Part shown: piece by piece, positions 1-64,000 of the stretch
Position numbering within the stretch: position 1 is the first letter of the stretch
How the letters are laid out: every line of letters starts with the position of its first letter
NCBI RefSeq assembly: GCF_000803265.1
Contig: NW_014575406.1
Span: 62,001-126,000 of the forward strand
DNA: 64,000 nucleotides
Source of the DNA: Ordospora colligata OC4
Lineage: Eukaryota > Microsporidia > Ordosporidae
Reading direction: 5' to 3'
Translations under genes and position numbers: made by a program
Notes under the pieces: generated by a model
The model's input: only the letters and a program-made list of their open reading frames with translations
What the model was told of the DNA's origin: nothing
The model's database searches: none

Positions 1-41
1 CTCACCAATCTTGAACTATCAAACAGATCCACATGGAGATA

Positions 42-170
42 TCAAACAGCTTCATTAGAAAGTGTAACTCTTTTGAACGACACAACATCTATCCAAATCG
101 ACAGCAGCAACAGAACAAATAGGAAAAGACCTATCAATCCAATTCTCTGTCTCTTGCTTTTTGTTTTCAT
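42..170 (-). CDS. possible small single-pass membrane protein
   Basis: A 42-residue open frame starts at an ATG and runs to TGA. Residues 1-9 are strongly basic (MKTKSKRQR) and are followed by a leucine-rich hydrophobic stretch of about 18 residues, then a short polar tail. The layout would suit a tiny signal-anchor protein. There is no CCC/GGG run before the start and I recognise no family. It could be chance coding in an intergenic stretch at the window edge, so confidence is low. Confidence 0.25.
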   Translation of the reverse strand: MKTKSKRQRIGLIGLFLFVLLLLSIWIDVVSFKRVTLSNEAV

Positions 171-287
171 AAAAAACTCACAATGCTAACCTAAAACAAC
201 GGTGCAAAACACCGTGACAATCCTGACACACATTTGTGGCTCTTGAGCAAATACTTATGAACCATTATTTGATTTGTTATCAGCGAT

Positions 288-788
288 TTACTTGTCTTTG
301 GTGTCTTTACCATGACTACCATCCTTATTTGCATCTGTAATCGCTTTTCGCATTCTTTTTTGTTCTCTTCGATTTATACACTCGTTTATTCTTATACTTG
401 CCATCTCCAAAACTTCGCCATCTCCATTCCCATTTGCATCTTCAAGTTCGCCATATCTAAAAACATCAATTTTGCCATATGTAAGCTCATTGTATCTTTC
501 ATAACATGCTTGACTACTTCTGCACATTACTTGCCCTATTAGTCCCCACTGCGGATGGAAGGTACTAGCAACAGTAACCAAGCGCTGATCATCCTCATTA
601 CTCCATTCAGAGCCTGCCTGCAACGGGCTCACACGTTCTTCCCATCTGGCTTTGCACTGCGATGGCGTCTTCGACATAAACAGAGACGACACTTTAGACC
701 ACTTGTTTACTCCATACTTCATCACCCCTGCTTTCAAGACCTCATCCTCAGTCTTCGTCCAGCAACCATCACCCTTCTCCAGTTTCAT
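288..788 (-). CDS. CEF1: Cef1/Cdc5-like Myb-domain protein
   Basis: This 166-residue protein has two Myb/SANT repeats, at about residues 5-54 and 60-106. The first has the regular tryptophan spacing GCWTKTEDE...NKWSKV...RWEERV, and the second begins EWSNEDDQRL. The first repeat, with KTPSQCKARWEE, most resembles Cef1/CDC5L, the Prp19-complex splicing factor, which fits an organism that keeps a few introns. Cdc5 proteins are normally several hundred residues long, so this would be a minimal form ending in a basic tail. The start used is the first ATG; the open frame reaches further up only through TTG. It begins 28 bp after the stop of the Rho-type GTPase gene on the same strand. A generic two-repeat Myb regulator is the main alternative. 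Confidence 0.65.
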   Translation of the reverse strand: MKLEKGDGCWTKTEDEVLKAGVMKYGVNKWSKVSSLFMSKTPSQCKARWEERVSPLQAGSEWSNEDDQRLVTVASTFHPQWGLIGQVMCRSSQACYERYNELTYGKIDVFRYGELEDANGNGDGEVLEMASIRINECINRREQKRMRKAITDANKDGSHGKDTKDK

Positions 789-815
789 TGTATGCAAACA
801 CAACTTCAATAAAAA

Positions 816-1454
816 TCAATTTATTTCTCTGCAACAGATGAAATCACACAATGAAGACCAAACTCCTCCAAAAAACGATTTACTCTCCTTGAGATGCATC
901 TGTAGTGCATACTCAGAGATCTTCTCAAAAATCTCATCCACTCCAACTCCACTCTTTGCAGAGCATTCAAAATACCCAACAGCGCCAATACTTCTGGCAA
1001 GCTCCAGTCCTTCTACTGTAGATATAGGTGAATCACCGTTTCTTGCAAGCTCCTCAAGCCTTTGACTGTCATCTCTCAAGTCAGACTTTGCCCCCACGAG
1101 GAAGTACTTTGCATGAGGTGCCTTCTCACGAACCTGTCCAACAAGGTTATTTTTCACCTCTGCATACGACGTTCTGTCATCAATTGCATAAACAATCGTA
1201 ATATAATCTGCAGATGGCAGCGCCAGATGCCTGAACCTTGCATACTCGTCCTGCCCTGCAGTATCCCATAAGCGCAGCTCAATGGTATTGCCCATATGCT
1301 TATACATGTTGTTCACAGAGTTAAACACAGTAGGACTTATTTCTGTGCCAAACACCTTTTTTTTGTGTCTTGTAAGAATGCTCGTCTTTCCACACGTTGC
1401 AGACCCAATGATTGTCAGCTGCTTTGAGATATCAGCAACTATACCTTCTGACAT
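816..1454 (-). CDS. Rho-type small GTPase
   Basis: This is a 212-residue small GTPase. The P-loop is GSATCGKTS near residue 17, switch I is SPTVF, switch II is WDTAGQDEY, the base-recognition motif is GAKSD in place of the usual TKxD/NKxD, and the G5 motif is ECSAK. SPTVF and the overall layout point to the Rho/Rac/Cdc42 family, which controls actin and polarity. The C-terminus is CDFICCREIN, which is not a CAAX box, so standard prenylation at a terminal cysteine motif is not evident. The internal cysteines could be acylated (inference). The start is placed at the ATG that follows AACCCTCAAG. A longer frame would need TTG or a more distal ATG at 1481. Confidence 0.85.
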   Translation of the reverse strand: MSEGIVADISKQLTIIGSATCGKTSILTRHKKKVFGTEISPTVFNSVNNMYKHMGNTIELRLWDTAGQDEYARFRHLALPSADYITIVYAIDDRTSYAEVKNNLVGQVREKAPHAKYFLVGAKSDLRDDSQRLEELARNGDSPISTVEGLELARSIGAVGYFECSAKSGVGVDEIFEKISEYALQMHLKESKSFFGGVWSSLCDFICCREIN

Positions 1455-1459
1455 CTTGA

Positions 1460-1462
1460 GGG
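1460..1462 (-). promoter_or_regulatory. CCC start-proximal motif of the Rho-type GTPase gene
   Basis: On the minus strand a CCC run sits five bases before the ATG at 1454. It falls inside the longer open frame, so it argues that translation starts at 1454 and not at 1481. Confidence 0.55.
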
Positions 1463-1773
1463 TTGTTTTGTCTGCATACATATGCTCTACAGAGTCTCTT
1501 AGATAGGACAAACTATACAGATAGAGAATGTCATACAGGCATTGATTTACAAAACAGATACATCAGTTGTCTTATTGCATTACTTAGGCACAGATATGCA
1601 CACTCCTAAGTCATAGCATTATACATGCATTAATACATTTCATAATAACATAATATAATGTGTTTGCATTGATACGCATTGATTCATCATGGCATTGGCA
1701 TTACATTTATGTGTTTTCATGATTTGATGTGGCTGCCAACATACTCATCTTTTAGAATCATACAAACCCCAAG

Positions 1774-3360
1774 ATGTCAATAAGAGGTTTAGATGATATG
1801 AAGATGTACCCGAAGCAGAATTTTCTAATGAAGATTCCGCACAAGGCATTTGAAAAAATGAGGATATGCATGGATGGGAACTGGTTTCTTCGTAAATACA
1901 CGGGCACAATGAAGATCCATGAAGGCTTTGTAATGGGGATGGATGAAATTGTCCTTGAGTGTTTAGCACCACTTTTTGAGTTTAAGAAGGAGTATGACAT
2001 AGACATCATATGGGTTTGGGATGGAATTCGACTTCAAAAGCCTCAGATAGTGGAGCAGAGTGGATCAGACACACAGATGCAGCATGCATTTGATCTATAC
2101 AGGCAAGGTGAATACAAGAGAGCAGGAAGAGCATGGGGAGGACTTGCAGAGATGGGATATAATACTGATATGATAAACAAGGTGCTTGGCGAGAATGGTG
2201 TATTTCCAGTCACAGCGCCGTATTCAGCAACTGCACAATGTGCATATTTCATAAGCATTGGTGCCTGCTCTTATGCATTTGGAAAGTCTGATATTCTTCT
2301 TTTTGAGGAAGTGGAGAAGGTTATACTGGACATGTTTGGGACATCCACAACTGAAGGATGCTTCAACGTACTTTACAAGAGCAAGTTTGTTGAGTTTTTC
2401 GGACTTGGGCTAAAGCAGTTTTTGATTACTGGGTTGCTTCTTGGATGTGACTTCTGTTCAACGCTTCCGAGCTATGCAGAAGATTTTTCTGTTGCAAAAG
2501 TCGTTGACGCAGTTAAGGAGTCTGATGATCCGATGCAAATGATCAGGAAGTTATGTGAAGATAGTGTATGTAAGAAGTATACAGAGCACTTTTTGCAAGG
2601 AGTAGCGACTGTAACTTATCATCCTGTTATGAAGATTACAGGAGAGGTACAACCTTATAATCAAGATAATGTGCCTAAAGGGCTAGAGAAAATATTTGGA
2701 ACAAGGCTCGCGCCAAGAGTATATGAAGCAATGTTTATGAACGAGGTTTCTGGCGATGCACCGCAGATTCTTGGGATGAAGAATGAAGATGCAGATTTGA
2801 TAAGCATGACGGAGGAAATTATGGCAAGAATGGAATCTATGAAGCAGTCCAAAGGATTTGCGGATATTATTTGTCCAAAGATGGTTATTTGCAATGGCCT
2901 AAGTGAGTATTCTGCACTATTACTGCTGGAGATGATAATACTTGGGAGAATGAGATCACCTTATGTCCCAAAAATACTCTGCTTGTATGATGGACAAATG
3001 TACGGTGGAGGTTGCAGTAGTCAGAAGATGGAAATAAGCAGATCCGAGTTACTTAGTTGCCTAAGGATCGACTATGAAATGTTGAAGTACTACGCAGAGC
3101 TACTGAAGGTATTTTCGTTACTTAAGAGTATGAAGGAGATGGGCGAGAAGATGTATGGAATGAAAGCTCAAAAGCAGAGCTTGAAAAAACCGATTCTTTT
3201 GAATGCGCTTTTCCACGGCTCTTTTGAATTTAATGGAGAAATGGGAAAGAGCAATTTTGAGTTTTTGAGGAGGGTAAAAGTGTTTTTAGAGGCAAACAGA
3301 GGGGTTGATGAGAAGGTATCTGAAGCTTTAGTAGAGGTTGAGGAAGTTCTTAAGCAATAA
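1774..3360 (+). CDS. MKT1: Mkt1-like XPG-family post-transcriptional regulator
   Basis: The 528-residue protein has an XPG N-like region (about residues 15-95, with MRICMDGNWFLRKYT and IDIIWVWDGIRLQKPQ) and an XPG I-like region around residues 140-210, followed by helical C-terminal Mkt1 domains. Most of the acidic catalytic residues of Fen1/Rad2 nucleases are not evident, as in Mkt1, which binds Pbp1 and acts on mRNA fate. The start is the ATG after AACCCCAAG. It heads a run of three plus-strand genes (Mkt1, Tap42, Rtf1). An active XPG nuclease is less likely but not excluded without alignment. Confidence 0.75.
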   Translation: MSIRGLDDMKMYPKQNFLMKIPHKAFEKMRICMDGNWFLRKYTGTMKIHEGFVMGMDEIVLECLAPLFEFKKEYDIDIIWVWDGIRLQKPQIVEQSGSDTQMQHAFDLYRQGEYKRAGRAWGGLAEMGYNTDMINKVLGENGVFPVTAPYSATAQCAYFISIGACSYAFGKSDILLFEEVEKVILDMFGTSTTEGCFNVLYKSKFVEFFGLGLKQFLITGLLLGCDFCSTLPSYAEDFSVAKVVDAVKESDDPMQMIRKLCEDSVCKKYTEHFLQGVATVTYHPVMKITGEVQPYNQDNVPKGLEKIFGTRLAPRVYEAMFMNEVSGDAPQILGMKNEDADLISMTEEIMARMESMKQSKGFADIICPKMVICNGLSEYSALLLLEMIILGRMRSPYVPKILCLYDGQMYGGGCSSQKMEISRSELLSCLRIDYEMLKYYAELLKVFSLLKSMKEMGEKMYGMKAQKQSLKKPILLNALFHGSFEFNGEMGKSNFEFLRRVKVFLEANRGVDEKVSEALVEVEEVLKQ

Positions 3361-3431
3361 ATGGTGTTGATTGATTTATGGAGTGAATTTAATGGTGAGA
3401 AGAAGCGAGCTAGGTTTTGATGTGATATATG

Positions 3432-3435
3432 CCCC
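3432..3435 (+). promoter_or_regulatory. CCCC start-proximal motif of the Tap42 gene
   Basis: A CCCC run lies between two in-frame ATGs, at 3429 and 3441. As the run normally precedes the initiator in this window, it favours 3441. Confidence 0.55.
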
Positions 3436-3440
3436 TAGAA

Positions 3441-4145
3441 ATGATACGTGAATTGATAGTGTGTGTGCTGGAAGGAAGGGATATTGATGTTAAGGATTTG
3501 CCGATGGATATGGCTGATGTTGACGAAAGCTTGAATGATATGGAAATTGATGATATTCTAGAATGTGTTATTTCTTATATACATGGAGTATCAAGCGATC
3601 GAGCGGGAAGGAAAGAAGATGCATTAAGGCTTTTTAATGAATACTGTGCAGATTGTGAATATCTGAAGTTGGTTTGTAAAGAAACGATAGAGATGTGCAG
3701 GAAGAAGGAGCGAGAGGGAAGAATAAGGATACAGAATAAGATGAGGGAGTTTAGATTTGAGGTGATTGACTGGGAGGATAGGGAGTGGGTGATGAAGCTT
3801 ATTGAGTATTTTTATGTGATGGGGATGAAGAATGTCGAGCATCTGAATGCTGAGATTGAATTGCTTGAGAAGAGTGATGAGTGCAGAGCAAGTAATCAAT
3901 CAGGCATTGAATGTGTAAGGATTGATGAATCTGGAAGAGCTGAAAACATGCTTGTGCGCAGGAACAAGCCGACTATGAGCCTTGATGAATTTGCAGACAA
4001 GTTAATGGCTAGCATGAAAAACGAAGTCAAAGTTATTGATGATACAGAGCCAGAAGAGAAGTATACAAGAAATGAACTGATTATGAAGGACAATGAAAGG
4101 GATTGGAGAGGATCAAACCGAGGAAACACAATAGGAATGGGATGA
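3441..4145 (+). CDS. TAP42: Tap42/alpha4-like PP2A regulator
   Basis: This is a 234-residue protein. The C-terminal half carries the signature of the Tap42/IGBP1 family: PTMSLDEFADKLMA near residue 180 and, at the very end, RGSNRGNTIGMG, matching the conserved glycine/asparagine tail. The N-terminal part is helical and charged, as expected for the TPR-like domain that binds type 2A phosphatase catalytic subunits. Yeast Tap42 is longer (about 366 residues), so this is a shortened version. Tap42 links TOR signalling to PP2A-type phosphatases. The start was moved to the second ATG because a CCCC run lies directly upstream of it. Confidence 0.75.
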   Translation: MIRELIVCVLEGRDIDVKDLPMDMADVDESLNDMEIDDILECVISYIHGVSSDRAGRKEDALRLFNEYCADCEYLKLVCKETIEMCRKKEREGRIRIQNKMREFRFEVIDWEDREWVMKLIEYFYVMGMKNVEHLNAEIELLEKSDECRASNQSGIECVRIDESGRAENMLVRRNKPTMSLDEFADKLMASMKNEVKVIDDTEPEEKYTRNELIMKDNERDWRGSNRGNTIGMG

Positions 4146-4210
4146 TGATGGAAGAGGATCAACCTGTGCAGAATGGTAAGGTGCATATTGATTTGGATAG
4201 ACAAAGACGA

Positions 4211-4214
4211 CCCC
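4211..4214 (+). promoter_or_regulatory. CCCC start-proximal motif of the Rtf1 gene
   Basis: CCCC directly abuts the ATG at 4215. An in-frame ATG at 4173 gives an unlikely hydrophobic leader, so the motif decides the start. Confidence 0.55.
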
Positions 4215-5066
4215 ATGAAGAGAGGATATGCGTCTTGTGAGGACATAGATTTTGATAGGGAGGAGCTCTATGAGTCGACTGAAGATAGAGAGGCGCTGAT
4301 GAAAATGCCAGAAACAAGGCGAGAGGAGATCCTGTATGAGAGGCATCTGGAGCGACAAAAGCTTAGGGAGAAAAAAGAGCTTGAAGAAAAGATGTACCGA
4401 GGAAGTAAGAAAGACGATGTGAGTGTGAAAGATAAGGATGGTGGCAAGGACGTGTTTACAGGAGAGGGCGGCGATGAACAAGAGTTCCTGGAGTTTAGTG
4501 GCTGTATTGTCAGCAGAGACATGATTGCAAGGAATGTGTTCAAACCCTTTTTTGAAGGGTTTGTGGGTCATTTTACAAGGGCAAGGATAAATGGGCTGTA
4601 TGTGGTTGTTAAGATATTAGGAGTTAGTAAAGGTGAAGTATATGGGATATGGATGAAGGGACAGGAGGTGAAGACAAATAGGTACTTGGATGTATCCACA
4701 GGGACAAAGACTTACACCCGGTTTAAGATTGAGAATGTGAGCAATTCGCCACTACTGAATGAGGAGTATGAAGATGTGTGGAGGTCGTTCAAAATAGGAT
4801 CTGTGTCAAAAGTTAAAGAGTGCTATGATGAGTTGATAAAGATGATGAGCAAGGAGCTGAGTGATGGAGAAATAACGGAGATGATCAAATGCAAGGAGGA
4901 GGTGTGTCCTCGGAAGCGGAGTGTGGCACATATGAAAATTGAGTTAATACAGAAGAGAGACAAAGCGATTGAACTTAAGGACAAGAAGACAGCAATGAAA
5001 TACCAGAAGTTGATTGAGGAGATTGAGGACCAGGTTAGCAGGGATTCTATCAAGAGGCGTGAGTAG
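4215..5066 (+). CDS. RTF1: Rtf1 Plus3-domain subunit of the Paf1 complex
   Basis: This is a 283-residue protein. An N-terminal charged region contains the family-typical stretch STEDREALMKMPETRREEIL, with a basic coiled segment after it. The Plus3 domain spans about residues 95-200, from SGCIVSRDMIARNVF through KILGVSKGEVYGIW to a segment with VSNSPLLNEEYE. A coiled coil closes the protein. Rtf1 works with RNA polymerase II in elongation and supports histone H2B ubiquitination in yeast; Plus3 binds Spt5. Yeast Rtf1 is about twice as long. The gene lies 69 bp after Tap42 on the same strand. Confidence 0.85.
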   Translation: MKRGYASCEDIDFDREELYESTEDREALMKMPETRREEILYERHLERQKLREKKELEEKMYRGSKKDDVSVKDKDGGKDVFTGEGGDEQEFLEFSGCIVSRDMIARNVFKPFFEGFVGHFTRARINGLYVVVKILGVSKGEVYGIWMKGQEVKTNRYLDVSTGTKTYTRFKIENVSNSPLLNEEYEDVWRSFKIGSVSKVKECYDELIKMMSKELSDGEITEMIKCKEEVCPRKRSVAHMKIELIQKRDKAIELKDKKTAMKYQKLIEEIEDQVSRDSIKRRE

Positions 5067-5235
5067 TATTGATTAAAGTAGAGATGTTTTGTATATAGTC
5101 TTGGTATGTTTACCATGTTTGGTTTAGTATGAGTTTTTGTTTATGCATGTTGGTGATTTATATTATATGTGCTTATGCATTTTGGATTTTTCTGGAGAAA
5201 TGCAAAATTTTAGCATTGAGTACGGAGCCCCCCAC

Positions 5236-5427
5236 ATGTCTAATCAAAAGAAGAATGTGAGCGAGAAAGAGGAATTTTCTGAAGAATCAAATTCCGATAG
5301 TAGTACTATCACGGGTAGCGACGTTGATTATGAAAATAGTGGATCTGGATCTGAATCTGAATATGAAAATAGTGACAGTTATGAGACCGAAGACGAATCT
5401 GATGTTGACGATGATGAAGATTCTTAA
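5236..5427 (+). CDS. small acidic serine-rich protein
   Basis: This is a 63-residue protein made almost entirely of Ser, Glu, Asp and Gly, with a short lysine-containing N-terminus (MSNQKKNVSEKEE) and an acidic tail ending DVDDDEDS. The frame is open further upstream, but a run of six C bases followed by CA directly precedes this ATG, so I start it here. Composition suggests a disordered nuclear acidic protein, for example a histone-binding or chaperone-like tail, but no family can be named. It converges on the PIG-U-like gene. Confidence 0.6.
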   Translation: MSNQKKNVSEKEEFSEESNSDSSTITGSDVDYENSGSGSESEYENSDSYETEDESDVDDDEDS

Positions 5428-5544
5428 TTATTTGAATGGGCAGTGGTGAACTGAATTGCTACAGCCTTTAATGGCAATATTCTAAGGTATATGGTATTAA
5501 AGGATTTTCTTTAATTTTTGAATTTTATATTAAGAATTGCTTTT

Positions 5545-6396
5545 TCATGTGGTGCTTGCCTTGGCGTAGATCTTGATTCCAGACTCTGGATGAACGAGGT
5601 GTTCTCGTGCTTTCAATGTTTTCCATCTTCGTTCGATTATGAAGAGTAAATTGAATGCCACACAGCACCAGTTGATGAAGTTTGGATTACCCACTCCTTT
5701 GATTCTGAAGAGATACTGGATGTAGTTTTCAAGAACAAAGAAAAGCAAATAGAAGTGAAGAACCGGCGAATGCACTATGAAAGGTAAATAGCTTTTGTAG
5801 TTTGATGGCTTGAACAGCAGTATGATTTCGAGCTTGTATTTTTCAGGAACAGCAAATGTCATGTAAGTCATCAGTGCATAGAATGTATGATAGAAGTACC
5901 TTGCATATTGGGAAAATATGTTAAGATGGAAGAACCAAGTGACACTTAGCGATGGATTGTGCGAGTTTCTGAATTCTGCTTCAAAAAGACGCGGAAATGC
6001 ATGTGAAAGAATGAATGCATTGTTACCTGAAAGCAAAGGAGCATAGAACGTGCTCATAGTTGTAAGTATGGTTATAGGCAGTTCATTATATCCCTTTTTG
6101 AGTAGCACAATCAATAAATTCTCTATAGATATGGAATCAGCAGGAACAAGCATTGAGCATATCAGGTATTTCTCTGAATTCAGCACGAATGCCGTTATAA
6201 AGTCACAAATGCAAGAGACGAGCACGAAGTGTTTTCTTGGTATGAAGTGATACACGGCAGGAGTGATTGTTGGCCTCAAATACATTTTCTGGTAGATGCT
6301 TTCAGGATTGTAATAGTTGTAGCATAATGATGGAATATCATATGACTTGAATACAAGTATTGCCATGTATAGAAATAATCTCTTAAGCTTAATCAT
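5545..6396 (-). CDS. GAB1: PIG-U/Gab1-like GPI transamidase subunit
   Basis: This 283-residue protein is hydrophobic, with about seven to eight membrane segments. Three stretches match the order seen in PIG-U: SVTWFFHLNIFSQYARYF in the middle (family: GLFWYFFTEMFEHFR), LLFKPSNYKSYLPFI (family: IFKxYPxxGD), and GVGNPNFINWCCVAFNLL near the end (family: GSGNANFF...L). PIG-U/Gab1 belongs to the ER complex that attaches GPI anchors to proteins such as spore and surface proteins. The normal length is about 400 residues, so several N-terminal helices are missing or shortened. ACCCTAGAGA precedes the ATG. Another multi-pass ER protein remains possible. Confidence 0.6.
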   Translation of the reverse strand: MIKLKRLFLYMAILVFKSYDIPSLCYNYYNPESIYQKMYLRPTITPAVYHFIPRKHFVLVSCICDFITAFVLNSEKYLICSMLVPADSISIENLLIVLLKKGYNELPITILTTMSTFYAPLLSGNNAFILSHAFPRLFEAEFRNSHNPSLSVTWFFHLNIFSQYARYFYHTFYALMTYMTFAVPEKYKLEIILLFKPSNYKSYLPFIVHSPVLHFYLLFFVLENYIQYLFRIKGVGNPNFINWCCVAFNLLFIIERRWKTLKAREHLVHPESGIKIYAKASTT

Positions 6397-6546
6397 TCTC
6401 TAGGGTTGATGAACTCTGAGAATTATGAGGATGCTTTTGTATGATAACCAGCCTTGATGAGCTGCAATGCATAGTTATAGTATAAAATTATGCATTCGAG
6501 ACTAATGATCTCTGGGAGACAATAATAAGATTTCGAATTATTACGG

Positions 6547-7164
6547 CTAATCACATCTTCCTTTAATTGATCTCTTGATAACTCTGTCTTTGCTGATGAT
6601 GTAGCAATCAGCACCCCAACCAGAGAGTGCGTCTCTATCGACAGAGTTAAGGAATGCCTGAACACAGGTGACAAAAAGATTTTCGTCGTCCATACCTGGC
6701 CTGTATAATGCCTCGCATATGCCTAGAAGATTCTTGTATGCGGTTCCAGCAGCCACAAAGTCACCAGGTGTAGTGGTGGAGCCAATGCAATCGAGTCCAG
6801 ATATGTATGGAGTATTATCACATGAAAGACCAACAACAAGCGGACTTGTGTAGTATGGAGTGGCTCTCTTTGAGTATAGAATGAATGAAATCATGTTATT
6901 GAGTTCCTCAGGCTCCATTTCCCTTTGCTCTTCGAGCTTGAATAGGTTGTAGTTCTTACGTATCTTTCTTAATAGAACCTGCGTGTCTGGGACAAACTCA
7001 GGAAGACCCACAAACAGCTTAGGCCCAATTTTGTGTATTCTTGTGAAGTCCTTTGAAACGGTTATTGCGCCCGAGCCGAGTCTTCTGTCACTTATTATTG
7101 CCACGCTTTCACCTCCTGCCATTGCTAGAATAGATCCTCCGTAGAGTGTGGCTGGATCAAACAT
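6547..7164 (-). CDS. PUP3: proteasome subunit beta type-3 (Pup3)
   Basis: This 205-residue protein matches the 20S proteasome beta-3 subunit along its length: YGGSILAMAGGESVAIISDRR at the start (family: NGGxxxAMxGxxCVAIAxDxR), KEEQREMEP-like YNLFKLEEQREMEPEE in the middle, and RDALSGWGADCYII with KRSIKGRCD at the end. Beta-3 is a non-catalytic ring subunit; as expected there is no processed catalytic threonine. The start is the ATG just after ACCCCAGT; the open frame extends much further up but over the neighbouring promoter and gene. It is divergent from the P5A ATPase gene with 88 bp between starts. Confidence 0.92.
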   Translation of the reverse strand: MFDPATLYGGSILAMAGGESVAIISDRRLGSGAITVSKDFTRIHKIGPKLFVGLPEFVPDTQVLLRKIRKNYNLFKLEEQREMEPEELNNMISFILYSKRATPYYTSPLVVGLSCDNTPYISGLDCIGSTTTPGDFVAAGTAYKNLLGICEALYRPGMDDENLFVTCVQAFLNSVDRDALSGWGADCYIISKDRVIKRSIKGRCD

Positions 7165-7252
7165 ACTGGGGTGAATAAGTGCCTTTAGATTAAACCATTG
7201 TTTAGTAATAGAATGTAGAAACAAGTTAATTTTACAAAAATGCGGCCCTTGA

Positions 7253-10204
7253 ATGTATGAGATATACAATGAAAGACCATTGCATAAACGAGTGCAAATG
7301 ATTCCTTTGTATATCATGCCTATTCTGTTTTTGATATTTTCATACACACAGGCAGTGGCAGTGCTTATTGTTATTGTGTGTGGAGGAATGTTCCTTGCAG
7401 CACTCTGGTCGAGCAGGATTAGGGTACTGTTTTCAATGAGTCGAAGCAATACAAAGAGCGGAGATTACATAATGTATGAAGGAAAGTTATGCAAGCTTGT
7501 GGATAATTCATTTGAGTTTGAAAAGTCTGGATACATGTTGGAGGAGGGTAAAATGATCAGACTGAGGGCAAACACAAAAAAGACATTTGGATATTTTTCA
7601 AAATGGACTGACAGAACCAATGAGTTTGTTGAAGGACATCGTCTCAGACACTTCAAGAAGAACCAGTTTGATATTGTTCCTCCCACTTTTTCGGAGCTTT
7701 TTTTTGAGCATGCAGTGTCTCCGCTATTTGTGTTTCAGGTATTTTCAGGGTTGTTGTGGTGTCTTGATGAATACGTGTACCAGGCGATCTTCAGTCTTGT
7801 TATGCTTTTTGTTCTTGAGTCTGGGCTTGTATTCCAAAGGATGATGACGGCCAGAAACTTCAAGAAGATGAGTCATTCAAGTGTAGAAGTTAAACTTTTG
7901 TATGAATCGAAGAAAGGAAGAGCCGAGACACCAGGAACGAGGATTATGTCTTCTGAGCTTTTTCCTGGCGATGTGATTGAAATCGACTCACTGGTGAATG
8001 TTCCATGTGATCTTTTACTGATTAATGGAGCATGTGCAGTTAATGAAGCAATGCTATCTGGAGAGTCTGTGCCACTGATGAAAGAGGACATTTCAGAAAG
8101 GGGGTCTACCGAAGTTTTTGATAGAATCAGGGATAAACGACACATCCTTTATGCAGGGACAGAAATAGTTATGATGAACAAGTCTCCACTGACTTGTTTT
8201 GTACTGCACACTGGATTTGAGACTGAGAAGGGAGATCTTGTGCGCAAGATGATGTGTGCAGAGGAGGTTACTGTGAATGACAAGGAGGCCTTTGTGTTTA
8301 TTTTTGCGCTTTTGATGTTTGCAATAGTTGCGTCGTTCTACACGTATTGTGAAGGTAAGAAGCTTGGGAAGTCTAATTACAAACTGCTTCTTGAGGTTAT
8401 TTTGATTCTTACGAATGTGGTGCCTACTGAACTGCCAATGGAGCTAAGCATGGCAGTAAATGGATGTGTAAGGGCATTGATTGGAAAGGGAGTTTATTGT
8501 TTGGAGCCGTTTAGGATTCCATATGCAGGCAAGGTGAATGTGTGCTGTTTTGACAAGACAGGCACACTAACTGAGACTTCTATGGATGTTGCTGGGATTA
8601 AGCATCAGACGATAAAGTCTGTTGATGTTCTTGCAAGTTGCCATTCGCTACTAAATATTAATGGAAATGTATTAGGAGATCCAATGGAGGTTGCTGTTTA
8701 TGAGTATATGAAGAAGGAAGAAATGAGCAATGGACGAAAGTACAGCAGCATAAAGACATATTCTTTTTCGTCTGAGACTAAACGAATGAGTGTGGTTGCG
8801 GAGGTTGATGAAAGAGTGTTTGTGGGAATGAAAGGAGCGCCTGAAACAGTGAAGAAGTATTTGAAGAATGTGCCAGAGTGGTATGATGAGTATGAAGAAA
8901 GTGCTTCTGAGGGATATCGAGTGCTTGCGCTTGGCCACAAATATTTTGATAGGAAGGAGAAGTATGATAGGGATGATGTTGAGGAAGGCCTTGAATTTGC
9001 AGGGTTTTTATTGTTTGATTGTAGGCTTAAGAAGAATGTGAAGGAAACTATTGATACGCTTTATGCATCTGGGCATAAAGTTGTGATGATAACAGGAGAC
9101 AATGCACTGACGGCGAAGAATGTATCAAAGAGGATAGGGATATCTGGAAGAGCTGCTGAAGGAGATGAGATAGATGCGGCTCTTAAAAGTGATGATTTTT
9201 TTTCAATATCGATTTTTGCAAGAGCAGATCCTACACACAAGGAGAAGATTATTGAAAGGTATAAGAATGCAGGGAGCTACACGTTAATGTGTGGAGACGG
9301 GACGAATGATGTTGGTGCATTGAAGAGTGCACATGTTGGAATAGCTCTTATGGAAGCGGCATCTGTTTCTAAAACGAATGAGAAGGAAGCAAAGAAGAAT
9401 GGTGTTGGAGCTAAAGGAAGAATTGGTAGACAAGAAGCGATCGATAATATGTCTAAAGAGCTTTCAGAGCCAAAGGTAGGACTTGGAGATGCGAGTGTGG
9501 CAGCGCCGTTTACTGCAAAGACTGGATCCTTAGAATCTGTGCTGGATGTGATAAGGTATGGAAGGAGTGCGTTGGTGACTACGGTGCAAATGTACAAGAT
9601 TCTTGCATTGAATTCGTTGGTGAGTGCATTTTCTCTGAGTGTGCTTGACTGCATGGGTGTAAGGTATGGAGAGACACAGCTTGTTGCATCAGGGCTGCTC
9701 ATAGGATTTGCGTTTATGTTTTTGACACAGAGTCAGCCGTTGAAAGAGATAAGCAAGAAAAGGCCGTTAACAAATATCATCAACCCGTATATTGTACTTT
9801 CTGTGATTCTTCAGGTGAGTGTGCATATTGGGTCTTTCTTTGTGATGATAAGAAGGATAAAACAGATTGAAGTGCCAGTTTACCAAGAGAAGTTTTCGCC
9901 ATCGCTGATGAACTCTGCGTTGTTTTTCCTGTCGACTACTCAGCAGATATCGACATTTCTTGTGAATTACATAGGCAGGCCTTATCGAGAAAGCCTGATT
10001 GAGAATAAGAAGCTTCTTGGATGTTTGTTGATATTGCTATTTTTGATACAGCAGTTGGTTTCAGGAAGTAATGAAGAACTTAGACAGAAGATGGAGATTG
10101 TGGAGATAGGAGATTTGAAGCAGTTTGTGTATATGGTGCTTGTGATGGACATTTTTCTTTGCTATACATTTGAAAAGGTGTGTTTCTACATGTTTATGCT
10201 TTGA
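7253..10204 (+). CDS. SPF1: P5A-type ATPase (Spf1/ATP13A1)
   Basis: This is a 983-residue P-type ATPase. Visible motifs in order are the actuator LSGES (in NEAMLSGESVPLM), the membrane motif VVPTELPMELSMAVN that marks the P5A group (yeast PPELPMEL), the phosphorylation site CFDKTGTLTETS, the nucleotide-binding KGAPE, MITGDNALTA, and the hinge MCGDGTNDVGALK. About ten membrane segments are seen, two of them N-terminal. Spf1/ATP13A1 is an ER enzyme that removes misinserted or mistargeted transmembrane helices. The protein is somewhat shorter than yeast Spf1 (1215). GCCCTTGA lies directly before the ATG. Confidence 0.93.
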   Translation: MYEIYNERPLHKRVQMIPLYIMPILFLIFSYTQAVAVLIVIVCGGMFLAALWSSRIRVLFSMSRSNTKSGDYIMYEGKLCKLVDNSFEFEKSGYMLEEGKMIRLRANTKKTFGYFSKWTDRTNEFVEGHRLRHFKKNQFDIVPPTFSELFFEHAVSPLFVFQVFSGLLWCLDEYVYQAIFSLVMLFVLESGLVFQRMMTARNFKKMSHSSVEVKLLYESKKGRAETPGTRIMSSELFPGDVIEIDSLVNVPCDLLLINGACAVNEAMLSGESVPLMKEDISERGSTEVFDRIRDKRHILYAGTEIVMMNKSPLTCFVLHTGFETEKGDLVRKMMCAEEVTVNDKEAFVFIFALLMFAIVASFYTYCEGKKLGKSNYKLLLEVILILTNVVPTELPMELSMAVNGCVRALIGKGVYCLEPFRIPYAGKVNVCCFDKTGTLTETSMDVAGIKHQTIKSVDVLASCHSLLNINGNVLGDPMEVAVYEYMKKEEMSNGRKYSSIKTYSFSSETKRMSVVAEVDERVFVGMKGAPETVKKYLKNVPEWYDEYEESASEGYRVLALGHKYFDRKEKYDRDDVEEGLEFAGFLLFDCRLKKNVKETIDTLYASGHKVVMITGDNALTAKNVSKRIGISGRAAEGDEIDAALKSDDFFSISIFARADPTHKEKIIERYKNAGSYTLMCGDGTNDVGALKSAHVGIALMEAASVSKTNEKEAKKNGVGAKGRIGRQEAIDNMSKELSEPKVGLGDASVAAPFTAKTGSLESVLDVIRYGRSALVTTVQMYKILALNSLVSAFSLSVLDCMGVRYGETQLVASGLLIGFAFMFLTQSQPLKEISKKRPLTNIINPYIVLSVILQVSVHIGSFFVMIRRIKQIEVPVYQEKFSPSLMNSALFFLSTTQQISTFLVNYIGRPYRESLIENKKLLGCLLILLFLIQQLVSGSNEELRQKMEIVEIGDLKQFVYMVLVMDIFLCYTFEKVCFYMFML

Positions 10205-10441
10205 TGTCGGCTTGAAAATTCATGATCTTAGTAGACGGTGAAGTATACAAGAAAGCAGCATGAAATCAATAAAGGTTTTTTTGCATTTGAATATGTTATA
10301 TAAGTGAATATGCATGATATAGAATTGAATATGTTATATTGGTCAAAGGATTCATAATATAGAGTTATATCAATGTTAAATTCCAGCGTGCTTTAGATGG
10401 ATTGATTGGAAGTGTAAAATTTACATGAATGAGACCCAGCG

Positions 10442-12058
10442 ATGGCAAATGATGAGATGAAGGGAGTTCTTTTTATTTTGAAACAGTCGCTTATGGATAA
10501 ATGCAAGTCATCGCCTGAATGCAGAAAAGTATTGAGGAAAATCATCTCGATTGTGGAAGAGGATCCGAGTCTTTTGAATGCTCTTGGAGAATGGCGATTT
10601 ATGGAGAGGGAGTTTGTCTATCTGATGGGTGATCTGGAATGCAGGAATGAGTTGTTTGAGATCGTGAAGCAGATGCTGAGTGTTCCTTCTGTCCTGCTTC
10701 CTTGCTCATTCGTGACAATTAAAGGAGGGTATTTTATGTCTGAGCTGCTGAACAACTTGTTGAATGAGCCCGAAGGCATTATTGAGATCTGTGAGCAGGC
10801 GATTGGAAAAAATATAATGTTTGCTCAGATGCTTTATGACTCAGGATTTTTTATCCTGTTGAATTCAATAGTGAGTGAAGAAACGGCAAGGCTGTATTCG
10901 GTATTATTTGCGTATCGGATTAGCAGAGCACATGGTGTTTGCCATGGTAAAAGAAGAGAAGATGTGATGTATGAGCTAAGACGAAGGCACTTTGATCCTG
11001 AGATTGTTTTTCAGGAAGACAATGTAGTGGTGCTGAAGGAACCGCCATGTATGCATAAGAAAGGCCTTAAGCTGCACCGGGATGTGTTTGATAGCCTGTA
11101 CAACACATCTTTTTTTGACTTAATTTCTCTAGGGATTGAAATGAACTTGCATCTGCTGAACTTCTGTGATTGGGATTATTCAGCAATATATGATTCTAAA
11201 GAGCTTAGGGAGTTAGTCATGGCAGGGAATTACCTTGGGATTAGATTGTATAGGAGGATCCTACAACATCTTAATAGATTGAGCTCTGCAGTACTGCATC
11301 TGGATAAGATTGAGGATGCAGATCTAATGATTGAGATATGCAAACTACTGGAAACCAAAGACAAGTGTTTGGTGATGGAGTGTGCGCTGATTATTTACAA
11401 CTATTACGAGCTTTTTGAATGGAAGATTGACAAAAGATATTTTGGAGAAGTCAGAATCCGTAAGATATTTGGTCTTCTGGAGTTTTGTAGAAGCAATTGC
11501 AGATGCTTAGATCAATGTAAATTAGATAGTGCAAATGAAAAGTATGTAAATGGTTTGAATGAACATGGAATAATGTGTAAACCTGAACTTAATCAAGATA
11601 TGAGGATGATGAATGGAAATAGCTTCAATAAATATGGAATGACGAATGAAAACGAGATCAATCAAGATAGGATGATGAGTGAAAATAACTTGAATGAAGA
11701 TGCGAGCGAATCTTGCTTTATAGACTGCGAAGCTAGGATGATTATATGTCTTCTTTCAAGGCTGTATATTGATGTTGACAAACGATATTTCTATAAGCCA
11801 TCGTATCTTGCTTTAATGCGTGAATGGAAACGTATATTTTGCAGACACAAATGCTTGAATATGCGATTTCTGGACATTTATTTTTATGATATGATTGAGT
11901 TTATTGGAAGGAATTGCTATAATGTTGCACGAATTCTTTTTCCATTTAAAAAGGCACGTAAAAGAAAAGAAGCAGCTGCTGATAAGCATCTGAAGGAAAA
12001 TGAGTATTTTCAGCAGATTATTGAGCGCGAGGATGAGAATGATTTTGATTTATGCTGA
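10442..12058 (+). CDS. unrecognised helical protein with Asn/Met-rich insert
   Basis: The 538-residue protein has no family I recognise. It is largely alpha-helical, with leucine-rich stretches that could be an armadillo or HEAT-like solenoid (inference). Residues about 355-420 are a low-complexity insert with imperfect repeats of the type NEN-x-NQDRMM and NENEINQD, probably a disordered loop. A basic patch KKARKRKEAAADK near residue 505 could be a nuclear signal. ACCCAGCG precedes the ATG, as in housekeeping genes here. Roughly 237 bp of AT-rich DNA separate it from the P5A ATPase gene, and it converges on BUD20 with 39 bp between stops. Confidence 0.75.
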   Translation: MANDEMKGVLFILKQSLMDKCKSSPECRKVLRKIISIVEEDPSLLNALGEWRFMEREFVYLMGDLECRNELFEIVKQMLSVPSVLLPCSFVTIKGGYFMSELLNNLLNEPEGIIEICEQAIGKNIMFAQMLYDSGFFILLNSIVSEETARLYSVLFAYRISRAHGVCHGKRREDVMYELRRRHFDPEIVFQEDNVVVLKEPPCMHKKGLKLHRDVFDSLYNTSFFDLISLGIEMNLHLLNFCDWDYSAIYDSKELRELVMAGNYLGIRLYRRILQHLNRLSSAVLHLDKIEDADLMIEICKLLETKDKCLVMECALIIYNYYELFEWKIDKRYFGEVRIRKIFGLLEFCRSNCRCLDQCKLDSANEKYVNGLNEHGIMCKPELNQDMRMMNGNSFNKYGMTNENEINQDRMMSENNLNEDASESCFIDCEARMIICLLSRLYIDVDKRYFYKPSYLALMREWKRIFCRHKCLNMRFLDIYFYDMIEFIGRNCYNVARILFPFKKARKRKEAAADKHLKENEYFQQIIEREDENDFDLC

Positions 12059-12097
12059 TACAATTTTAATTGTATTTTTGTGATATTCAATTGGCGC

Positions 12098-12406
12098 TCA
12101 TGTTAATCCAATTGCCCACTCGGCATCTTTTTGGGAATGCGACGCTTGCTTTACTTCCCTAACTCTTCGCTTGTGTGGGCCTGCTCTTTTATGCTCGTTA
12201 AGAACATTTTCTGAAATGAAGTGTCTATCACACTCGTAGCAATAGAACTGTCCACATCCGGGAAGTTCTGGATCATATGGAATGGATTTCTGAGATGCCA
12301 CTTGTAGTTGGATTTGGTCTATTGCCTTTTGCCCAAATATTGCTCTGGTTCTCCTTATTCTACCTTTATGTCCGCTTTTGGTGTGTTGTATATGCTTCTT
12401 TGGCAT
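12098..12406 (-). CDS. BUD20: Bud20/ZNF593 60S ribosome export factor
   Basis: This 102-residue protein opens MPKKHIQHTKSGHKGR and has one C2H2 zinc finger, CYECDRHFISENVLNEHKRAGPH, in the exact spacing of Bud20/ZNF593. The preceding PELPGCGQFYC is also diagnostic. Bud20 is a shuttling factor that joins pre-60S ribosomal particles and helps export them from the nucleus. The length is normal for the family. The open frame extends upstream into the divergent J-like gene, but an ATG at 12406 right behind ACCCAC gives the correct conserved N-terminus. Confidence 0.92.
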   Translation of the reverse strand: MPKKHIQHTKSGHKGRIRRTRAIFGQKAIDQIQLQVASQKSIPYDPELPGCGQFYCYECDRHFISENVLNEHKRAGPHKRRVREVKQASHSQKDAEWAIGLT

Positions 12407-12465
12407 GTGGGTATGATTTTTTGTGCAAAAGCGAGTCCTTAATTTGAAAGACCCAAGCCCTTCTG

Positions 12466-13470
12466 ATGAGTTTGTATGATGTTCTAAGGATTCCAAAGAA
12501 TGGAACCAAGGACGATGTGGAGCATGCGTATCGTCTCCTAGCAAGACAGTACTTCCGGAATCAAGAAGCGATCGACCAAACCGGATTTGCAGAGATAAAT
12601 AAAGCATACACCATATTGAAGGATGAACACAAGAGAAGTTTCTACAACATGTTTGGAGATTTGTCTATCCAACTTCTGCTCCAAAGCAAGGACTCGTACA
12701 TAATCACAAGAATATTTGATAGATTCAATGTTTTGATGTATTTTTTTGCGAGTATAATGATTGAAATAGCGCTATTTGTACTACCGTTTCTAGTTGCGCA
12801 TGAAATAAGTGTGAGTGTCTATATGAGTATTCCTTTAGGAATTGCAACTGTAGCAATCATTGTTTCTGCGATTAGATCGATTGCATCGCTTTCTAAAGTA
12901 TATGGATTTGGCAATGAACTCAAAAACGTAGTATGTCGTTCAATAACTTTTGTTCTTGTTATTGCGGTGTATTTCAATTACATGCTGTATGCAGATGGTG
13001 CTGTGAAGAGCTTGGCTATACCTATATGCATTTTTGTTGGATTACAAGGATTAGTTGTGCTGAATTCAATACTTTCTTGGAAATTATCAGGACAAACAGA
13101 AGACTTTAACAAAAAGAAAATACTTATAGATAGAATTTGGAAATTAGTGATGTTTGCTACGCTTGTTACACATGTTGTTCCATCATTTATCAAGCCTCTT
13201 TTGTTTTTAGAAGGGATTTGGAACCATATCAATAGAAAATATTCGGTGTTTGTGAATGCATGTGTAACTCTCCCATCCATATTTTATATAAGCACATTTT
13301 CATTGATATTGGCAGGCTTTAAAAGCGCTGTGATATATATACCGCTGGGGATATTCATGACATTGATTATTGGAACAAATGGATTTATAATAGCTACGAT
13401 TGTAAATATAAATCCAAAGAGCAAATACAATAGCAATATATCTGGATCTCTTCCATATTATGAGGTTTGA
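12466..13470 (+). CDS. J-domain-like multi-pass membrane protein lacking HPD
   Basis: This is a 334-residue protein. Residues 1-65 fold like a J domain: SLYDVLRIPKNGTKDDVEHAYRLLARQY, then FAEINKAYTILKDEHKRSFY. The HPD loop that activates Hsp70 should follow RQY, but the sequence reads FRN. About seven membrane segments fill residues 85-320. It may be an ER or nuclear-envelope J-like protein that no longer stimulates Hsp70, or one that only uses the helix scaffold (inference). GCCCTTCTG precedes the ATG. The gene is divergent from BUD20 with 59 bp between starts. Confidence 0.7.
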   Translation: MSLYDVLRIPKNGTKDDVEHAYRLLARQYFRNQEAIDQTGFAEINKAYTILKDEHKRSFYNMFGDLSIQLLLQSKDSYIITRIFDRFNVLMYFFASIMIEIALFVLPFLVAHEISVSVYMSIPLGIATVAIIVSAIRSIASLSKVYGFGNELKNVVCRSITFVLVIAVYFNYMLYADGAVKSLAIPICIFVGLQGLVVLNSILSWKLSGQTEDFNKKKILIDRIWKLVMFATLVTHVVPSFIKPLLFLEGIWNHINRKYSVFVNACVTLPSIFYISTFSLILAGFKSAVIYIPLGIFMTLIIGTNGFIIATIVNINPKSKYNSNISGSLPYYEV

Positions 13471-13578
13471 GGGTTTAAGTCAAAGCAAGTTGATTGCTTG
13501 AAATGTTTTTGTATTGTTACCAAAGTTATAATAAAAGTTTATCATGTTTTATTGTGGTTATGTTGTTGGATTGCTGGA

Positions 13579-14493
13579 TCAGTCCCTATTGAGTATGAAT
13601 GTGCCAATGATCGCATTTAACTGTAAATCCTCAGAACAACCGATTGATGCTCTGTATTCCACATCACTTAAGTTCTTTAAGATTTTCATTTTGTTTCTAA
13701 GGTTGCTTCTACTTACAATATCACACAGATTAGATACAAGATCATTACAATCGAGTCTGTATTCAAATACCACACTATTAAGCATTTCTCTTCCGCCTGT
13801 AGCACTCATGGTTACTAGATCGTTAAGAATTTTCAGATATACACTCTTTGGTGCTGTTCCGTTGAATTGTTGAACATTCTTTTCATCAACCACACCGAAT
13901 GACGAATAGACACCCTGGATGTCATTAACAGCCTTGCGCATGTCTCCTGCAGAAAGCCTTGCTATTTCATCAACACCTTCTTCAGTGTACCTGATGTCTT
14001 CGTTCATGCATATTTCTTTTATCCTCTGCTGCATCTGATTCACAGGGCCAAACCTAAACTTGGTGCATCTCGATATAATCGGCAGAATAATCTTCTTTGA
14101 GTAATTGGCTATTAGGCAAAATCTTGTGCTTGCACTGAAGTCTTCGATTATTCTTCTGAGTGCATTTTGTGCATCCCTGCTCATCATGTCCGCCTCGTCC
14201 AAAATAACAAGTTTAACTGATTTTGAATAGGCTGACGCAAATTCCTTAATTGTTTCCCTGACTGTAGATATTCCTCGTTCGTCACTTGCATTCAGCTCAA
14301 GCACGCTTGCCTTTGGCAACTTGCTAGCAATCGACCGGATTGCTGTTGTCTTTCCAGTTCCAGGTGGACCATAAAACAACATGTGCGGAATAATCCCCGC
14401 AGATGAAATGGCAGAGAGTGCCTCAACAACCTCTCTATTGCCAACAATTTCCTGTAACGATCTAGGACGATACTTTTCTGTTAATTGCTGCAT
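13579..14493 (-). CDS. RFC3: replication factor C small subunit, Rfc3 type
   Basis: This is a 304-residue AAA+ clamp loader subunit. It has Walker A GPPGTGKTT (about residue 40), Walker B VILDEADMM, the sensor region ALRRIIEDFSASTRFCLIANY and the RFC box ISRCTKFRF. The C-terminal segment LSDVEYRASIGCSEDLQLNAI matches yeast Rfc3 (human RFC5) better than Rfc2 or Rfc4. The complex loads PCNA onto primed DNA. The length is slightly shorter than yeast Rfc3 (340). ACCCTGAACA precedes the ATG. Rad17, found elsewhere in this window, uses the same small subunits in the checkpoint clamp loader. Confidence 0.9.
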   Translation of the reverse strand: MQQLTEKYRPRSLQEIVGNREVVEALSAISSAGIIPHMLFYGPPGTGKTTAIRSIASKLPKASVLELNASDERGISTVRETIKEFASAYSKSVKLVILDEADMMSRDAQNALRRIIEDFSASTRFCLIANYSKKIILPIISRCTKFRFGPVNQMQQRIKEICMNEDIRYTEEGVDEIARLSAGDMRKAVNDIQGVYSSFGVVDEKNVQQFNGTAPKSVYLKILNDLVTMSATGGREMLNSVVFEYRLDCNDLVSNLCDIVSRSNLRNKMKILKNLSDVEYRASIGCSEDLQLNAIIGTFILNRD

Positions 14494-14631
14494 TGTTCAG
14501 GGTACAAACCATATCTGCTGTAATTGTGCACATAAATATTTCAAACGATGTTTTAATATCTGCGAAATAATTCATCAATTCATGAAACAAATACATTGCA
14601 AATATATAATAAACATGCAATCTGCAAATGT

Positions 14632-15021
14632 ATGATATATCTGTTTCTGATCGGTGCCATTTATGGGAAGGAACTAATCCACAGGCTAAGCGTCAATGAG
14701 AAGATCTTCGATTACGGTGGCACAACACTCCGTGTAGACAAGTCTGAATCCTTAGAAGCATCTCCAGAATACAAAAATATGTCATATGTTGTAAGGGAAG
14801 ACGACAAAGGTGGACTAAACTTTGAATTCTTTACAAACACCAACAACCTTAAGCTCATCAAGAATGATGAAAAGCCCAATACCATAGAGCTACAATACAC
14901 GCCCTATAAAGAAGGTGACAAATTCATAATCTCTGATGACGATCGTCCAATTAGAAATCCCAAACTTGATGGCTTTTATAAACAAGGTAATCATTCAGAA
15001 ATCCTTAGCTTTTCTCTCTAA
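14632..15021 (+). CDS. predicted secreted protein of unknown function
   Basis: This is a 129-residue protein with a clear hydrophobic leader, MIYLFLIGAIYGKE, likely a cleaved signal peptide. The remainder is polar and charged, with few hydrophobic stretches and no cysteines after the leader. The frame continues upstream only through a TTG. No CCC/GGG run lies next to the start, in line with the other secreted genes of this window. I recognise no family. It is divergent from RFC3 and convergent with the Spa2-like gene. Confidence 0.6.
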   Translation: MIYLFLIGAIYGKELIHRLSVNEKIFDYGGTTLRVDKSESLEASPEYKNMSYVVREDDKGGLNFEFFTNTNNLKLIKNDEKPNTIELQYTPYKEGDKFIISDDDRPIRNPKLDGFYKQGNHSEILSFSL

Positions 15022-15177
15022 GCATTCTGATTAAAATAAATCCAAAATAAGTTAAAGCTTTTATTCTCTATGCAACTCGGCAATATGCTATTCAGGCTCA
15101 TTTCTATTTATGCATTAGAAGAAATCATGGCATAAATAACACATCATACAATAATCAAACAGTATTAATATGAACCA

Positions 15178-16275
15178 TTACACAGACATCTGGTTTGTGC
15201 ATCTTTGTGCCAAAATAACCTTCACAAGCTTGGCAATCGAAAGCATCACAAGCAATGGTTCTTCATCATAGCACTCACCCTTAGACATGTTTTCAAGCGT
15301 TTCTAAACTCTGGTTTAGCTGCTCAAACTCATTTGCCTGATCCATAAAATCGCTTTCTACTGCCAATGCCATAAACTCTTTTGATATTCTTACCATGCAT
15401 GCTGCATATGCACTCACATCAATATCCTTTTCCTCCTGTACATCTTTCCTAATGCTGCATAGAACTTCAACCACTTCGTTAATCTTCGATCTCATGTGTC
15501 GTTCTGTAACTTCTTTTAATCGGGTGTTCTCCATCGCAACAATTGAATATATTTTTGCTGCCTCATCTGCAATCATCTTTTTTTTCATGCCTGAATTTAA
15601 GTTTGAATGCAGTAACCGTTCTATATTGTCTCTATGGTACTTATATTCTTCATTCCTTTCGTACCCAAGATCATTGCACTTTTTCAAAAAAACATCTATG
15701 TCTAACAGCATCTTCAATCCATCAGCACATCTGTCATCAGAAAACATCTTAAACTGATCCATCATGTGTTCTGCAAGAAACGTATCTTCTCCATTCTTGC
15801 TTAGAATGCATCTAACATGTGATATAAACATGTATGTTTTCTTAATGATGTCATCTTCAGAGCATATCTCCTCTACCGATCTCTCTTCGCTTTCCATGTC
15901 TTTTTTAATAGATATTATCATTTTATCAATATTATCGATTAGTCCATTAACATCACCTGACAGACTGCCTTCTTCAACTGATTTCTGTGATAATACAGCT
16001 AACACATCCATAACAAGACTCCTAAAACCCTCATCCTTGATCTTATACAACTTCTTTTGCATCGCACTTTGAAGCGGTAGATGCGGCATGTCTTTTCTCC
16101 TGTGCAGTTCATTCACAACATCAATTACAAGATCATCAAAGCTCTTTTCTGGAAGCAGTGACATTTTTTCAACTGCATTCACCTGTCTTGTGCCAGTCCG
16201 TGCCTCCGATGTTTCTGTAGCCGCATAGCTTTCAAGCTCATATCTAGCAAGTTCCCTGTTCAGTCTTGCTGCCAT
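15178..16275 (-). CDS. Spa2/GIT homology domain coiled-coil protein
   Basis: This is a 365-residue protein. The N-terminal 90 residues resemble the Spa2 homology domain, which consists of two related segments of the form F-x2-L-x2-DV-x2-E-x2-RR: FDDLVIDVVNELHRR near residue 45 and FRSLVMDVLAVLSQK near residue 77, with LPLQSAMQKKLYKIK between them. The rest is helical, with several coiled-coil stretches. In fungi Spa2 scaffolds the polarisome and in animals the domain is found in GIT proteins, so a role in polarity or cytoskeletal scaffolding is inferred, possibly linked to the Rho-type GTPase in this window. There is no CCC run before the ATG. Confidence 0.6.
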   Translation of the reverse strand: MAARLNRELARYELESYAATETSEARTGTRQVNAVEKMSLLPEKSFDDLVIDVVNELHRRKDMPHLPLQSAMQKKLYKIKDEGFRSLVMDVLAVLSQKSVEEGSLSGDVNGLIDNIDKMIISIKKDMESEERSVEEICSEDDIIKKTYMFISHVRCILSKNGEDTFLAEHMMDQFKMFSDDRCADGLKMLLDIDVFLKKCNDLGYERNEEYKYHRDNIERLLHSNLNSGMKKKMIADEAAKIYSIVAMENTRLKEVTERHMRSKINEVVEVLCSIRKDVQEEKDIDVSAYAACMVRISKEFMALAVESDFMDQANEFEQLNQSLETLENMSKGECYDEEPLLVMLSIAKLVKVILAQRCTNQMSV

Positions 16276-16499
16276 TCGATTGTTTTGAATTATTTGCTTC
16301 CTGTTTTATGCCGGTTTTATGTTTCTGTTTGAGATATAATGCATGAACTGAGGATTCATGTTGTCGTTCCACAGTGCATAAAGCACTGCATAATCAAACA
16401 TCGCGTGCCCAATATATCAGAATTAAATTTTCGTCATATTAATCTATAAATAATATCAAGTGAATTTCTACTATATAATAATTGCTTTTGAAACAAACA

Positions 16500-17516
16500 A
16501 TGACATGCCCGGGCAAAGAAGGTGGAGACCATCGATTTGTGGATGTCTCCGTCTTCAAAATGAGAGATTCTTGCCATGAAGAGCTTGATGAACTTGACAA
16601 TAGCTATTCTGAAGCCGAATGTCCTACACCAATTACAGCTATTGATCGAACAACACAAAACAACATCAGCATTGCAGAACATAAAATGAATCAATCCATC
16701 AAAGATCATATTTATGGCTGCACAGAAGCAGGTTTGCAGCAAGACAATGATAGCTTAAAGAGTAGCAAGCAAGCCTCGACACAAGTACATCAAAACAGTA
16801 ATGTACCTGCAACCAAGGAATTCGGGAGAAAAGCCAAACAAAGAGTATGCTCAAATTGCCAAACCACAAGTACACCCTCGTGGAGAAGAGGTGACAATGG
16901 AAAGTCTCTATTATGCAACGCATGCGGGTTATATCAAAAACTGCACGGAAGAACGCGGCCTTATTCCATGGCATCTAGTGCAAGAGCCAAAAACATCAAA
17001 GAAGGACCAAAAACAAACACATGTATATCATGCAATTGTGAATTTTCAACCTTTGAAATCAACGGCAGATTGATTAATCTATGTAATGAATGCCTTGCAT
17101 ACACAAGAGGAGGCAAGTATCCAGAGAACACAATCAGGGAATGTTATCAAAACGGATTTAATACTAGCATCCAAATACAAGGATACAAAGATCTTTACAA
17201 TGATGCACATAGCCAATACCATAAGGTTTACAGTAGTCCTCCTGAAAGCATAATGTTTAGTGAATATGGTAACGCCTACAATTATTATCATCAGCAGATG
17301 ACATGCAATCCGGTTTATGGCATGTATACATCAAATATAGCATACAAGCCTATCAACGCAGAGTTTGAATGTAAGAATCATTATCCAAACATTGTACAAC
17401 AAGGCGGCTATGGCGCCAGAGACTATAACCATAAGAAGCAAGCCTATCCTAAAAAATATGAGTGTGACAATGATGTAAATGATTTAAATGATACAAACAC
17501 AAGATCAAACCTCTAA
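16500..17516 (+). CDS. GATA-type zinc finger transcription factor
   Basis: This is a 338-residue protein. The GATA finger at about residues 115-150 reads [15 protein letters not shown]...[14 protein letters not shown], with the C-x2-C-x17-C-x2-C spacing and the basic RPYS tail. A second, divergent finger follows at about residues 175-202: CISCNCEF...[10 protein letters not shown], with cysteines kept but the TTSTPxWR core lost. The C-terminal third is rich in Tyr, Asn, Gln and Ser and is likely disordered. It should bind WGATAR-type sites (family knowledge). The start is the first ATG; the frame extends upstream only via TTG. The AAACAATGA context resembles that of the secreted genes. Confidence 0.85.
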
Positions 17517-17574
17517 TTAAAGGCATTCATGGATGGCCTGTAATGTAATAAAACTATTCTATTGTACTTTACAA

Positions 17575-18306
17575 TCAATTACTAGAAAACTCTTTTTTCA
17601 TAGACTTCAACACTACCCTGGCTTTTTTTCCAGAAATCTTCTTTCCATCCATATGCCTGATGGCTTTGAGAGCAGAAAGCTCTCTGTCATAATTAACAAA
17701 TCCCTTTCCTCCACTCAATACTCCGCAGGAAAAAATGCATCCAAACTTCTCAAACGACTCTCTAAGGTCAGTGTTAGTCATCTTGGCTGGTAAGTTATAC
17801 ACAAAAATGGATCTTTCATGACTTATGACTCTATCAGTTTTTTCTTTCTTTAAAAATGGTTTGATTGACAACTTAGTAGTGTTATGGTTAAATGAAACCT
17901 TCCCTTCTAATGTAAGAAGATACTCTGCATCTTTTTGTAATGAATAATCAACTATCACAAGGCCATCATTGTTTTGTGTGGCATTTTCTATAGTGCCATA
18001 GTATTTGAAAAAATCTGAAATCTCATGTTGATGTGTTCCTAATGGAATCCCAGATACAACGACCCTTCGCTTTCTATCAAAAGCAGGCTCTACTTGCAGT
18101 GTGTCTGTGCATCCATAAAGTCTTCTTCCTCTTATAGATTCAATTGCAGCTACACACTCTTGAGACGTTCTAAACTCAACGATTGCAAATACTCTAGGTT
18201 CTTTCACGACTTTTATTGATTTTATGTCTCCAAATGGAGTGAATATCAGTTCTATGTCCTTTTCCAAGTAACATTCTGGAAAGTTGCTTACAAACAGTTT
18301 GTTCAT
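17575..18306 (-). CDS. three-RRM RNA-binding protein, PABP-like
   Basis: This is a 243-residue protein with three RNA recognition motifs. RRM1 (residues 1-75) begins NKLFVSNFPECYLEKDIE with the RNP1-like FAIVEFRT. RRM2 (about 85-155) begins RRVVVSGIPLG and is degenerate. RRM3 (about 165-238) begins RSIFVYNLPAKMTNTDLRE and has GKGFVNYDRELSALKAI, close to poly(A)-binding protein. No linker or MLLE domain is present, so it is shorter than Pab1. TCCCTGCATCA precedes the ATG. The start codon is only 15 bp from that of the SOF1 gene on the other strand. Confidence 0.8.
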   Translation of the reverse strand: MNKLFVSNFPECYLEKDIELIFTPFGDIKSIKVVKEPRVFAIVEFRTSQECVAAIESIRGRRLYGCTDTLQVEPAFDRKRRVVVSGIPLGTHQHEISDFFKYYGTIENATQNNDGLVIVDYSLQKDAEYLLTLEGKVSFNHNTTKLSIKPFLKKEKTDRVISHERSIFVYNLPAKMTNTDLRESFEKFGCIFSCGVLSGGKGFVNYDRELSALKAIRHMDGKKISGKKARVVLKSMKKEFSSN

Positions 18307-18321
18307 TGATGCAGGGATGCA
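18307..18321. promoter_or_regulatory. 15-bp divergent promoter between RRM and SOF1 genes
   Basis: The whole space between two opposite ATGs is 15 bp and contains a single GCAGGGATGC core. Read on one strand it gives a GGG run six bases before the SOF1 ATG, and on the other a CCC run before the RRM gene ATG. One short element appears to serve both genes. Confidence 0.6.
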
Positions 18322-19578
18322 ATGCGAACAAGAATTCCAAACAAATTGGCCCCAACGTCGATGAAAGTGAACACGATATATCACAAGCCAAATGAGATAT
18401 CGAAAGAAAGGAAAAGGGACGTGCAGTACGTTAAGTTCTCGAAGAATGAGGAGCATCATCCTTTGATGAGAGAAAGAGAGTTTATACGGGCATTAAATGC
18501 AACAAAGATAGACAGAATGATGAGCAAACCGTTTATTTGTGCGTTATCTTACCACAAGGAAGGCATTCATGTTCTGTGTAGACATCCTAGCCAGCCTGTG
18601 TTTGCATCTGGCAGTTTTGATAACCAATTGTTTGTGTGGAACATGAATGATAGAACAGCAAACAGAGAATACAATTGTGAATATTCAATCAAGGGACTTG
18701 GAATGGATCAGAATGGATATTTATATGCAGGCCAGGGTGCTTTTGTAAAATGTCTTGATAATAACATAAATTATGCATGTAAGTCTGAAATAGTATGCCT
18801 GGAGATTGGTAAAGATGTGCATGCAGGGACATTTATGGGCGTTGAAGTGTTTGATATCGAAAAAGGAAATCGGAAGCAGTGTGTAAAGACAGAGCATTCG
18901 TACTGTATCCAGTCGAGCTTGGTGATGCCTAATGTTGTTTGTGTTGGACAGCAAAAGGGATTTACACTATTGGACAGCAGGATTGGAGAAAAAATAGATA
19001 CGATAAGGAATGGAAAGACAAACGATGTAGCATTCAATCCAAAGCACGGACATATTCTTGTGTCGGCAAATGAAGACGGGTGTGTGTACAATCATGATAT
19101 AAGGTATCTGCAGGATCCATGTGGAGTTTACCGAGGACATGCGAATGCAGTGGTTGCAGTTGAATTTGATCCACTTGGGGTAGAAATAGCATCTGGAAGC
19201 TCCGATAAGACAATACGAATATTTGAGATAAATGAAAGAAAGAGCAGAGATGTTTATCATGCAAAACGGATGCAGAATGTGTTTGGTCTGAAGTACTCGC
19301 ATGATTCGCAGTTTATTGTTTCTGGAAGTGACGATGGATCGATAAGACTGTGGCGAAGCCATGCATCAATTCGCCCTGGCCCGTTGAGTAGAAAAGAGAA
19401 AGACAATCTTGAGTACTCTAAGGCACTAATCAACAAGTATAAAGATGTAGAGGAGATCAACAGGATATCCAGGCATAGATTCCTTCCTCATATATTGAAG
19501 ACTTCATTAAAGAACATTCATGAATCTTACGAAGCAGCACAAAGACGAAAGGCAAAGCGAGAGAGTCAAAACCAATAA
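18322..19578 (+). CDS. SOF1: Sof1/DCAF13 WD-repeat ribosome biogenesis factor
   Basis: The 418-residue WD40 protein has about seven repeats between residues 75 and 350 (for example VFASGSFDNQLFVWNM, IASGSSDKTIRIFEI, IVSGSDDGSIRLWRS). The C-terminal tail is the Sof1-specific part: a YS-x5-KYKDVEEINRISRHRFLP stretch, then a basic helix with RRKAKRESQNQ. Sof1 is a subunit of the U3 small-subunit processome that matures 18S rRNA, and the window also encodes U3 snoRNA. The length is close to that of yeast Sof1 (489). Confidence 0.88.
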   Translation: MRTRIPNKLAPTSMKVNTIYHKPNEISKERKRDVQYVKFSKNEEHHPLMREREFIRALNATKIDRMMSKPFICALSYHKEGIHVLCRHPSQPVFASGSFDNQLFVWNMNDRTANREYNCEYSIKGLGMDQNGYLYAGQGAFVKCLDNNINYACKSEIVCLEIGKDVHAGTFMGVEVFDIEKGNRKQCVKTEHSYCIQSSLVMPNVVCVGQQKGFTLLDSRIGEKIDTIRNGKTNDVAFNPKHGHILVSANEDGCVYNHDIRYLQDPCGVYRGHANAVVAVEFDPLGVEIASGSSDKTIRIFEINERKSRDVYHAKRMQNVFGLKYSHDSQFIVSGSDDGSIRLWRSHASIRPGPLSRKEKDNLEYSKALINKYKDVEEINRISRHRFLPHILKTSLKNIHESYEAAQRRKAKRESQNQ

Positions 19579-19692
19579 AATTAGTGCAATGAAATAAATA
19601 TTGTTTACTGAAAGAATGCAAATTTCTGTGATAATGCAGCTATATGCAAGTTGAATATGATTGCAAGACGTATATTTCATTAATGCAAGTTT

Positions 19693-19866
19693 CTATCTGC
19701 GTGATTGCCTTTTGTTTGCTTTGTTCATCGAAGTGTATTTTTCAACTATTGCCTTATTGATTTCTTTGGTTATTAGCTCATTTTCTGTTTTTATCTTCTT
19801 GGATGCTTTCTTATACTTTGTGGGATTCTTCTGTAGTTTGATCTTCTTTAGAGGTTTCTGAGCCAT
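19693..19866 (-). CDS. small basic protein, 57 residues
   Basis: This short gene lies in a gap between SOF1 and the Erg28-like gene. The ATG is directly behind TCCCAA, the usual motif here. The protein opens MAQKPLKKIKLQKNP and is very lysine-rich, followed by ELITKEINKAIVEKYTS and a basic end. The MAQ start and the helix ITKEINKAIVEK loosely recall the UPF0390/DUF2462 group of small nucleolar proteins, but the match is weak. A ribosome-related or nucleic-acid-binding role is inferred from charge. An open frame on the opposite strand is a shadow. Confidence 0.6.
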   Translation of the reverse strand: MAQKPLKKIKLQKNPTKYKKASKKIKTENELITKEINKAIVEKYTSMNKANKRQSRR

Positions 19867-20083
19867 TTGGGATAAATTTTATTACAAATATGAATGCAAT
19901 GTATTTGGTTGAGGCGTGTGAAATACAAAGAGATGTACTTTAGTTGAATGTATGATTGTGATTTTATGTTTTTGTTTGAATGTGGTTATGCATCTATGCG
20001 GCTATGCATATGAAAACAAAAGACATATTAATTTGAGGCATTGCTGATGAGGAATTAATCGCTGTTCATTTACACCCTGATAC

Positions 20084-20473
20084 ATGACAAACAAACCAGG
20101 ACTACTGCCTAAGTGGCTGGTGGCGCACACAGCAATTAAGGCCACATATCTGTTGATTGTTAACAATAGAAACAGTATCGGGTTTCTGAATAGCATCAGG
20201 AGTATGAAGCCCTCGTATGTGCACATTGCGCTTCTGCTCAGCTTTGCAAGACTGATGTCTTTGAAGAGAATAACAAAATCCAGGTTCTACATTATGATTG
20301 CAGCATCTTTTTTTGCAGAGGGCGTGTTTTTTATATATGGAGGGATTCATGGAATATATAGTAAGATGAGGGTTCTGTCTGAGGTGTTTTTGGATGTGTT
20401 TACACTAGCATGGATGGTTTTTCTGTACCCTTACTATCTTGTGGATGTTGAGGACGAAAGGAAGTCGCAGTGA
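20084..20473 (+). CDS. four-helix membrane protein, Erg28-like
   Basis: This is a 129-residue protein with four predicted membrane segments. The pattern LPKWLVAHTAIKATYLL near the start, an arginine after the second helix (FARLMSL), a glutamate in the third helix (FFAEGVFFIYGGIHG) and TLAWMVFLYPYYL near the end follow the layout of Erg28 (LPKWL, VRLYAAY, HFxSE, SLxWMLxQYDFY). Erg28 is an ER scaffold for C-4 sterol demethylation in yeast. Microsporidia have little sterol synthesis, so if the match is right it may have another ER role. ACCCTGATAC precedes the ATG. Confidence 0.65.
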   Translation: MTNKPGLLPKWLVAHTAIKATYLLIVNNRNSIGFLNSIRSMKPSYVHIALLLSFARLMSLKRITKSRFYIMIAASFFAEGVFFIYGGIHGIYSKMRVLSEVFLDVFTLAWMVFLYPYYLVDVEDERKSQ

Positions 20474-20573
20474 ATTTGAGTGTGTCTGATTTATTTGATT
20501 TTCTTGTGTTTTGATATGAAACCAAAGTTATAAATGTGGAACTTGGATAAAGATTGTTGGAGATCGATATGGA

Positions 20574-20849
20574 ATGAATGATGGAGAAGGAGCAACAGCA
20601 TATATAGATTTTTCAACAAAGGTACAGGATATTGATACAGATATCAAAATTCTTGAGACAAGTACACATGCATTCATATATATAAACCAAGGAGAGGAAA
20701 GAATGCATTTGTACGACGAATCACTTAAGAATGAAATTTCAAGGAGCAAGATTAGGCCAAATAAGAAGCTGGTTGTGTTTTGTAGCGTGAGGACACATGA
20801 GGCATTTAATGATATCAAAAAAATCATTCTGGATATTTTAACGAAGTAA
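20574..20849 (+). CDS. small protein, possible proteasome-assembly chaperone 4 relative
   Basis: This is a 91-residue protein of unclear family. Predicted layout is mixed beta and alpha: an early strand (AYIDFSTKV), a central ATHAFIYINQGE-like strand and turn, KKLVVFCSVRTHE as a strong strand, and a final helix FNDIKKIILDIL. This order and size recall PSMG4/Pba4 proteasome assembly chaperones, but there is no diagnostic motif and the suggestion is weak. It lies in the same direction as the Erg28-like gene, 100 bp downstream. No CCC/GGG run is next to the ATG. Confidence 0.55.
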   Translation: MNDGEGATAYIDFSTKVQDIDTDIKILETSTHAFIYINQGEERMHLYDESLKNEISRSKIRPNKKLVVFCSVRTHEAFNDIKKIILDILTK

Positions 20850-20923
20850 GGAATAAAAGCATGATAACACTTATTTTAGGAAGAATATTGCAGTTTTATT
20901 TAAATGATGATGCTTGGACTTAG

Positions 20924-21520
20924 TCAAACATCAATTATAGTTTTATTTTCCATAATTTCCAATAAATGTCTTGTTAAATCATCATAGGTTTTATGATAAA
21001 CAGAGTTTTCTTCTCTTAGTTGTTTAATGCTCTCTTTAATACCTTTGATTTCTTTGCTTATTGTCTTGATGCGTTCTGATGATTCGTTCTTTGCTTCCTC
21101 GATGTATCTTATGTAGTTTAACTTTGGATCTACGAGATACGATTCAAATATTTCTCTTATGTATTCAGTGCAGGTTATATCTTTACTGTGTTTGTTTTCT
21201 TTTGTTATTTCCTTGTCTAGATGATTTAACTTACTTCCAATGCTGTACTCAGATACTTTCTTTTTGAATGCATCAGAAAGCTTTGACTTGAGACCAAGAA
21301 ATATTTGTTTTACTGCCTTGTTTATGGCATCTTCATCCGTACACTGTGGTTCATGAATTGAATCTTCTATTTTGGAGTTACTGACGAAGAATGAGTCTTC
21401 AACAACAGTTTCAGGATCAAGGAGAATGCCCCTTATCTTCTTCTCTTCCTTGAGCACTTCCTGTATTGCTTTCTTGTATGCAAGCTTGAGCTTTGACAAC
21501 CTTGGGCCATCTTCACTCAT
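20924..21520 (-). CDS. coiled-coil protein of unknown function
   Basis: This is a 198-residue, charged, mainly helical protein. A long coiled coil covers about residues 140-195 (EAKNESSERIKTISKEIKG onward), ending in a short hydrophobic tail. It is compact and leucine/isoleucine spaced, as in kinetochore or spindle-pole linker proteins, but I see no diagnostic motif. ACCCATTCA precedes the ATG, so it follows the housekeeping promoter pattern. It is divergent from the lipin gene, with 170 bp between starts. Confidence 0.65.
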   Translation of the reverse strand: MSEDGPRLSKLKLAYKKAIQEVLKEEKKIRGILLDPETVVEDSFFVSNSKIEDSIHEPQCTDEDAINKAVKQIFLGLKSKLSDAFKKKVSEYSIGSKLNHLDKEITKENKHSKDITCTEYIREIFESYLVDPKLNYIRYIEEAKNESSERIKTISKEIKGIKESIKQLREENSVYHKTYDDLTRHLLEIMENKTIIDV

Positions 21521-21690
21521 TGAATGGGTTTGAAGAATTGCTCAAACATGTTGAGTCGTAAATAAATCATTCTCAAGCCACTTCATACAGTCACTTCACA
21601 TCGCATTGATCGATAACCATATGCATCAAATGAAGAGCTAATCATAATCAAATGCTATTACATAAATGCATACAGCATAAACCCTGAAAC

Positions 21691-23460
21691 ATGGGTATAG
21701 TTCACAAGCTCATCACATCTGTCTCTGGGTTGTATAACAACATCAACCCAATCACATTAAGTGGTGTTAACGATGTGATTGTTGTTGAAGGGGCGGACGG
21801 ATGCCTGAAATGCACTGAATTTCAGTTGAGGTTTGGAAGGCTTTACTTCTATGGGGCAAACAGCCAGGTTGTGCATCTTTTTGTCAATGGGAAGATGTGC
21901 GATATAACAATGTCGATAACAAATCAGGGAGACCTGTGCTTTGAAAAAGGTACTGAGGAGGAGGCAGTGGCAGATTACGATGTTGTACTTGATTATAACA
22001 ACAAGCTAATGATGTTATTTGACTCTGATGACGAGCTAATTCTGAACAAAAGGCTTGAGAATCTTTCACTTGGAAAGCAATCAGACGCATACACTATGAA
22101 CTTCGATGTGATGCTGCAGTGCAAAGAAAACAGTTTGAAGATTGAGGATGCAGAGTTTAAGCAATATCTAAAGAGGGAAAGGATCAAAAACTTGAAGACT
22201 CGGATGCATGGAAGAATGCTGCGCAACGAGGAAGATGACTCATACATTGGCTTTAAAAACAAATATGTGAAGTTTGGATACTTGATAAACTCTGCAGAGC
22301 ATTTTGAGTTTTTGATAGGACGGTACCGATCAGTTCTGCATATTTTTACTGGCTTGTATCTTTATCCTCCATCTAACAACAAAATTTGTGACAAGAAGTG
22401 TAAAGGATGCACGGGCGCGAGCGTGTCTTTTTCATTGTGCTCCAACAAGAAGATCCAGAATTCATTGGACTTTACATTCGGTATTTTTCTTGTTGACGAG
22501 GTGTCTAATACAGCAAATCTTGTTGCAAGGATCCAAGGATGCAAGAAGTGCAACTTCAGGTTTTACCTGCCATATGACATTTTCTGCAAGATGTTTTTTG
22601 AGATCCGAGGGCTGAAGATCAACAAAGCAAAAAGGATGATGAAGATACTAGAGAACGAACACAACAGAGTGCTTGGATGGAATATATTTGGAACCAAGAA
22701 GATAATAAAGAGAGACGTATCCTTTTCATTGAAGCTTGACTCTGCAGAGCTCCGAATGCTAAATCTCAATGAGGGGAGAAATCAGGTGGTTTTCAAGATA
22801 GGAGGACTTGACAAGCAGTTGGAGGGAAATATATACCTGTGGAGGAGTGATTCGAAGATAATAGTTTCTGATATTGATGGAACAATAACGAAGAGTGATG
22901 TGTGGGGGCATGTGTATGGAATGATGGGAAAGGATTGGACACACAACGGAGTTGCATCGCTATACACAAAGATAGTGAAGAATGGATATAAAATAGTTTA
23001 TCTGACGGCACGCCCCCTTGAGCAGTCGTCATCTACAAAGTCATACCTCAAGAGCATATGCCAGGATGGATGCAGGCTACCTGATGGGCCAGTGATTCTA
23101 TCGCCCGATGGTGTATTTGCCGCTCTTTACCGTGAGCTGATTATAAGAAGGCCTGAAGATTTCAAGATTGCATGCCTGAAAACAATCAGAAACCTTTTCA
23201 AGGGCACGAATCCTTTTGTTGCAGGGTTTGGGAATAAAATTACGGATGTCATTACGTACAAGGCGCTTGAGATTCCTCTTTCAAGGATTTTTACAATCAA
23301 TCATAAGGGAGAGCTGCATGTTGAGCTTGTGAAGACGCTGTCTGGGACATACCGTACGATGAATGACTTTGTGGACAGCATGTTCCCGTATTTATCTAGC
23401 AAGACCATTCCATTCATAGACCATACATTCAGCGACTTTTCATGGTGGAAGCCACAGTAA
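21691..23460 (+). CDS. PAH1: lipin-type phosphatidate phosphatase (Pah1/Smp2)
   Basis: This is a 589-residue protein. The N-LIP domain (residues 1-100) opens with ITSVSGLYNNINPITLSG and DVIVVEGADGCLKCTEFQLRFG. The catalytic HAD domain (about 385-560) has the DxDGT motif in ISDIDGTITKSDVWGH, then YLTARPLEQ, LPDGPVILSPDG and an AGFGNKITDV stretch that completes the active site. Pah1 converts phosphatidate to diacylglycerol for triacylglycerol and membrane lipids. It is shorter than yeast Pah1 (862) because the regulatory middle is reduced. ACCCTGAAAC precedes the ATG. Confidence 0.93.
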   Translation: MGIVHKLITSVSGLYNNINPITLSGVNDVIVVEGADGCLKCTEFQLRFGRLYFYGANSQVVHLFVNGKMCDITMSITNQGDLCFEKGTEEEAVADYDVVLDYNNKLMMLFDSDDELILNKRLENLSLGKQSDAYTMNFDVMLQCKENSLKIEDAEFKQYLKRERIKNLKTRMHGRMLRNEEDDSYIGFKNKYVKFGYLINSAEHFEFLIGRYRSVLHIFTGLYLYPPSNNKICDKKCKGCTGASVSFSLCSNKKIQNSLDFTFGIFLVDEVSNTANLVARIQGCKKCNFRFYLPYDIFCKMFFEIRGLKINKAKRMMKILENEHNRVLGWNIFGTKKIIKRDVSFSLKLDSAELRMLNLNEGRNQVVFKIGGLDKQLEGNIYLWRSDSKIIVSDIDGTITKSDVWGHVYGMMGKDWTHNGVASLYTKIVKNGYKIVYLTARPLEQSSSTKSYLKSICQDGCRLPDGPVILSPDGVFAALYRELIIRRPEDFKIACLKTIRNLFKGTNPFVAGFGNKITDVITYKALEIPLSRIFTINHKGELHVELVKTLSGTYRTMNDFVDSMFPYLSSKTIPFIDHTFSDFSWWKPQ

Positions 23461-23550
23461 ATATCACACAAGGCTTAGAATAATAAACTTAAGAAAATTA
23501 TGAGCAATTTTATAGAAATGATTAGACAATTGTTTACGATGGCATAATAT

Positions 23551-24024
23551 TTATTTTAATCTCATATACTGCATTGCTTGTTGTCTCATTCTTTTTTTAG
23601 CCTTTCTACTCCGACCAAGTACTCTTTTAGATTTTTTAGATAAAGGTTTAGATTTATGTCTTTTTTCTTTTGATTCCTCATTATTGGCATGGATAATTGT
23701 TTTTTCGGGGGTTATTATAGTTATAGCAAGGTTGCCTTTAGAATCCTTTTGCAGATCGTATTGAGATTCAGATTCATCTTCACTTTCATTACTATCACCT
23801 GTAGATTCATCTTCACTTTCATTACTATCACCTGTAGATTCATCTTCAGCACTCCTATGTTCAATAAGTTTGCTATCAGGGGTTATTACTCTTTTGGATC
23901 CTGTAGTACCATTGTTATACATGTTAGCCTGTTTATTATATTCATTTGCTTTTGGTTTAAGTATTTGTTTACCACAAACAATACTAAAGAAGGATATCAA
24001 TGCCATACATAATACACCTCTCAT
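23551..24024 (-). CDS. predicted secreted protein with acidic repeats and basic tail
   Basis: This is a 157-residue protein with signal peptide MRGVLCMALISFFSIVCG. A tandem acidic repeat, EDESTGDSNES, occurs twice around residue 60 and a third partial copy follows. The last 40 residues are very basic, with KSKPLSKKSKRVLGRSR. Opposite charges in one small secreted protein suggest a wall or matrix role, or a host-directed protein with a nuclear-like basic tail; both are inference. There is no CCC run; the ATG context is AAACAATGA. It is the first of four neighbouring secreted genes. Confidence 0.65.
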   Translation of the reverse strand: MRGVLCMALISFFSIVCGKQILKPKANEYNKQANMYNNGTTGSKRVITPDSKLIEHRSAEDESTGDSNESEDESTGDSNESEDESESQYDLQKDSKGNLAITIITPEKTIIHANNEESKEKRHKSKPLSKKSKRVLGRSRKAKKRMRQQAMQYMRLK

Positions 24025-24174
24025 TGTTTGTTTCCACTTGCATGTATTTATCTACATTCGTGTTTCATATGATAGTAAACATATCTGACCAGTATCCTTA
24101 TACAAATATCTCAATATTGTTTATTATTTAGTATACTTATTATCGCAAAATTATTTTATTTTAAAGCTTGTAAG

Positions 24175-25494
24175 CTATCTTTGATTCCGTCTTAGCCTTT
24201 TGTTTTTACGGGACATTGTATTAGGTAATGGATATTCATTCTCCTTTTTTCTTCTTTTTCTACTTTCATGGTTATTTGGAGATCCATTTTTGAATCTCAT
24301 TACATAATTAGGTTTCCTGGTTATATTATCAGAAGTACGATGAGAGGCTTTTTGATCATCTTCTTCATCTTGATCATCTTCTGCAGAGCTTCTAGCATTT
24401 GGGGTTTCAACAGTCTTATTATGTTTGGCTTCTGTAATTTCATTTTCAGATTCATGTCCTTGATCATCTTCTGCAGAGCTTCTAGCATTTGGGTTTTCAA
24501 CACCCTTATTATGTTTGGCTCTTGTAATTTCATTTTCAGATCCATAACCTTGATCATCTTCTTCATCTTGATCATCTTCTGCAGAGCTTCTAGCATTTGG
24601 GGTTTCAACAGTCTTATTATGTTTGGCTTCTGTAATTTCATTTTCAGATTCATGACCTTGATCATCTTCTGCAGAGCTTCTAGCATTTGGGGTTTCAACA
24701 GCCTTATTATGTTTGGCTTTTGTAATTTTATATTCTTGTTCATCATAACCTTGATCATCTTCTTCATCTTCTGCAGGATTTGTACTTTCTAAAGTTTGAA
24801 TACTATTCTGGCCTTTATCATCTAAGCTAGGTTTACTTTTCCGCATCACAGCATTAATAAGATCACTCAATTTTTGTTTGATCATTACATTATTAGGACC
24901 TGTAACTGTATTTCTGCTGTCTACTACATCATTAGCATCATGATCCTCTTCTGCAGAGCTTCTAGCATTTGGGGTTTCAACAGTCTTATCATCATGATCG
25001 GCTTCTGTAATTTCATTTTCAGATTCATAACCTTGATCATCTTCTTCATCTTCTTGTAAATTCCTAACAGCAACAAACCTATCCTTGCTTTTCTTCAGTT
25101 CTTGATTCAAAGCATTCTGTTCTGCCGTATCTGATCCATTGAAATCTTTTAGATATTGTTCCAATTTATTAATGGCTTGGACCAATTCAGCGATAAAATC
25201 TTTTATATTCTTCTGTGATTCACTTTTTTCATTCTTATTGGCTATTATTTTTTGATTTATTTGACTTTCTAATTTCTCGATTTCGTCATTAATTTTCTTA
25301 ATAGCTTCCATAATATCATTTCTACTGCCATCTGAACCTTGTCTTTCAAGGTAATTCTGTATATCACGATGGGTTTTCATAATATCATGTCTTATAGTCT
25401 CTTCAGGCTCACTACCACGAAATATTTCTAAGATCGGACTAGTCATTGCAATACCATGTATCATTGCTATTTTTACAAATAGCATAGATCTCAT
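24175..25494 (-). CDS. predicted secreted repeat protein
   Basis: This is a 439-residue protein. A leader of about 19 residues (MRSMLFVKIAMIHGIAM) is followed by a helical, probably coiled-coil region (about 40-125), then about five imperfect copies of a 27-37-residue acidic repeat with the core VETPNARSSAEDDQG and SENEITEAKHNK, and a basic C-terminal tail with NHESRKRRKKENE and RKNKRLRRNQR. There are no cysteines. The repeats are also near-identical at DNA level, implying recent duplication. Acidic repeats with a basic tail match its neighbour at 23,551-24,024. It may be a spore-wall, polar-tube-associated or host-directed protein (inference). The ATG context is AAACAATGA. Confidence 0.7.
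   Translation of the reverse strand: MRSMLFVKIAMIHGIAMTSPILEIFRGSEPEETIRHDIMKTHRDIQNYLERQGSDGSRNDIMEAIKKINDEIEKLESQINQKIIANKNEKSESQKNIKDFIAELVQAINKLEQYLKDFNGSDTAEQNALNQELKKSKDRFVAVRNLQEDEEDDQGYESENEITEADHDDKTVETPNARSSAEEDHDANDVVDSRNTVTGPNNVMIKQKLSDLINAVMRKSKPSLDDKGQNSIQTLESTNPAEDEEDDQGYDEQEYKITKAKHNKAVETPNARSSAEDDQGHESENEITEAKHNKTVETPNARSSAEDDQDEEDDQGYGSENEITRAKHNKGVENPNARSSAEDDQGHESENEITEAKHNKTVETPNARSSAEDDQDEEDDQKASHRTSDNITRKPNYVMRFKNGSPNNHESRKRRKKENEYPLPNTMSRKNKRLRRNQR
24350..25060 (-). repeat. coding tandem repeats in the secreted repeat protein
   Basis: Units of roughly 80-110 bp share long identical blocks, for instance the run around CTTCTAGCATTTGGGGTTTC on the plus strand, which recurs five times with small changes. 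Four units are contiguous and one lies apart near 24,950-25,055. All indels keep the reading frame. Confidence 0.85.
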
Positions 25495-25687
25495 TGTTTA
25501 GATTCAATTCATTTCTTATTTATTGCATGTACATGAAACATATTTCCTGGCGTTTTGTATCATGTTTTATGATTGCACATATCGCCAGGTGTCACATATA
25601 AAACAGAGTTTCAAAATAAAGCAAGCTTATAGATAATTGCTATGGTTTAATAAAATAGTTACTGTTTCCAAATTTACGATCATCCGA

Positions 25688-27001
25688 TCAAGGGTTTGGT
25701 TTTCTATACGTGGTTGTTCTTTCCTGATCTAAACTTCTTCTTGCTGCATTCAAGCCATCTTTTAGGAAAGGAGCTCTTCTTCCAAACAATAATCTTGCTG
25801 ATGGGCCTTCCTCTGTTTTAATGACATGCGTTGTTTTTTTCGGAATAATCATTACATCAGGTTTTTGTCTGTTTATCTTATCCGACTCCTGTTGCATGAT
25901 TCTTTGTAACTCATTTCGGATTTTCTCTTCTATCAGTGATTCTTGATTTTCAATTGCTTGTAAACTTTTTGAGTCTATTTTCTGCAAAATTCGTTCAGAT
26001 TTGTCTGATGGCTTGTTTGTATGTATATTTCGTATAGAATGATTAATGTTAATATCATTATCCCTACCATGCTCTATTCCACCTTTTGCTATCCAAACCA
26101 TCTGTTTTTCATCCATCATGTGATTCATATCAGAATCCCAATCAGTCGTTTTTTTCAAATCCTGCGCAAAGTCTGCTCCATATGATTGTTCACTTTGATT
26201 TGCAAACAATTCTGCATTGCTCTGCATTTCAAGTCCATTACCAATCATAGATGCTCCTTTAACGCTTTGAATCTGTTGTTTGTCATTTGAATTAGACTCT
26301 AGCTTCAATGGACTCGATATCTCAATTCCTTTTTCCTTTGCTGCATCAACTGTCTCTATATCTATTGCAAGCCCTTTCTGGCTATTCCAATTCAATGCTC
26401 TAGAAAATATTTCAAACCTTGCACTTGAATCTCTGGAGCATTGCTTAAGCATCTTCATAAACTCATTCGTATTCACATCTCGTGCAAACTTATCAAAAAC
26501 ATCTGGATTCTTCTCTTTGACTGGATTAGGTACGTCTATGCCGAAAAAGTTACGCATCCAGGAAAGCGTTGCATAAACAATCTTTGTAAACATCTCATCC
26601 TCAAGAACATCGCTAGAGACCATGTTGCTAACAAACCTGCTGTTGCACGGTGATTCTGACACATACTTCTCACGCTCTTCATCAGGACTTGCAGATGCAA
26701 CAAGAATCACGTTTGCAGGTATGTCCTTCAACGCTTCTATTCGTGTATCCAGACTTTCGTCTCCGCCAGTGATCGATATACTTTGATACTCAGGCTTCAT
26801 CAGGTAATCATCATATGCCATGAAGTCTAAAAGATTGATTTTTGTCCCATACTGATGAAAGTGTGTGTTGAATTTATCAAGCATTTGTTCTATGACATAC
26901 CGATACATTTCCCTAGCTTCCTTTAATCCGGGCTTTTCATACAGCAAAACCAGGTTGATTGCTTGCATGAATGCAAATGGTAGTAAAAACATAATTTTCA
27001 T
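25688..27001 (-). CDS. predicted secreted protein of unknown function
   Basis: This is a 437-residue protein with leader MKIMFLLPFAFMQAINLVLL. The first 180 residues appear folded, with a mixed strand/helix pattern (KINLLDFMAYDDYL, ANVILVASASPDEERE, FTKIVYATLSWMRNFFGID). The remainder is polar, Gln/Ser/Lys-rich and likely disordered, ending in a basic stretch. The segment VILVASAS...NSRFVSN...MFTKIVYATLSWMRNFF resembles in layout VVLLYNCS...VTIVRQ...FAETELMKIKSILINSF in the protein at 27,324-28,127, so the two may be distant relatives (inference). The ATG context AAACAATGA is shared with the two preceding secreted genes. Confidence 0.65.
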   Translation of the reverse strand: MKIMFLLPFAFMQAINLVLLYEKPGLKEAREMYRYVIEQMLDKFNTHFHQYGTKINLLDFMAYDDYLMKPEYQSISITGGDESLDTRIEALKDIPANVILVASASPDEEREKYVSESPCNSRFVSNMVSSDVLEDEMFTKIVYATLSWMRNFFGIDVPNPVKEKNPDVFDKFARDVNTNEFMKMLKQCSRDSSARFEIFSRALNWNSQKGLAIDIETVDAAKEKGIEISSPLKLESNSNDKQQIQSVKGASMIGNGLEMQSNAELFANQSEQSYGADFAQDLKKTTDWDSDMNHMMDEKQMVWIAKGGIEHGRDNDININHSIRNIHTNKPSDKSERILQKIDSKSLQAIENQESLIEEKIRNELQRIMQQESDKINRQKPDVMIIPKKTTHVIKTEEGPSARLLFGRRAPFLKDGLNAARRSLDQERTTTYRKPNP

Positions 27002-27323
27002 TGTTTATGGTATTGCTACAGGCTTACATTTGCTGTTATGTTTCACATCATCAATATACATGCCGATACATAACATGCTTGTCTATAAGTCATGCATATT
27101 ATTAATGATAAATAATAAATGTAGATAGATAAGACAAATAACAGTGCCACATCATAAATGTACTTTGATGCATTGGTGATCAATTAACAATTATACAGTA
27201 ATAATTTATAATCATATGCTTAATTAATGTGGATTAGTCTAGGAACTGCTACATCATGTGAAACACATTGCTTTACATCGGGTTTCAGGTTATGAATAAA
27301 TACACACTGACTGCGTCAATGAT
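27002..27323. other. AT-rich divergent intergenic region
   Basis: This 322-bp space separates two divergent secreted-protein genes. It is AT-rich with several short TATA-like stretches. I see no open frame, RNA gene or CCC run close to either start; a GGG lies about 45 bp before the rightward ATG. Confidence 0.5.
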
Positions 27324-28127
27324 ATGTTCAGAGAAAGAATTTTGTTGGTACTCTTGATGGCAGGACTAGGCGTATGCCGATCACTAACCGATATAGAGAT
27401 AGAAGATCTCAACAGCTACATTGATGACAGTAATTACTATAATGAAAGTAAACCTAACTACAGTACATACACTAATGGGAATGTCCAAGTGATCAACGAA
27501 AATAACAATTCACCTGCAAACAGAGTTGTTAACATTGAGGTATATGTTTCAGAGAAGTCAAGGGATAAGTATACCAGCATAGGCTTGTCGATTGATAATA
27601 TTGTAAAAGAAATGGCGGATGAGTTAGAGAAACTAATCAACGAAAGTATGGGCTCAGGCAAACATGCGCATGATAGCAAATACAAAAAACCGTTTAAGAT
27701 TAATGCAGAGGTCCAAGCAGCAATGCCCAATGGTGTTGACCTAGACGTGTGTGATGGAGATATTGGAAACTTTAAGAGAGGACTGTACAAGGTAGATGAA
27801 CAGAGAAAGACAAAAAATCCGGTGGTTCTTCTGTACAATTGTTCCTCAACTATGTATTCTTCATACTTTTCATCAGCACTTCTTCCATTACCGGTTACTA
27901 TTGTGAGACAGATTCCAGAGTGTTTAAATGATGTAGCATCGTTTGCAGAGACCGAGCTGATGAAGATCAAGTCTATTCTGATCAATTCATTTTATACTTC
28001 GATAGGATCGTATGAGGATGGAGTGTTAGAGTATGACGAGATAGTATCTGGAGACCAGATCCTGAGACCTTTCCGGTTAATCGGCAAACGCATGCCCTTG
28101 TTTGGAGGATCGTGCTACAAAGATTAA
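27324..28127 (+). CDS. predicted secreted protein of unknown function
   Basis: This is a 267-residue protein with leader MFRERILLVLLMAGLGVCRS. Residues 60-200 look folded: RVVNIEVYVSEKSRD, a helical stretch, PFKINAEVQAAMPNGVDLDV, then NPVVLLYNCSS. Three to four cysteines follow the leader and could pair. The middle part resembles in layout the folded part of the divergent neighbour at 25,688-27,001. No domain is recognised. It is the fourth and last gene of the secreted cluster and the only one on the plus strand. Confidence 0.65.
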   Translation: MFRERILLVLLMAGLGVCRSLTDIEIEDLNSYIDDSNYYNESKPNYSTYTNGNVQVINENNNSPANRVVNIEVYVSEKSRDKYTSIGLSIDNIVKEMADELEKLINESMGSGKHAHDSKYKKPFKINAEVQAAMPNGVDLDVCDGDIGNFKRGLYKVDEQRKTKNPVVLLYNCSSTMYSSYFSSALLPLPVTIVRQIPECLNDVASFAETELMKIKSILINSFYTSIGSYEDGVLEYDEIVSGDQILRPFRLIGKRMPLFGGSCYKD

Positions 28128-28182
28128 AGTAATTTATGATTATTGGAGAGTATTTTTGTGTGAAAATTGGTCCCTCCGAGGA

Positions 28183-28878
28183 ATGAGCTTAACAGAAGAG
28201 GAAGCAGATAAGAGGCAGGAAGATAATTTAAATAAAGAAGAGGTGAAGAAGAGTGTGCATAATGAGGATGAGGTGAAGAAGAGTGTGCATAATGAGGATG
28301 AGGTGAAGAAGAGTGTGAGTGAAGAAGTACGTAGTACAGAGGAGGGGAAGCAGGTAAAGGAAAATCCATTTCTTACGACATCTGTTCCCAAGAAGGATGA
28401 ATTTAAAGCATGCAGCACGGAAGAGGAGCTTGATGAAAGTAGTATAATAGAAAAACAGGAGAAATTTCTTGATGAGAACCAAGAGGACGAGGTATTGTTT
28501 AAAGCGAAGTGCAAGTTGTATTACTTTGCGAAGGAGACGAATAGTCTTGAAGAGCGTGCTCAAGGGACGATGATTATTGGAAAGCACCCAAAGACTAATC
28601 TTGTGCGAATTGTTGTGTTCAGGGAACAGATTGGAAGACTGGGATGCAACCATTACATCAATCCTGCGCTTAAGGCACAGGCACACAAGAAGATGGCGAA
28701 TGGATGGATGTGGATGACTACAGAGGATACTGTTGAGTCTGATGCATTGAGGGACAAAAAGCAGCTGCTTGTTGTGAAGTTTAATTCTGAAGAGGACTCA
28801 GTGAGGTTTGGAGAGGAGTATGAGTCTGGAAGACGCCACAACGATATGGTGCTTGAAGAACGAAAGAATAAAGATTGA
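28183..28878 (+). CDS. YRB1: RanBP1-domain protein (Yrb1/Nup2-like)
   Basis: This is a 231-residue protein. A disordered acidic N-terminus includes tandem copies of VKKSVHNEDE (three in a row, the last diverged). The Ran-binding domain occupies about residues 100-225: FKAKCKLYYFAKET, ERAQGTMIIGKHPKTNLVRIVVFREQ, CNHYINPALK, ANGWMWMTTED and LLVVKFNSEEDSVRFGEEYE, all in family order. It binds Ran-GTP and helps cargo release in nuclear transport. A soluble Yrb1 or a truncated Nup2-like nucleoporin are the two options. TCCCTCCGAGGA precedes the ATG; the frame extends upstream only via TTG. Confidence 0.88.
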   Translation: MSLTEEEADKRQEDNLNKEEVKKSVHNEDEVKKSVHNEDEVKKSVSEEVRSTEEGKQVKENPFLTTSVPKKDEFKACSTEEELDESSIIEKQEKFLDENQEDEVLFKAKCKLYYFAKETNSLEERAQGTMIIGKHPKTNLVRIVVFREQIGRLGCNHYINPALKAQAHKKMANGWMWMTTEDTVESDALRDKKQLLVVKFNSEEDSVRFGEEYESGRRHNDMVLEERKNKD

Positions 28879-28971
28879 TATGGTGTTTTTGATTTTGAAG
28901 CATGTTTGAAACGACTAACTCGATTTGCTAATTTTGAAACGCAATGGATAAACTAATAGAGTGTGTTCGAG

Positions 28972-29625
28972 ATGATGGATCTTGTCTGTGGCCTTGAGAA
29001 TGCATTGGAGAGTTTAGAAGGGGCACTGGAGGAAGCTCGATGTAGGCGAGAATTGAAGGCAAGAATTAATGCAGAGAAGAGTATATTGAAGCATTTGATG
29101 AGTATGAGTGAGAGCATTATGGTGATTAACCACAGATGCCTTAATTTGAGATGTAGAAGTGAAGTACTTCGAGAAAGTAGCCAGAGTGAAGCTTATGATG
29201 ATACAGTTGATAAGCAAAGACAGAAAGCAAAGGAAAGGGTAGTGGCACTGATTAACACAATCGGATTAAGGGCAATGAATGGATTTAGAATTGTGCTTGA
29301 GAAGCATGAAGGTGCTGATGATTCAAATCTTCTGAAGATGAAGTACGCAGATTTGAGAGTTAAACATTTGTTACTGATGCTCAAATCTATGTCTGAACAT
29401 GATGCGCTTGCAAGGGTTTTGCTTGTTCTAAGCCAAGGCGACTTGGAAAATGATATAAGATTTAGAAAGCTTGTTTGTGAGACTGTGTCTGAAGTAGATA
29501 GATTTGATTCGCTTGAGATGGCAAAGATGAGTGTGCAGTTTATGATATCGAGGAAATATGTTGAGGATATAATAAGACTGAAGACTGATCCAGTGATTCG
29601 CAAGTATCTTGATAGAAAGTGCTAA
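28972..29625 (+). CDS. unrecognised helical protein
   Basis: This is a 217-residue, almost entirely helical protein rich in Leu, Arg, Glu and Met. The N-terminal 60 residues (MMDLVCGLENALESLEGALEE onward) could form a coiled coil. I see no motif that assigns a family. The start is the first ATG of the frame; the upstream part opens only at GTG, and an out-of-frame ATG lies at 28,943. It sits between the RanBP1-domain gene and a propeller-like gene on the same strand, without a CCC run. Confidence 0.65.
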   Translation: MMDLVCGLENALESLEGALEEARCRRELKARINAEKSILKHLMSMSESIMVINHRCLNLRCRSEVLRESSQSEAYDDTVDKQRQKAKERVVALINTIGLRAMNGFRIVLEKHEGADDSNLLKMKYADLRVKHLLLMLKSMSEHDALARVLLVLSQGDLENDIRFRKLVCETVSEVDRFDSLEMAKMSVQFMISRKYVEDIIRLKTDPVIRKYLDRKC

Positions 29626-29682
29626 TGATTAATTTGTATATGTATATGTATTTATATCAGTATCAGTAGCGCATAATGCATA

Positions 29683-31449
29683 ATGCATGAATTCTGTTGT
29701 GAATTAAAACGGTTGTATGATCTTGCAGAAACTGAAAATTTTGTGGCCCTTGAGATGTTAAATGGAGATAACAGAAAGATATTTATCTGTGATAGAGCTA
29801 TATACAAGATAAGGGAGGAGATGGTGGAGGAGTATGACAAGAGTGGACTTGTGATGATCAGAGCACGATCTTTCCATAAGTTTAGGGTTGCAAAGAGATA
29901 TGGAGAAAGATATTATTTTTTGACTCGAGGAAGCGTGCTTGTGTATGAGGATCTGTTTGGAGAGCCGTTAGAGGAAGTCGAAGTGTATGGGGAGAATGTT
30001 GTTGATTTTCATGTGCATGAAGGAAAGGTGTTTAGTCTTGTCAGAAGAATAGGCAGATGTATTGGGTTTGATGATCTTCATGAAATAATGTTTGATTTCC
30101 AGTCTGGTGCGTATTTCTGGGATGAAGGATACTTTTACATTAGCACAAACAAGAATTTGAGTAGATTTGATATTGCTACAAGACATACTGAGGAGATTCT
30201 GAAAGATGTGAGCATTAAGTATTTTATTGTGAATTTTGGAATGATAGTTTATGTGGATAATGCAAATATCATACAGGTTATCAAGAAGAATGTAAGGCTC
30301 TCGTATCATTACCACTCACATGCGGTTGTAGGAATTGTTGTTACACCTCTTGAGAGTCTGCTTGTGGTTAGTAAGAATAAAAAGCTTACAAGGCTGGAAA
30401 CACGCAGAGATGAGAGGATGGCGTTATCATCTTTTGATGGGGATGTGGTTGATTTTGTGTATGAGGGAGAATGTGTGTATGTGCTGACAGCATTTAGTTT
30501 GGTTGTGTATGACATGAAGAGTGGAACAGAGAAGGGAAGAGTCTACTCATTGCCTAATTTTGAGTACTGCAAGCTTTTCAGAGCCAAGAGTACAGAAGAG
30601 GAGGATCCAGGAAAGGAGATTTTTGAGCGGAATGTGAAGAAGACAAAGGTTGTGATTCCGTATGTGTTTTTGAGGGACGAGAATATGATTTCTGAGAGGA
30701 GTCTTGTGGTGATAAAAGGGAGTTATGTGTTTTTGTATGATCTTGATTTAGAGGAGGTTGAGAAAGTTGCGTATTTTGAGGGAGCAGACTGTTTTTATTC
30801 TAACGGGTGTGTGATTACAATGTCTGGAAGGATGCATGGAGGAAGGACCATGAAGACTTACCGGATTGGCGGAGAAGGAATGCGCTTGATGCAAAGTAGG
30901 GAGTGTGTGAATGTGGCAAATGTGCCTGAGGATATTGTGCTTGATGGGGACAGGTTGCTTATGTACTTTGACGGGAGTTTTGTTGAGGTTGTAGAGGCAG
31001 GGATATTGAGACGCCTGAAGACTGGGATGATCAGGCAGATAGAGGAAACTGAAGGAGGAGTTTTTGTACTGGATGGACGTGGAATATGCAAGATTGGTAC
31101 AGGAGAGTGGATTCTTGAAGACAAAGAGATTGCGTCTTTTTGCATGTCAGGGAAGATGCTATTTGTATCGTTTCTTGGGGATGGCGTGATTGGATTTCAG
31201 ATGCAGGATGGAGCAAGCGAGGAGAAGCTGGTTGAGGATGTGAATGTGATAGATGTTTTTTCAAAGGATTCTGTGATGGTGACATCCCATGTTGATGAGG
31301 ATGTGGTTATTTTGAGGAGATACAGGAAGCATGGAGAAGAGTGGATTAAGGATAAAGAGATGAGTATTGGAGATAAGATAAGTAAGGTTGTGCATGAGAA
31401 TGTGTATCTTTCTGTGGCAAATAAGCTACACAAGGTGGGATTTGAGTGA
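29683..31449 (+). CDS. beta-propeller-like protein, possible Utp subunit
   Basis: This is a 588-residue protein dominated by short beta-strands in a repeated pattern such as VVDFVYEGECVYVLTAFSLVVYD and VFVLDGRGICKIGTGEW, suggesting one or two WD-like propellers with few classical WD pairs. An acidic/basic insert with STEEEDPGKEIFERNVKKTK lies near residue 310. Proteins of this type in fungi include the t-UTP and other small-subunit processome propellers (for example Utp17), but the match is only by architecture. Vacuolar sorting or nucleoporin propellers are alternatives. There is no CCC run before the ATG. Confidence 0.65.
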   Translation: MHEFCCELKRLYDLAETENFVALEMLNGDNRKIFICDRAIYKIREEMVEEYDKSGLVMIRARSFHKFRVAKRYGERYYFLTRGSVLVYEDLFGEPLEEVEVYGENVVDFHVHEGKVFSLVRRIGRCIGFDDLHEIMFDFQSGAYFWDEGYFYISTNKNLSRFDIATRHTEEILKDVSIKYFIVNFGMIVYVDNANIIQVIKKNVRLSYHYHSHAVVGIVVTPLESLLVVSKNKKLTRLETRRDERMALSSFDGDVVDFVYEGECVYVLTAFSLVVYDMKSGTEKGRVYSLPNFEYCKLFRAKSTEEEDPGKEIFERNVKKTKVVIPYVFLRDENMISERSLVVIKGSYVFLYDLDLEEVEKVAYFEGADCFYSNGCVITMSGRMHGGRTMKTYRIGGEGMRLMQSRECVNVANVPEDIVLDGDRLLMYFDGSFVEVVEAGILRRLKTGMIRQIEETEGGVFVLDGRGICKIGTGEWILEDKEIASFCMSGKMLFVSFLGDGVIGFQMQDGASEEKLVEDVNVIDVFSKDSVMVTSHVDEDVVILRRYRKHGEEWIKDKEMSIGDKISKVVHENVYLSVANKLHKVGFE

Positions 31450-31481
31450 TATTTCTTTGCATAAATAAATGATTTATTTGC

Positions 31482-32522
31482 ATGCTTGGATATTTTGTGT
31501 CATTGTTGAGAGCCTGGATGAGTTTCCGAAGGGTTCAGGATGTGAGGGCACAAAGTGTTTTGAGATCTGGGTATAGAGTGATTGATCGATTATTTAGAAT
31601 GTATAGGAATGGAGAGATGAATGATGAAGATTATATGAATAAGCTAGTGAAGCTAAAAGAATTGATGAATAAGAAGATTGACGAAGTAGAAGAGTGCATG
31701 AAGGTTACATCGACGAGGGTAATGCCTAGTGATATTTTACATGTATTTATTATGGAGCATTTAGAGCATAATGGATATTTTCTGAGTGCATCTTTACTGG
31801 CACGTAGGCTTGAAGTTGAGGAGTATTCTGAGGAATGTTTTTATCTAAGGTTGCATGAAATGAAAAATATGATTGAGGAGGGAGAATTTGAAGATGCATT
31901 AGATTTTTGTAAAGAAAACAGATCTGAACTGAAGAGGCTTGGCGATTCTGAAAGTCTGCATCTTGAGAATGACCTGAAGGTGCAAAAGTTCCTGTTAATG
32001 TGCAAGAATAAGGAGATTTGCAAAGCATTAGAGTTTGCTGGAAAAGAGCTCATAAAGATCCATAGAGATGTTAAGAAGTATTTGCCTGCTCTTGTTTTTG
32101 GAACAGATTTTGTAAGTGGCGATGTAGGAAGTGATGAAGACAAGGTTGCAGTGAGATTCTGTAGATGCATGTTAAGAATGTTTAAGCGAGGAGAGAAGTC
32201 TAGACTAATGCAGAGAATAGAATATGGAATGATGGCATACAAGACTCATAAATGTTTTGAAGATAGCAGCGATGAGAGATGTCCTAGTTGCTGTGCAGCG
32301 TTGAAGGTGAGAGAGGATGTACCTTTTAGCAAGCATGAGATAAGTATATTGCTGTGCAAAGGAAGCAAGGAGGTGATGGACGATTTGAATCAGCCCTATG
32401 TATTTGAGGATGGAAGTGTATATGGATCTAGGTATATTGGGTATTCTGAGATTATCTTTACGAGTCACAGGGATCGTTGTGACGAGAATACAAGCTATCC
32501 AAGATTGTGTTATATCATGTAG
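31482..32522 (+). CDS. FYV10: Fyv10/Gid9 (MAEA) subunit of the GID/CTLH ubiquitin ligase
   Basis: This is a 346-residue protein. A LisH-like element around residues 88-112 (ILHVFIMEHLEHNGYFLSAS) leads into a CTLH segment (KNMIEEGEFEDALDFCKENR, about 128-147) and CRA-like helices. The C-terminus is the degenerate RING of Gid9/MAEA: CPSCCAALK...LLCKGSKEVMD...PYVFEDGSVYG, matching the family pattern CPVC...H-x-LVC-x-SGEVMDE...NGYVYG. In yeast the complex marks gluconeogenic enzymes for degradation. Gid8 of the same complex is encoded at 54,232-54,918. An alternative start is an ATG at 31,518. Confidence 0.82.
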   Translation: MLGYFVSLLRAWMSFRRVQDVRAQSVLRSGYRVIDRLFRMYRNGEMNDEDYMNKLVKLKELMNKKIDEVEECMKVTSTRVMPSDILHVFIMEHLEHNGYFLSASLLARRLEVEEYSEECFYLRLHEMKNMIEEGEFEDALDFCKENRSELKRLGDSESLHLENDLKVQKFLLMCKNKEICKALEFAGKELIKIHRDVKKYLPALVFGTDFVSGDVGSDEDKVAVRFCRCMLRMFKRGEKSRLMQRIEYGMMAYKTHKCFEDSSDERCPSCCAALKVREDVPFSKHEISILLCKGSKEVMDDLNQPYVFEDGSVYGSRYIGYSEIIFTSHRDRCDENTSYPRLCYIM

Positions 32523-32703
32523 ATTGATTAATACAGGAATAAAATGTAGTTTAGTGAATTGATGAGTGTGAATGAGTGTTTTGATGAAAGATTATATTGT
32601 TATGATTATGTACTTCCTAATATGGACTGAATGAATCTAGAACTTTCTAGATGAATTAGAATTTGAGTAGTTGGTATATAAATTTGTTTGTGAGGTGAGG
32701 GTT

Positions 32704-34815
32704 ATGATTGGCGGATTGTTGTGGTTAGCGATGATTTTTTGCCGTGATGCGTCTAGAATGGAAGGATATAATGAGAGGTACAATGAGAAAGAGAGTGGGG
32801 TTGACCTTCGAGAGTCTGTTGCAGTAGGAATAGATCTAGGAACCACGTATAGTTGCATATGCGTGTGGAAGCCTTCTACAAAGGACACAGAGTTTGTGTA
32901 TGCAGAGAGTGGAGAGGAGACTTCACCGTCTGTAGTCAACTTTACGAAGGAGTTGGGACCTGATGGAAAGTCACTGAAGTATGAGGCGGTTGCTGGATGG
33001 CCAGGAAGCCAGAGATATAATGCAGATGGCAATGCAAACGCATATTTTTATGCATTTAAGAGGGCGATGGGTATTGATGACCTGTCAAATATTGACAAGA
33101 AGGTTGAGGAGATAAAGAATAATGCATCTGTTCCTATATTTGTAGAGAATGTTGGTGGAAAGCGAAGGGTTGCATACAAGCTGCAGGAGGATGGAAGTAA
33201 TGAGTATCAGTCTGTAACACCTGAGGAGCTTTCAAGCCATGTGCTAAGCATGCTCAAGAGTTATATTTTGAAGGATTATAACATCGAAGGGTTGACAATT
33301 ACTGTTCCTGCATATTTTAACCTTAACCAGGAGGCTGCAACAAGAGAAGCAGCAAAACTAGCAGGGCTTCCTACGCCGATTATATGGAAAGAGCCAGCAG
33401 CAGCAGCGTTTGCATATACGCATGACTTGACCAAGAAAGGCGTTTTTAAGAATGAAGACCTGAACAGTGATATGAGCATATGTGTATTTGATCTTGGAGG
33501 AGGTACGTTTGATGTTTCGATTGTTGAGCCATCTGATAAGTTGATGATGGTGATGGTCTATGAAGGAGACAACTACCTGGGAGGAGAGAATGTGAATGAC
33601 AATCTGACAAAATATTTTGCAGACTACATTAGGAAGCAGGTAGGATTTGATGTGATGGCTAACCAGAACGTGAAGCTGAGACTGAGGAATATTGTAGAGA
33701 GTATGAAGATTGAGTTATGTAACAAAGTTCGTGAGTCACCTGGAAGGAAATCTAATGAATTGGTGAGCAGGCCATTTATTTATGAAGGAGAGAAGTCGGT
33801 TGAGTTAAGCTTGTCGAATGAGAAGTTTAATGAGCTAAATGAGGGATTCTATATGAAGATAAGAAATGTGATGAATCGGTTACTTAACCAGGATGGGAAA
33901 GGAAATGGCGGATATGATAAGAATTTAGTGAGTAGGGTATTGCTTGTTGGAGGGTCTACAAGGATTCCGAAGGTGATTGATATTGTCGAGGAGATATTTG
34001 GAGCCAAGAAGATACATTATGAAGGAGTGGATGCAGATACGATAGTTGCGAGAGGAGCAGCGCTACATACTGCGCAGGAGATTGGGATGCTTGCAGATAA
34101 GATACAAACGATTGATACTATTCCTCTTTCGCTTGGGATATGTACAGAAGAAGATCGTTTTGATCAGATTATTGCAAAGGGTGAGTTCATACCTGCGCAT
34201 GGATCAAAGGAGTTTACTACGGCAAGTGATAATCAAACAAAAGTTAGGATACGCCTTGCACAAGGAGGAATGGAGAGCTTTAAGCAGAATATATATATTG
34301 GAGATATTGAGGTTGATCTTCCAGGGAATCAACCGAAAGGAATGCCAAGAATTGAGGTTTCGATTGATATGGGATCTGATGGAAAGATCCAATTGAGGGC
34401 TGAAGACAAACAGACAGGAAAAAATGCAAAGGCAGACTTTGACTCGAATGTTGCCAAGATGACTCCACAAGACATCAAAAGGATGGAGGAAAGAGTGTAT
34501 AGCGAAGAGAACAGGGAGTTGAAAGCGAAGAGAGATGTCATTAGACAATTTGAACACATTTTGGACATGACTGATAAGGGTGAAGACTTCAATAAGATTC
34601 CTGAGGAGGTGAAGAAGGATGCGCTTGAGCACATTGCAAAGATGAAGCTATGGCTTGAGAAGAACAAAGAGAGTTTATCAAGAGTTGAAATCGAGCATAA
34701 GCTACAACAGTTTGTAGATGAAATGAAAGGATATGTGCCGTCTCAACCCATTACAGAAGAGGTGCCATCACAGCCCGTGCCCGAAGAAAAGGAAGCAGGA
34801 AGGGAGGAGCTTTGA
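32704..34815 (+). CDS. KAR2: ER Hsp70 chaperone (BiP/Kar2)
   Basis: This is a 703-residue Hsp70. A signal peptide ([17 protein letters not shown]) precedes the ATPase domain, which has [13 protein letters not shown], the phosphate loop [15 protein letters not shown] and [13 protein letters not shown]. The substrate-binding domain starts about residue 425. Inserts relative to BiP are seen in the ATPase domain (for example [21 protein letters not shown] is family-like, but [12 protein letters not shown] is extra). The last four residues are REEL, a plausible HDEL-type ER retrieval signal. BiP imports and folds secretory proteins. A GGG run lies three bases before the chosen ATG. Confidence 0.92.
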
Positions 34816-35109
34816 TTTTTCTATTAAATGTGCTACTTCGTTTAAAGTTTTGTGGATTCATTATGTGTTGTTGTGTAGTATTTGTTATAAGGGTAGAAGC
34901 AGAGATATTTTTGTGGATTTATGTGAAGATATTTTTATAATAAATGATCTTTGATGCTTTATAAACAATGAATTTATGTGGTTAATTTCGTTACATGTAA
35001 CATCAAGGTATAATTATTGTATAATAGGATACGTTTGGTAATTGTTACATAATGTAAAATCCATTGTTGCCTAGTCCTAATATAAATGAGAATTACAAAC
35101 TGTGTATAT

Positions 35110-36370
35110 GAGGATATATGTTTAATGGGTATTCTAGTGACAGAAACAAATCTTGAGATATGGGAATGTAAGATAAAATCAATTGATGGGCTATAAAAGT
35201 ACACATGTCTGGCTGAACTAAAGTCTTCTGAATGTGAAGGATTGATAGTAATGGAAATTCCATCAACTATGCAAAATTTAACATATCTCAATATTTCTTT
35301 CGGTGCTGAACTCAAGGATGTGTTATGATTAAGTGGATGAAGAAGTTGCAAACTATTAATTTTTATCATAATAAAAACATAACACAACTTGATGTGAGTG
35401 GAATGGCTTAGAATTTACGATTGTTATATGCTGAAAGAGATATATTGAGATTAGATAAATTGAAAAAACTAGATTAACTGTATATTGGAACAAATTATGG
35501 TATAGCAAAGTTCGATGTGAGTAAATTTGTGAATGCTAAGCGTTTTAGTGTTTGGGGGCTTTCTGCATGATAGGAGATAGTATCATTAGACGGAATAGAA
35601 TTTTTAACCCACCGTTATATCATAAACAATCATAGCACAATACAACTCATTGTAGGTTCATTAGTAAAACTGAAATATATATCCATTTGAGGATCTAAGA
35701 CATTGCAGTAAATTATAGGCCTGAACAAAGTAGCGTAATTTGATTACTTTAAATTGGCAGATACTCCAATGTAACAAAGATGGATTTAAGTGAGATGTTA
35801 TCACTGAAATAACTGGATATGTATAGATGTTTTGCATCACAAGAGATAATGGGATTAGATAAGTTAACAAAATTAAGTTGCATGGAGCTAATCCTAACCT
35901 ATCAATACAACTTGATATAATTAGATTAAAAACTAAAGAGATTTAAGATTCAAGAATGCACAATACTACAAAAGAGAATAGGATTAAATAAATTAGTAAT
36001 CATATTATGTATTAATCTCTGGAATAGCCCTAATATAACAACAATACAATTGCATTGTTGAATTAAAGAAAATTACACTCTGGAGTAATAAAAACTTAAG
36101 AATATAGTAGGAATCGAAAGTTTATGTGAGCTGAGAAAAATAGACGATTTTGACATCAGTCACGTAATAATTACATTGTACCATGGTCAATGATTAATCT
36201 GGCAAATAATGAGAGAATACCCTTAATTGAGATTACAGGCTGTAAACTTATTGCAAGAAGTGATGGGGAAAATACAGCATGATATAAGGATTTGATAAAT
36301 TCATTTCCTACAAATAGGATTAAAGGATTAGAAACATTATTAGAAAAATATTCAAAATTCACTTTAATGA
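35110..36370 (+). pseudogene. decayed leucine-rich-repeat gene
   Basis: Read across frames, the plus strand shows many repeats of the form L-x2-L-x-L-x-I-x-LDVS, for example TTQLDVSGMA, LRLDKLKKLD, KFDVSKF and MGLDKLTKLS. They are interrupted by numerous TAA, TAG and TGA codons and by shifts of frame, and no start with a long frame exists. The repeat type is like the DVS-containing LRRs of surface-type proteins in some microsporidia and bacteria. This is therefore an old, non-functional LRR gene. It is the leftmost part of the AT-rich decayed island and opposite in direction to the other remnants. Confidence 0.65.
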
Positions 36371-36689
36371 GATAAAAATATAGAATTTACAAAGTACTCC
36401 AGAAAAACCTACAAAAATTTATGGTCATAAAATGTAAGTCATATGGCATTAACTAATACCAACACAGTAATATTTGATTTATCATTAATTACACACAAAT
36501 AAATTTTACTATTATATTTATAGAATTCTCACTGTTTCAATCAGCTCTATATAAGTATAAACTCATAATCACATATCTTAACTGTTTAGTCATCACTCAT
36601 ACTGCATACATATTTTTTATTTTACCCCCAAAATAGGCATTAATAATTAATCATTAGCATGTTTTTATTATAAATTCAATAATTGTTAA

Positions 36690-38100
36690 CTCTCACTTTA
36701 CTATTGCAAACATTTGATTGCTCACTTCAGTATTATTATTGATGTCCATACTCTGTATTAGCCATCTTGTTATCACTATACAAGATGCAAATGCTATCAC
36801 TAACACATTCTTAGTCGTTACAGTATTCCCACTCTCAGTATCATTACCATTATTATAAAAAGCTACTATATTCGCTATTACCATTATCAAGCTTATCACT
36901 GTCATCAATATGTTAATTATATTCATATAATTACTTATAAAAACTGTACAAACTCTCATTACCGCTATTGATAAACTACCTCACACCACATAGACCTGTT
37001 TCCAGAATTCACATATAGAATCACACTTATATCATTAACACTGTTGATGTAGCCATCATAATTTTGTTAATGATCATTCTATCAAACATTTCATATTCAT
37101 TCTTCAATGAACTCCTTATATTTATTACTATAGCCGCTACTTCAATAAATATTATTAACATAACTAAAGCTATTGGTGTTATCTTATTCATTTGTTCTTG
37201 TCTTTCTATTCTGTTTTTTATATTTATTAATTCTGATTTGTTACTTTCATCGGGAAAATTTTCGAACAATTTATTAAATTTTGTCTCTAAATCATTATTT
37301 TTGTGCTTGCTCATAAATTCATATATTGTATTGCGGACAAGATGGTCGGAATCCTTGCTTTTTATTTTCAAACCAATTTTAAGCATTGATACCATATTCA
37401 TGAACGATTCGGTATTATTCATATCTATGCCAGTTATATATTGGCCTAGATGTTTTAATAACCATACTTTTACCCATACATTAAGATATTCAGTACCTTT
37501 ATAAGTATTTGTAATTTCTACAAAATCATCAAAATTAAAAATACGCCTTTATCTATAACCGATTCGGCATTCTTATCTTTCTTCAACCTTTCCATTTCCA
37601 TTTTCAAAAAGAGTTTTAACGTAGATTTGGTTTCACCAGAAATATTTGGCTTAAGATTAGAATCATCAAGATCGGCAACACAATTAAAAAAATATTTAGT
37701 GCCTTATAGTTGTGTATTATATAACGATTGCCAAATTTGCTTTGTAATGCCTTAAAAAAAATTTCTCTTCGATCATAAGTCTCAAAGTATTTGTTAAGAA
37801 ACACCTTTTTATCTCTTCAAATTCATCATGCTTCAAAAAGTCCATGAAAATTTCAACCGTTATAGTATTATTCATGAGATTTTCCTGATTGCCATTACTG
37901 TTTTTATCCTTAAAAACATTAATTATCTCGATTACTTAATCTTCATTATTTTCTATATGATAAGGGTTGTTCCGTTTTCCACATTATATTCTAATTCACT
38001 ATGCATTTGCCATATTCATACAATTTCATTCTCACTCAATACGCTTGAATTATATACACACTACATACACTACACATATATAGTCATGCCAAACACATAT
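36690..38100 (-). pseudogene. broken membrane-tailed helical protein gene, remnant C
   Basis: The minus strand holds several open pieces in different frames: one with LNIFLIVLPILMILILSQIFLV near 37,650, one with KLFENFPDESNKSELINIKN and a membrane segment ITPIALVMLIIFIEVAAIVINI near 37,150, and one with two membrane segments near 36,800. Between them reading resumes only after frameshifts or stops. The pattern of a charged helical body and a hydrophobic C-terminal part recurs in remnants A and B. It is very AT-rich. It could be one gene with many lesions or two adjoining fragments. Confidence 0.5.
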
Positions 38101-38179
38101 ATAAATACAATCTAACAATCATTTATTACTCATCACACACATAATATTGCTCACCATATTATTCATATTATGTCACATC

Positions 38180-39240
38180 CAAAATATCTTGCATACTTCG
38201 ATTTTCTTGTTGATTGCAACTTCTCATTAACATCTTTATCCATAAATATCAACAAAAACAATATAATCGCCATGATCCACTACTTTCCATCATTCCTCAT
38301 ATACTCCACAATATTACTCATCACGTTATCTTTAACATTTATTTCAAACTCTTATCATTAATTACCTAATTCGCTTACATTACCTGATTATGTCCACTAT
38401 CATCACTTGCTTTTTGTAACAACTTTTCTTTCATTACGTTAATAAACTCTTTTATAATTCTATTGTAAGTATTCTCAGAAAGTTCCTTATTACCATGCAT
38501 TTCAGTAAAGAATAAATCACATATCATATTAAGTGTTATTCCATTAACAATTTCTCAATATCCATCATTAGATATGGTTTTTTAATCATTCAATTGTTCT
38601 TGGCTTATACAACTTAATTTTTTATTCTGATTATATATATTACATATTTCATCATATAAATAGCTAAATTTCTTCCTATCAATTTCCATCATAAGCGTAT
38701 GGTAGGCTTTATGAACTCTTCATCGACCACATCATATTTATCCTCTTCAGATCCACTATAAATCATGATCTCAAGTTGTTTAATCACAAACATTGCTTTA
38801 ATCGTTCTGAGAATATTTGATTTATGTTTTTTACTACACTTCAGCTCGTTCTTTTCTATGCTATCTATTATTCCTTTTATTTCATATATATCACTTTAAA
38901 AAATATAGATCAAATAATTAGTTAATATTCTTTCACGCTTTTCTTTATCATCCTTCTTATGTTGATCCAATACATTCCCAACCTGCATAATTCTAAACAC
39001 ATTCATAACCATATTTCTCTCACCGCTATCTTTCATAAAATTCACCAGAGGTTGTACCATCCTTAGATATCTACAACAGGCATGCTTATCATTAGAACAC
39101 TCTTTCAGTCCTTTATATAAATTTCCTTATTTCTTTAACAAATCATTGTTATTATCATTACATGCATTACTCAATTCACGTAATTTTGTTTTAATCCAAT
39201 TGAGGCAAGTTTCTGCTCTATTCTTCTTATCATCACTTTT
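38180..39240 (-). pseudogene. broken helical protein gene, remnant B
   Basis: An ATG at about 39,238 opens MKSDDKKNRAETCLNWIKTK. The frame then stays readable for about 180 codons apart from isolated stops, with blocks such as NVFRIMQVGNVLDQHKKDD and DKYDVVDEEFIKPTI, before a frame change to a block ending ELSENTYNRIIKEF. A hydrophobic piece, IMAIILFLLIFM, occurs near 38,260. Few lesions separate long sensible segments, so inactivation looks more recent than in the LRR remnant. No product family is recognised. Confidence 0.55.
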
Positions 39241-39885
39241 CATCTTCAAGAATCACTGCATATACATACATAACAACATGTGACCAGTCATGTATTCATT
39301 GTTCCTTTATTCCACTCAATAATCACATATTCAAGTAACCATTTGCATATACCTCCTTACTTCGTTATTTCTTTATTTCACATACTTACACAAATACATC
39401 CAATTAATAATTATTCGTTTATTCTGTCATCTATGATTTACTATCATTTAATACTTTAATATTACCTTACATCATTGTTTATTGTTCCAATAATTTACAT
39501 ATTTTCATCTATTACTCTACCATTGTAATACTCTACTCTTCAATCATCAATAATCTCATTCAAATGCATTCTCTGCATCATAACCAGTGATTGTTACTAC
39601 AACTACAACAACTAATCCAAATGCATTCGCAATCGTACCATTTATGGACTTACCTAATATCTCACTATCATTCTTATTCTCACCATCTTATAATTCTACC
39701 ATCATTCTTCCTAACATCATCAATTGTATCATTCTTACCATCCTATTATTGTAGAATTTCATTATTCACTGGATTATCCTTTACTATATACACAAATACC
39801 TTATCATCACATCTAGAACAATATAATAATCATTCATTCCTTTGTTATTCACACAAAGTATTATGCTGCTTGAGGTTCGCTAATG
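39241..39885. other. AT-rich stretch without supported gene
   Basis: This 645-bp stretch lies between remnants A and B. It is AT-rich, with pyrimidine-rich runs of CAT and ATTC-like words on the plus strand, but I see no convincing coding or RNA signal. A short plus-strand open frame near 39,600 is low-complexity and not believed. Confidence 0.45.
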
Positions 39886-42674
39886 TCATCTGCTACCAGA
39901 ATTGCTTGTTGTGGGAGACTCTATATTTATAATAGTCGATACCAACAGAAGTAGTACAATAACTATAGTCACATATTTTTCTCCAAATATCATAAAATTT
40001 GCAATTTTAGTCTTGAATTCACTTGGTATCTCTTTCTTTGCAATTGTAGCTAGCTTATTATTATATGGTAGTTCATTTAGTATGTCTATTTTCATGGCAC
40101 CATCATTAACTTGATTCTGTTTTGATGTATCATGTGGGTTTTTGGCTTTTGCTGCTTTCGATCATCTTGTTCTTTTTTCAATATTATTCTGTTTGAATCA
40201 ATAAACTTCATGATTATATATTTCAAATAATTATTTCCAAATGTTTTACTGTCAGGCATCTCCACTCGTAATACATCAAGTAATATCTTATTCATGAATT
40301 TTTCATCTCCATTCAATTTATTCTGTAATATTTTATTTTTATCCAGTACCTTTATTGTACAAATACAAAATTAAACATTGTATTCTTATTTTGTTCCTGA
40401 ATTTTAGTAGCATCTTGCCCAGATAACTGGTTACTCTTCATATGAATCACAATACTACTTAACACATTCTTCATAATTTTATAGTTCTTAATTCGGATCG
40501 ATTATTTTTTCTGGTTTTGTTCGGTCTTTGCCACCACGCTGGTATTTTTATAATTATCAGTTTGAGTCGGTCTATCTTTCTGATTTTGTTCGGGATTTGC
40601 CAGTTTGTTAATATTTTGATACTTACCCGTTTGAATCGATTCTTTCGTCTGATATTGTTTGGGATTTATCACTTTGCTAATAAACTTAATTGCTACTAAA
40701 TGATTAAGACGTTCAAATCGTCTTATAGTTATAATATAATTAGTACTATTGTCTTTGTATATCATGTTCAATTTCTCTATATCAATCCTATCATCATCTT
40801 TTAGACTATTTTCAATTCCTTCCTCTTTTGTATAATTAGGTACTAACCTTTGATGGTCTTTTTTCAAGTCTTTCTTTATTTTATCTAGAAAAGATTTTGT
40901 CCATACAATCCAATATATCTATTACTTTAGCAGGCTCAAGAAGATTCAATATTCCTGCTGCTTTCTCAGGTTTATTAAGATGTTTTAACACATCTGCTGA
41001 ACGTTCAGAATCAAATTGCATCAATATTCTTTTTATAAGTTGATCTTCTATAAAATTCAACACTTCTGCCATATGATAATCTTTTATATCATTGCATATT
41101 TCTTTTGCATCTTTTGAATCAAGACAAATCAGAATTTTAGTTACAGAATGGCATTCCTTGTGACTTAATAGCGTTTCTACTAACAGTGCAAATTCTTTAC
41201 GTTTATCTTTCATAACATTCACCACTTCTTCAATCGTTATTACATCTGGTGTATTATCAACTTCATTTATAGATTTTAACACTTTAAATATCTTTGCTAT
41301 AGACTCAACATTCCTATTTCTTTTAATCTCATCTTTTTCATTCGTCAATATTCTTACAAATGCATCCTTTACTATCAGTTTTGGTTTGCCTGATTCACCA
41401 GGTATTCCATAAAGAATCACATTAATCAGCCCATGGTCAAAACTAGAAAGCGTCTCAAAATTCATCCCATTATTATCAATGAAACACTTCAAGATATAAT
41501 ACTTAGTTATCTCTTCTGTAACTTCATTCACCATTTCCACCAATCTTATAGAATCCTTCATGTCTTTCATATATTCCTCTACTATAGTCCACACTAAATT
41601 TTCATTTTGAATTCCATTCAATTTTTTTTGTAATATCAAATCCTTCCGTACCTCTTTTTTTATATTCTCCAACCGCAGCCAAAATTCCTGCACTTATAAA
41701 CTTAAAAATAATACCTAGTAGACCGATTTGTTTCTTATGCGTTTTAGATTCTCTAACTACAGCTTGTACTCCGTTTCATCTTTAATATCTTTCAACACTG
41801 TATTTAGTAAAATATTTTGAGTGTCTTCTTTTTCATTCAGAATCTTTTCTATTAATTTTCTTGCTGCTATTTTTAATACATGTTCATCTTTGATTGCTGC
41901 AATATCATCAATAACTCCTGCCAAACCCAAGTGACCATCAATGCCTCCCATTATATCCATTACATAACTCACTACCCCTTCAAGATCACTAGATGATTTA
42001 AAACAAGGCTGCAATTTTATAACATCCTATATAATTTTTCGTGTCTTATCCTCTTTGTCAATTTTATCTGATGATATTTTATTCAAATCTTCAATCATTC
42101 TTTTCAAAGACATCTTATGTATCAACCAAGGTAAATCTTTATTTCCATTATTTGGTCTAAATCCTAAATCCATTTACTATAATATTCAAGGTACGGGAGT
42201 TTGAATTTTTTTCATGAATTCTATTCAACTCATTTATAATAATCCGGTTACTTTCATAGCCTTTTGAATAATCGCATATAAATTTCCACGAAATATTGAT
42301 ATCTTCAATGTTATCCGAATTAAATTTATTAATAGCATCCACAAAAATGTTTCCATCGTTTGATTCAATACACCTATTATAAACATAATCACGTCATTTT
42401 GGATTAGAAATACAAACACAGAAATAAACACTTGCCCATGAAAAATTCGTTTTCGGAAGTTCTTAAGAACCATTTCTTCATCTAATTCATTAAATATTTG
42501 ATCTGCATTAGTATTCTTCTTTATTAGAAACGTATGCTTGAAAATAGGAATAAAAAATTCAGGTGTGTGATCGAGAGATTCAATCTGCTTCAGTTCACCT
42601 CCATCATTCAATGTTGATATACACTTATTTATCCATTCAATTGTTCTTTTGTTTAACATCCATTTGTGATGCAT
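39886..42674 (-). pseudogene. broken membrane-tailed helical protein gene, remnant A
   Basis: This is a series of minus-strand open pieces in the same direction: 42,674-42,400 (TIEWINKCISTLNDGGELK), 42,342-42,157, 42,014-41,757, a 270-codon piece at 41,693-40,881 (with VESIAKIFKVLKSINEVDN), 40,867-40,502, 40,316-40,092 and a final piece at 40,095-39,886 with membrane segment YVTIVIVLLLLVSTIINI. Neighbouring pieces join with single stops or one-base frame changes, so together they look like one gene of roughly 900 codons with at least five lesions. Architecture resembles remnants B and C. The family is unknown; the piece at 40,881-41,693 has no true ATG at its start. Confidence 0.6.
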
Positions 42675-43036
42675 CCATTATGTTATAATGCGATTTCACT
42701 CTTGATCATTATCCATAATTGTGAGGGTTTCAACTACTTATTATAAATTGCATAATATACACTTATTATTATCTCTCACATCATATCCAGGTGTTGTACT
42801 AATATCAAATTCAAAAATTCTCATCCATCCAAAAATATTACTGTTCTACCTCCCCTGCTCTCCTACACCTGTGTACTTCACCCTAGAATCAATGCCATGC
42901 CTCAAACACCGACTTTCATTGATTCACATTCCATTCATAAACCATGAAGCATCATGAACTGATCATGCTGATATACTGTTGTAAATTGATAACTCAATCG
43001 CAAGTATGGGGAGTTTGGAGATACCTCGATAATCGA
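42675..43036. other. intergenic region upstream of tRNA-Pro
   Basis: This 362-bp stretch is the right border of the decayed island. I see no supported gene. Composition becomes less AT-rich toward the tRNA. Confidence 0.45.
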
Positions 43037-43038
43037 GG
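43024..43038. repeat. perfect inverted repeat abutting tRNA-Pro
   Basis: CCTCGATAATCGAGG is a perfect palindrome with 7-bp arms around a single A. Its last two bases are the first two of the tRNA, so it spans the 5' processing point. Confidence 0.6.
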
Positions 43039-43108
43039 TGGTATGGTCTAGTGGTATGATGTCTGCTTAGGGTGCAGGAGATTTCGGGTTCGATTCCCGA
43101 TACCGCCC
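43037..43108 (+). tRNA. tRNA-Pro(AGG)
   Basis: The 72-base sequence folds as a cloverleaf: acceptor GGTGGTA with TACCGCC, D arm around GGTCTAGTGGTATGA, anticodon stem TCTGC/GCAGG with loop TTAGGGT giving anticodon AGG, and the T arm CGGGTTCGATTCCCG. There is no intron. The B-box GGTTCGATTCC is intact and a TTTT Pol III terminator follows at once. Confidence 0.95.
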
Positions 43109-43259
43109 CTTTTACCACATTCACGTACATAATCACATTCAAATTATTGTCTAACTTTCATCAATCCAACCAACAATTCCAATTCTCATAAGACTAACAC
43201 TCCACATGTACTAATATCTCTCACATAAAACACAATAAAGACACATTACCTCCACTTAT

Positions 43260-43813
43260 TTATTTCCTGGCTCCTCCCTTCTTCTTGTTAAACCTCTCAG
43301 AATAGAACTTCAGCTCCTCTCCTTGAAGGACATGTCCTTGAGCCATTCCTATCTGTCCAGGTCTCGAGGTAATAATCGCATACAGATGCCCCTTCTCAAA
43401 GCCCTCGTGCAGCTCTGCATCCTGTTCTGCTCCAACCGTCGCCACATCCTCCTTGAATGTCTCTGCTGAAATCTTCACAACAGAGCTCTTCGTCAGAGTG
43501 TTTGTACGCACCAACTCATTAGAGCTGGGATGATACACAACCTGAATCATGTTTGCCTTTCTGATATTACCTGTTGACATAAATCGGAAATGCCCCTCCT
43601 CAAGCTTCAATGCTCGCTGCTTCTTGTTTCCTCCACGCACTCTAACAGCCACTACCTTTCTCGCTCCAATCTTCGTTGCACTTGGCTGAGATCCTGCCCT
43701 GTTGTTCCTCTTCTTGCGTGAAATCACTGCCTGTGCTCCAGTCTTTCTGCGCTTGTGCTCTCCTCTGTGGTTTACTCCTAAAATTACACTTCATTCAAAG
43801 CTCACTTACCCAT
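43260..43813 (-). CDS. RPS8: ribosomal protein eS8, gene with one intron
   Basis: This 173-residue protein of the small subunit is encoded by exon 1 (ATGG, 43,810-43,813) and exon 2 (43,260-43,777). Without splicing the frame lacks its N-terminus; removing the 32-bp intron gives MGVNHRGEHKRRKTGAQAV, the expected eS8 start, continuous with ISRKKR. The body shows TKIGARKVVAVRVRGGNKK and VVYHPSSNELVRTNTLTK, both diagnostic of eS8. GCCCTGAA directly precedes the ATG. The gene is convergent with nothing on its left but the tRNA-Pro gene, 151 bp away. Confidence 0.95.
43778..43809 (-). other. 32-bp spliceosomal intron in eS8
   Basis: On the minus strand the intron starts GTAAGT and ends TAATTTTAG. 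It follows the fourth base of the coding sequence. A TAAT branch-like motif lies immediately before the acceptor, as in other microsporidian introns, and the intron contains TGA so read-through would fail. Confidence 0.93.
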
Positions 43814-43933
43814 TTCAGGGCAATTTTTTTCAATCGTTTATTCATGCCAGCAGTTGCCTGGGCTCCACTATCACATTCTATTGTATGTAAACTAAAAAAG
43901 CTTACACATTCATCTACTAAATCTATTGCATCT

Positions 43934-44131
43934 TCACTCACTCTTCTCAGATGCACTAAGATGCGCTAATGACGAACCAAATATCCCATAGAACATATCA
44001 GACATTGACTCCATAATCTTCTCTGTATTGATTCTTGGAATAAACTCCATCCCCACATACACTACAAACGTGCTTAGTGATCCGATGAACATTATGGATA
44101 TAAAAATCATCTTCAGTGTCATCATCACCAT
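43934..44131 (-). CDS. small single-pass membrane protein
   Basis: This is a 65-residue open frame with one membrane segment (MIFISIMFIGSLSTFVVYVG) followed by a polar tail ending SASEKSE. A different frame of the same start region begins at an ATG at 44,139 and reads MTDGDDDTEDD, an acidic leader, before a TTTTT run. A one-base length error at that run would join the acidic leader to the membrane segment and make a more plausible tail-anchored or Tom22-like protein. I have not assumed that; the frame given is the one in the sequence. Function is unknown. Confidence 0.45.
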   Translation of the reverse strand: MVMMTLKMIFISIMFIGSLSTFVVYVGMEFIPRINTEKIMESMSDMFYGIFGSSLAHLSASEKSE

Positions 44132-44351
44132 CAGTCATCTGAATTCATATAAACACGGTACCCAATCACATCTTTGTATTGTCAACACTTCCTCATACTC
44201 TCAAACATTTTATTTTTCATGTTTTAGGTTCTAAGTTCATGCAGTTATTTAGCTCTGTACCATTCAATAATTTATATTCTACATCATTCCTTCATTTGAA
44301 TTCTACATCACTTATGCAATCATTTAATTTTACATCATTCATGCATTCACC

Positions 44352-44819
44352 GTGCAATTCACCGAACAGAATGGCGTTAGATGCTACTGCATGCTCAACA
44401 CAGAAGACCTTGCAATGCTCTACTGCGACACATGTGCAAACTGGCTACATACCGTTTGTTGTGGATTCCTCAGCAACACAGACAAGCGCATTCCAAACGG
44501 GAAATACACCTGTCTCATCTGCTCAAATCACATCACAAAAGTCGAATGTTGCAATGCATTGTTTAGACGTGTCATCTCAGTCATATACAATGAAAACTTT
44601 CTGGGCAGGTCATGGCTTTGTAATAGGCTCCAGATAAATTCCTCAAGAGCATACAAGCAAATCCAGAAAATGATCAATCAGGGCCTTCTCATCGCCACTA
44701 AAACACCCAAAGGCACCGTTCAATACCAGGTTGTCACCACACATACTGCAAAAAACACAATCAAAAAACACTTCTCAATCTCCGCCTACCCAGACACACA
44801 AAAACACTCAAATAGCTAA
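44352..44819 (+). CDS. Hop1 C-terminal chromatin-binding module (PHD + winged helix)
   Basis: The frame encodes a PHD finger, CYCMLNTEDLAMLYCDTC...WLHTVCCGF...CLIC, followed by a winged-helix-like segment LFRRVISVIYNENFLGRSWL and QIQKMINQGLLIATKT. This combination and the linking words match the chromatin-binding region at the C-terminus of Hop1, a meiotic axis protein. There is no HORMA domain; only 219 bp lie between this frame and the upstream gene. There is also no in-frame ATG before the PHD: a TAA stop lies at 44,325 and the first ATG (44,391) is inside the finger. The start at GTG 44,352 is nominal. A tiny intron, a frame error or a fragment are all possible. Confidence 0.55.
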   Translation: MQFTEQNGVRCYCMLNTEDLAMLYCDTCANWLHTVCCGFLSNTDKRIPNGKYTCLICSNHITKVECCNALFRRVISVIYNENFLGRSWLCNRLQINSSRAYKQIQKMINQGLLIATKTPKGTVQYQVVTTHTAKNTIKKHFSISAYPDTQKHSNS

Positions 44820-44831
44820 AATAAAACTCGT

Positions 44832-45173
44832 TTATATCTCCTCAGCTTCAACCTTGTAAAGCTTCACAAATACCTGTGTTCCAAGCGCTTGCGAATCAAG
44901 ATTCCTTGTAAATCTTGCACGCACCGCTCCAGACATCCCATGCACTTTCGTTATCACTCCATGCACTGCTCGCGCTTCTCCTTGCTTGTTAACTTTGTAG
45001 CACAGCACCCCGTTTCCCACATACTGGCTTGCACTTTCCCTGCTTCCCACATTGCTGATACTCAACAGTGCGTACCTCGGATACAGCCTCCTCTGTCCTC
45101 TCTTGTACGAAAAAAAATTTGCCGGAATCGTCGTACGGCTCAGCACATCCATGCTCATCATTTCCTCTACCAT
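44832..45173 (-). CDS. RPL33: ribosomal protein eL33 (L35a)
   Basis: This 113-residue large-subunit protein matches eL33 with FFSYKRGQRRLYPRYALLSI, SASQYVGNGVLCYKV and the highly conserved HGMSGAVRARFTRNL, then ALGTQVFVKLYKVE. The length is that of the family. TCCCCAACT directly precedes the ATG. I see no intron: the conserved protein starts shortly after the ATG. It converges on the Hop1-like module with 12 bp between stops. Confidence 0.92.
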   Translation of the reverse strand: MVEEMMSMDVLSRTTIPANFFSYKRGQRRLYPRYALLSISNVGSRESASQYVGNGVLCYKVNKQGEARAVHGVITKVHGMSGAVRARFTRNLDSQALGTQVFVKLYKVEAEEI

Positions 45174-45488
45174 AGTTGGGGATCAAAAAAAATTCTATCA
45201 AAATCACACTTCTAGTCATGCCTGTATATCATAACTACCTAATCCATTCATCCCATCGGCATTCCACAATAATTCATTATGCATATAATCTTTCACTATT
45301 CATAACTATCATAGATTATCATTCATTGTATCTAATCTTTCGTTATGCATGATCTTCATATAAATCACCATTCACTATTCATGGCTATTCTATTTGACTA
45401 TTCACCATTCATGGTTATTATATTTTACCTTATGCGCATCTCTATATCATCATTCACATTGTTCCATTTGCACATTTCAATCAACAAT
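45174..45488. other. intergenic region with degenerate CATTCA-type repeats
   Basis: This 315-bp stretch lies upstream of eL33 and downstream of the 111-residue gene on the same strand. The plus strand shows imperfect repeats of the form CACCATTCACTATTCATGG. I see no gene in it. Confidence 0.45.
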
Positions 45489-45824
45489 CTATCTACAAAT
45501 AGAATAAAGGTTGCAGACAATGCCATCATCTTCCTTAATCTCGGGATACACATCTATCTTGTTACGAACATACTTCTGCTTAATCTCATTAAGTGCTGCC
45601 TTGTAAATCTTTTGATTGATCTTCATTTCAGAATCATTGCTATACTTGATTCCTGTACAGTGGAAGAAAAAAGCACACTCATACACCATCAGCATGTTCT
45701 CATCCACATACGCAAGGTTGTCAATATGGAACTTTCTGTACATTTCATACTCATTAACAATCTTCTCATAATCAGCAACTATGCTCTTTTTTCCAAGCTT
45801 TCTAATGCACTCGCCACTCATCAT
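45489..45824 (-). CDS. unrecognised small protein, 111 residues
   Basis: This is a 111-residue protein with a helical, charged sequence: MMSGECIRKLGKKSIVADYE, then YEMYRKFHIDNLAYVDENML and a C-terminal KQKYVRNKIDVYPEIKEDDG. A possible cyclin-like or Orc6-like helical fold could be imagined from GKKS...YEKIV but I cannot support it. The frame is open at TTG upstream and I use the first ATG. It is divergent from MAD1 with 50 bp between starts. Confidence 0.55.
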   Translation of the reverse strand: MMSGECIRKLGKKSIVADYEKIVNEYEMYRKFHIDNLAYVDENMLMVYECAFFFHCTGIKYSNDSEMKINQKIYKAALNEIKQKYVRNKIDVYPEIKEDDGIVCNLYSICR

Positions 45825-45874
45825 CAACCACTAAGGCTTCTCAGCTTCCAATTTGTGTCATCAGCCAACCCTTC

Positions 45875-46495
45875 ATGGAGGAGCTACACAACAGACTTGC
45901 TGCAATGCTTGATGAAAACACCTCTCTCAAGCGCAAAATCATCGATATGCAACACACAATCGACTCAAAACAACACGAGTTGTTAATCGCAAGAGAATCA
46001 CACGACACATCGACACATCTTAAGAGAATAGCTGAACTCGAGCAAGAAAACGCTCGGCTGATGAATATGCACTGCTGCAAGCATATTCAATCTAATCAGA
46101 ACGTAGAAAATATAAATCCAATAGCTCAAGAAAGCAGGAGCACCATAAAAGTCAATTCAGATACAGACAGCAGGATCCAGTCTATTAAAAACAAGCACGA
46201 AGGTTCAGAAGAGCTCCGCAGATACTTAAAGACAATTCGAGAATATGTAACCGGACTCACTGGCTACAAGATGGAGTTTAGAGATGGTGAAATTGTATTT
46301 CATTCGCTATATGCATTCGATACAGAAGACGTATTCATCTTCAGGTACAAGTCAGGAAGTATGGAACTTGTTAACAACGAATTCGCAAGTACATGGACTG
46401 CAGAAATACAAAATTATCTGATTGCAGGAAAGTCCATTCCTGCATTTCTTGCTGCTGTAACCCTTGATTTATTCAACAAAAAGACATTTGGATAG
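45875..46495 (+). CDS. MAD1: Mad1 spindle checkpoint protein, minimal form
   Basis: This is a 206-residue protein. The N-terminal 70 residues form a coiled coil (MEELHNRLAAMLDENTSLKR onward). The C-terminal domain, about residues 110-206, matches Mad1: REYVTGLTGYKMEFRDGEIV, LYAFDTEDVFIFRYKSG, LVNNEFASTWTAEIQNYL and SIPAFLAAVTLDLFNKKTF. Mad1 dimers recruit Mad2 at unattached kinetochores. Yeast and human Mad1 have more than 700 residues, so most of the coiled coil is gone here; a Mad2-interaction segment would have to lie in residues 70-110. ACCCTTC precedes the ATG. Confidence 0.85.
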   Translation: MEELHNRLAAMLDENTSLKRKIIDMQHTIDSKQHELLIARESHDTSTHLKRIAELEQENARLMNMHCCKHIQSNQNVENINPIAQESRSTIKVNSDTDSRIQSIKNKHEGSEELRRYLKTIREYVTGLTGYKMEFRDGEIVFHSLYAFDTEDVFIFRYKSGSMELVNNEFASTWTAEIQNYLIAGKSIPAFLAAVTLDLFNKKTFG

Positions 46496-46755
46496 AAAGT
46501 GCTGTAATTCATAAACTAATGAAATCTATTTCATGTGCAACTTCACTATGCAATTCATAAACTAATGCATAAACCTAATTCATGTCAAGATTTGCCTTGC
46601 CATGCAGTCCACCTTCATCAACTCAAATAAACACTATTCAAATCATATTTATTGATAATCTCACGATTATGCAAGCATACAAAGAAATTCACCATAAACA
46701 ATCCGTAAATCTATAAACCACCTCATACATCGGCATCTCTTTCGTTTGTGTACAC

Positions 46756-48219
46756 TCACCAGCTCATGCCCTTCAGGAGCTCAATCACGCCTTCGATTCT
46801 CAGGTTCGAAAGCACATTGCTTGCTCGGCTAACCTCAGGAAGCTTCTCAATAAACTCATCAACAACCCTCGATTCGTCCCCAATCCTCAGATCAAGGAAG
46901 CTGAACGAATCAACAAAGCTACAATACCTCCCAAGCATCCCTCCAGCTTGTCTTCCCTCCTCCTTTCTATATGCATCCTCAACAATCGTCCCGCTCTTGA
47001 TCGACGCCATCTTCTGTCCAACAAGCTCTCTAAACAGATCCATGCTGCCCACCATAAACTCATATCCAATCATCGCATCCCACATCCTCCATGTCCTTTC
47101 AAATCGTTTAAAAAGCGCCCTTGCATTCTCCTCATCTCCAATCTTCAGTAGAAACAGAAAAAACTCCTCTTTGAGAAGCACACTCTCAGGATGCTTCTGC
47201 AATCCAGACGAAAAAATGTTATAAGGTGTTGTTTTACTTCCAGTAGCATAATATTCAACAAACGCACAATACACATAAACATGCGGCCCAATTCGTCCAC
47301 TACTCAGTTCAATAAACATCTTCCGAAACGCTTCAAGTCCCTTCTTCTTCAGCACATAACTCAGGTGATTTATTGAAACAAGATCTGCTTCCTTCTCATG
47401 TCTGCCTTCTTCTCCTGCATATCGCTTCTGCAGGTCCATATAAACCTCCTCCTCATCCATCACTAACCCGTAATAAAGTGGCAGAAACATCCCATCACTC
47501 ATCTCAATTCCCCTCTCCACCATCTTCTTCGCCTTTTCCTTCTGTCCTATCCCAATCAAATACTCGCTGTAGAAAAAATAAACCTCTTGTGCATAATGAA
47601 AAGAATCAAGAATATAGTTGTGTATAAAATGCATCCGTGACTCATAAGCTTTCTCACTAAGCTTCTGTCCCATCTCAACCTCTACATCAATCAGCTCAGA
47701 AGCACTCGCAACACTCCAGCTCCTCACAAGCGGTTGTATCATCTGATACCGCTGGAAAGTATTCTGGAACACCGCAAGCATGTCATTCACTATCTTCTTC
47801 CCTGTAATCTTATTCAGATCAAGTTCAAAGCTCTCAAATGCTTTCCATAGCTCGCCTAGCGATCCCATCGGCGTCTGCAATGCCTTCATGTATGCACTCC
47901 GTATTTTCTCAATCCTCAGCTGCTCGTCTTCAATCTTGCCCAGCTCCTCAATATACTCCTTATATAACCCAATAAGATCCCAGTAATGCTCAAACTGCCC
48001 AAGCGTAAACTCATAAACCTCATACAGCTTGAACTTCTTCTGGCTCACCTTCTTCACATACTCAACATACAGTATCCAGAACTCCAGGTCATAAGACTTA
48101 CGCAGGTACTTGCCAAACAGCCCTTCCAGTCCACGGTGGTCCTTACCTCCATAAAGCATCCGGGCACGCTCTAAAACCTCAGAAGGATTCCGTGGCTCTT
48201 CTAATGTCTTCTCTTCCAT
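46756..48219 (-). CDS. RNA14: Rna14/CstF-77-like HAT-repeat protein
   Basis: This is a 487-residue HAT-repeat protein. Visible repeats include EFWILYVEYVKKVSQKKFK, VYEFTLGQFEHYWDLIGLYK and KIRSAYMKALQTPMGSLGEL, the last matching the CstF-77 pattern VRRVYQRGCVNPMxNIEQLW, then LWKAFESFELDLNK. Rna14 is a scaffold of the mRNA 3'-end cleavage factor. It is shorter than yeast Rna14 (677). GCCCTTG lies directly before the ATG used; the longer frame begins 20 codons upstream. The TRR1 start is just downstream of its upstream neighbour on the same strand, with 64 bp between TRR1 stop and this start. Confidence 0.8.
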   Translation of the reverse strand: MEEKTLEEPRNPSEVLERARMLYGGKDHRGLEGLFGKYLRKSYDLEFWILYVEYVKKVSQKKFKLYEVYEFTLGQFEHYWDLIGLYKEYIEELGKIEDEQLRIEKIRSAYMKALQTPMGSLGELWKAFESFELDLNKITGKKIVNDMLAVFQNTFQRYQMIQPLVRSWSVASASELIDVEVEMGQKLSEKAYESRMHFIHNYILDSFHYAQEVYFFYSEYLIGIGQKEKAKKMVERGIEMSDGMFLPLYYGLVMDEEEVYMDLQKRYAGEEGRHEKEADLVSINHLSYVLKKKGLEAFRKMFIELSSGRIGPHVYVYCAFVEYYATGSKTTPYNIFSSGLQKHPESVLLKEEFFLFLLKIGDEENARALFKRFERTWRMWDAMIGYEFMVGSMDLFRELVGQKMASIKSGTIVEDAYRKEEGRQAGGMLGRYCSFVDSFSFLDLRIGDESRVVDEFIEKLPEVSRASNVLSNLRIEGVIELLKGMSW

Positions 48220-48283
48220 CAAGGGCCCAAAATTCTCCCCAAATATTGACCCACTCTTATATAAACACTCATACTTCACTTAT

Positions 48284-49216
48284 TTATTCCATATCCAAGT
48301 ACTCATTCACTCGTATTCCACTCTCCGCTCCAGAGCATGCCGCTGTCACTGCCTGTCGGTACTTCTTGTCACATACATCTCCTGCTGCAAATATCCCCTT
48401 AACACTCGTAAAAACCCCATCCCTTGTTGCAATATATCCGTCCTCTTCAAGCTCAACTCCACTTCCACTCAAAAACCCAGTGTTAGGATCATGTCCAATC
48501 CCAAAGAATACGCCATCCATCTCCATACTGTTCTCCTCTCCTGTCTGTGTGTTTCGAATATGGATCCTCTCAACCACGCTCGTTCCACTCACTCTCTCAA
48601 GCACATATGGAATCAGAAACTCCACATTCTTTGCCTTCCTTGCCTTCTCAACCATGTCCCATCGTGCACGGAACTCATTCCTTCTGTGTATGACATACAC
48701 CTTCTTTGCAATACTCGCCAGGTACAGTGCCTCCTCCATTGCTGCATCACCTCCTCCAATAACACACACCACCTTATTCACATATGCAAATCCATCGCAC
48801 ACCGCACACGAGCTCACCCCTCGCTGCCAGAACTCATCATCTCCAGTGCCCGTCACAAAAAGCCTTCTTGCAGATGCTCCAGTCGCTACTATCACACTTC
48901 TTGTTAGTCGCTCCTCTCCAAACTCGCTAACAACAATAAACTCATCTCCAATCCTCCTAATCTCGCTGACTGTCTCCTCAACAATCCGCAATCCTCTAGA
49001 CAGTGCCTGCTCCTTCATTAACTCCATCATCCTAGGTCCATTCGTTCCATCAGGAAACCCAGGATAATTATCCACAGCTGTAGTCGTAGTCAGCTGTCCA
49101 CCAGGTCCATTATTACCAACAAGCCTTCCTTCATACAAAACAGGTTTTCTATCCATTGTATACAAAGCTGCACTATACGCCGCTGGCCCACTACCAATTA
49201 TTATTATGTCTTCCAT
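48284..49216 (-). CDS. TRR1: thioredoxin reductase
   Basis: This is a 310-residue, low-molecular-weight type thioredoxin reductase. The FAD-binding motif GSGPAAYSAALY is at residue 8, the NADPH motif GGGDAAMEEALYL is near residue 152, the redox-active dithiol is CAVC (SSCAVCDGF) near residue 135, and the final FAD contact is GIFAAGDVCDKKYRQ. It reduces thioredoxin with NADPH. CAVC in place of the commoner CATC is a conservative change. ACCCCTGA directly precedes the ATG. Confidence 0.95.
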   Translation of the reverse strand: MEDIIIIGSGPAAYSAALYTMDRKPVLYEGRLVGNNGPGGQLTTTTAVDNYPGFPDGTNGPRMMELMKEQALSRGLRIVEETVSEIRRIGDEFIVVSEFGEERLTRSVIVATGASARRLFVTGTGDDEFWQRGVSSCAVCDGFAYVNKVVCVIGGGDAAMEEALYLASIAKKVYVIHRRNEFRARWDMVEKARKAKNVEFLIPYVLERVSGTSVVERIHIRNTQTGEENSMEMDGVFFGIGHDPNTGFLSGSGVELEEDGYIATRDGVFTSVKGIFAAGDVCDKKYRQAVTAACSGAESGIRVNEYLDME

Positions 49217-49692
49217 TCAGGGGTCTATTTCTCTGCAAGTCTTCCATTTACATTCCAATCATCTTCTAGCACCCTTCTACTCACTTCCACTGTTCCATTC
49301 ATTTCTACACCTGCTAATCTCGTTGACTGCGTCCTCAAACACCACATTAATACAAGCAAACGCATTACACATTCTAAAACATATTCAAATCATTGCATAA
49401 TTGCAAGAATATAATTTAATCAAAAAACGCTATACAGCAAGCATACTCTCTTGTATATTCTTTTGTTTAGCTCACAAACAACAGACACAATTACCAATAA
49501 TACCCTCCACATATCTTCAACTATACTTCCATAACAGCTATATTCTCCAATATACTTTTCATACAATCTCCATATCAACCTTCAATATACTCTCTGCTCA
49601 ACCTCCATATCAGCCCTAATATATTTTTCATACATTCTCAAACATATTTTTCAATCATATTGTCCAACATACTTCTCCATATCAACCTCAGC
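49217..49692. other. AT-rich intergenic region with degenerate repeats
   Basis: This 476-bp space between TRR1 and the Sec9-like gene holds no supported gene. The plus strand has loose repeats of CATATCAACCT and AATATACT words between about 49,510 and 49,690. Confidence 0.5.
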
Positions 49693-50328
49693 TCACTCCA
49701 TCTTGTTCAGCTCCTTGTCAGTGTCCTTAATAACCTTCTCAGACCGCTCATTAATTATCGATATGTCATCAACAATTCCTTTGTGTCTTTCAATCTCCCT
49801 GTTCTGCCTCTTTGCTTCCTTATTCACCTGCTTCACCGCATTCAATATCCCAACCATCTCCTTGTCCGTCTTGTTCTGCCCCTTCACATACTCCTCTCCG
49901 TCCTCCTCAAACATCACTGTTCCTCTACTCTCCTCATCCACCTCTCTTACTTCCCTTGTTCTTGCTACATCAGACACATCTCCCCGGTTCCTATTCAACC
50001 ATCGCTTTATTGCACGTACACACGGCAGCTCACAACTAAACATATGCCCTTCTCTCTCAATGTCCTCAGTAAGCTCTGCACCTCTCACCGCATTTCTGTT
50101 TATCTCCAGCGCTGATTTCTTTGCATTCTCCAGAGTCTCTCCTTGCCTCAGCATCTCCTCAGTTGTTGCTCTCTGCTTCAGCGCTGACTCATCAATCTGC
50201 ACCCGAATGTTCCTCGCCCTCTCGTAGTTCTCTTCCTCTATCCTTTCCGCTTCCTCTATGACATCCTGCGGCACTCCATTCTTCTTGCTCTTCTCTGCCT
50301 TCTCCAACGAATAAATATCACCAGGCAT
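49693..50328 (-). CDS. SEC9: Sec9/SNAP-25-like Qbc SNARE
   Basis: This is a 211-residue hydrophilic protein with two SNARE-like heptad helices: about residues 40-95 (RVQIDESALKQRATTEEML, then GETLENAKKSALEINRNA) and about 150-208 (GILNAVKQVNKEAKRQN, ERHKGIVDDISIINERSEKV). There is no membrane anchor, and cysteines lie in the linker (FSCELPCVR) where SNAP-25 is palmitoylated. Two SNARE motifs in one soluble protein identify the Sec9/SNAP-25 group, which drives fusion at the plasma membrane. It lacks a CCC run before the ATG. A Qbc SNARE of another membrane is possible. Confidence 0.75.
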   Translation of the reverse strand: MPGDIYSLEKAEKSKKNGVPQDVIEEAERIEEENYERARNIRVQIDESALKQRATTEEMLRQGETLENAKKSALEINRNAVRGAELTEDIEREGHMFSCELPCVRAIKRWLNRNRGDVSDVARTREVREVDEESRGTVMFEEDGEEYVKGQNKTDKEMVGILNAVKQVNKEAKRQNREIERHKGIVDDISIINERSEKVIKDTDKELNKME

Positions 50329-50387
50329 CCTCTGGATTGTTTACTTCAATTACATTAAAACACACCATACTCAACACAAAACTTTAC

Positions 50388-50990
50388 TCATATCATCTTC
50401 TTCTTCTGGAAAAACTTTCGCAGTGAATACAACTCATAGAAATTCACTCCAAAGTATATCATCAGAATCACAACCGAAAACACTGACACAAAAGAAAACA
50501 TTCCCTTGTGTTTGTAATCAACGTCATGTATGCTGCGCACCAGCTCATCAGACTGCCTAATCAGGTCATACAGAAGGTTGTCTAACTTTGTCATCGCTGC
50601 CATTGCTGGCTCAACACTCACCTTCTTTGCAACATCCTTCTTAAATGTATCAAACTGCGCACTAAACTCAAACTCCACATCCCCAAACACATGGGGCTTC
50701 TCCTCATCAAGCACCACAGGCACCAAGGTCATCTTTAATGTCTTTGGAGAGTTGATGCTGAACGAAAAGTGTGTCTCGCTATCCGTAGCCAGCTTCACAT
50801 TCGACAGGTACTCGTGTCCTTCCTCAGACTCCAGCAGCACCTTGCATGTCGCATTCTTAAAGTCAATTGGCTTCAGGTATCCTTTGCATATCTTGTTCTC
50901 AATCACATCAAGCTCCACCTCCATGCTTCTTCGCTTCTTCATGCTGAATATCTCTCCAAACACAATCCCTAGATAAAGAAGAAAAATCAT
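50388..50990 (-). CDS. p24 family cargo protein (Emp24/GP25L)
   Basis: This is a 200-residue type I membrane protein: signal peptide MIFLLYLGIVFG, a luminal GOLD-like domain (about residues 30-110, with HFSFSINSPKTLKMTLVPV), a coiled-coil stem, a membrane segment (FSFVSVFSVVILMIYFGVNF) and the cytosolic tail FFQKKKMI, which carries the FF and dilysine signals for COPII and COPI. p24 proteins help ER-Golgi transport, including that of GPI-anchored proteins. GCCC directly abuts the ATG; a longer frame starts only at GTG. Confidence 0.85.
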   Translation of the reverse strand: MIFLLYLGIVFGEIFSMKKRRSMEVELDVIENKICKGYLKPIDFKNATCKVLLESEEGHEYLSNVKLATDSETHFSFSINSPKTLKMTLVPVVLDEEKPHVFGDVEFEFSAQFDTFKKDVAKKVSVEPAMAAMTKLDNLLYDLIRQSDELVRSIHDVDYKHKGMFSFVSVFSVVILMIYFGVNFYELYSLRKFFQKKKMI

Positions 50991-51212
50991 GGGCTTTCCA
51001 ATCAACAACCTATTTGACTTCACTGTTTATCCCTGTGCTTATCAACATCTGCTCAGTCAGGTTTTGTTTCATAATTACATAATGAAATATCTATGAGTTT
51101 ATGCAACCTTATTCATTTATACCTACTTTATTGTGCAGTATTATTCATTCTCTTTCAACATCGTTCACTCTCATATCTAGTTCTTCATTCACTCTCACTC
51201 TCATTCACTTTA

Positions 51213-51701
51213 TTATTCAATACCATTCATTCCAATAATAACAGGCTCCTTCCTTTCATTCTCTGTTCTCACTGCAATGCAATACTCACTCTTCCTCAGA
51301 CCAACTTCAAACACAACATCTTGCTTAACAACACAGCAGTAGACTCCTTGCAAAATCCCACACAGAACCTCAATGCATTCATCAGTCTTCCTGCTGTACT
51401 TCAACACACAAAAGTCTTCCAAGGTAATAAAACATGCATCAACCCTCGGTGTATACGAAAAGTACAGCGGAAAAAAACATTTCGACACACTCTCCATCAC
51501 CTTCTCCACATCCATCTCCTCCACAGGCTTTGCATACATAAAGAAGTCATCTGATATCCGTTCTCCAATCCGCTTTCCTACCTCAAATAATCTCTTCCTA
51601 CTACTTCCTATATCATCCATATGCACCTTGCTTATAAATGACGCAAACATCAGCGCAAATGCATCAGCTCCCATTCCATGCTCATCACGCCTATTTATCA
51701 T
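51213..51701 (-). CDS. BET3: TRAPP subunit Bet3-like
   Basis: This is a 162-residue protein. It resembles Bet3: KRIGERISDDFFMYAK (family: YNIGxRLIDDFLA), a central LYFSYTPRVDACFI (ITPxVxC...FSLIL), and ECIEVLCGILQGVYCCV (family: LCGIIRGALEMV). Bet3 is a core subunit of TRAPP complexes that activate Ypt1/Rab1 in ER-Golgi traffic. Trs31 or Trs33 are related alternatives. The frame is open upstream through TTG, but the first ATG, 14 bases after a CCCC run, is used. It is divergent from the archease gene with 79 bp between starts. Confidence 0.7.
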   Translation of the reverse strand: MINRRDEHGMGADAFALMFASFISKVHMDDIGSSRKRLFEVGKRIGERISDDFFMYAKPVEEMDVEKVMESVSKCFFPLYFSYTPRVDACFITLEDFCVLKYSRKTDECIEVLCGILQGVYCCVVKQDVVFEVGLRKSEYCIAVRTENERKEPVIIGMNGIE

Positions 51702-51776
51702 TGATATCCTACTGGGGCTTGTCTCAAACAAATAGCAAGCCTACATCTCATCACACATATCGCATGTTTATTCCTT

Positions 51777-51780
51777 CCCC
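51777..51780 (+). promoter_or_regulatory. CCCC directly abutting the archease fusion start
   Basis: CCCC abuts the ATG at 51,781, supporting translation from the first ATG and thus inclusion of the cysteine-rich N-terminal extension. Confidence 0.6.
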
Positions 51781-52377
51781 ATGTCAGGCACTCAATCCTG
51801 CAAATGCTCTTGCACTGACAAATGTTGCTGCACAGTTGGAAATAAATGTAGATGCACACTTGAAAGTAGAAGTAAATATTCTAACACGACATCACTCTAT
51901 GTCAAAGACACACAATGTGAATGTATGACTCAGAACACACATAACTTAGATCGATCTGTACAACACCACTCTACCATAGAGTTCCTTGACCATCCTGCAG
52001 ATGTGATGATGCATTGCACAAGCATCAATATTGAAAGGCTCTATGAAACAGCGATCTGTGGAATGATGCAATATGCAATCAGAGCATCACCAACTCCAAT
52101 GTCTACAACTCACGGCAAAGTCACATTAAATGCACAGACACACGAGATCATGGTGGTGGATCTTTTATCACAGTTCATAGACCTGTTGTATGCAGAACAA
52201 CTTGCTGCTGTGTCAGCACGAGTATGCATATACAATGATTACCTTGTATGCAATTACACAGCAATAGATTCAGCAGAATGTGAACCACTATGTGAGATCA
52301 AGGCAATTACGCTATGTGGGCTAAAAGTGTATGAAAAGGATAATGTTTTTCACCTGTACTGCATATTTGATGTGTGA
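51781..52377 (+). CDS. archease with metallothionein-like N-terminal extension
   Basis: This is a 198-residue protein. Residues 65-198 match archease: IEFLDHPADVMMHCTS (family: YEYLDHTADVQLHAWG), YETAICGMMQYAI, and EIKAITLCGLKVYEKD (EVKAITYHAMQV). Archease promotes guanylation and turnover of the RtcB RNA ligase, in tRNA splicing and RNA repair. Residues 1-51 are unlike archease: ten cysteines in C-x-C and CCC groups (SCKCSCTDKCCC, then NKCRC, and TQCEC near residue 46), like a metallothionein. The start is supported by CCCC abutting the ATG; the next in-frame ATG, at residue 49, would give a conventional archease. Confidence 0.85.
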   Translation: MSGTQSCKCSCTDKCCCTVGNKCRCTLESRSKYSNTTSLYVKDTQCECMTQNTHNLDRSVQHHSTIEFLDHPADVMMHCTSINIERLYETAICGMMQYAIRASPTPMSTTHGKVTLNAQTHEIMVVDLLSQFIDLLYAEQLAAVSARVCIYNDYLVCNYTAIDSAECEPLCEIKAITLCGLKVYEKDNVFHLYCIFDV

Positions 52378-52526
52378 CTGTGCCACCAATCTTCAATCGC
52401 TGTAGCACTATTGATAATAATGGCACATCATAAACAAAGTATACTCAATATGAGCCAGGTAAATAAGATTTTCCAACGAAGAGTGATTATAACTAAAGTA
52501 TAATTATGTAATACCAATATTCTTTA

Positions 52527-53168
52527 TTACTTGCTCTCTGTCTGTGTATTTTCGGTGACTTCTATGAAATTATAGTTCAGTAAGTCTGTGGGCGGTTTGT
52601 CTTCTCTTGAAGGCTGTGATGTCTTCTTGAGAATAGATTTAAGTTTATTTTTCAATGTATTCAGACCAGTAATCAGCTTTTCTACTTCCTTCAATGAATC
52701 CGACATTTCCTTAATATCGCCCTGACTGATCACAATATCTTTTTGTGTATTTGATGGCTTGAGTAGAAGCGATGCAGATATCGGGGTCTCAAATGTAAGA
52801 TCCGGCTGTACTTCTGTTTGGCTTGAAACAGTCTTTTTCTGTTTGCTGCCCATGTACCTTTTGTTTCTTCCTGTGCTGGCTGTATTGAGTGTTTTAATAG
52901 CATTTTCTTTACTTTTCATCATAGAAAGGCGTTTGGTGGTGTTTTGTGGTTGATTCAGTTCTTTTATGTGATTGTTATCTGTTCGATTTATGTCTTCCAC
53001 TTTTACACCATGGGTTTTGTCTTTTGGGTTCTGGTTTATGTCTGTGTCGTTTATTGTATTCTCCAGGAATCTTGTGAAGACATTGTCTGTGGAATGTTCT
53101 GATGAGTCCTCCTCGTATTTGAAGCATGTCACTGCAAGTATCAATGATACAATTACTGCCACAAGCAT
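52527..53168 (-). CDS. predicted secreted or membrane-anchored protein
   Basis: This is a 213-residue protein with a hydrophobic leader MLVAVIVSLILAVTCFKYEE, most likely a signal peptide or anchor. The remainder is Asn, Thr, Lys and Ser rich and lacks structured-looking segments until a helix at about 145-190 (KEVEKLITGLNTLKNKLK). No family is recognised. Like the 23,500-28,130 secreted genes it lacks a CCC/GGG run before its ATG. Confidence 0.6.
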   Translation of the reverse strand: MLVAVIVSLILAVTCFKYEEDSSEHSTDNVFTRFLENTINDTDINQNPKDKTHGVKVEDINRTDNNHIKELNQPQNTTKRLSMMKSKENAIKTLNTASTGRNKRYMGSKQKKTVSSQTEVQPDLTFETPISASLLLKPSNTQKDIVISQGDIKEMSDSLKEVEKLITGLNTLKNKLKSILKKTSQPSREDKPPTDLLNYNFIEVTENTQTESK

Positions 53169-53379
53169 TATTTGTTTATGCTCTAATGCATTTCATATCA
53201 AGCTTGTTTCATGCACAGATCATTATACGTCCATTCAAATACAAATGGAACATCAAGAATGCCTATTATTGCCTTGCAAAGTGCTCTGTATGAATAATGT
53301 ATAACATGTGATGTAACATAGCTCATGACAAATTAGTTGACTTTATACATAATGTAAGTTATGTGATGCATCCCACAAT

Positions 53380-54180
53380 ATGACAATCGATTTTGTGCCT
53401 GCTGCAAAGCAGAAAGAGCTGAAGCATGCATTAACTACAATGAGATCTACAGTTATTATTGTAAATGGGCCAGTAGGATGCTCAAAGACACACTCAATAC
53501 ATACAATTGCTCGTGATATAGGATTGGCTGTTCAGTACATAGAAAGTATAGAGGAGCACTCAGATGCTTTTATCACAAACAACACGGTTTATCTCATAGA
53601 CATTGACTGCCATAAACAACTCATTATGTGGATGCCAAGACTCTGTAAGATGACTCGACTGATAATCGAGACACGGACACTGCAATTTGCAGGTAAATTT
53701 ATTCCTGGATCAATCACAGTGAACTTCAACAAAGTCAGAGACTCACAGATAAGAAAAACATATCACCTGACACACGAACAATCAGTCCATGTAGATGGCA
53801 ATCTCCATCTCGCTGCCATTAATAAATTCCTCTTGCCAACTGATGTAAGACCTATTTCTGTATTCCATCAGTTAGGGAGACTTTTGCATTCAAAATCCAC
53901 AGATGTAAATGAGATCTGTACGAGCATAAGTACTTACGGACAGTATCGGTTCTGTGGGTATTTGTTAGAAAACTATGCATTATTCATGGATATCAGCCAG
54001 ATTGGAAGATTGTCTGAAGGATTCAGCATCTGGGACACAGCAAGCAGCATCTTTTTTGAGTATCTTGTATGGACAACGGTAGATTCACAAAAGACAAGCC
54101 CAAAGCGATTTATCAGCTTCAAGTCTTTTCATCATTCAGACAGCCATCATACTTGCACATCACTATGTAATAACAGATGA
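53380..54180 (+). CDS. RAD17: Rad17/Rad24 checkpoint clamp-loader subunit
   Basis: This is a 266-residue AAA+ protein. The P-loop is NGPVGCSKTHSI (about residue 31); a hydrophobic strand VYLIDIDCHK stands at the Walker B position. The segment ISVFHQLGRLLHSKS near residue 160 matches the Rad17-specific LSLFHALGKILY. Rad17 with Rfc2-5 loads the 9-1-1 checkpoint clamp. Human Rad17 has 681 residues, so this is a strongly reduced version. TCCCACAAT precedes the ATG. Walker B has a rather weak match, so ATP hydrolysis is uncertain. Confidence 0.72.
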   Translation: MTIDFVPAAKQKELKHALTTMRSTVIIVNGPVGCSKTHSIHTIARDIGLAVQYIESIEEHSDAFITNNTVYLIDIDCHKQLIMWMPRLCKMTRLIIETRTLQFAGKFIPGSITVNFNKVRDSQIRKTYHLTHEQSVHVDGNLHLAAINKFLLPTDVRPISVFHQLGRLLHSKSTDVNEICTSISTYGQYRFCGYLLENYALFMDISQIGRLSEGFSIWDTASSIFFEYLVWTTVDSQKTSPKRFISFKSFHHSDSHHTCTSLCNNR

Positions 54181-54224
54181 TGCAATGTTGCTATGAATCA
54201 ATGCATAATTGTTGTAAACAAATG

Positions 54225-54227
54225 CCC
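54225..54227 (+). promoter_or_regulatory. CCC start-proximal motif of GID8
   Basis: CCC lies between an in-frame ATG at 54,193 and the ATG at 54,232. By the pattern of the window it favours 54,232 as the initiator. Confidence 0.5.
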
Positions 54228-54231
54228 TGTG

Positions 54232-54918
54232 ATGAGTGAAGATGTCGATTATGCTCTTGAACATCAACACGCACTCTCTATATGCACACATAGACTACAC
54301 ACTCCTGTTTGTGAACATAACCTGAATGAACTGGTTCTTGAGTATCTGGACAATGAAGGAATGGGGGATGTTGCTGTTGAGTTTGCAAACGACCTAGGTA
54401 TTTCATTTACCAAATCACTCTATCTATCACAACGAACAGAGATAAGGAACAAAATTGAATCTGGAGATATTGATGCTGCGATTTCAAGAATAAATGATAT
54501 AAATCCAGAAATAATAGACAGGAACACCAAGATGTATTACTTTTTGATGGAGCACAAGGCATGCGAACTTTCGATGCAGATTAAGAGCAAATGTCTAGAA
54601 AATGGTATTAATGACACTGCGCCTCTCCTTGAGGAGGTTATTGAATTCATCCGTTCTGAGCTTTATGATATGGCTCTTGGCGATCCGCTTCTGATGACAC
54701 ATCTAGAAGATCTGCTTGAGTTTGTAATTTTCAATGATCAAGAGAGTGCAATAGTAAGTAAAAGGAGGAATCTAGCTACATATGTAAATCAACAGATCCT
54801 TGAAAGTCACGGAAGTGAGGAGAACAAGCTGATCAAAATGCTTAGTGTGATAGTTTCTGCAGAAAAGTCCCTGAAAGAAACACACAAGTTCCCGACCTTT
54901 GCTCAATACTTCACATAG
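54232..54918 (+). CDS. GID8: Gid8/TWA1 subunit of the GID/CTLH ubiquitin ligase
   Basis: This is a 228-residue protein of LisH-CTLH-CRA type: LNELVLEYLDNEGMGDVAVEFA (LisH, about residues 32-53), RTEIRNKIESGDIDAAISRIN and NPEIIDRNTKMYYFLMEHKA (CTLH, about 70-115), then CRA helices with LLEEVIEFIRSEL. The order and words match Gid8 (LNYLIMNYL, RxxIRxxILxGxIxxAIxxIN). Gid8 is the scaffold that holds Gid9 and Gid2 in the ligase. Gid9 is encoded at 31,482-32,522. An in-frame ATG lies 39 bases upstream, but a CCC run between the two favours 54,232. Confidence 0.85.
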   Translation: MSEDVDYALEHQHALSICTHRLHTPVCEHNLNELVLEYLDNEGMGDVAVEFANDLGISFTKSLYLSQRTEIRNKIESGDIDAAISRINDINPEIIDRNTKMYYFLMEHKACELSMQIKSKCLENGINDTAPLLEEVIEFIRSELYDMALGDPLLMTHLEDLLEFVIFNDQESAIVSKRRNLATYVNQQILESHGSEENKLIKMLSVIVSAEKSLKETHKFPTFAQYFT

Positions 54919-55193
54919 TATTTTCATGTATATAAGTAAATCATGCTGCAATATTCTGTCGCCGCATGACAGCTTCATAACAGTGTCTAGTAAAGTGAGT
55001 ATTTAGAAGAAATATGTAGTTGATGATATAAAAAATCAATAATAATATTTTAAATTTCATATTGCCATTAAATACTTTCCATGTTGCCATTGAACATATT
55101 TTATACTTCTCATAATATCTACAATACAATAAATACGTTTACACTGAGAAAATTACTGCACAAAAAAGGGATTAAAAAAACATTAACAATTAA

Positions 55194-55372
55194 AAGGCTG
55201 GTCAGAACACAGCAGGCTAGGACTAAACGTCTATATATCATCAAGTAGACACAAGTGTCCATCTTCAATACAGCCTACTGCCTCGACTCGTCATCCCAGC
55301 CCTAAGGATCGCAATTGCTGCAAATGGTATCGATAGATTTACTAAACAAATGATTCTGAATAGTACCTTCGA
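55194..55372 (-). ncRNA. U3 small nucleolar RNA
   Basis: On the minus strand the 5' part reads GGTACTATTCAGAATCATTTG, matching the U3 box A region (GGATCATTTCTATAG). Downstream come a C'-like ATGACGA, a C box TGATGAT and a D box CTGA. The terminal stem GGCTGG/CCAGCC and a second helix CAGTAGGCTG with TAGCCTGCTG close the 3' domain, and TTTT follows. U3 base-pairs with pre-rRNA in 18S processing. Both ends are estimated to within about ten bases. The size, about 180 nt, is below that of yeast and human U3. Confidence 0.8.
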
Positions 55373-55499
55373 CGCAAGGGCATTCGTATCAAATAATTAT
55401 ATTTCTTTATGCACGTGTTTTTCTACGCCACAAGAATTATGCATATTTGGAACTTATAGAGCACCTGTGCATGTAATATAGCAAATCTTTGCTCTGCAC

Positions 55500-55730
55500 A
55501 TGGGTACTGATTTCAGAAGCGTGCTGCCTCTTGAGGAGATGTACAACTTTCTTTCAGCATCAATACCTGTTGAGGTCTGGGGAGTTAGTGCTGGCTCTAA
55601 GAATGCTGGGATAATCGTTGGATTCGATGAGTACATGAACATCGTTCTTGATGAGAACGGAAAGCGTGTCTTAATCAAAGGAGATTGTGTGTGTGCAATA
55701 GTTGCTAAGGAAGATGCAGTGCAGAGATAG
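55500..55730 (+). CDS. SME1: Sm protein E (SmE)
   Basis: This is a 76-residue Sm-fold protein. LPLEEMYNFLSASIPVEVWG is the Sm1 start and GFDEYMNIVLDENGKRVLIKGD is the SmE-type Sm2 pattern (family: GFDEYMNLVLDDAEE). The C-terminus ends CAIVAKEDAVQR. SmE is part of the heptameric ring on spliceosomal snRNAs, consistent with the intron in eS8. The insert between Sm1 and Sm2 is shorter than in yeast. There is no CCC run before the ATG. Confidence 0.88.
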   Translation: MGTDFRSVLPLEEMYNFLSASIPVEVWGVSAGSKNAGIIVGFDEYMNIVLDENGKRVLIKGDCVCAIVAKEDAVQR

Positions 55731-55736
55731 AACATT

Positions 55737-55865
55737 ATGATAAAATGTAAGGCATGCACAAGTGCAGCCTGTTGTTGTACTTCCCGGGAACGAAAAGCAC
55801 AGATCGCTGTGCCATCAGTAAAGAGAAGCAAGGGTTCTGCTGTGTTGTGTTTATGTGTATTTTGA
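55737..55865 (+). CDS. doubtful small cysteine-rich open frame
   Basis: A 42-codon frame starts six bases after the SmE stop and reads MIKCKACTSAACCCTSRERK, then a polar end with two more cysteines. C-x2-C and CCC groups could bind metal. The region is less AT-rich than its flanks, and might instead belong to an RNA or the HRD3 leader region. There is no CCC run at the ATG. Low confidence. Confidence 0.2.
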   Translation: MIKCKACTSAACCCTSRERKAQIAVPSVKRSKGSAVLCLCVF

Positions 55866-55912
55866 CTTGCATGAAATGAGAGTAATTAAATGTTTTGGTG
55901 TTTGGGGTTGTA

Positions 55913-57439
55913 ATGTTTGTGCTATACCTTGCATTTGCTACATGTATGTCTCTAAAGAAGGCTTTGTTTGAAGACGGAGATTTGCAGAGTGCAATTGATG
56001 TTTGTGAAACAAGATTAGATCCGTTTGATCATTTCTATTCATACTTTGTGAAGAAGGTGTTTATGGGTAAAGCAGATGAAGCACTAACTGCGTATGTGCT
56101 GTCGAGTGGGGATGATTTAAGAAATATTGTTCTTGGCTCTGTAGCAATGAACTCAGGAAGTGTAAATAAGGACCTAAAGCTTGCAGCTGACTTGCTCTGG
56201 AGTGAATCATCGAAGGTTTCCATGAAATACCTGCACAATCCACACGAATTCAGTGTGATGGACCGATTTGAAAGCTTAGAAAAGACGCTTTTACCATCTA
56301 GGGCTATTGAGAACATTATCACCATGGTTTATTCTGGAGATGAAGGGTCTGGACAGTTATTTCTGTCACTGCTTGATAGAAAGCAATTGTTTTTAAAGGA
56401 CCACACTCGGGTAGTGATGCATCTTGCACAGAAAGGACATGCACGAGCACTTGGATACCTTGGTGAGATGCACTACTACGGAATAGGCGTGGAGATGTCT
56501 CTTGAGAAGGCAATGTTTTTCTACTCCAAAGCGAAGGAGATGAATGATGCGATTGGGATGTGTGGAGTTGGAAAGGTACTGCTTTCATCAGAGTATATGG
56601 ACAAGAAGAATGCAAGACATACACTTGCTCGTGCATCAAGGTTTTTACGTTCTGGAGAGATTGAGTATTTGTTGTATCTATTGAATTTGAGCAGGCAGTC
56701 TTTGAATGCAGACATGCATATGGAGAATGCATTGAGACAGGGGTACCTTCCAGCAATACACATGGATGGAATGAAATACTACCTGAGGGGAGAGTATGCA
56801 GGTGCATGTGCTAGATATCAAGCAGTGTTGGAATATTCAGATGTAATGGTTGAACTGAGGAGTATGGCTCAAAAGAACTTTGTAGAAGGAAAGTATAGAC
56901 AGAGTGTAATTGCCTTACTTATGTGTGCAGAGCTTGGATCGATGCATTGCATGCAGAATGCAGTGTATTTACTTGAAAGGCATTGGCTATTTGATAACCA
57001 ACATGAGATTCTTTTATGGCTTTATATGCAGCTTCTTCAAAGAGGAGACTATGAAGTGGTGAATAGGATAGGAAATGCGTATTTCTATGGACGAGGAGTA
57101 GCAAAATCGTACAAGGATGCACTGGCATACTATATGTCGGCAGCGCTGATGAACAGTGCCGAAGGACATTATAATGTTGGATATATGTATGAGCATGGAT
57201 ATGGAGTTGAGAAAAGTGTTGTGAGTGCATTACGGCACATAATGAGGATACAGTCGACGGATGAGGTGTATTTGTTGTTGTTCTACACGTATCTACGACT
57301 TGGGATGAAGCTTATTGTAGGAAGTGTGTTGAATAAGTATGTAGTGGGACTCTATGTGGGATGGATGGGAATACGAAAGATGTGTAAGATTGGGATGAAG
57401 AGGGAATTGAATGTAAATGCTAGAGATAAAAACAACTGA
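55913..57439 (+). CDS. HRD3: Hrd3/Sel1L-like ERAD protein
   Basis: This is a 508-residue protein with signal peptide MFVLYLAFATCMS. Several Sel1-type repeats are visible: GHARALGYLGEMHYYGIGVE (about residue 175) and GNAYFYGRGVAKSYKDALAYY and GHYNVGYMYEHGYGVEKS (about 385-435). A hydrophobic C-terminal region could be a membrane anchor. Hrd3/Sel1L binds misfolded ER proteins and partners the ubiquitin ligase Hrd1. It is smaller than Hrd3 of yeast (833). GGGG lies four to seven bases before the ATG; the frame is open upstream only via GTG. Confidence 0.8.
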   Translation: MFVLYLAFATCMSLKKALFEDGDLQSAIDVCETRLDPFDHFYSYFVKKVFMGKADEALTAYVLSSGDDLRNIVLGSVAMNSGSVNKDLKLAADLLWSESSKVSMKYLHNPHEFSVMDRFESLEKTLLPSRAIENIITMVYSGDEGSGQLFLSLLDRKQLFLKDHTRVVMHLAQKGHARALGYLGEMHYYGIGVEMSLEKAMFFYSKAKEMNDAIGMCGVGKVLLSSEYMDKKNARHTLARASRFLRSGEIEYLLYLLNLSRQSLNADMHMENALRQGYLPAIHMDGMKYYLRGEYAGACARYQAVLEYSDVMVELRSMAQKNFVEGKYRQSVIALLMCAELGSMHCMQNAVYLLERHWLFDNQHEILLWLYMQLLQRGDYEVVNRIGNAYFYGRGVAKSYKDALAYYMSAALMNSAEGHYNVGYMYEHGYGVEKSVVSALRHIMRIQSTDEVYLLLFYTYLRLGMKLIVGSVLNKYVVGLYVGWMGIRKMCKIGMKRELNVNARDKNN

Positions 57440-57807
57440 GCTGTATTGAGTGGATGTGTTGAATGTATATGCTTATGTAAATGGTAGTGATAAAAGTATA
57501 ATAGTATATTTGTGTTGAATATATGCGTTGTATTAAATGAGTCAATGAGTTTACGCTGAATGAATAAAGAATATGTATAAACTGAATGTATGATTGTTGA
57601 TATATGCTTTGGATTGTTAGAGAAGATGTATAAATTGAATGAGTGAATGTATTAGTTTATGCTTATGTGCATTGTTAAAGAATATATAAATTGAATGAGT
57701 TTATGCTTATGTTGAATGGTTGTGATAAATTGTTGAAGAATATTTTGTTGAGTGAATGAATGTTGAATTGAATAAATATTGATTTTATTTGATACTGGTT
57801 AAATGAT
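57440..57807. repeat. intergenic region with degenerate tandem repeats
   Basis: This 368-bp stretch between convergent genes contains at least three diverged copies of a unit with TATAAATTGAATGAGT and TTTATGCTTATGT, around 57,620-57,725. I see no gene or RNA in it. Confidence 0.5.
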
Positions 57808-58314
57808 TTAATACCAGTATGTGCCTAGTGCGAAGTCATCGTGTGTTTCAGGATGCTCGATGTGTGGGCGAGGAAGGTCGATAGTTCTGAATGAAAGTTT
57901 TTTCTTGATTCGGATGTCTGTTGGTAAGCGAGAAGCAGTATAGAGCAAGGATGGCGAAGGAAGAGCTGGATGGCGATCTGATGCGGTAGAGTATGCAACT
58001 ATATGGAAGTTTCTACTGGCACATGTTGCAGAGTATGTCTTTTTTATCATTGGACTTGTAGCAAGCATTTGCTTGTATGCCATGAATGCGCCTTGAATAC
58101 GTGATGGGGACCATGCCATGTCATCGGTCCATCTTCGGATGGCGCTTTCTTCCTCACAGTAGACGAAGACACTGCCGTGGCGAATGGCTCTGCGTTCATC
58201 GGATGTGAGCCTGCGTTGGATTCTCGGGATGAGACCGTTGCGAGCCATGTCGATGAGGACGATGCAATCTGATTCGTTTTCGAGAGTGCCGTAGAATGAT
58301 TCGATTTGTAACAT
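57808..58314 (-). CDS. WOPR-family (Gti1/Pac2) transcriptional regulator
   Basis: This is a 168-residue protein. Residues 5-85 match the first WOPR box: ESFYGTLENESDCIVLIDMA, GLIPRIQRRLTSDERRAIRHGSVFVYCEEE and RRWTDDMAWSPSRIQG (family: FHGYIxSxxDALxLxEAxRxGxLPRVxRRL, SGSVFVW, RRWTDGxxWSPSRV). Wor1/Ryp1/Gti1 proteins control developmental and morphology switches in fungi. The second half is short and has weaker similarity. An intact double-box domain is not evident. The frame is open upstream, but ACCCACAC directly precedes this ATG. Confidence 0.85.
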   Translation of the reverse strand: MLQIESFYGTLENESDCIVLIDMARNGLIPRIQRRLTSDERRAIRHGSVFVYCEEESAIRRWTDDMAWSPSRIQGAFMAYKQMLATSPMIKKTYSATCASRNFHIVAYSTASDRHPALPSPSLLYTASRLPTDIRIKKKLSFRTIDLPRPHIEHPETHDDFALGTYWY

Positions 58315-58547
58315 GTGTGGGTTGCAACATGATGTGATGTGTGTGAACAATGCAAGCTTATTTTGACGATGTGTTGACGTGTGGAGTGCGAATGGAGGAG
58401 GTGTTGGGCTGGAAAGTGTAAAAGAGTATGAGTTGATGATTGAGTATTGCTTACAATTGAGATGTAAGATATACTTGCTATAATGAAATCTACATGATAT
58501 GTTTGTTACAAGAAGTTGTGTGAATTATATGTAGTGAAGAGCAAAAA

Positions 58548-58618
58548 TGGAGTTGCCAGGAATCGAACCCGGTTCTCCTGCGTGCAAAGCAGGCGCTCTA
58601 CCACTAAACTACAACCCC
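58548..58618 (-). tRNA. tRNA-Ala(TGC)
   Basis: The 71-base gene folds as a cloverleaf on the minus strand: acceptor GGGGTTG with CAACTCC, D arm TAGTTTAGTGGTAGA, anticodon stem CCTGC/GCAGG around TTTGCAC giving TGC, and T arm with GGTTCGATTCC. There is no intron. It ends with a T run that acts as Pol III terminator. Confidence 0.95.
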
Positions 58619-58996
58619 TCGAGAAAACTATGCGTTGGTGTTAGATTCTAGTTTGAAATGGTGCATTGTTGTGTCTTATTGTTCCATTGCATTGTTGTGT
58701 CTTATTGTTCCATTGCATTAGTATATCCCACATGATTATATCTCGTTATTGTTGGATCGTTGTATTTGATGTATTTCATGATGATTGCCGTATTCCTTTC
58801 TTCTTACATTACTATATTATATGATGCATGTCTTCTGTTGGCATTATCATATGCTTACCTGAGCATTATCATATACTTACTTAAACATCACCAATACCTA
58901 CCTGAGCATTCCACCCATGAATTCCTTTCTATACAATCATTAATGCATCTGCATACATAAATCAATTGTATTTTTATTCCAAATGCACATCCCTAT
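58619..58996. other. intergenic region downstream of NAC start and tRNA-Ala
   Basis: This 378-bp stretch separates the tRNA-Ala 5' end from the NAC-alpha start. It holds a 26-bp tandem repeat and looser repeats around CCTGAGCATTATCATAT near 58,855-58,910. I see no gene. Confidence 0.5.
58663..58714. repeat. 26-bp perfect tandem duplication
   Basis: Two identical 26-bp units, each starting GCATTGTTGTGTCTTATTG, lie head to tail, followed by the first bases of a third unit. Confidence 0.85.
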
Positions 58997-59476
58997 ATGT
59001 CCAGATCTCTCACTGCAAACGAGTCATTTGTTCACAAAACACTGAGCTCCAAGATCAAGCTTGAGGAAATCACAGACGTAAGAAACATAAGCATGTTCAT
59101 GGACAACGTTGCATTCACCGTGCAGTCTCCACTTGCATACGCCATTAAGGGCACAGATTCGGTGTTGGTCTTCGGAAACCTTACAAACCCAATCAATATC
59201 GACCAGCTCATGAAGAAATATACCGAGGACTCCACAAACACGCCTTCTGATGACATCGTTGGAATGTACAGCAGAATAGATAATCATCCAGAAAACAAAG
59301 AAGCCAAGCATGAAAACGAGGATGATATATTCGGTGCAGACAGCACAAGACTCTCCGAAGATGACATCAAGCTCATAGGCTCGCAAGTCAGCGTCCCACG
59401 GCATGAAATCATCAAGGCACTTGTGGATTCTGATTACGACGTAGTCGATACAATGATGAAGTTGACAAAAAAATAA
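58997..59476 (+). CDS. EGD2: nascent polypeptide-associated complex alpha subunit
   Basis: This is a 159-residue protein with the two domains of NAC-alpha: a NAC beta-barrel at about residues 18-75 (KLEEITDVRNISMFM, FTVQSPLAYAIKGTDSVLVFG) and a C-terminal UBA at about 120-158 (LSEDDIKLIGSQVSVPRHEI, ALVDSDYDVVDTMMKLT). An acidic linker joins them. NAC-alpha binds ribosome nascent chains. The length is close to that of yeast Egd2 (174). TCCCTAT directly precedes the ATG. Confidence 0.9.
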   Translation: MSRSLTANESFVHKTLSSKIKLEEITDVRNISMFMDNVAFTVQSPLAYAIKGTDSVLVFGNLTNPINIDQLMKKYTEDSTNTPSDDIVGMYSRIDNHPENKEAKHENEDDIFGADSTRLSEDDIKLIGSQVSVPRHEIIKALVDSDYDVVDTMMKLTKK

Positions 59477-59583
59477 ACCATCTTCTTTATTTCACACTAT
59501 CCTTGATTATTGCACTTCTTCATAGACATTTCAGTCTTGAATCTTTTGCTCACTCTTCCATCGCTCACAGTTTAGTTGCACAA

Positions 59584-60576
59584 TCATTGAGCTGCAACAT
59601 ATACATTGAAGTGCTTCAGATTCAATGAGTTGTAGTATGCCCTTCTGATCGGATCAATACGTACCAGCTCTTCCATGGCCTTCTTTCTCTCTTCTACATC
59701 CTTCGAGCATTCTAGAATGTATTGTAATGCGCCAATACACTCACTTTCAAGTCTCAGTATCGTCTTTGGAAGTTCAAGATCATCCTCCTCTTGTACAAAT
59801 TTCATCATCACTCCATTAATAGTTACAGTAAGCGTACTAGGTACATTGTTGATCTTTCTTTTCAGGCACATACTTGGTGTATCTAATCTACACAAAAAAC
59901 GCTCATCCATTGATTCAATCACGAGTTCACCCGCAAAAGGCTTTTCAAACACAACCTCCATCTGTCCTTCAGCAATCCTTATATACATCCCATTCTTCAT
60001 CCTTCTTGTTTCACGATGCACATAAAGATATTCCCATCCTACAAGATTCAATGGATCCGTATATACAATCGCAACAGGATCTTCATCCATATTGTGATGC
60101 AGATATGAATAATTAAACAAATCTCTTGCTGCCTTCTTCCCAATCACCTGCATCCTGTAATTCCAGCAATGGAAGTTTCTTGGATCAAAGCTTAATAGAT
60201 ACGCAGTAAGTACATCTTCTTTCCTTAAATGCATCTGCGCCTCTTCATCAAATTTCTGCATCATGAACTTCCTGTGATGCCATGCCTGATATGACTTCGG
60301 ATTGCTTCTGAGTGCATTTTCACATACTGAAAGTTGTGCGTTGAATTGAGTGCGATGTGCAATAAGGTGCTGCTTGAGAATGTTCCACGACATGTAGTCG
60401 TCAGTGCTGATCTGCACGAGTTCCATGTGCTTTTCAACAGAGTCCTCCTGTTTTAGTATCTTTTTCAGTTGATCTGTGCATTCCTGATCTTCAATGTATT
60501 CGCCTTCCTTCACATTGTGCACAATCATAGCTGGGGTGCCTCTGTGCATTGCATACTTGTTTTCATATCTATGCAT
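59584..60576 (-). CDS. BET4: Rab geranylgeranyltransferase alpha subunit
   Basis: This is a 330-residue protein with PFTA repeats: SYQAWHHRKFMMQKFDEE, then DPRNFHCWNYRMQVIGKKA, DPLNLVGWEYLYVHRETR. The W-x2-R repeat pattern and helical layout identify the alpha subunit of a prenyltransferase, most like Bet4 (RabGGTase), which would attach geranylgeranyl to Rab proteins; farnesyltransferase alpha is the alternative. About 115 residues after the repeats are strand-rich. The first ATG is used; a CCCC run precedes a later in-frame ATG at residue 17, which could be the true start. Confidence 0.78.
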   Translation of the reverse strand: MHRYENKYAMHRGTPAMIVHNVKEGEYIEDQECTDQLKKILKQEDSVEKHMELVQISTDDYMSWNILKQHLIAHRTQFNAQLSVCENALRSNPKSYQAWHHRKFMMQKFDEEAQMHLRKEDVLTAYLLSFDPRNFHCWNYRMQVIGKKAARDLFNYSYLHHNMDEDPVAIVYTDPLNLVGWEYLYVHRETRRMKNGMYIRIAEGQMEVVFEKPFAGELVIESMDERFLCRLDTPSMCLKRKINNVPSTLTVTINGVMMKFVQEEDDLELPKTILRLESECIGALQYILECSKDVEERKKAMEELVRIDPIRRAYYNSLNLKHFNVYVAAQ

Positions 60577-60632
60577 TGATGAGATTGCAATGTGTTATAC
60601 ATTCATATCACATGCATGCCACCCTTTGATAG

Positions 60633-62123
60633 ATGGATCGCATTGAAAAGTTTCTTGGAAGACGACCGATCAAAAACAGACGCAAAGTCAAATGCAATGG
60701 GAGAGAGCATGTGATAACCAAGGAAGACTTGAAAGTGATCAGAGCGTTTAGAAAGAACGTTTGTATGGATCCGGATGTTGATTTATATAGACCGTTGAAT
60801 CTGAGCTTCAGCAGAAAGACAATGAATGGGCCAATACTAGAAAAGAAAGAACGTAAAGATAAGAGTCAGAGCACATATTACACACCAAGAATACTTAGAA
60901 AGAGTATAAGACAATACATACCACAGAAGGATTGCGAACAACTAGTTAATACGATATTGGATGTATGGGAAGATGAGGGAATGGATGATTTGAATGCATA
61001 TGAGCAAGATATCTTTGTGAATACGGAGGAGCAGTATACTGGTGCTGTTGAAAAGTTGTCATATAGAACTGAAGATCTCAAGAAAAGCCTCAGGAGGATA
61101 TACTTGAGGTTATATGATCCAAGAGAGAAGAAGGAGTTCAAACTTAAAGATTTTGTCAAGGAAATGCCAAAGCCAGAAACACTTGGCCCATTCCCGAAAG
61201 AAATTGGATTGTCGTATTGCTTTGATCATCCAGTTAGGATCAATGTTCATGAAAGTCATCGGATGTTTGCATCATGCAAGGGTCGTGTATTAGAGGTTTA
61301 TGAGTTTGATGGGTTTGTTAAGGTTGTTGAGATTGTGTTTGACTCAGATGTAAGAGCAGCAAGATTTGCAATTGATGGGTTGATTTGTGTACTTGTGGGA
61401 GATTCTGCATACATTGTGAGCCTTGAATATGAAATAACCAACACTGAGATGATTGCAGATGCATTCAGTTTAGTGGAGATGAAACAGAGGAAACGGAGCA
61501 TTAACGGATGGGACGAGCAACTATGCACTTGTGCTGTGTTGAAGAGTAGCAAGAAAGTGAACAATATAGAAGTGCATCAGAATGGAAAGTATCTTGGAGT
61601 AGTGAGTGGAAAGGAAATAACGGTATGTGATCTAACGAAGTGGAAGGCAATGAAGATATGCCTGGACAGGGGGAAAACTCCACTGAAGATGAGATTTCAT
61701 AGAACACTTTCTAGGATAATTGTATCTACGACCAACTCGATTATTGTCTATGACCTTGTGACTCGAAAGACTGTGTGCGAGGGTGTAGGGATGTCATTTG
61801 TATTTGACTTCTGCCTTGTGAATGAGAATGTGGTTGCATTAGTAAACAACCTGAATAAGGTGGTGTTGTATGATCACGTGAGGAATGAGATCCTAAGGAC
61901 GATGGTTCAAGAGCAGATTGGGATTGAGGTAGCACATCATAGAAAATACAATCTGATGTGTGTGTCGTATCCAACTGAGATGATTGTATTCTACAACGAT
62001 ATTTCGAACGATCTTGTTGTTCCATTGCATAGGATTAGCGGAAAGTACAGGGACTTAGCATTTCATCCTGTGCTTCCATGGCTGTACGGAATCAGTGGAA
62101 AAATGCTGTATGTTTTTACTTAG
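60633..62123 (+). CDS. ERB1: Erb1/BOP1 ribosome biogenesis protein
   Basis: This is a 496-residue protein. The N-terminal half is divergent BOP1NT-like sequence; LGPFPKEIGLSYCFDHPVR near residue 187 matches the family DLKPFPT-x-LxYxGHxxxVRS. A beta-propeller follows, ending with VVPLHRISGKYRDLAFHPVLPW and VFT, which matches the Erb1/BOP1 C-terminus (IVPLKxLRG...FHPxxPWxxSxG...RLFT). Erb1 works with Nop7 and Ytm1 in 60S subunit maturation. It is shorter than yeast Erb1 (807). ACCCTTTGATAG precedes the ATG. It is divergent from BET4 with 56 bp between starts. Confidence 0.78.
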   Translation: MDRIEKFLGRRPIKNRRKVKCNGREHVITKEDLKVIRAFRKNVCMDPDVDLYRPLNLSFSRKTMNGPILEKKERKDKSQSTYYTPRILRKSIRQYIPQKDCEQLVNTILDVWEDEGMDDLNAYEQDIFVNTEEQYTGAVEKLSYRTEDLKKSLRRIYLRLYDPREKKEFKLKDFVKEMPKPETLGPFPKEIGLSYCFDHPVRINVHESHRMFASCKGRVLEVYEFDGFVKVVEIVFDSDVRAARFAIDGLICVLVGDSAYIVSLEYEITNTEMIADAFSLVEMKQRKRSINGWDEQLCTCAVLKSSKKVNNIEVHQNGKYLGVVSGKEITVCDLTKWKAMKICLDRGKTPLKMRFHRTLSRIIVSTTNSIIVYDLVTRKTVCEGVGMSFVFDFCLVNENVVALVNNLNKVVLYDHVRNEILRTMVQEQIGIEVAHHRKYNLMCVSYPTEMIVFYNDISNDLVVPLHRISGKYRDLAFHPVLPWLYGISGKMLYVFT

Positions 62124-62266
62124 TGATGGTTTGCATGTATTACATCTGTTACTTTGAGTGATTTGTGTGTTCATAGATGCCTGTGTGGCAGGGATGTTGA
62201 ATGAGCTGTTGGTTCTGCCACGACGTGGGATAGTTTATGCAGTGGATCGATTGATATGATAAGTAA

Positions 62267-62740
<474 letters not shown>

Positions 62741-63074
62741 ATTGATCTGAGTAGTTTTGTGTTTTTGAAATGTATTTTGAAGAGGTGGTGTAAGTGTAAA
62801 CAGTTAATCTATGCAGATGCTTGTGAATTTACGTGATGTGTTTATGGGTTTACGTGATATGCATTTGTGAATGTGGTTTATATAAAAGTTAAAAAGTTTA
62901 TCATGCAACTCAATAGTATGATTTATTCAGAGAAGTTAAAGAATTTATCACGTAATTCAATTATGTAAGGATGAATCAAACTCAATAGTATGATTTATTC
63001 AGATACAATGTCTTTGCTAATGAATCTGTGACGAGTGCAGCTGCAAATCTCACAAAATACAAGCTGCCCTTTGA
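62741..63074. repeat. intergenic region with a 72-bp imperfect tandem repeat
   Basis: This 334-bp stretch contains two direct copies of a 25-bp block beginning AACTCAATAGTATGATTTA, at 62,907-62,931 and 62,979-63,003, inside a wider 72-bp imperfect repeat. No gene is seen. GCCC lies directly before the helicase start at its right end. Confidence 0.6.
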
Positions 63075-64000
63075 TGGCCAGAATCAAGATCAGCGGGGTG
63101 CCTATTGAGATGCCATTTGAGCCGTATCCTGCACAGATTGTGACAATGACGAAGGTGATAATGTGTCTGATGTCAGGAACAAGCGGACTTGTTGAGAGCC
63201 CGACTGGGACAGGAAAGAGTTTATCGATTATATGTGCAGTGCTTGGATACAGCGAGTATTTGCAACGAGGAACACAGGAGACAAACGCAAAGAGAAGGGG
63301 GAGTGGAATGTCCACAGGCGAGGATGTACGTGAAGAGAAGCTGAAGGTGATAATATGTTCAAGAACACATAAGCAGCTTGATCAGCTGATTTCACAGCTG
63401 AAGAAAACACGATACAGTCCAAGGATGTCAATACTTGCAAGCAGAAGTCAGTATTGTGTAAGCCCAAAGCTTGCTGATGCAACAGACAAGAACACAGGAT
63501 GCAATGATCTTGTGAAGGTTGGCGGGTGTGTGTACTTCACAGGGAAGGACAGACTTGCAAAGAGAATTGGTGACAAAGTGTTTGACATTGAGGAGCTGAA
63601 AGCAGAAGGTAAGAGATGTGTTGGATGTCCATACTACGCATCAAGGATCCTTAATGAGGATGCAGAAGTGATATTTGCACCATATAATTACCTGATAGAT
63701 CCCAAGATCCGACAGAGCACTGGGATAAATCTTGAGAACTGTGTGGTGATTATTGATGAAGCACACAACATTGAGGATGTGTGTAGGTCATCTGGATCAG
63801 TTGAGCTGACATCTAGGGCGATGGAGATGATACAGGGTGAGCTTAGTGGAGCAGCTAAGAGAAGTTCAATGCTGGGAGATGTTAAGGTAGACTTTATGAA
63901 TGTGATGGAGCTATTCAAGAGATTGAGGGATGGGGTTGATGGAGGAGAGTTTGATAAAAGCAGTGCATCAGGGAGATTCCGAATACGCAAGGGAGAGCAG
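63075..64000 (+). CDS. RTEL1: RTEL1-like DEAH superfamily 2 helicase, N-terminal part
   Basis: This gene runs off the window; 308 codons are visible with no stop. Motif I is LVESPTGTGKSLS (about residue 40), motif Ia is IICSRTHKQLDQLISQL, four cysteines typical of the iron-sulfur domain lie in CNDLVKVGGCVYF...CVGCPYY, and motif II is IIDEAHNIEDVC. The words IKISGVPIEMPFEPYPAQ, FAPYNYLIDPK and the Fe-S spacing favour RTEL1 over Rad3, Chl1 and FANCJ. RTEL1 unwinds D-loops and telomeric structures. GCCCTTTG directly precedes the ATG. Confidence 0.85.

Follow-up and report, generated by a model that had tools for sequence, protein, structure and literature searches.

A possible metallothionein-like N-terminal extension of archease in the microsporidian Ordospora colligata

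Archease enables the guanylylation of the RNA ligase RtcB. In the passages of PMC10944509 that deal with the human proteins, D51, D178, and the terminal carboxylate of archease bind a third Mn2+ in the active site that the two proteins share, K156 of archease binds phosphate, and RTCB is described as ligating well only with Mn2+, Zn2+ and Co2+ being inhibitory. The N-terminal residues 10–21 of human archease become resolved when the protein is bound to RTCB, according to sections of PMC10944509 and PMC12263435. Human RTCB is inactivated by Cu(II) or peroxide, with Cu(II) promoting oxidative inactivation, and the active-site Cys of metazoan RTCB is protected by PYROXD1, as reported in parts of PMC12263435. 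Guanylylated RTCB is described in the same parts as being itself partly protected, and the need for a further guard is therefore limited.

In the window, which is the 64,000-nucleotide stretch of O. colligata OC4 DNA analyzed here, an open frame at 51,781–52,377 of the plus strand encodes 198 aa and runs from a Cys-rich segment into an archease without any stop between them. Residues 49–198 (51,925–52,377, plus strand) are a genuine archease, the family already named in the sequence-only reading that preceded this work. The profile PF01951 (cut-off 25 bits) matches residues 67–198 with 68.9 bits, the AF2 block means are at least 91 from residue 81 onward, and the predicted core folds like human archease: the best Foldseek matches were the human archease entries 8odo, 8odp, and 8btx (E 2.9e-9 to 6.4e-9), and all 11 matches at E ≤0.001 were archeases, 1jw3 being counted as one on the description given for PF01951 (MTH1598) and on passages of PMC10944509. 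D74, K174, and D197, which we match to the human D51, K156, and D178 named in those passages, are present in each alignment row that has letters at these positions. The public record of the organism's own protein, P0002, is identical in sequence but 150 aa long, and begins at residue 49. Six Cys residues of the core (79, 157, 167, 171, 179, and 194; window 52,015–52,362) are nearly invariant among relatives, making up 15/17 to 17/17 of the letters in their columns and 15/16 at residue 79, with the O. colligata protein counted twice. In a separate alignment human archease is without several of the six, which may build a structural metal site or be no more than a signature of the group.

The segment in front of the archease (residues 1–48; 51,781–51,924, plus strand) had been described as metallothionein-like, with ten Cys in its first 51 residues arranged in C-x-C and CCC groups. 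The count is correct and the label is justified by the density and spacing of the Cys residues, all ten of which lie within residues 1–48, at positions 7, 9, 11, 15, 16, 17, 23, 25, 46, and 48. Eight of them form a dense cluster within the 19 residues from 7 to 25, and a second C-x-C occupies 46–48. The spacers between them are K, S, T, D, or N, one of the 21 residues of the core (6–26) is hydrophobic, and the core contains no aromatic residue. The tail is predicted to be disordered, residues 1–59 being without structure in AF2 with pLDDT <50, as expected whether the segment is translated or not. When the 141 bases following the ATG were subjected to 50,000 dinucleotide shuffles, 1872 of the shuffled sequences (3.7%) stayed open, and none of these 1872 contained at least ten Cys, or at least eight Cys in 19 residues, a rate that, like those from the genome, was calculated only once the feature had been selected. 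The window and 20 further stretches of this genome, 264 kb in total, contain 1950 stop-free stretches of at least 48 codons, of which 2 reached at least eight Cys in 19 residues; ten Cys in 48 residues alone is less rare (10/1950). The other stretch with eight Cys in 19 residues, L023:2841 (+), contains the only denser Cys cluster in the 264 kb, a CCLCCLCCLCC run with hydrophobic spacers, and is probably not a gene.

Two other interpretations of the same DNA were considered. The sole GTAA in 51,781–52,000, located at 51,872, could be paired with the AG at 51,906, but such an intron would remove 36 nt in frame, and therefore the fusion would survive. An ORF in an overlapping frame (51,638–51,928, plus strand) has no family match, is partly antisense to the neighboring TRAPP gene, and was rejected as a gene. 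An Rfam search of 51,001–53,000 gave no match.

Relatives of the 48-residue segment were sought in several collections. No family was found in Pfam at E up to 10, where HMMER filters drop most weak matches, or in NCBIfam at E up to 1, and no PDB sequence was found at E up to 10. No candidate homologue appeared among ∼5.8 billion proteins by a method that needs shared 5-residue words, and protein and DNA searches for a second copy in the source genome (2.28 Mb, 13 contigs) returned only the segment itself. A scan of IMG/VR with the protein gave one pattern match, none being confirmed. Among the literature matches listed for microsporidia or Encephalitozoon together with metallothionein, none concerned a microsporidian metallothionein by its title; the main text of PMC4589312, on small microsporidian CDSs, contains neither "cysteine" nor "metallothionein"; and the papers listed as naming both archease and metallothionein include none on such a fusion, as judged by title and the start of the abstract. 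In terms of its sequence, the tail resembles metallothioneins but falls in none of their described families.

The signals around the two candidate ATGs bear on whether the long form is made. The CCCC that the sequence-only reading had placed directly before the start is indeed there, at 51,777–51,780 of the plus strand, and according to passages of PMC2803860 on 5′RACE in Encephalitozoon cuniculi, leaders are <7 nt long and a CCC-like motif stands directly before most starts. In the genome of O. colligata, the share of ATGs with CCC no more than 15 nt away is 49.4% for first ATGs (those of ORFs of at least 150 codons; n = 170), 2.9% for non-coding ATGs (n = 4109), and 7.3% for antisense ATGs (n = 3464), a ∼17-fold enrichment of the signal at first ATGs of long ORFs over non-coding ones; at a distance of up to 6 nt the respective values are 17.6, 1.1, and 2.4%. 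Both CCC and GGG are missing from the 15-nt range at the ATG of residue 49. The start signal is good but not decisive, and its absence at M49 is not decisive either, because neither CCC nor GGG accompanies 76 of the 170 first ATGs; in 34 of those 76 ORFs, one of the two motifs occurs at a subsequent ATG no more than 100 codons downstream. The base at +4 is T at the long ATG and A at M49. In the E. cuniculi table contained in PMC2803860, T is rare at this position (10.9%) and A is favored (37.7%). The +4 base favors residue 49 by that table, and less so by the counts of this genome, in which, of 95 first ATGs with the motif (the one at 51,781 among them), 17 have T and 36 have A.

These observations bear on the principal rival explanation, in which the locus encodes an ordinary 150-aa archease starting at M49 and the Cys-rich segment belongs to an untranslated promoter, its open frame and richness in TGY being accidental. 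The A at +4 of M49 and the considerable share of first ATGs without CCC and GGG agree with such a start, but the explanation requires the coincidence of a frame left open (3.7% of shuffles), of CCC at the first ATG of the segment (as at 2.9% of non-coding ones), and of a Cys cluster of a kind absent from every open shuffle, together with a true start that has no CCC or GGG nearby. The signals also bear on a special case of translation from the long ATG. Short leaders make initiation leaky, and a very short 5′ leader might allow some ribosomes to pass the first ATG, giving both the fused form and plain archease from M49. The unfavorable T at +4 of the long ATG and the retention, as M49, of a Met at the position where relatives start would suit two products, as would the short leaders of E. 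cuniculi described in the same passages of PMC2803860. The proposal, however, applies the rules of E. cuniculi to another species, and both of its products are predicted ones; we consider it improbable.

The archeases of other organisms speak for a start at or near M49. The protein search gave 18 proteins, namely the O. colligata protein, P0003 from E. cuniculi, and 16 others; the alignment contains the first of these twice, P0003, and 14 of the 16 others, with the weak matches P0018 and P0019 left out. The most similar archease outside the source genome is that of Ordospora pajunii (77% identity over 53% of the query), ahead of those of Encephalitozoon species. Its record, P0012 (HK407_02g03880), begins at the equivalent of residue 95/96 without the first catalytic Asp and is probably a truncated gene model or reflects a frame interruption upstream. 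It is the one among the 15 outside relatives aligned that has no N-end; in the remaining 14, whose starts are those predicted in their records, the Cys-rich segment, which the sequence-only reading had proposed to look for in related microsporidia, occurs in none, and none has more than one Cys before the FLDH-like motif. This absence corresponds to one of the two outcomes that the sequence-only reading had named as speaking against its proposal. Thirteen of them start 5–21 residues ahead of this motif and E. cuniculi starts 52 ahead. The records of E. intestinalis, E. romaleae, and E. hellem, and P0007, start at the equivalent of residue 49, where a Met of E. cuniculi also aligns, and the extended E. 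cuniculi record has no Cys-rich sequence upstream. Both these starts and that of the public O. colligata record are what a protein initiated at M49 only would give. Met49 itself, as the presumed ancestral start, would be preserved whichever reading is right. As no relative, homologue, paralogue, or metallothionein family was matched, the tail is at best a recent and lineage-specific N-terminal extension, as far as the records show.

Codon use points in the same direction as the relatives. By synonymous codon use the segment scores −7.15 bits, and a score as low as this is found for 4.5% of 178 gene starts versus 20.3% of 1637 intergenic stop-free segments; the density near the score is 2.8% for gene starts versus 15.6% for intergenic segments, or ∼5:1 against coding. 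Segment codon use thus lies nearer to intergenic DNA, in favor of a start at M49, but the test is weak because the archease part itself scores 0.27, near zero. A first codon score, which was dominated by amino-acid content and took shifted frames as its background, was set aside; its synonymous version and the test against the intergenic background are both against coding.

On balance, we estimate a probability of about 0.55 that residues 1–48 are translated, alone or beside the short form. For the long form stand the CCC at its ATG with none at M49, the open frame, and the metallothionein-like hydrophilic spacing; against it stand the relatives, the public record, the low synonymous codon use, and the T at +4. 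The earlier statement that the fused form is probably translated is supported by the enriched start signal and not by related sequences or codon use. Exclusive use of M49 has, in our estimate, somewhat less than an even chance.

If translation does begin at the long ATG, the upstream CCCC-ATG at 51,781 would put a 48-residue, probably disordered Cys tail in frame with the old start M49. To its left lies a TRAPP-component gene (51,213–51,701, minus strand; PF04051, 36.1 bits) arranged head to head with archease, and the divergent intergenic space of 79 bp up to the long ATG (51,702–51,780) contains GGGG at 51,714–51,717, which is CCCC on the minus strand. The start-to-start gap is 79 bp with the long form and 223 bp with the residue-49 start, both of which are inside the range of the 37 head-to-head gaps measured, this gap included. 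The tail may equally well have arisen by capture of upstream DNA or by gene fusion. A particular form of the latter is that a small stand-alone metallothionein gene located upstream joined archease by the loss of its stop. The cluster begins six residues past the ATG and stops well short of M49, as such a gene might leave it, but the search of ∼5.8 billion proteins for shared 5-residue words yielded no candidate, no second copy was found in the genome, and the extended E. cuniculi record is without such upstream sequence; we regard this origin as very improbable. Elsewhere in the window, a pyridine-nucleotide oxidoreductase of PF07992 (48,284–49,216, minus strand), which we read as thioredoxin reductase, is separated from archease by three genes, and a U3 snoRNA lies at 55,197–55,372 of the minus strand (46.4 bits against a gathering cut-off of 34). 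The region 35,000–44,800 has few long ORFs within an otherwise dense stretch and includes a tRNA (43,037–43,108) and an MgtE_N match (40,881–41,570, minus strand).

The partner of archease is present in the organism. A search for RtcB, which had been suggested as a check, found a single, full-length match in the genome (488.1 bits; G000:C1), and it has Asp, Cys, and four His residues in motifs matching human D119, C122, H227, H259, H353, and H428, as assigned by motif rather than by alignment. We infer translation of the long form, metal binding, and protection of RtcB to be parts of one mechanism. By docking at the RtcB active site, archease drives Mn2+/GTP guanylylation; the flexible tail would capture soft metals (Zn2+, Cu+/Cu2+) as well as oxidants at this site, shielding the catalytic Cys of RtcB, which is the job done by PYROXD1 in animals. 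If the segment is translated, its likeliest function would be that of a local thiol buffer, although we consider this mechanism in its entirety unlikely. Human RTCB needs Mn2+ and thiolate clusters have a preference for Zn and Cu, so that buffering or protection is a better fit than delivery. Metal delivery to RtcB, which had been put forward at first, is unlikely given that Zn2+ and Co2+ inhibit the human enzyme and Cu(II) inactivates it, as stated in parts of PMC10944509 and PMC12263435. PF07992 matches three places in the genome. We read the two above the cut-off as thioredoxin-reductase-like and ferredoxin-reductase-like, the third being below it; with this general family profile, no PYROXD1-like protein was recognized among the three. 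That a parasite without a recognized PYROXD1 might have fused a metal-thiolate buffer to its RtcB activator, in a new way of protecting RNA ligation, is likewise unlikely. If the long form is made, this archease would carry a metal-binding module, suggesting that the protection of the RtcB active site from metals and oxidants can be solved without PYROXD1. If not, the locus encodes an ordinary archease and calls for caution in reading first ATGs in compact genomes.

Compared with known archeases of PF01951, such as those of human and Pyrococcus horikoshii, the protein encoded at 51,781–52,377 is alike in its fold, in its catalytic Asp, Lys, and C-terminal Asp, and in the presence of RtcB in the genome. 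It differs by the 48-residue Cys-rich front piece, if the first ATG is used, which was not seen in the known relatives compared here, and by the six core Cys nearly invariant among its relatives. With metallothioneins as a kind, and no particular family of them, the segment shares a dense C-x-C/CC pattern with K/S/T spacers and a core without aromatics; unlike a free-standing metallothionein, it belongs to a longer ORF, and its metal binding is putative. With PYROXD1 it would share the task of guarding the active site of RtcB against Cu and oxidants. PYROXD1, however, is described in parts of PMC12263435 as a flavoenzyme acting prior to guanylylation and to the exclusion of archease, whereas the tail would be a passive thiol carried on archease itself.
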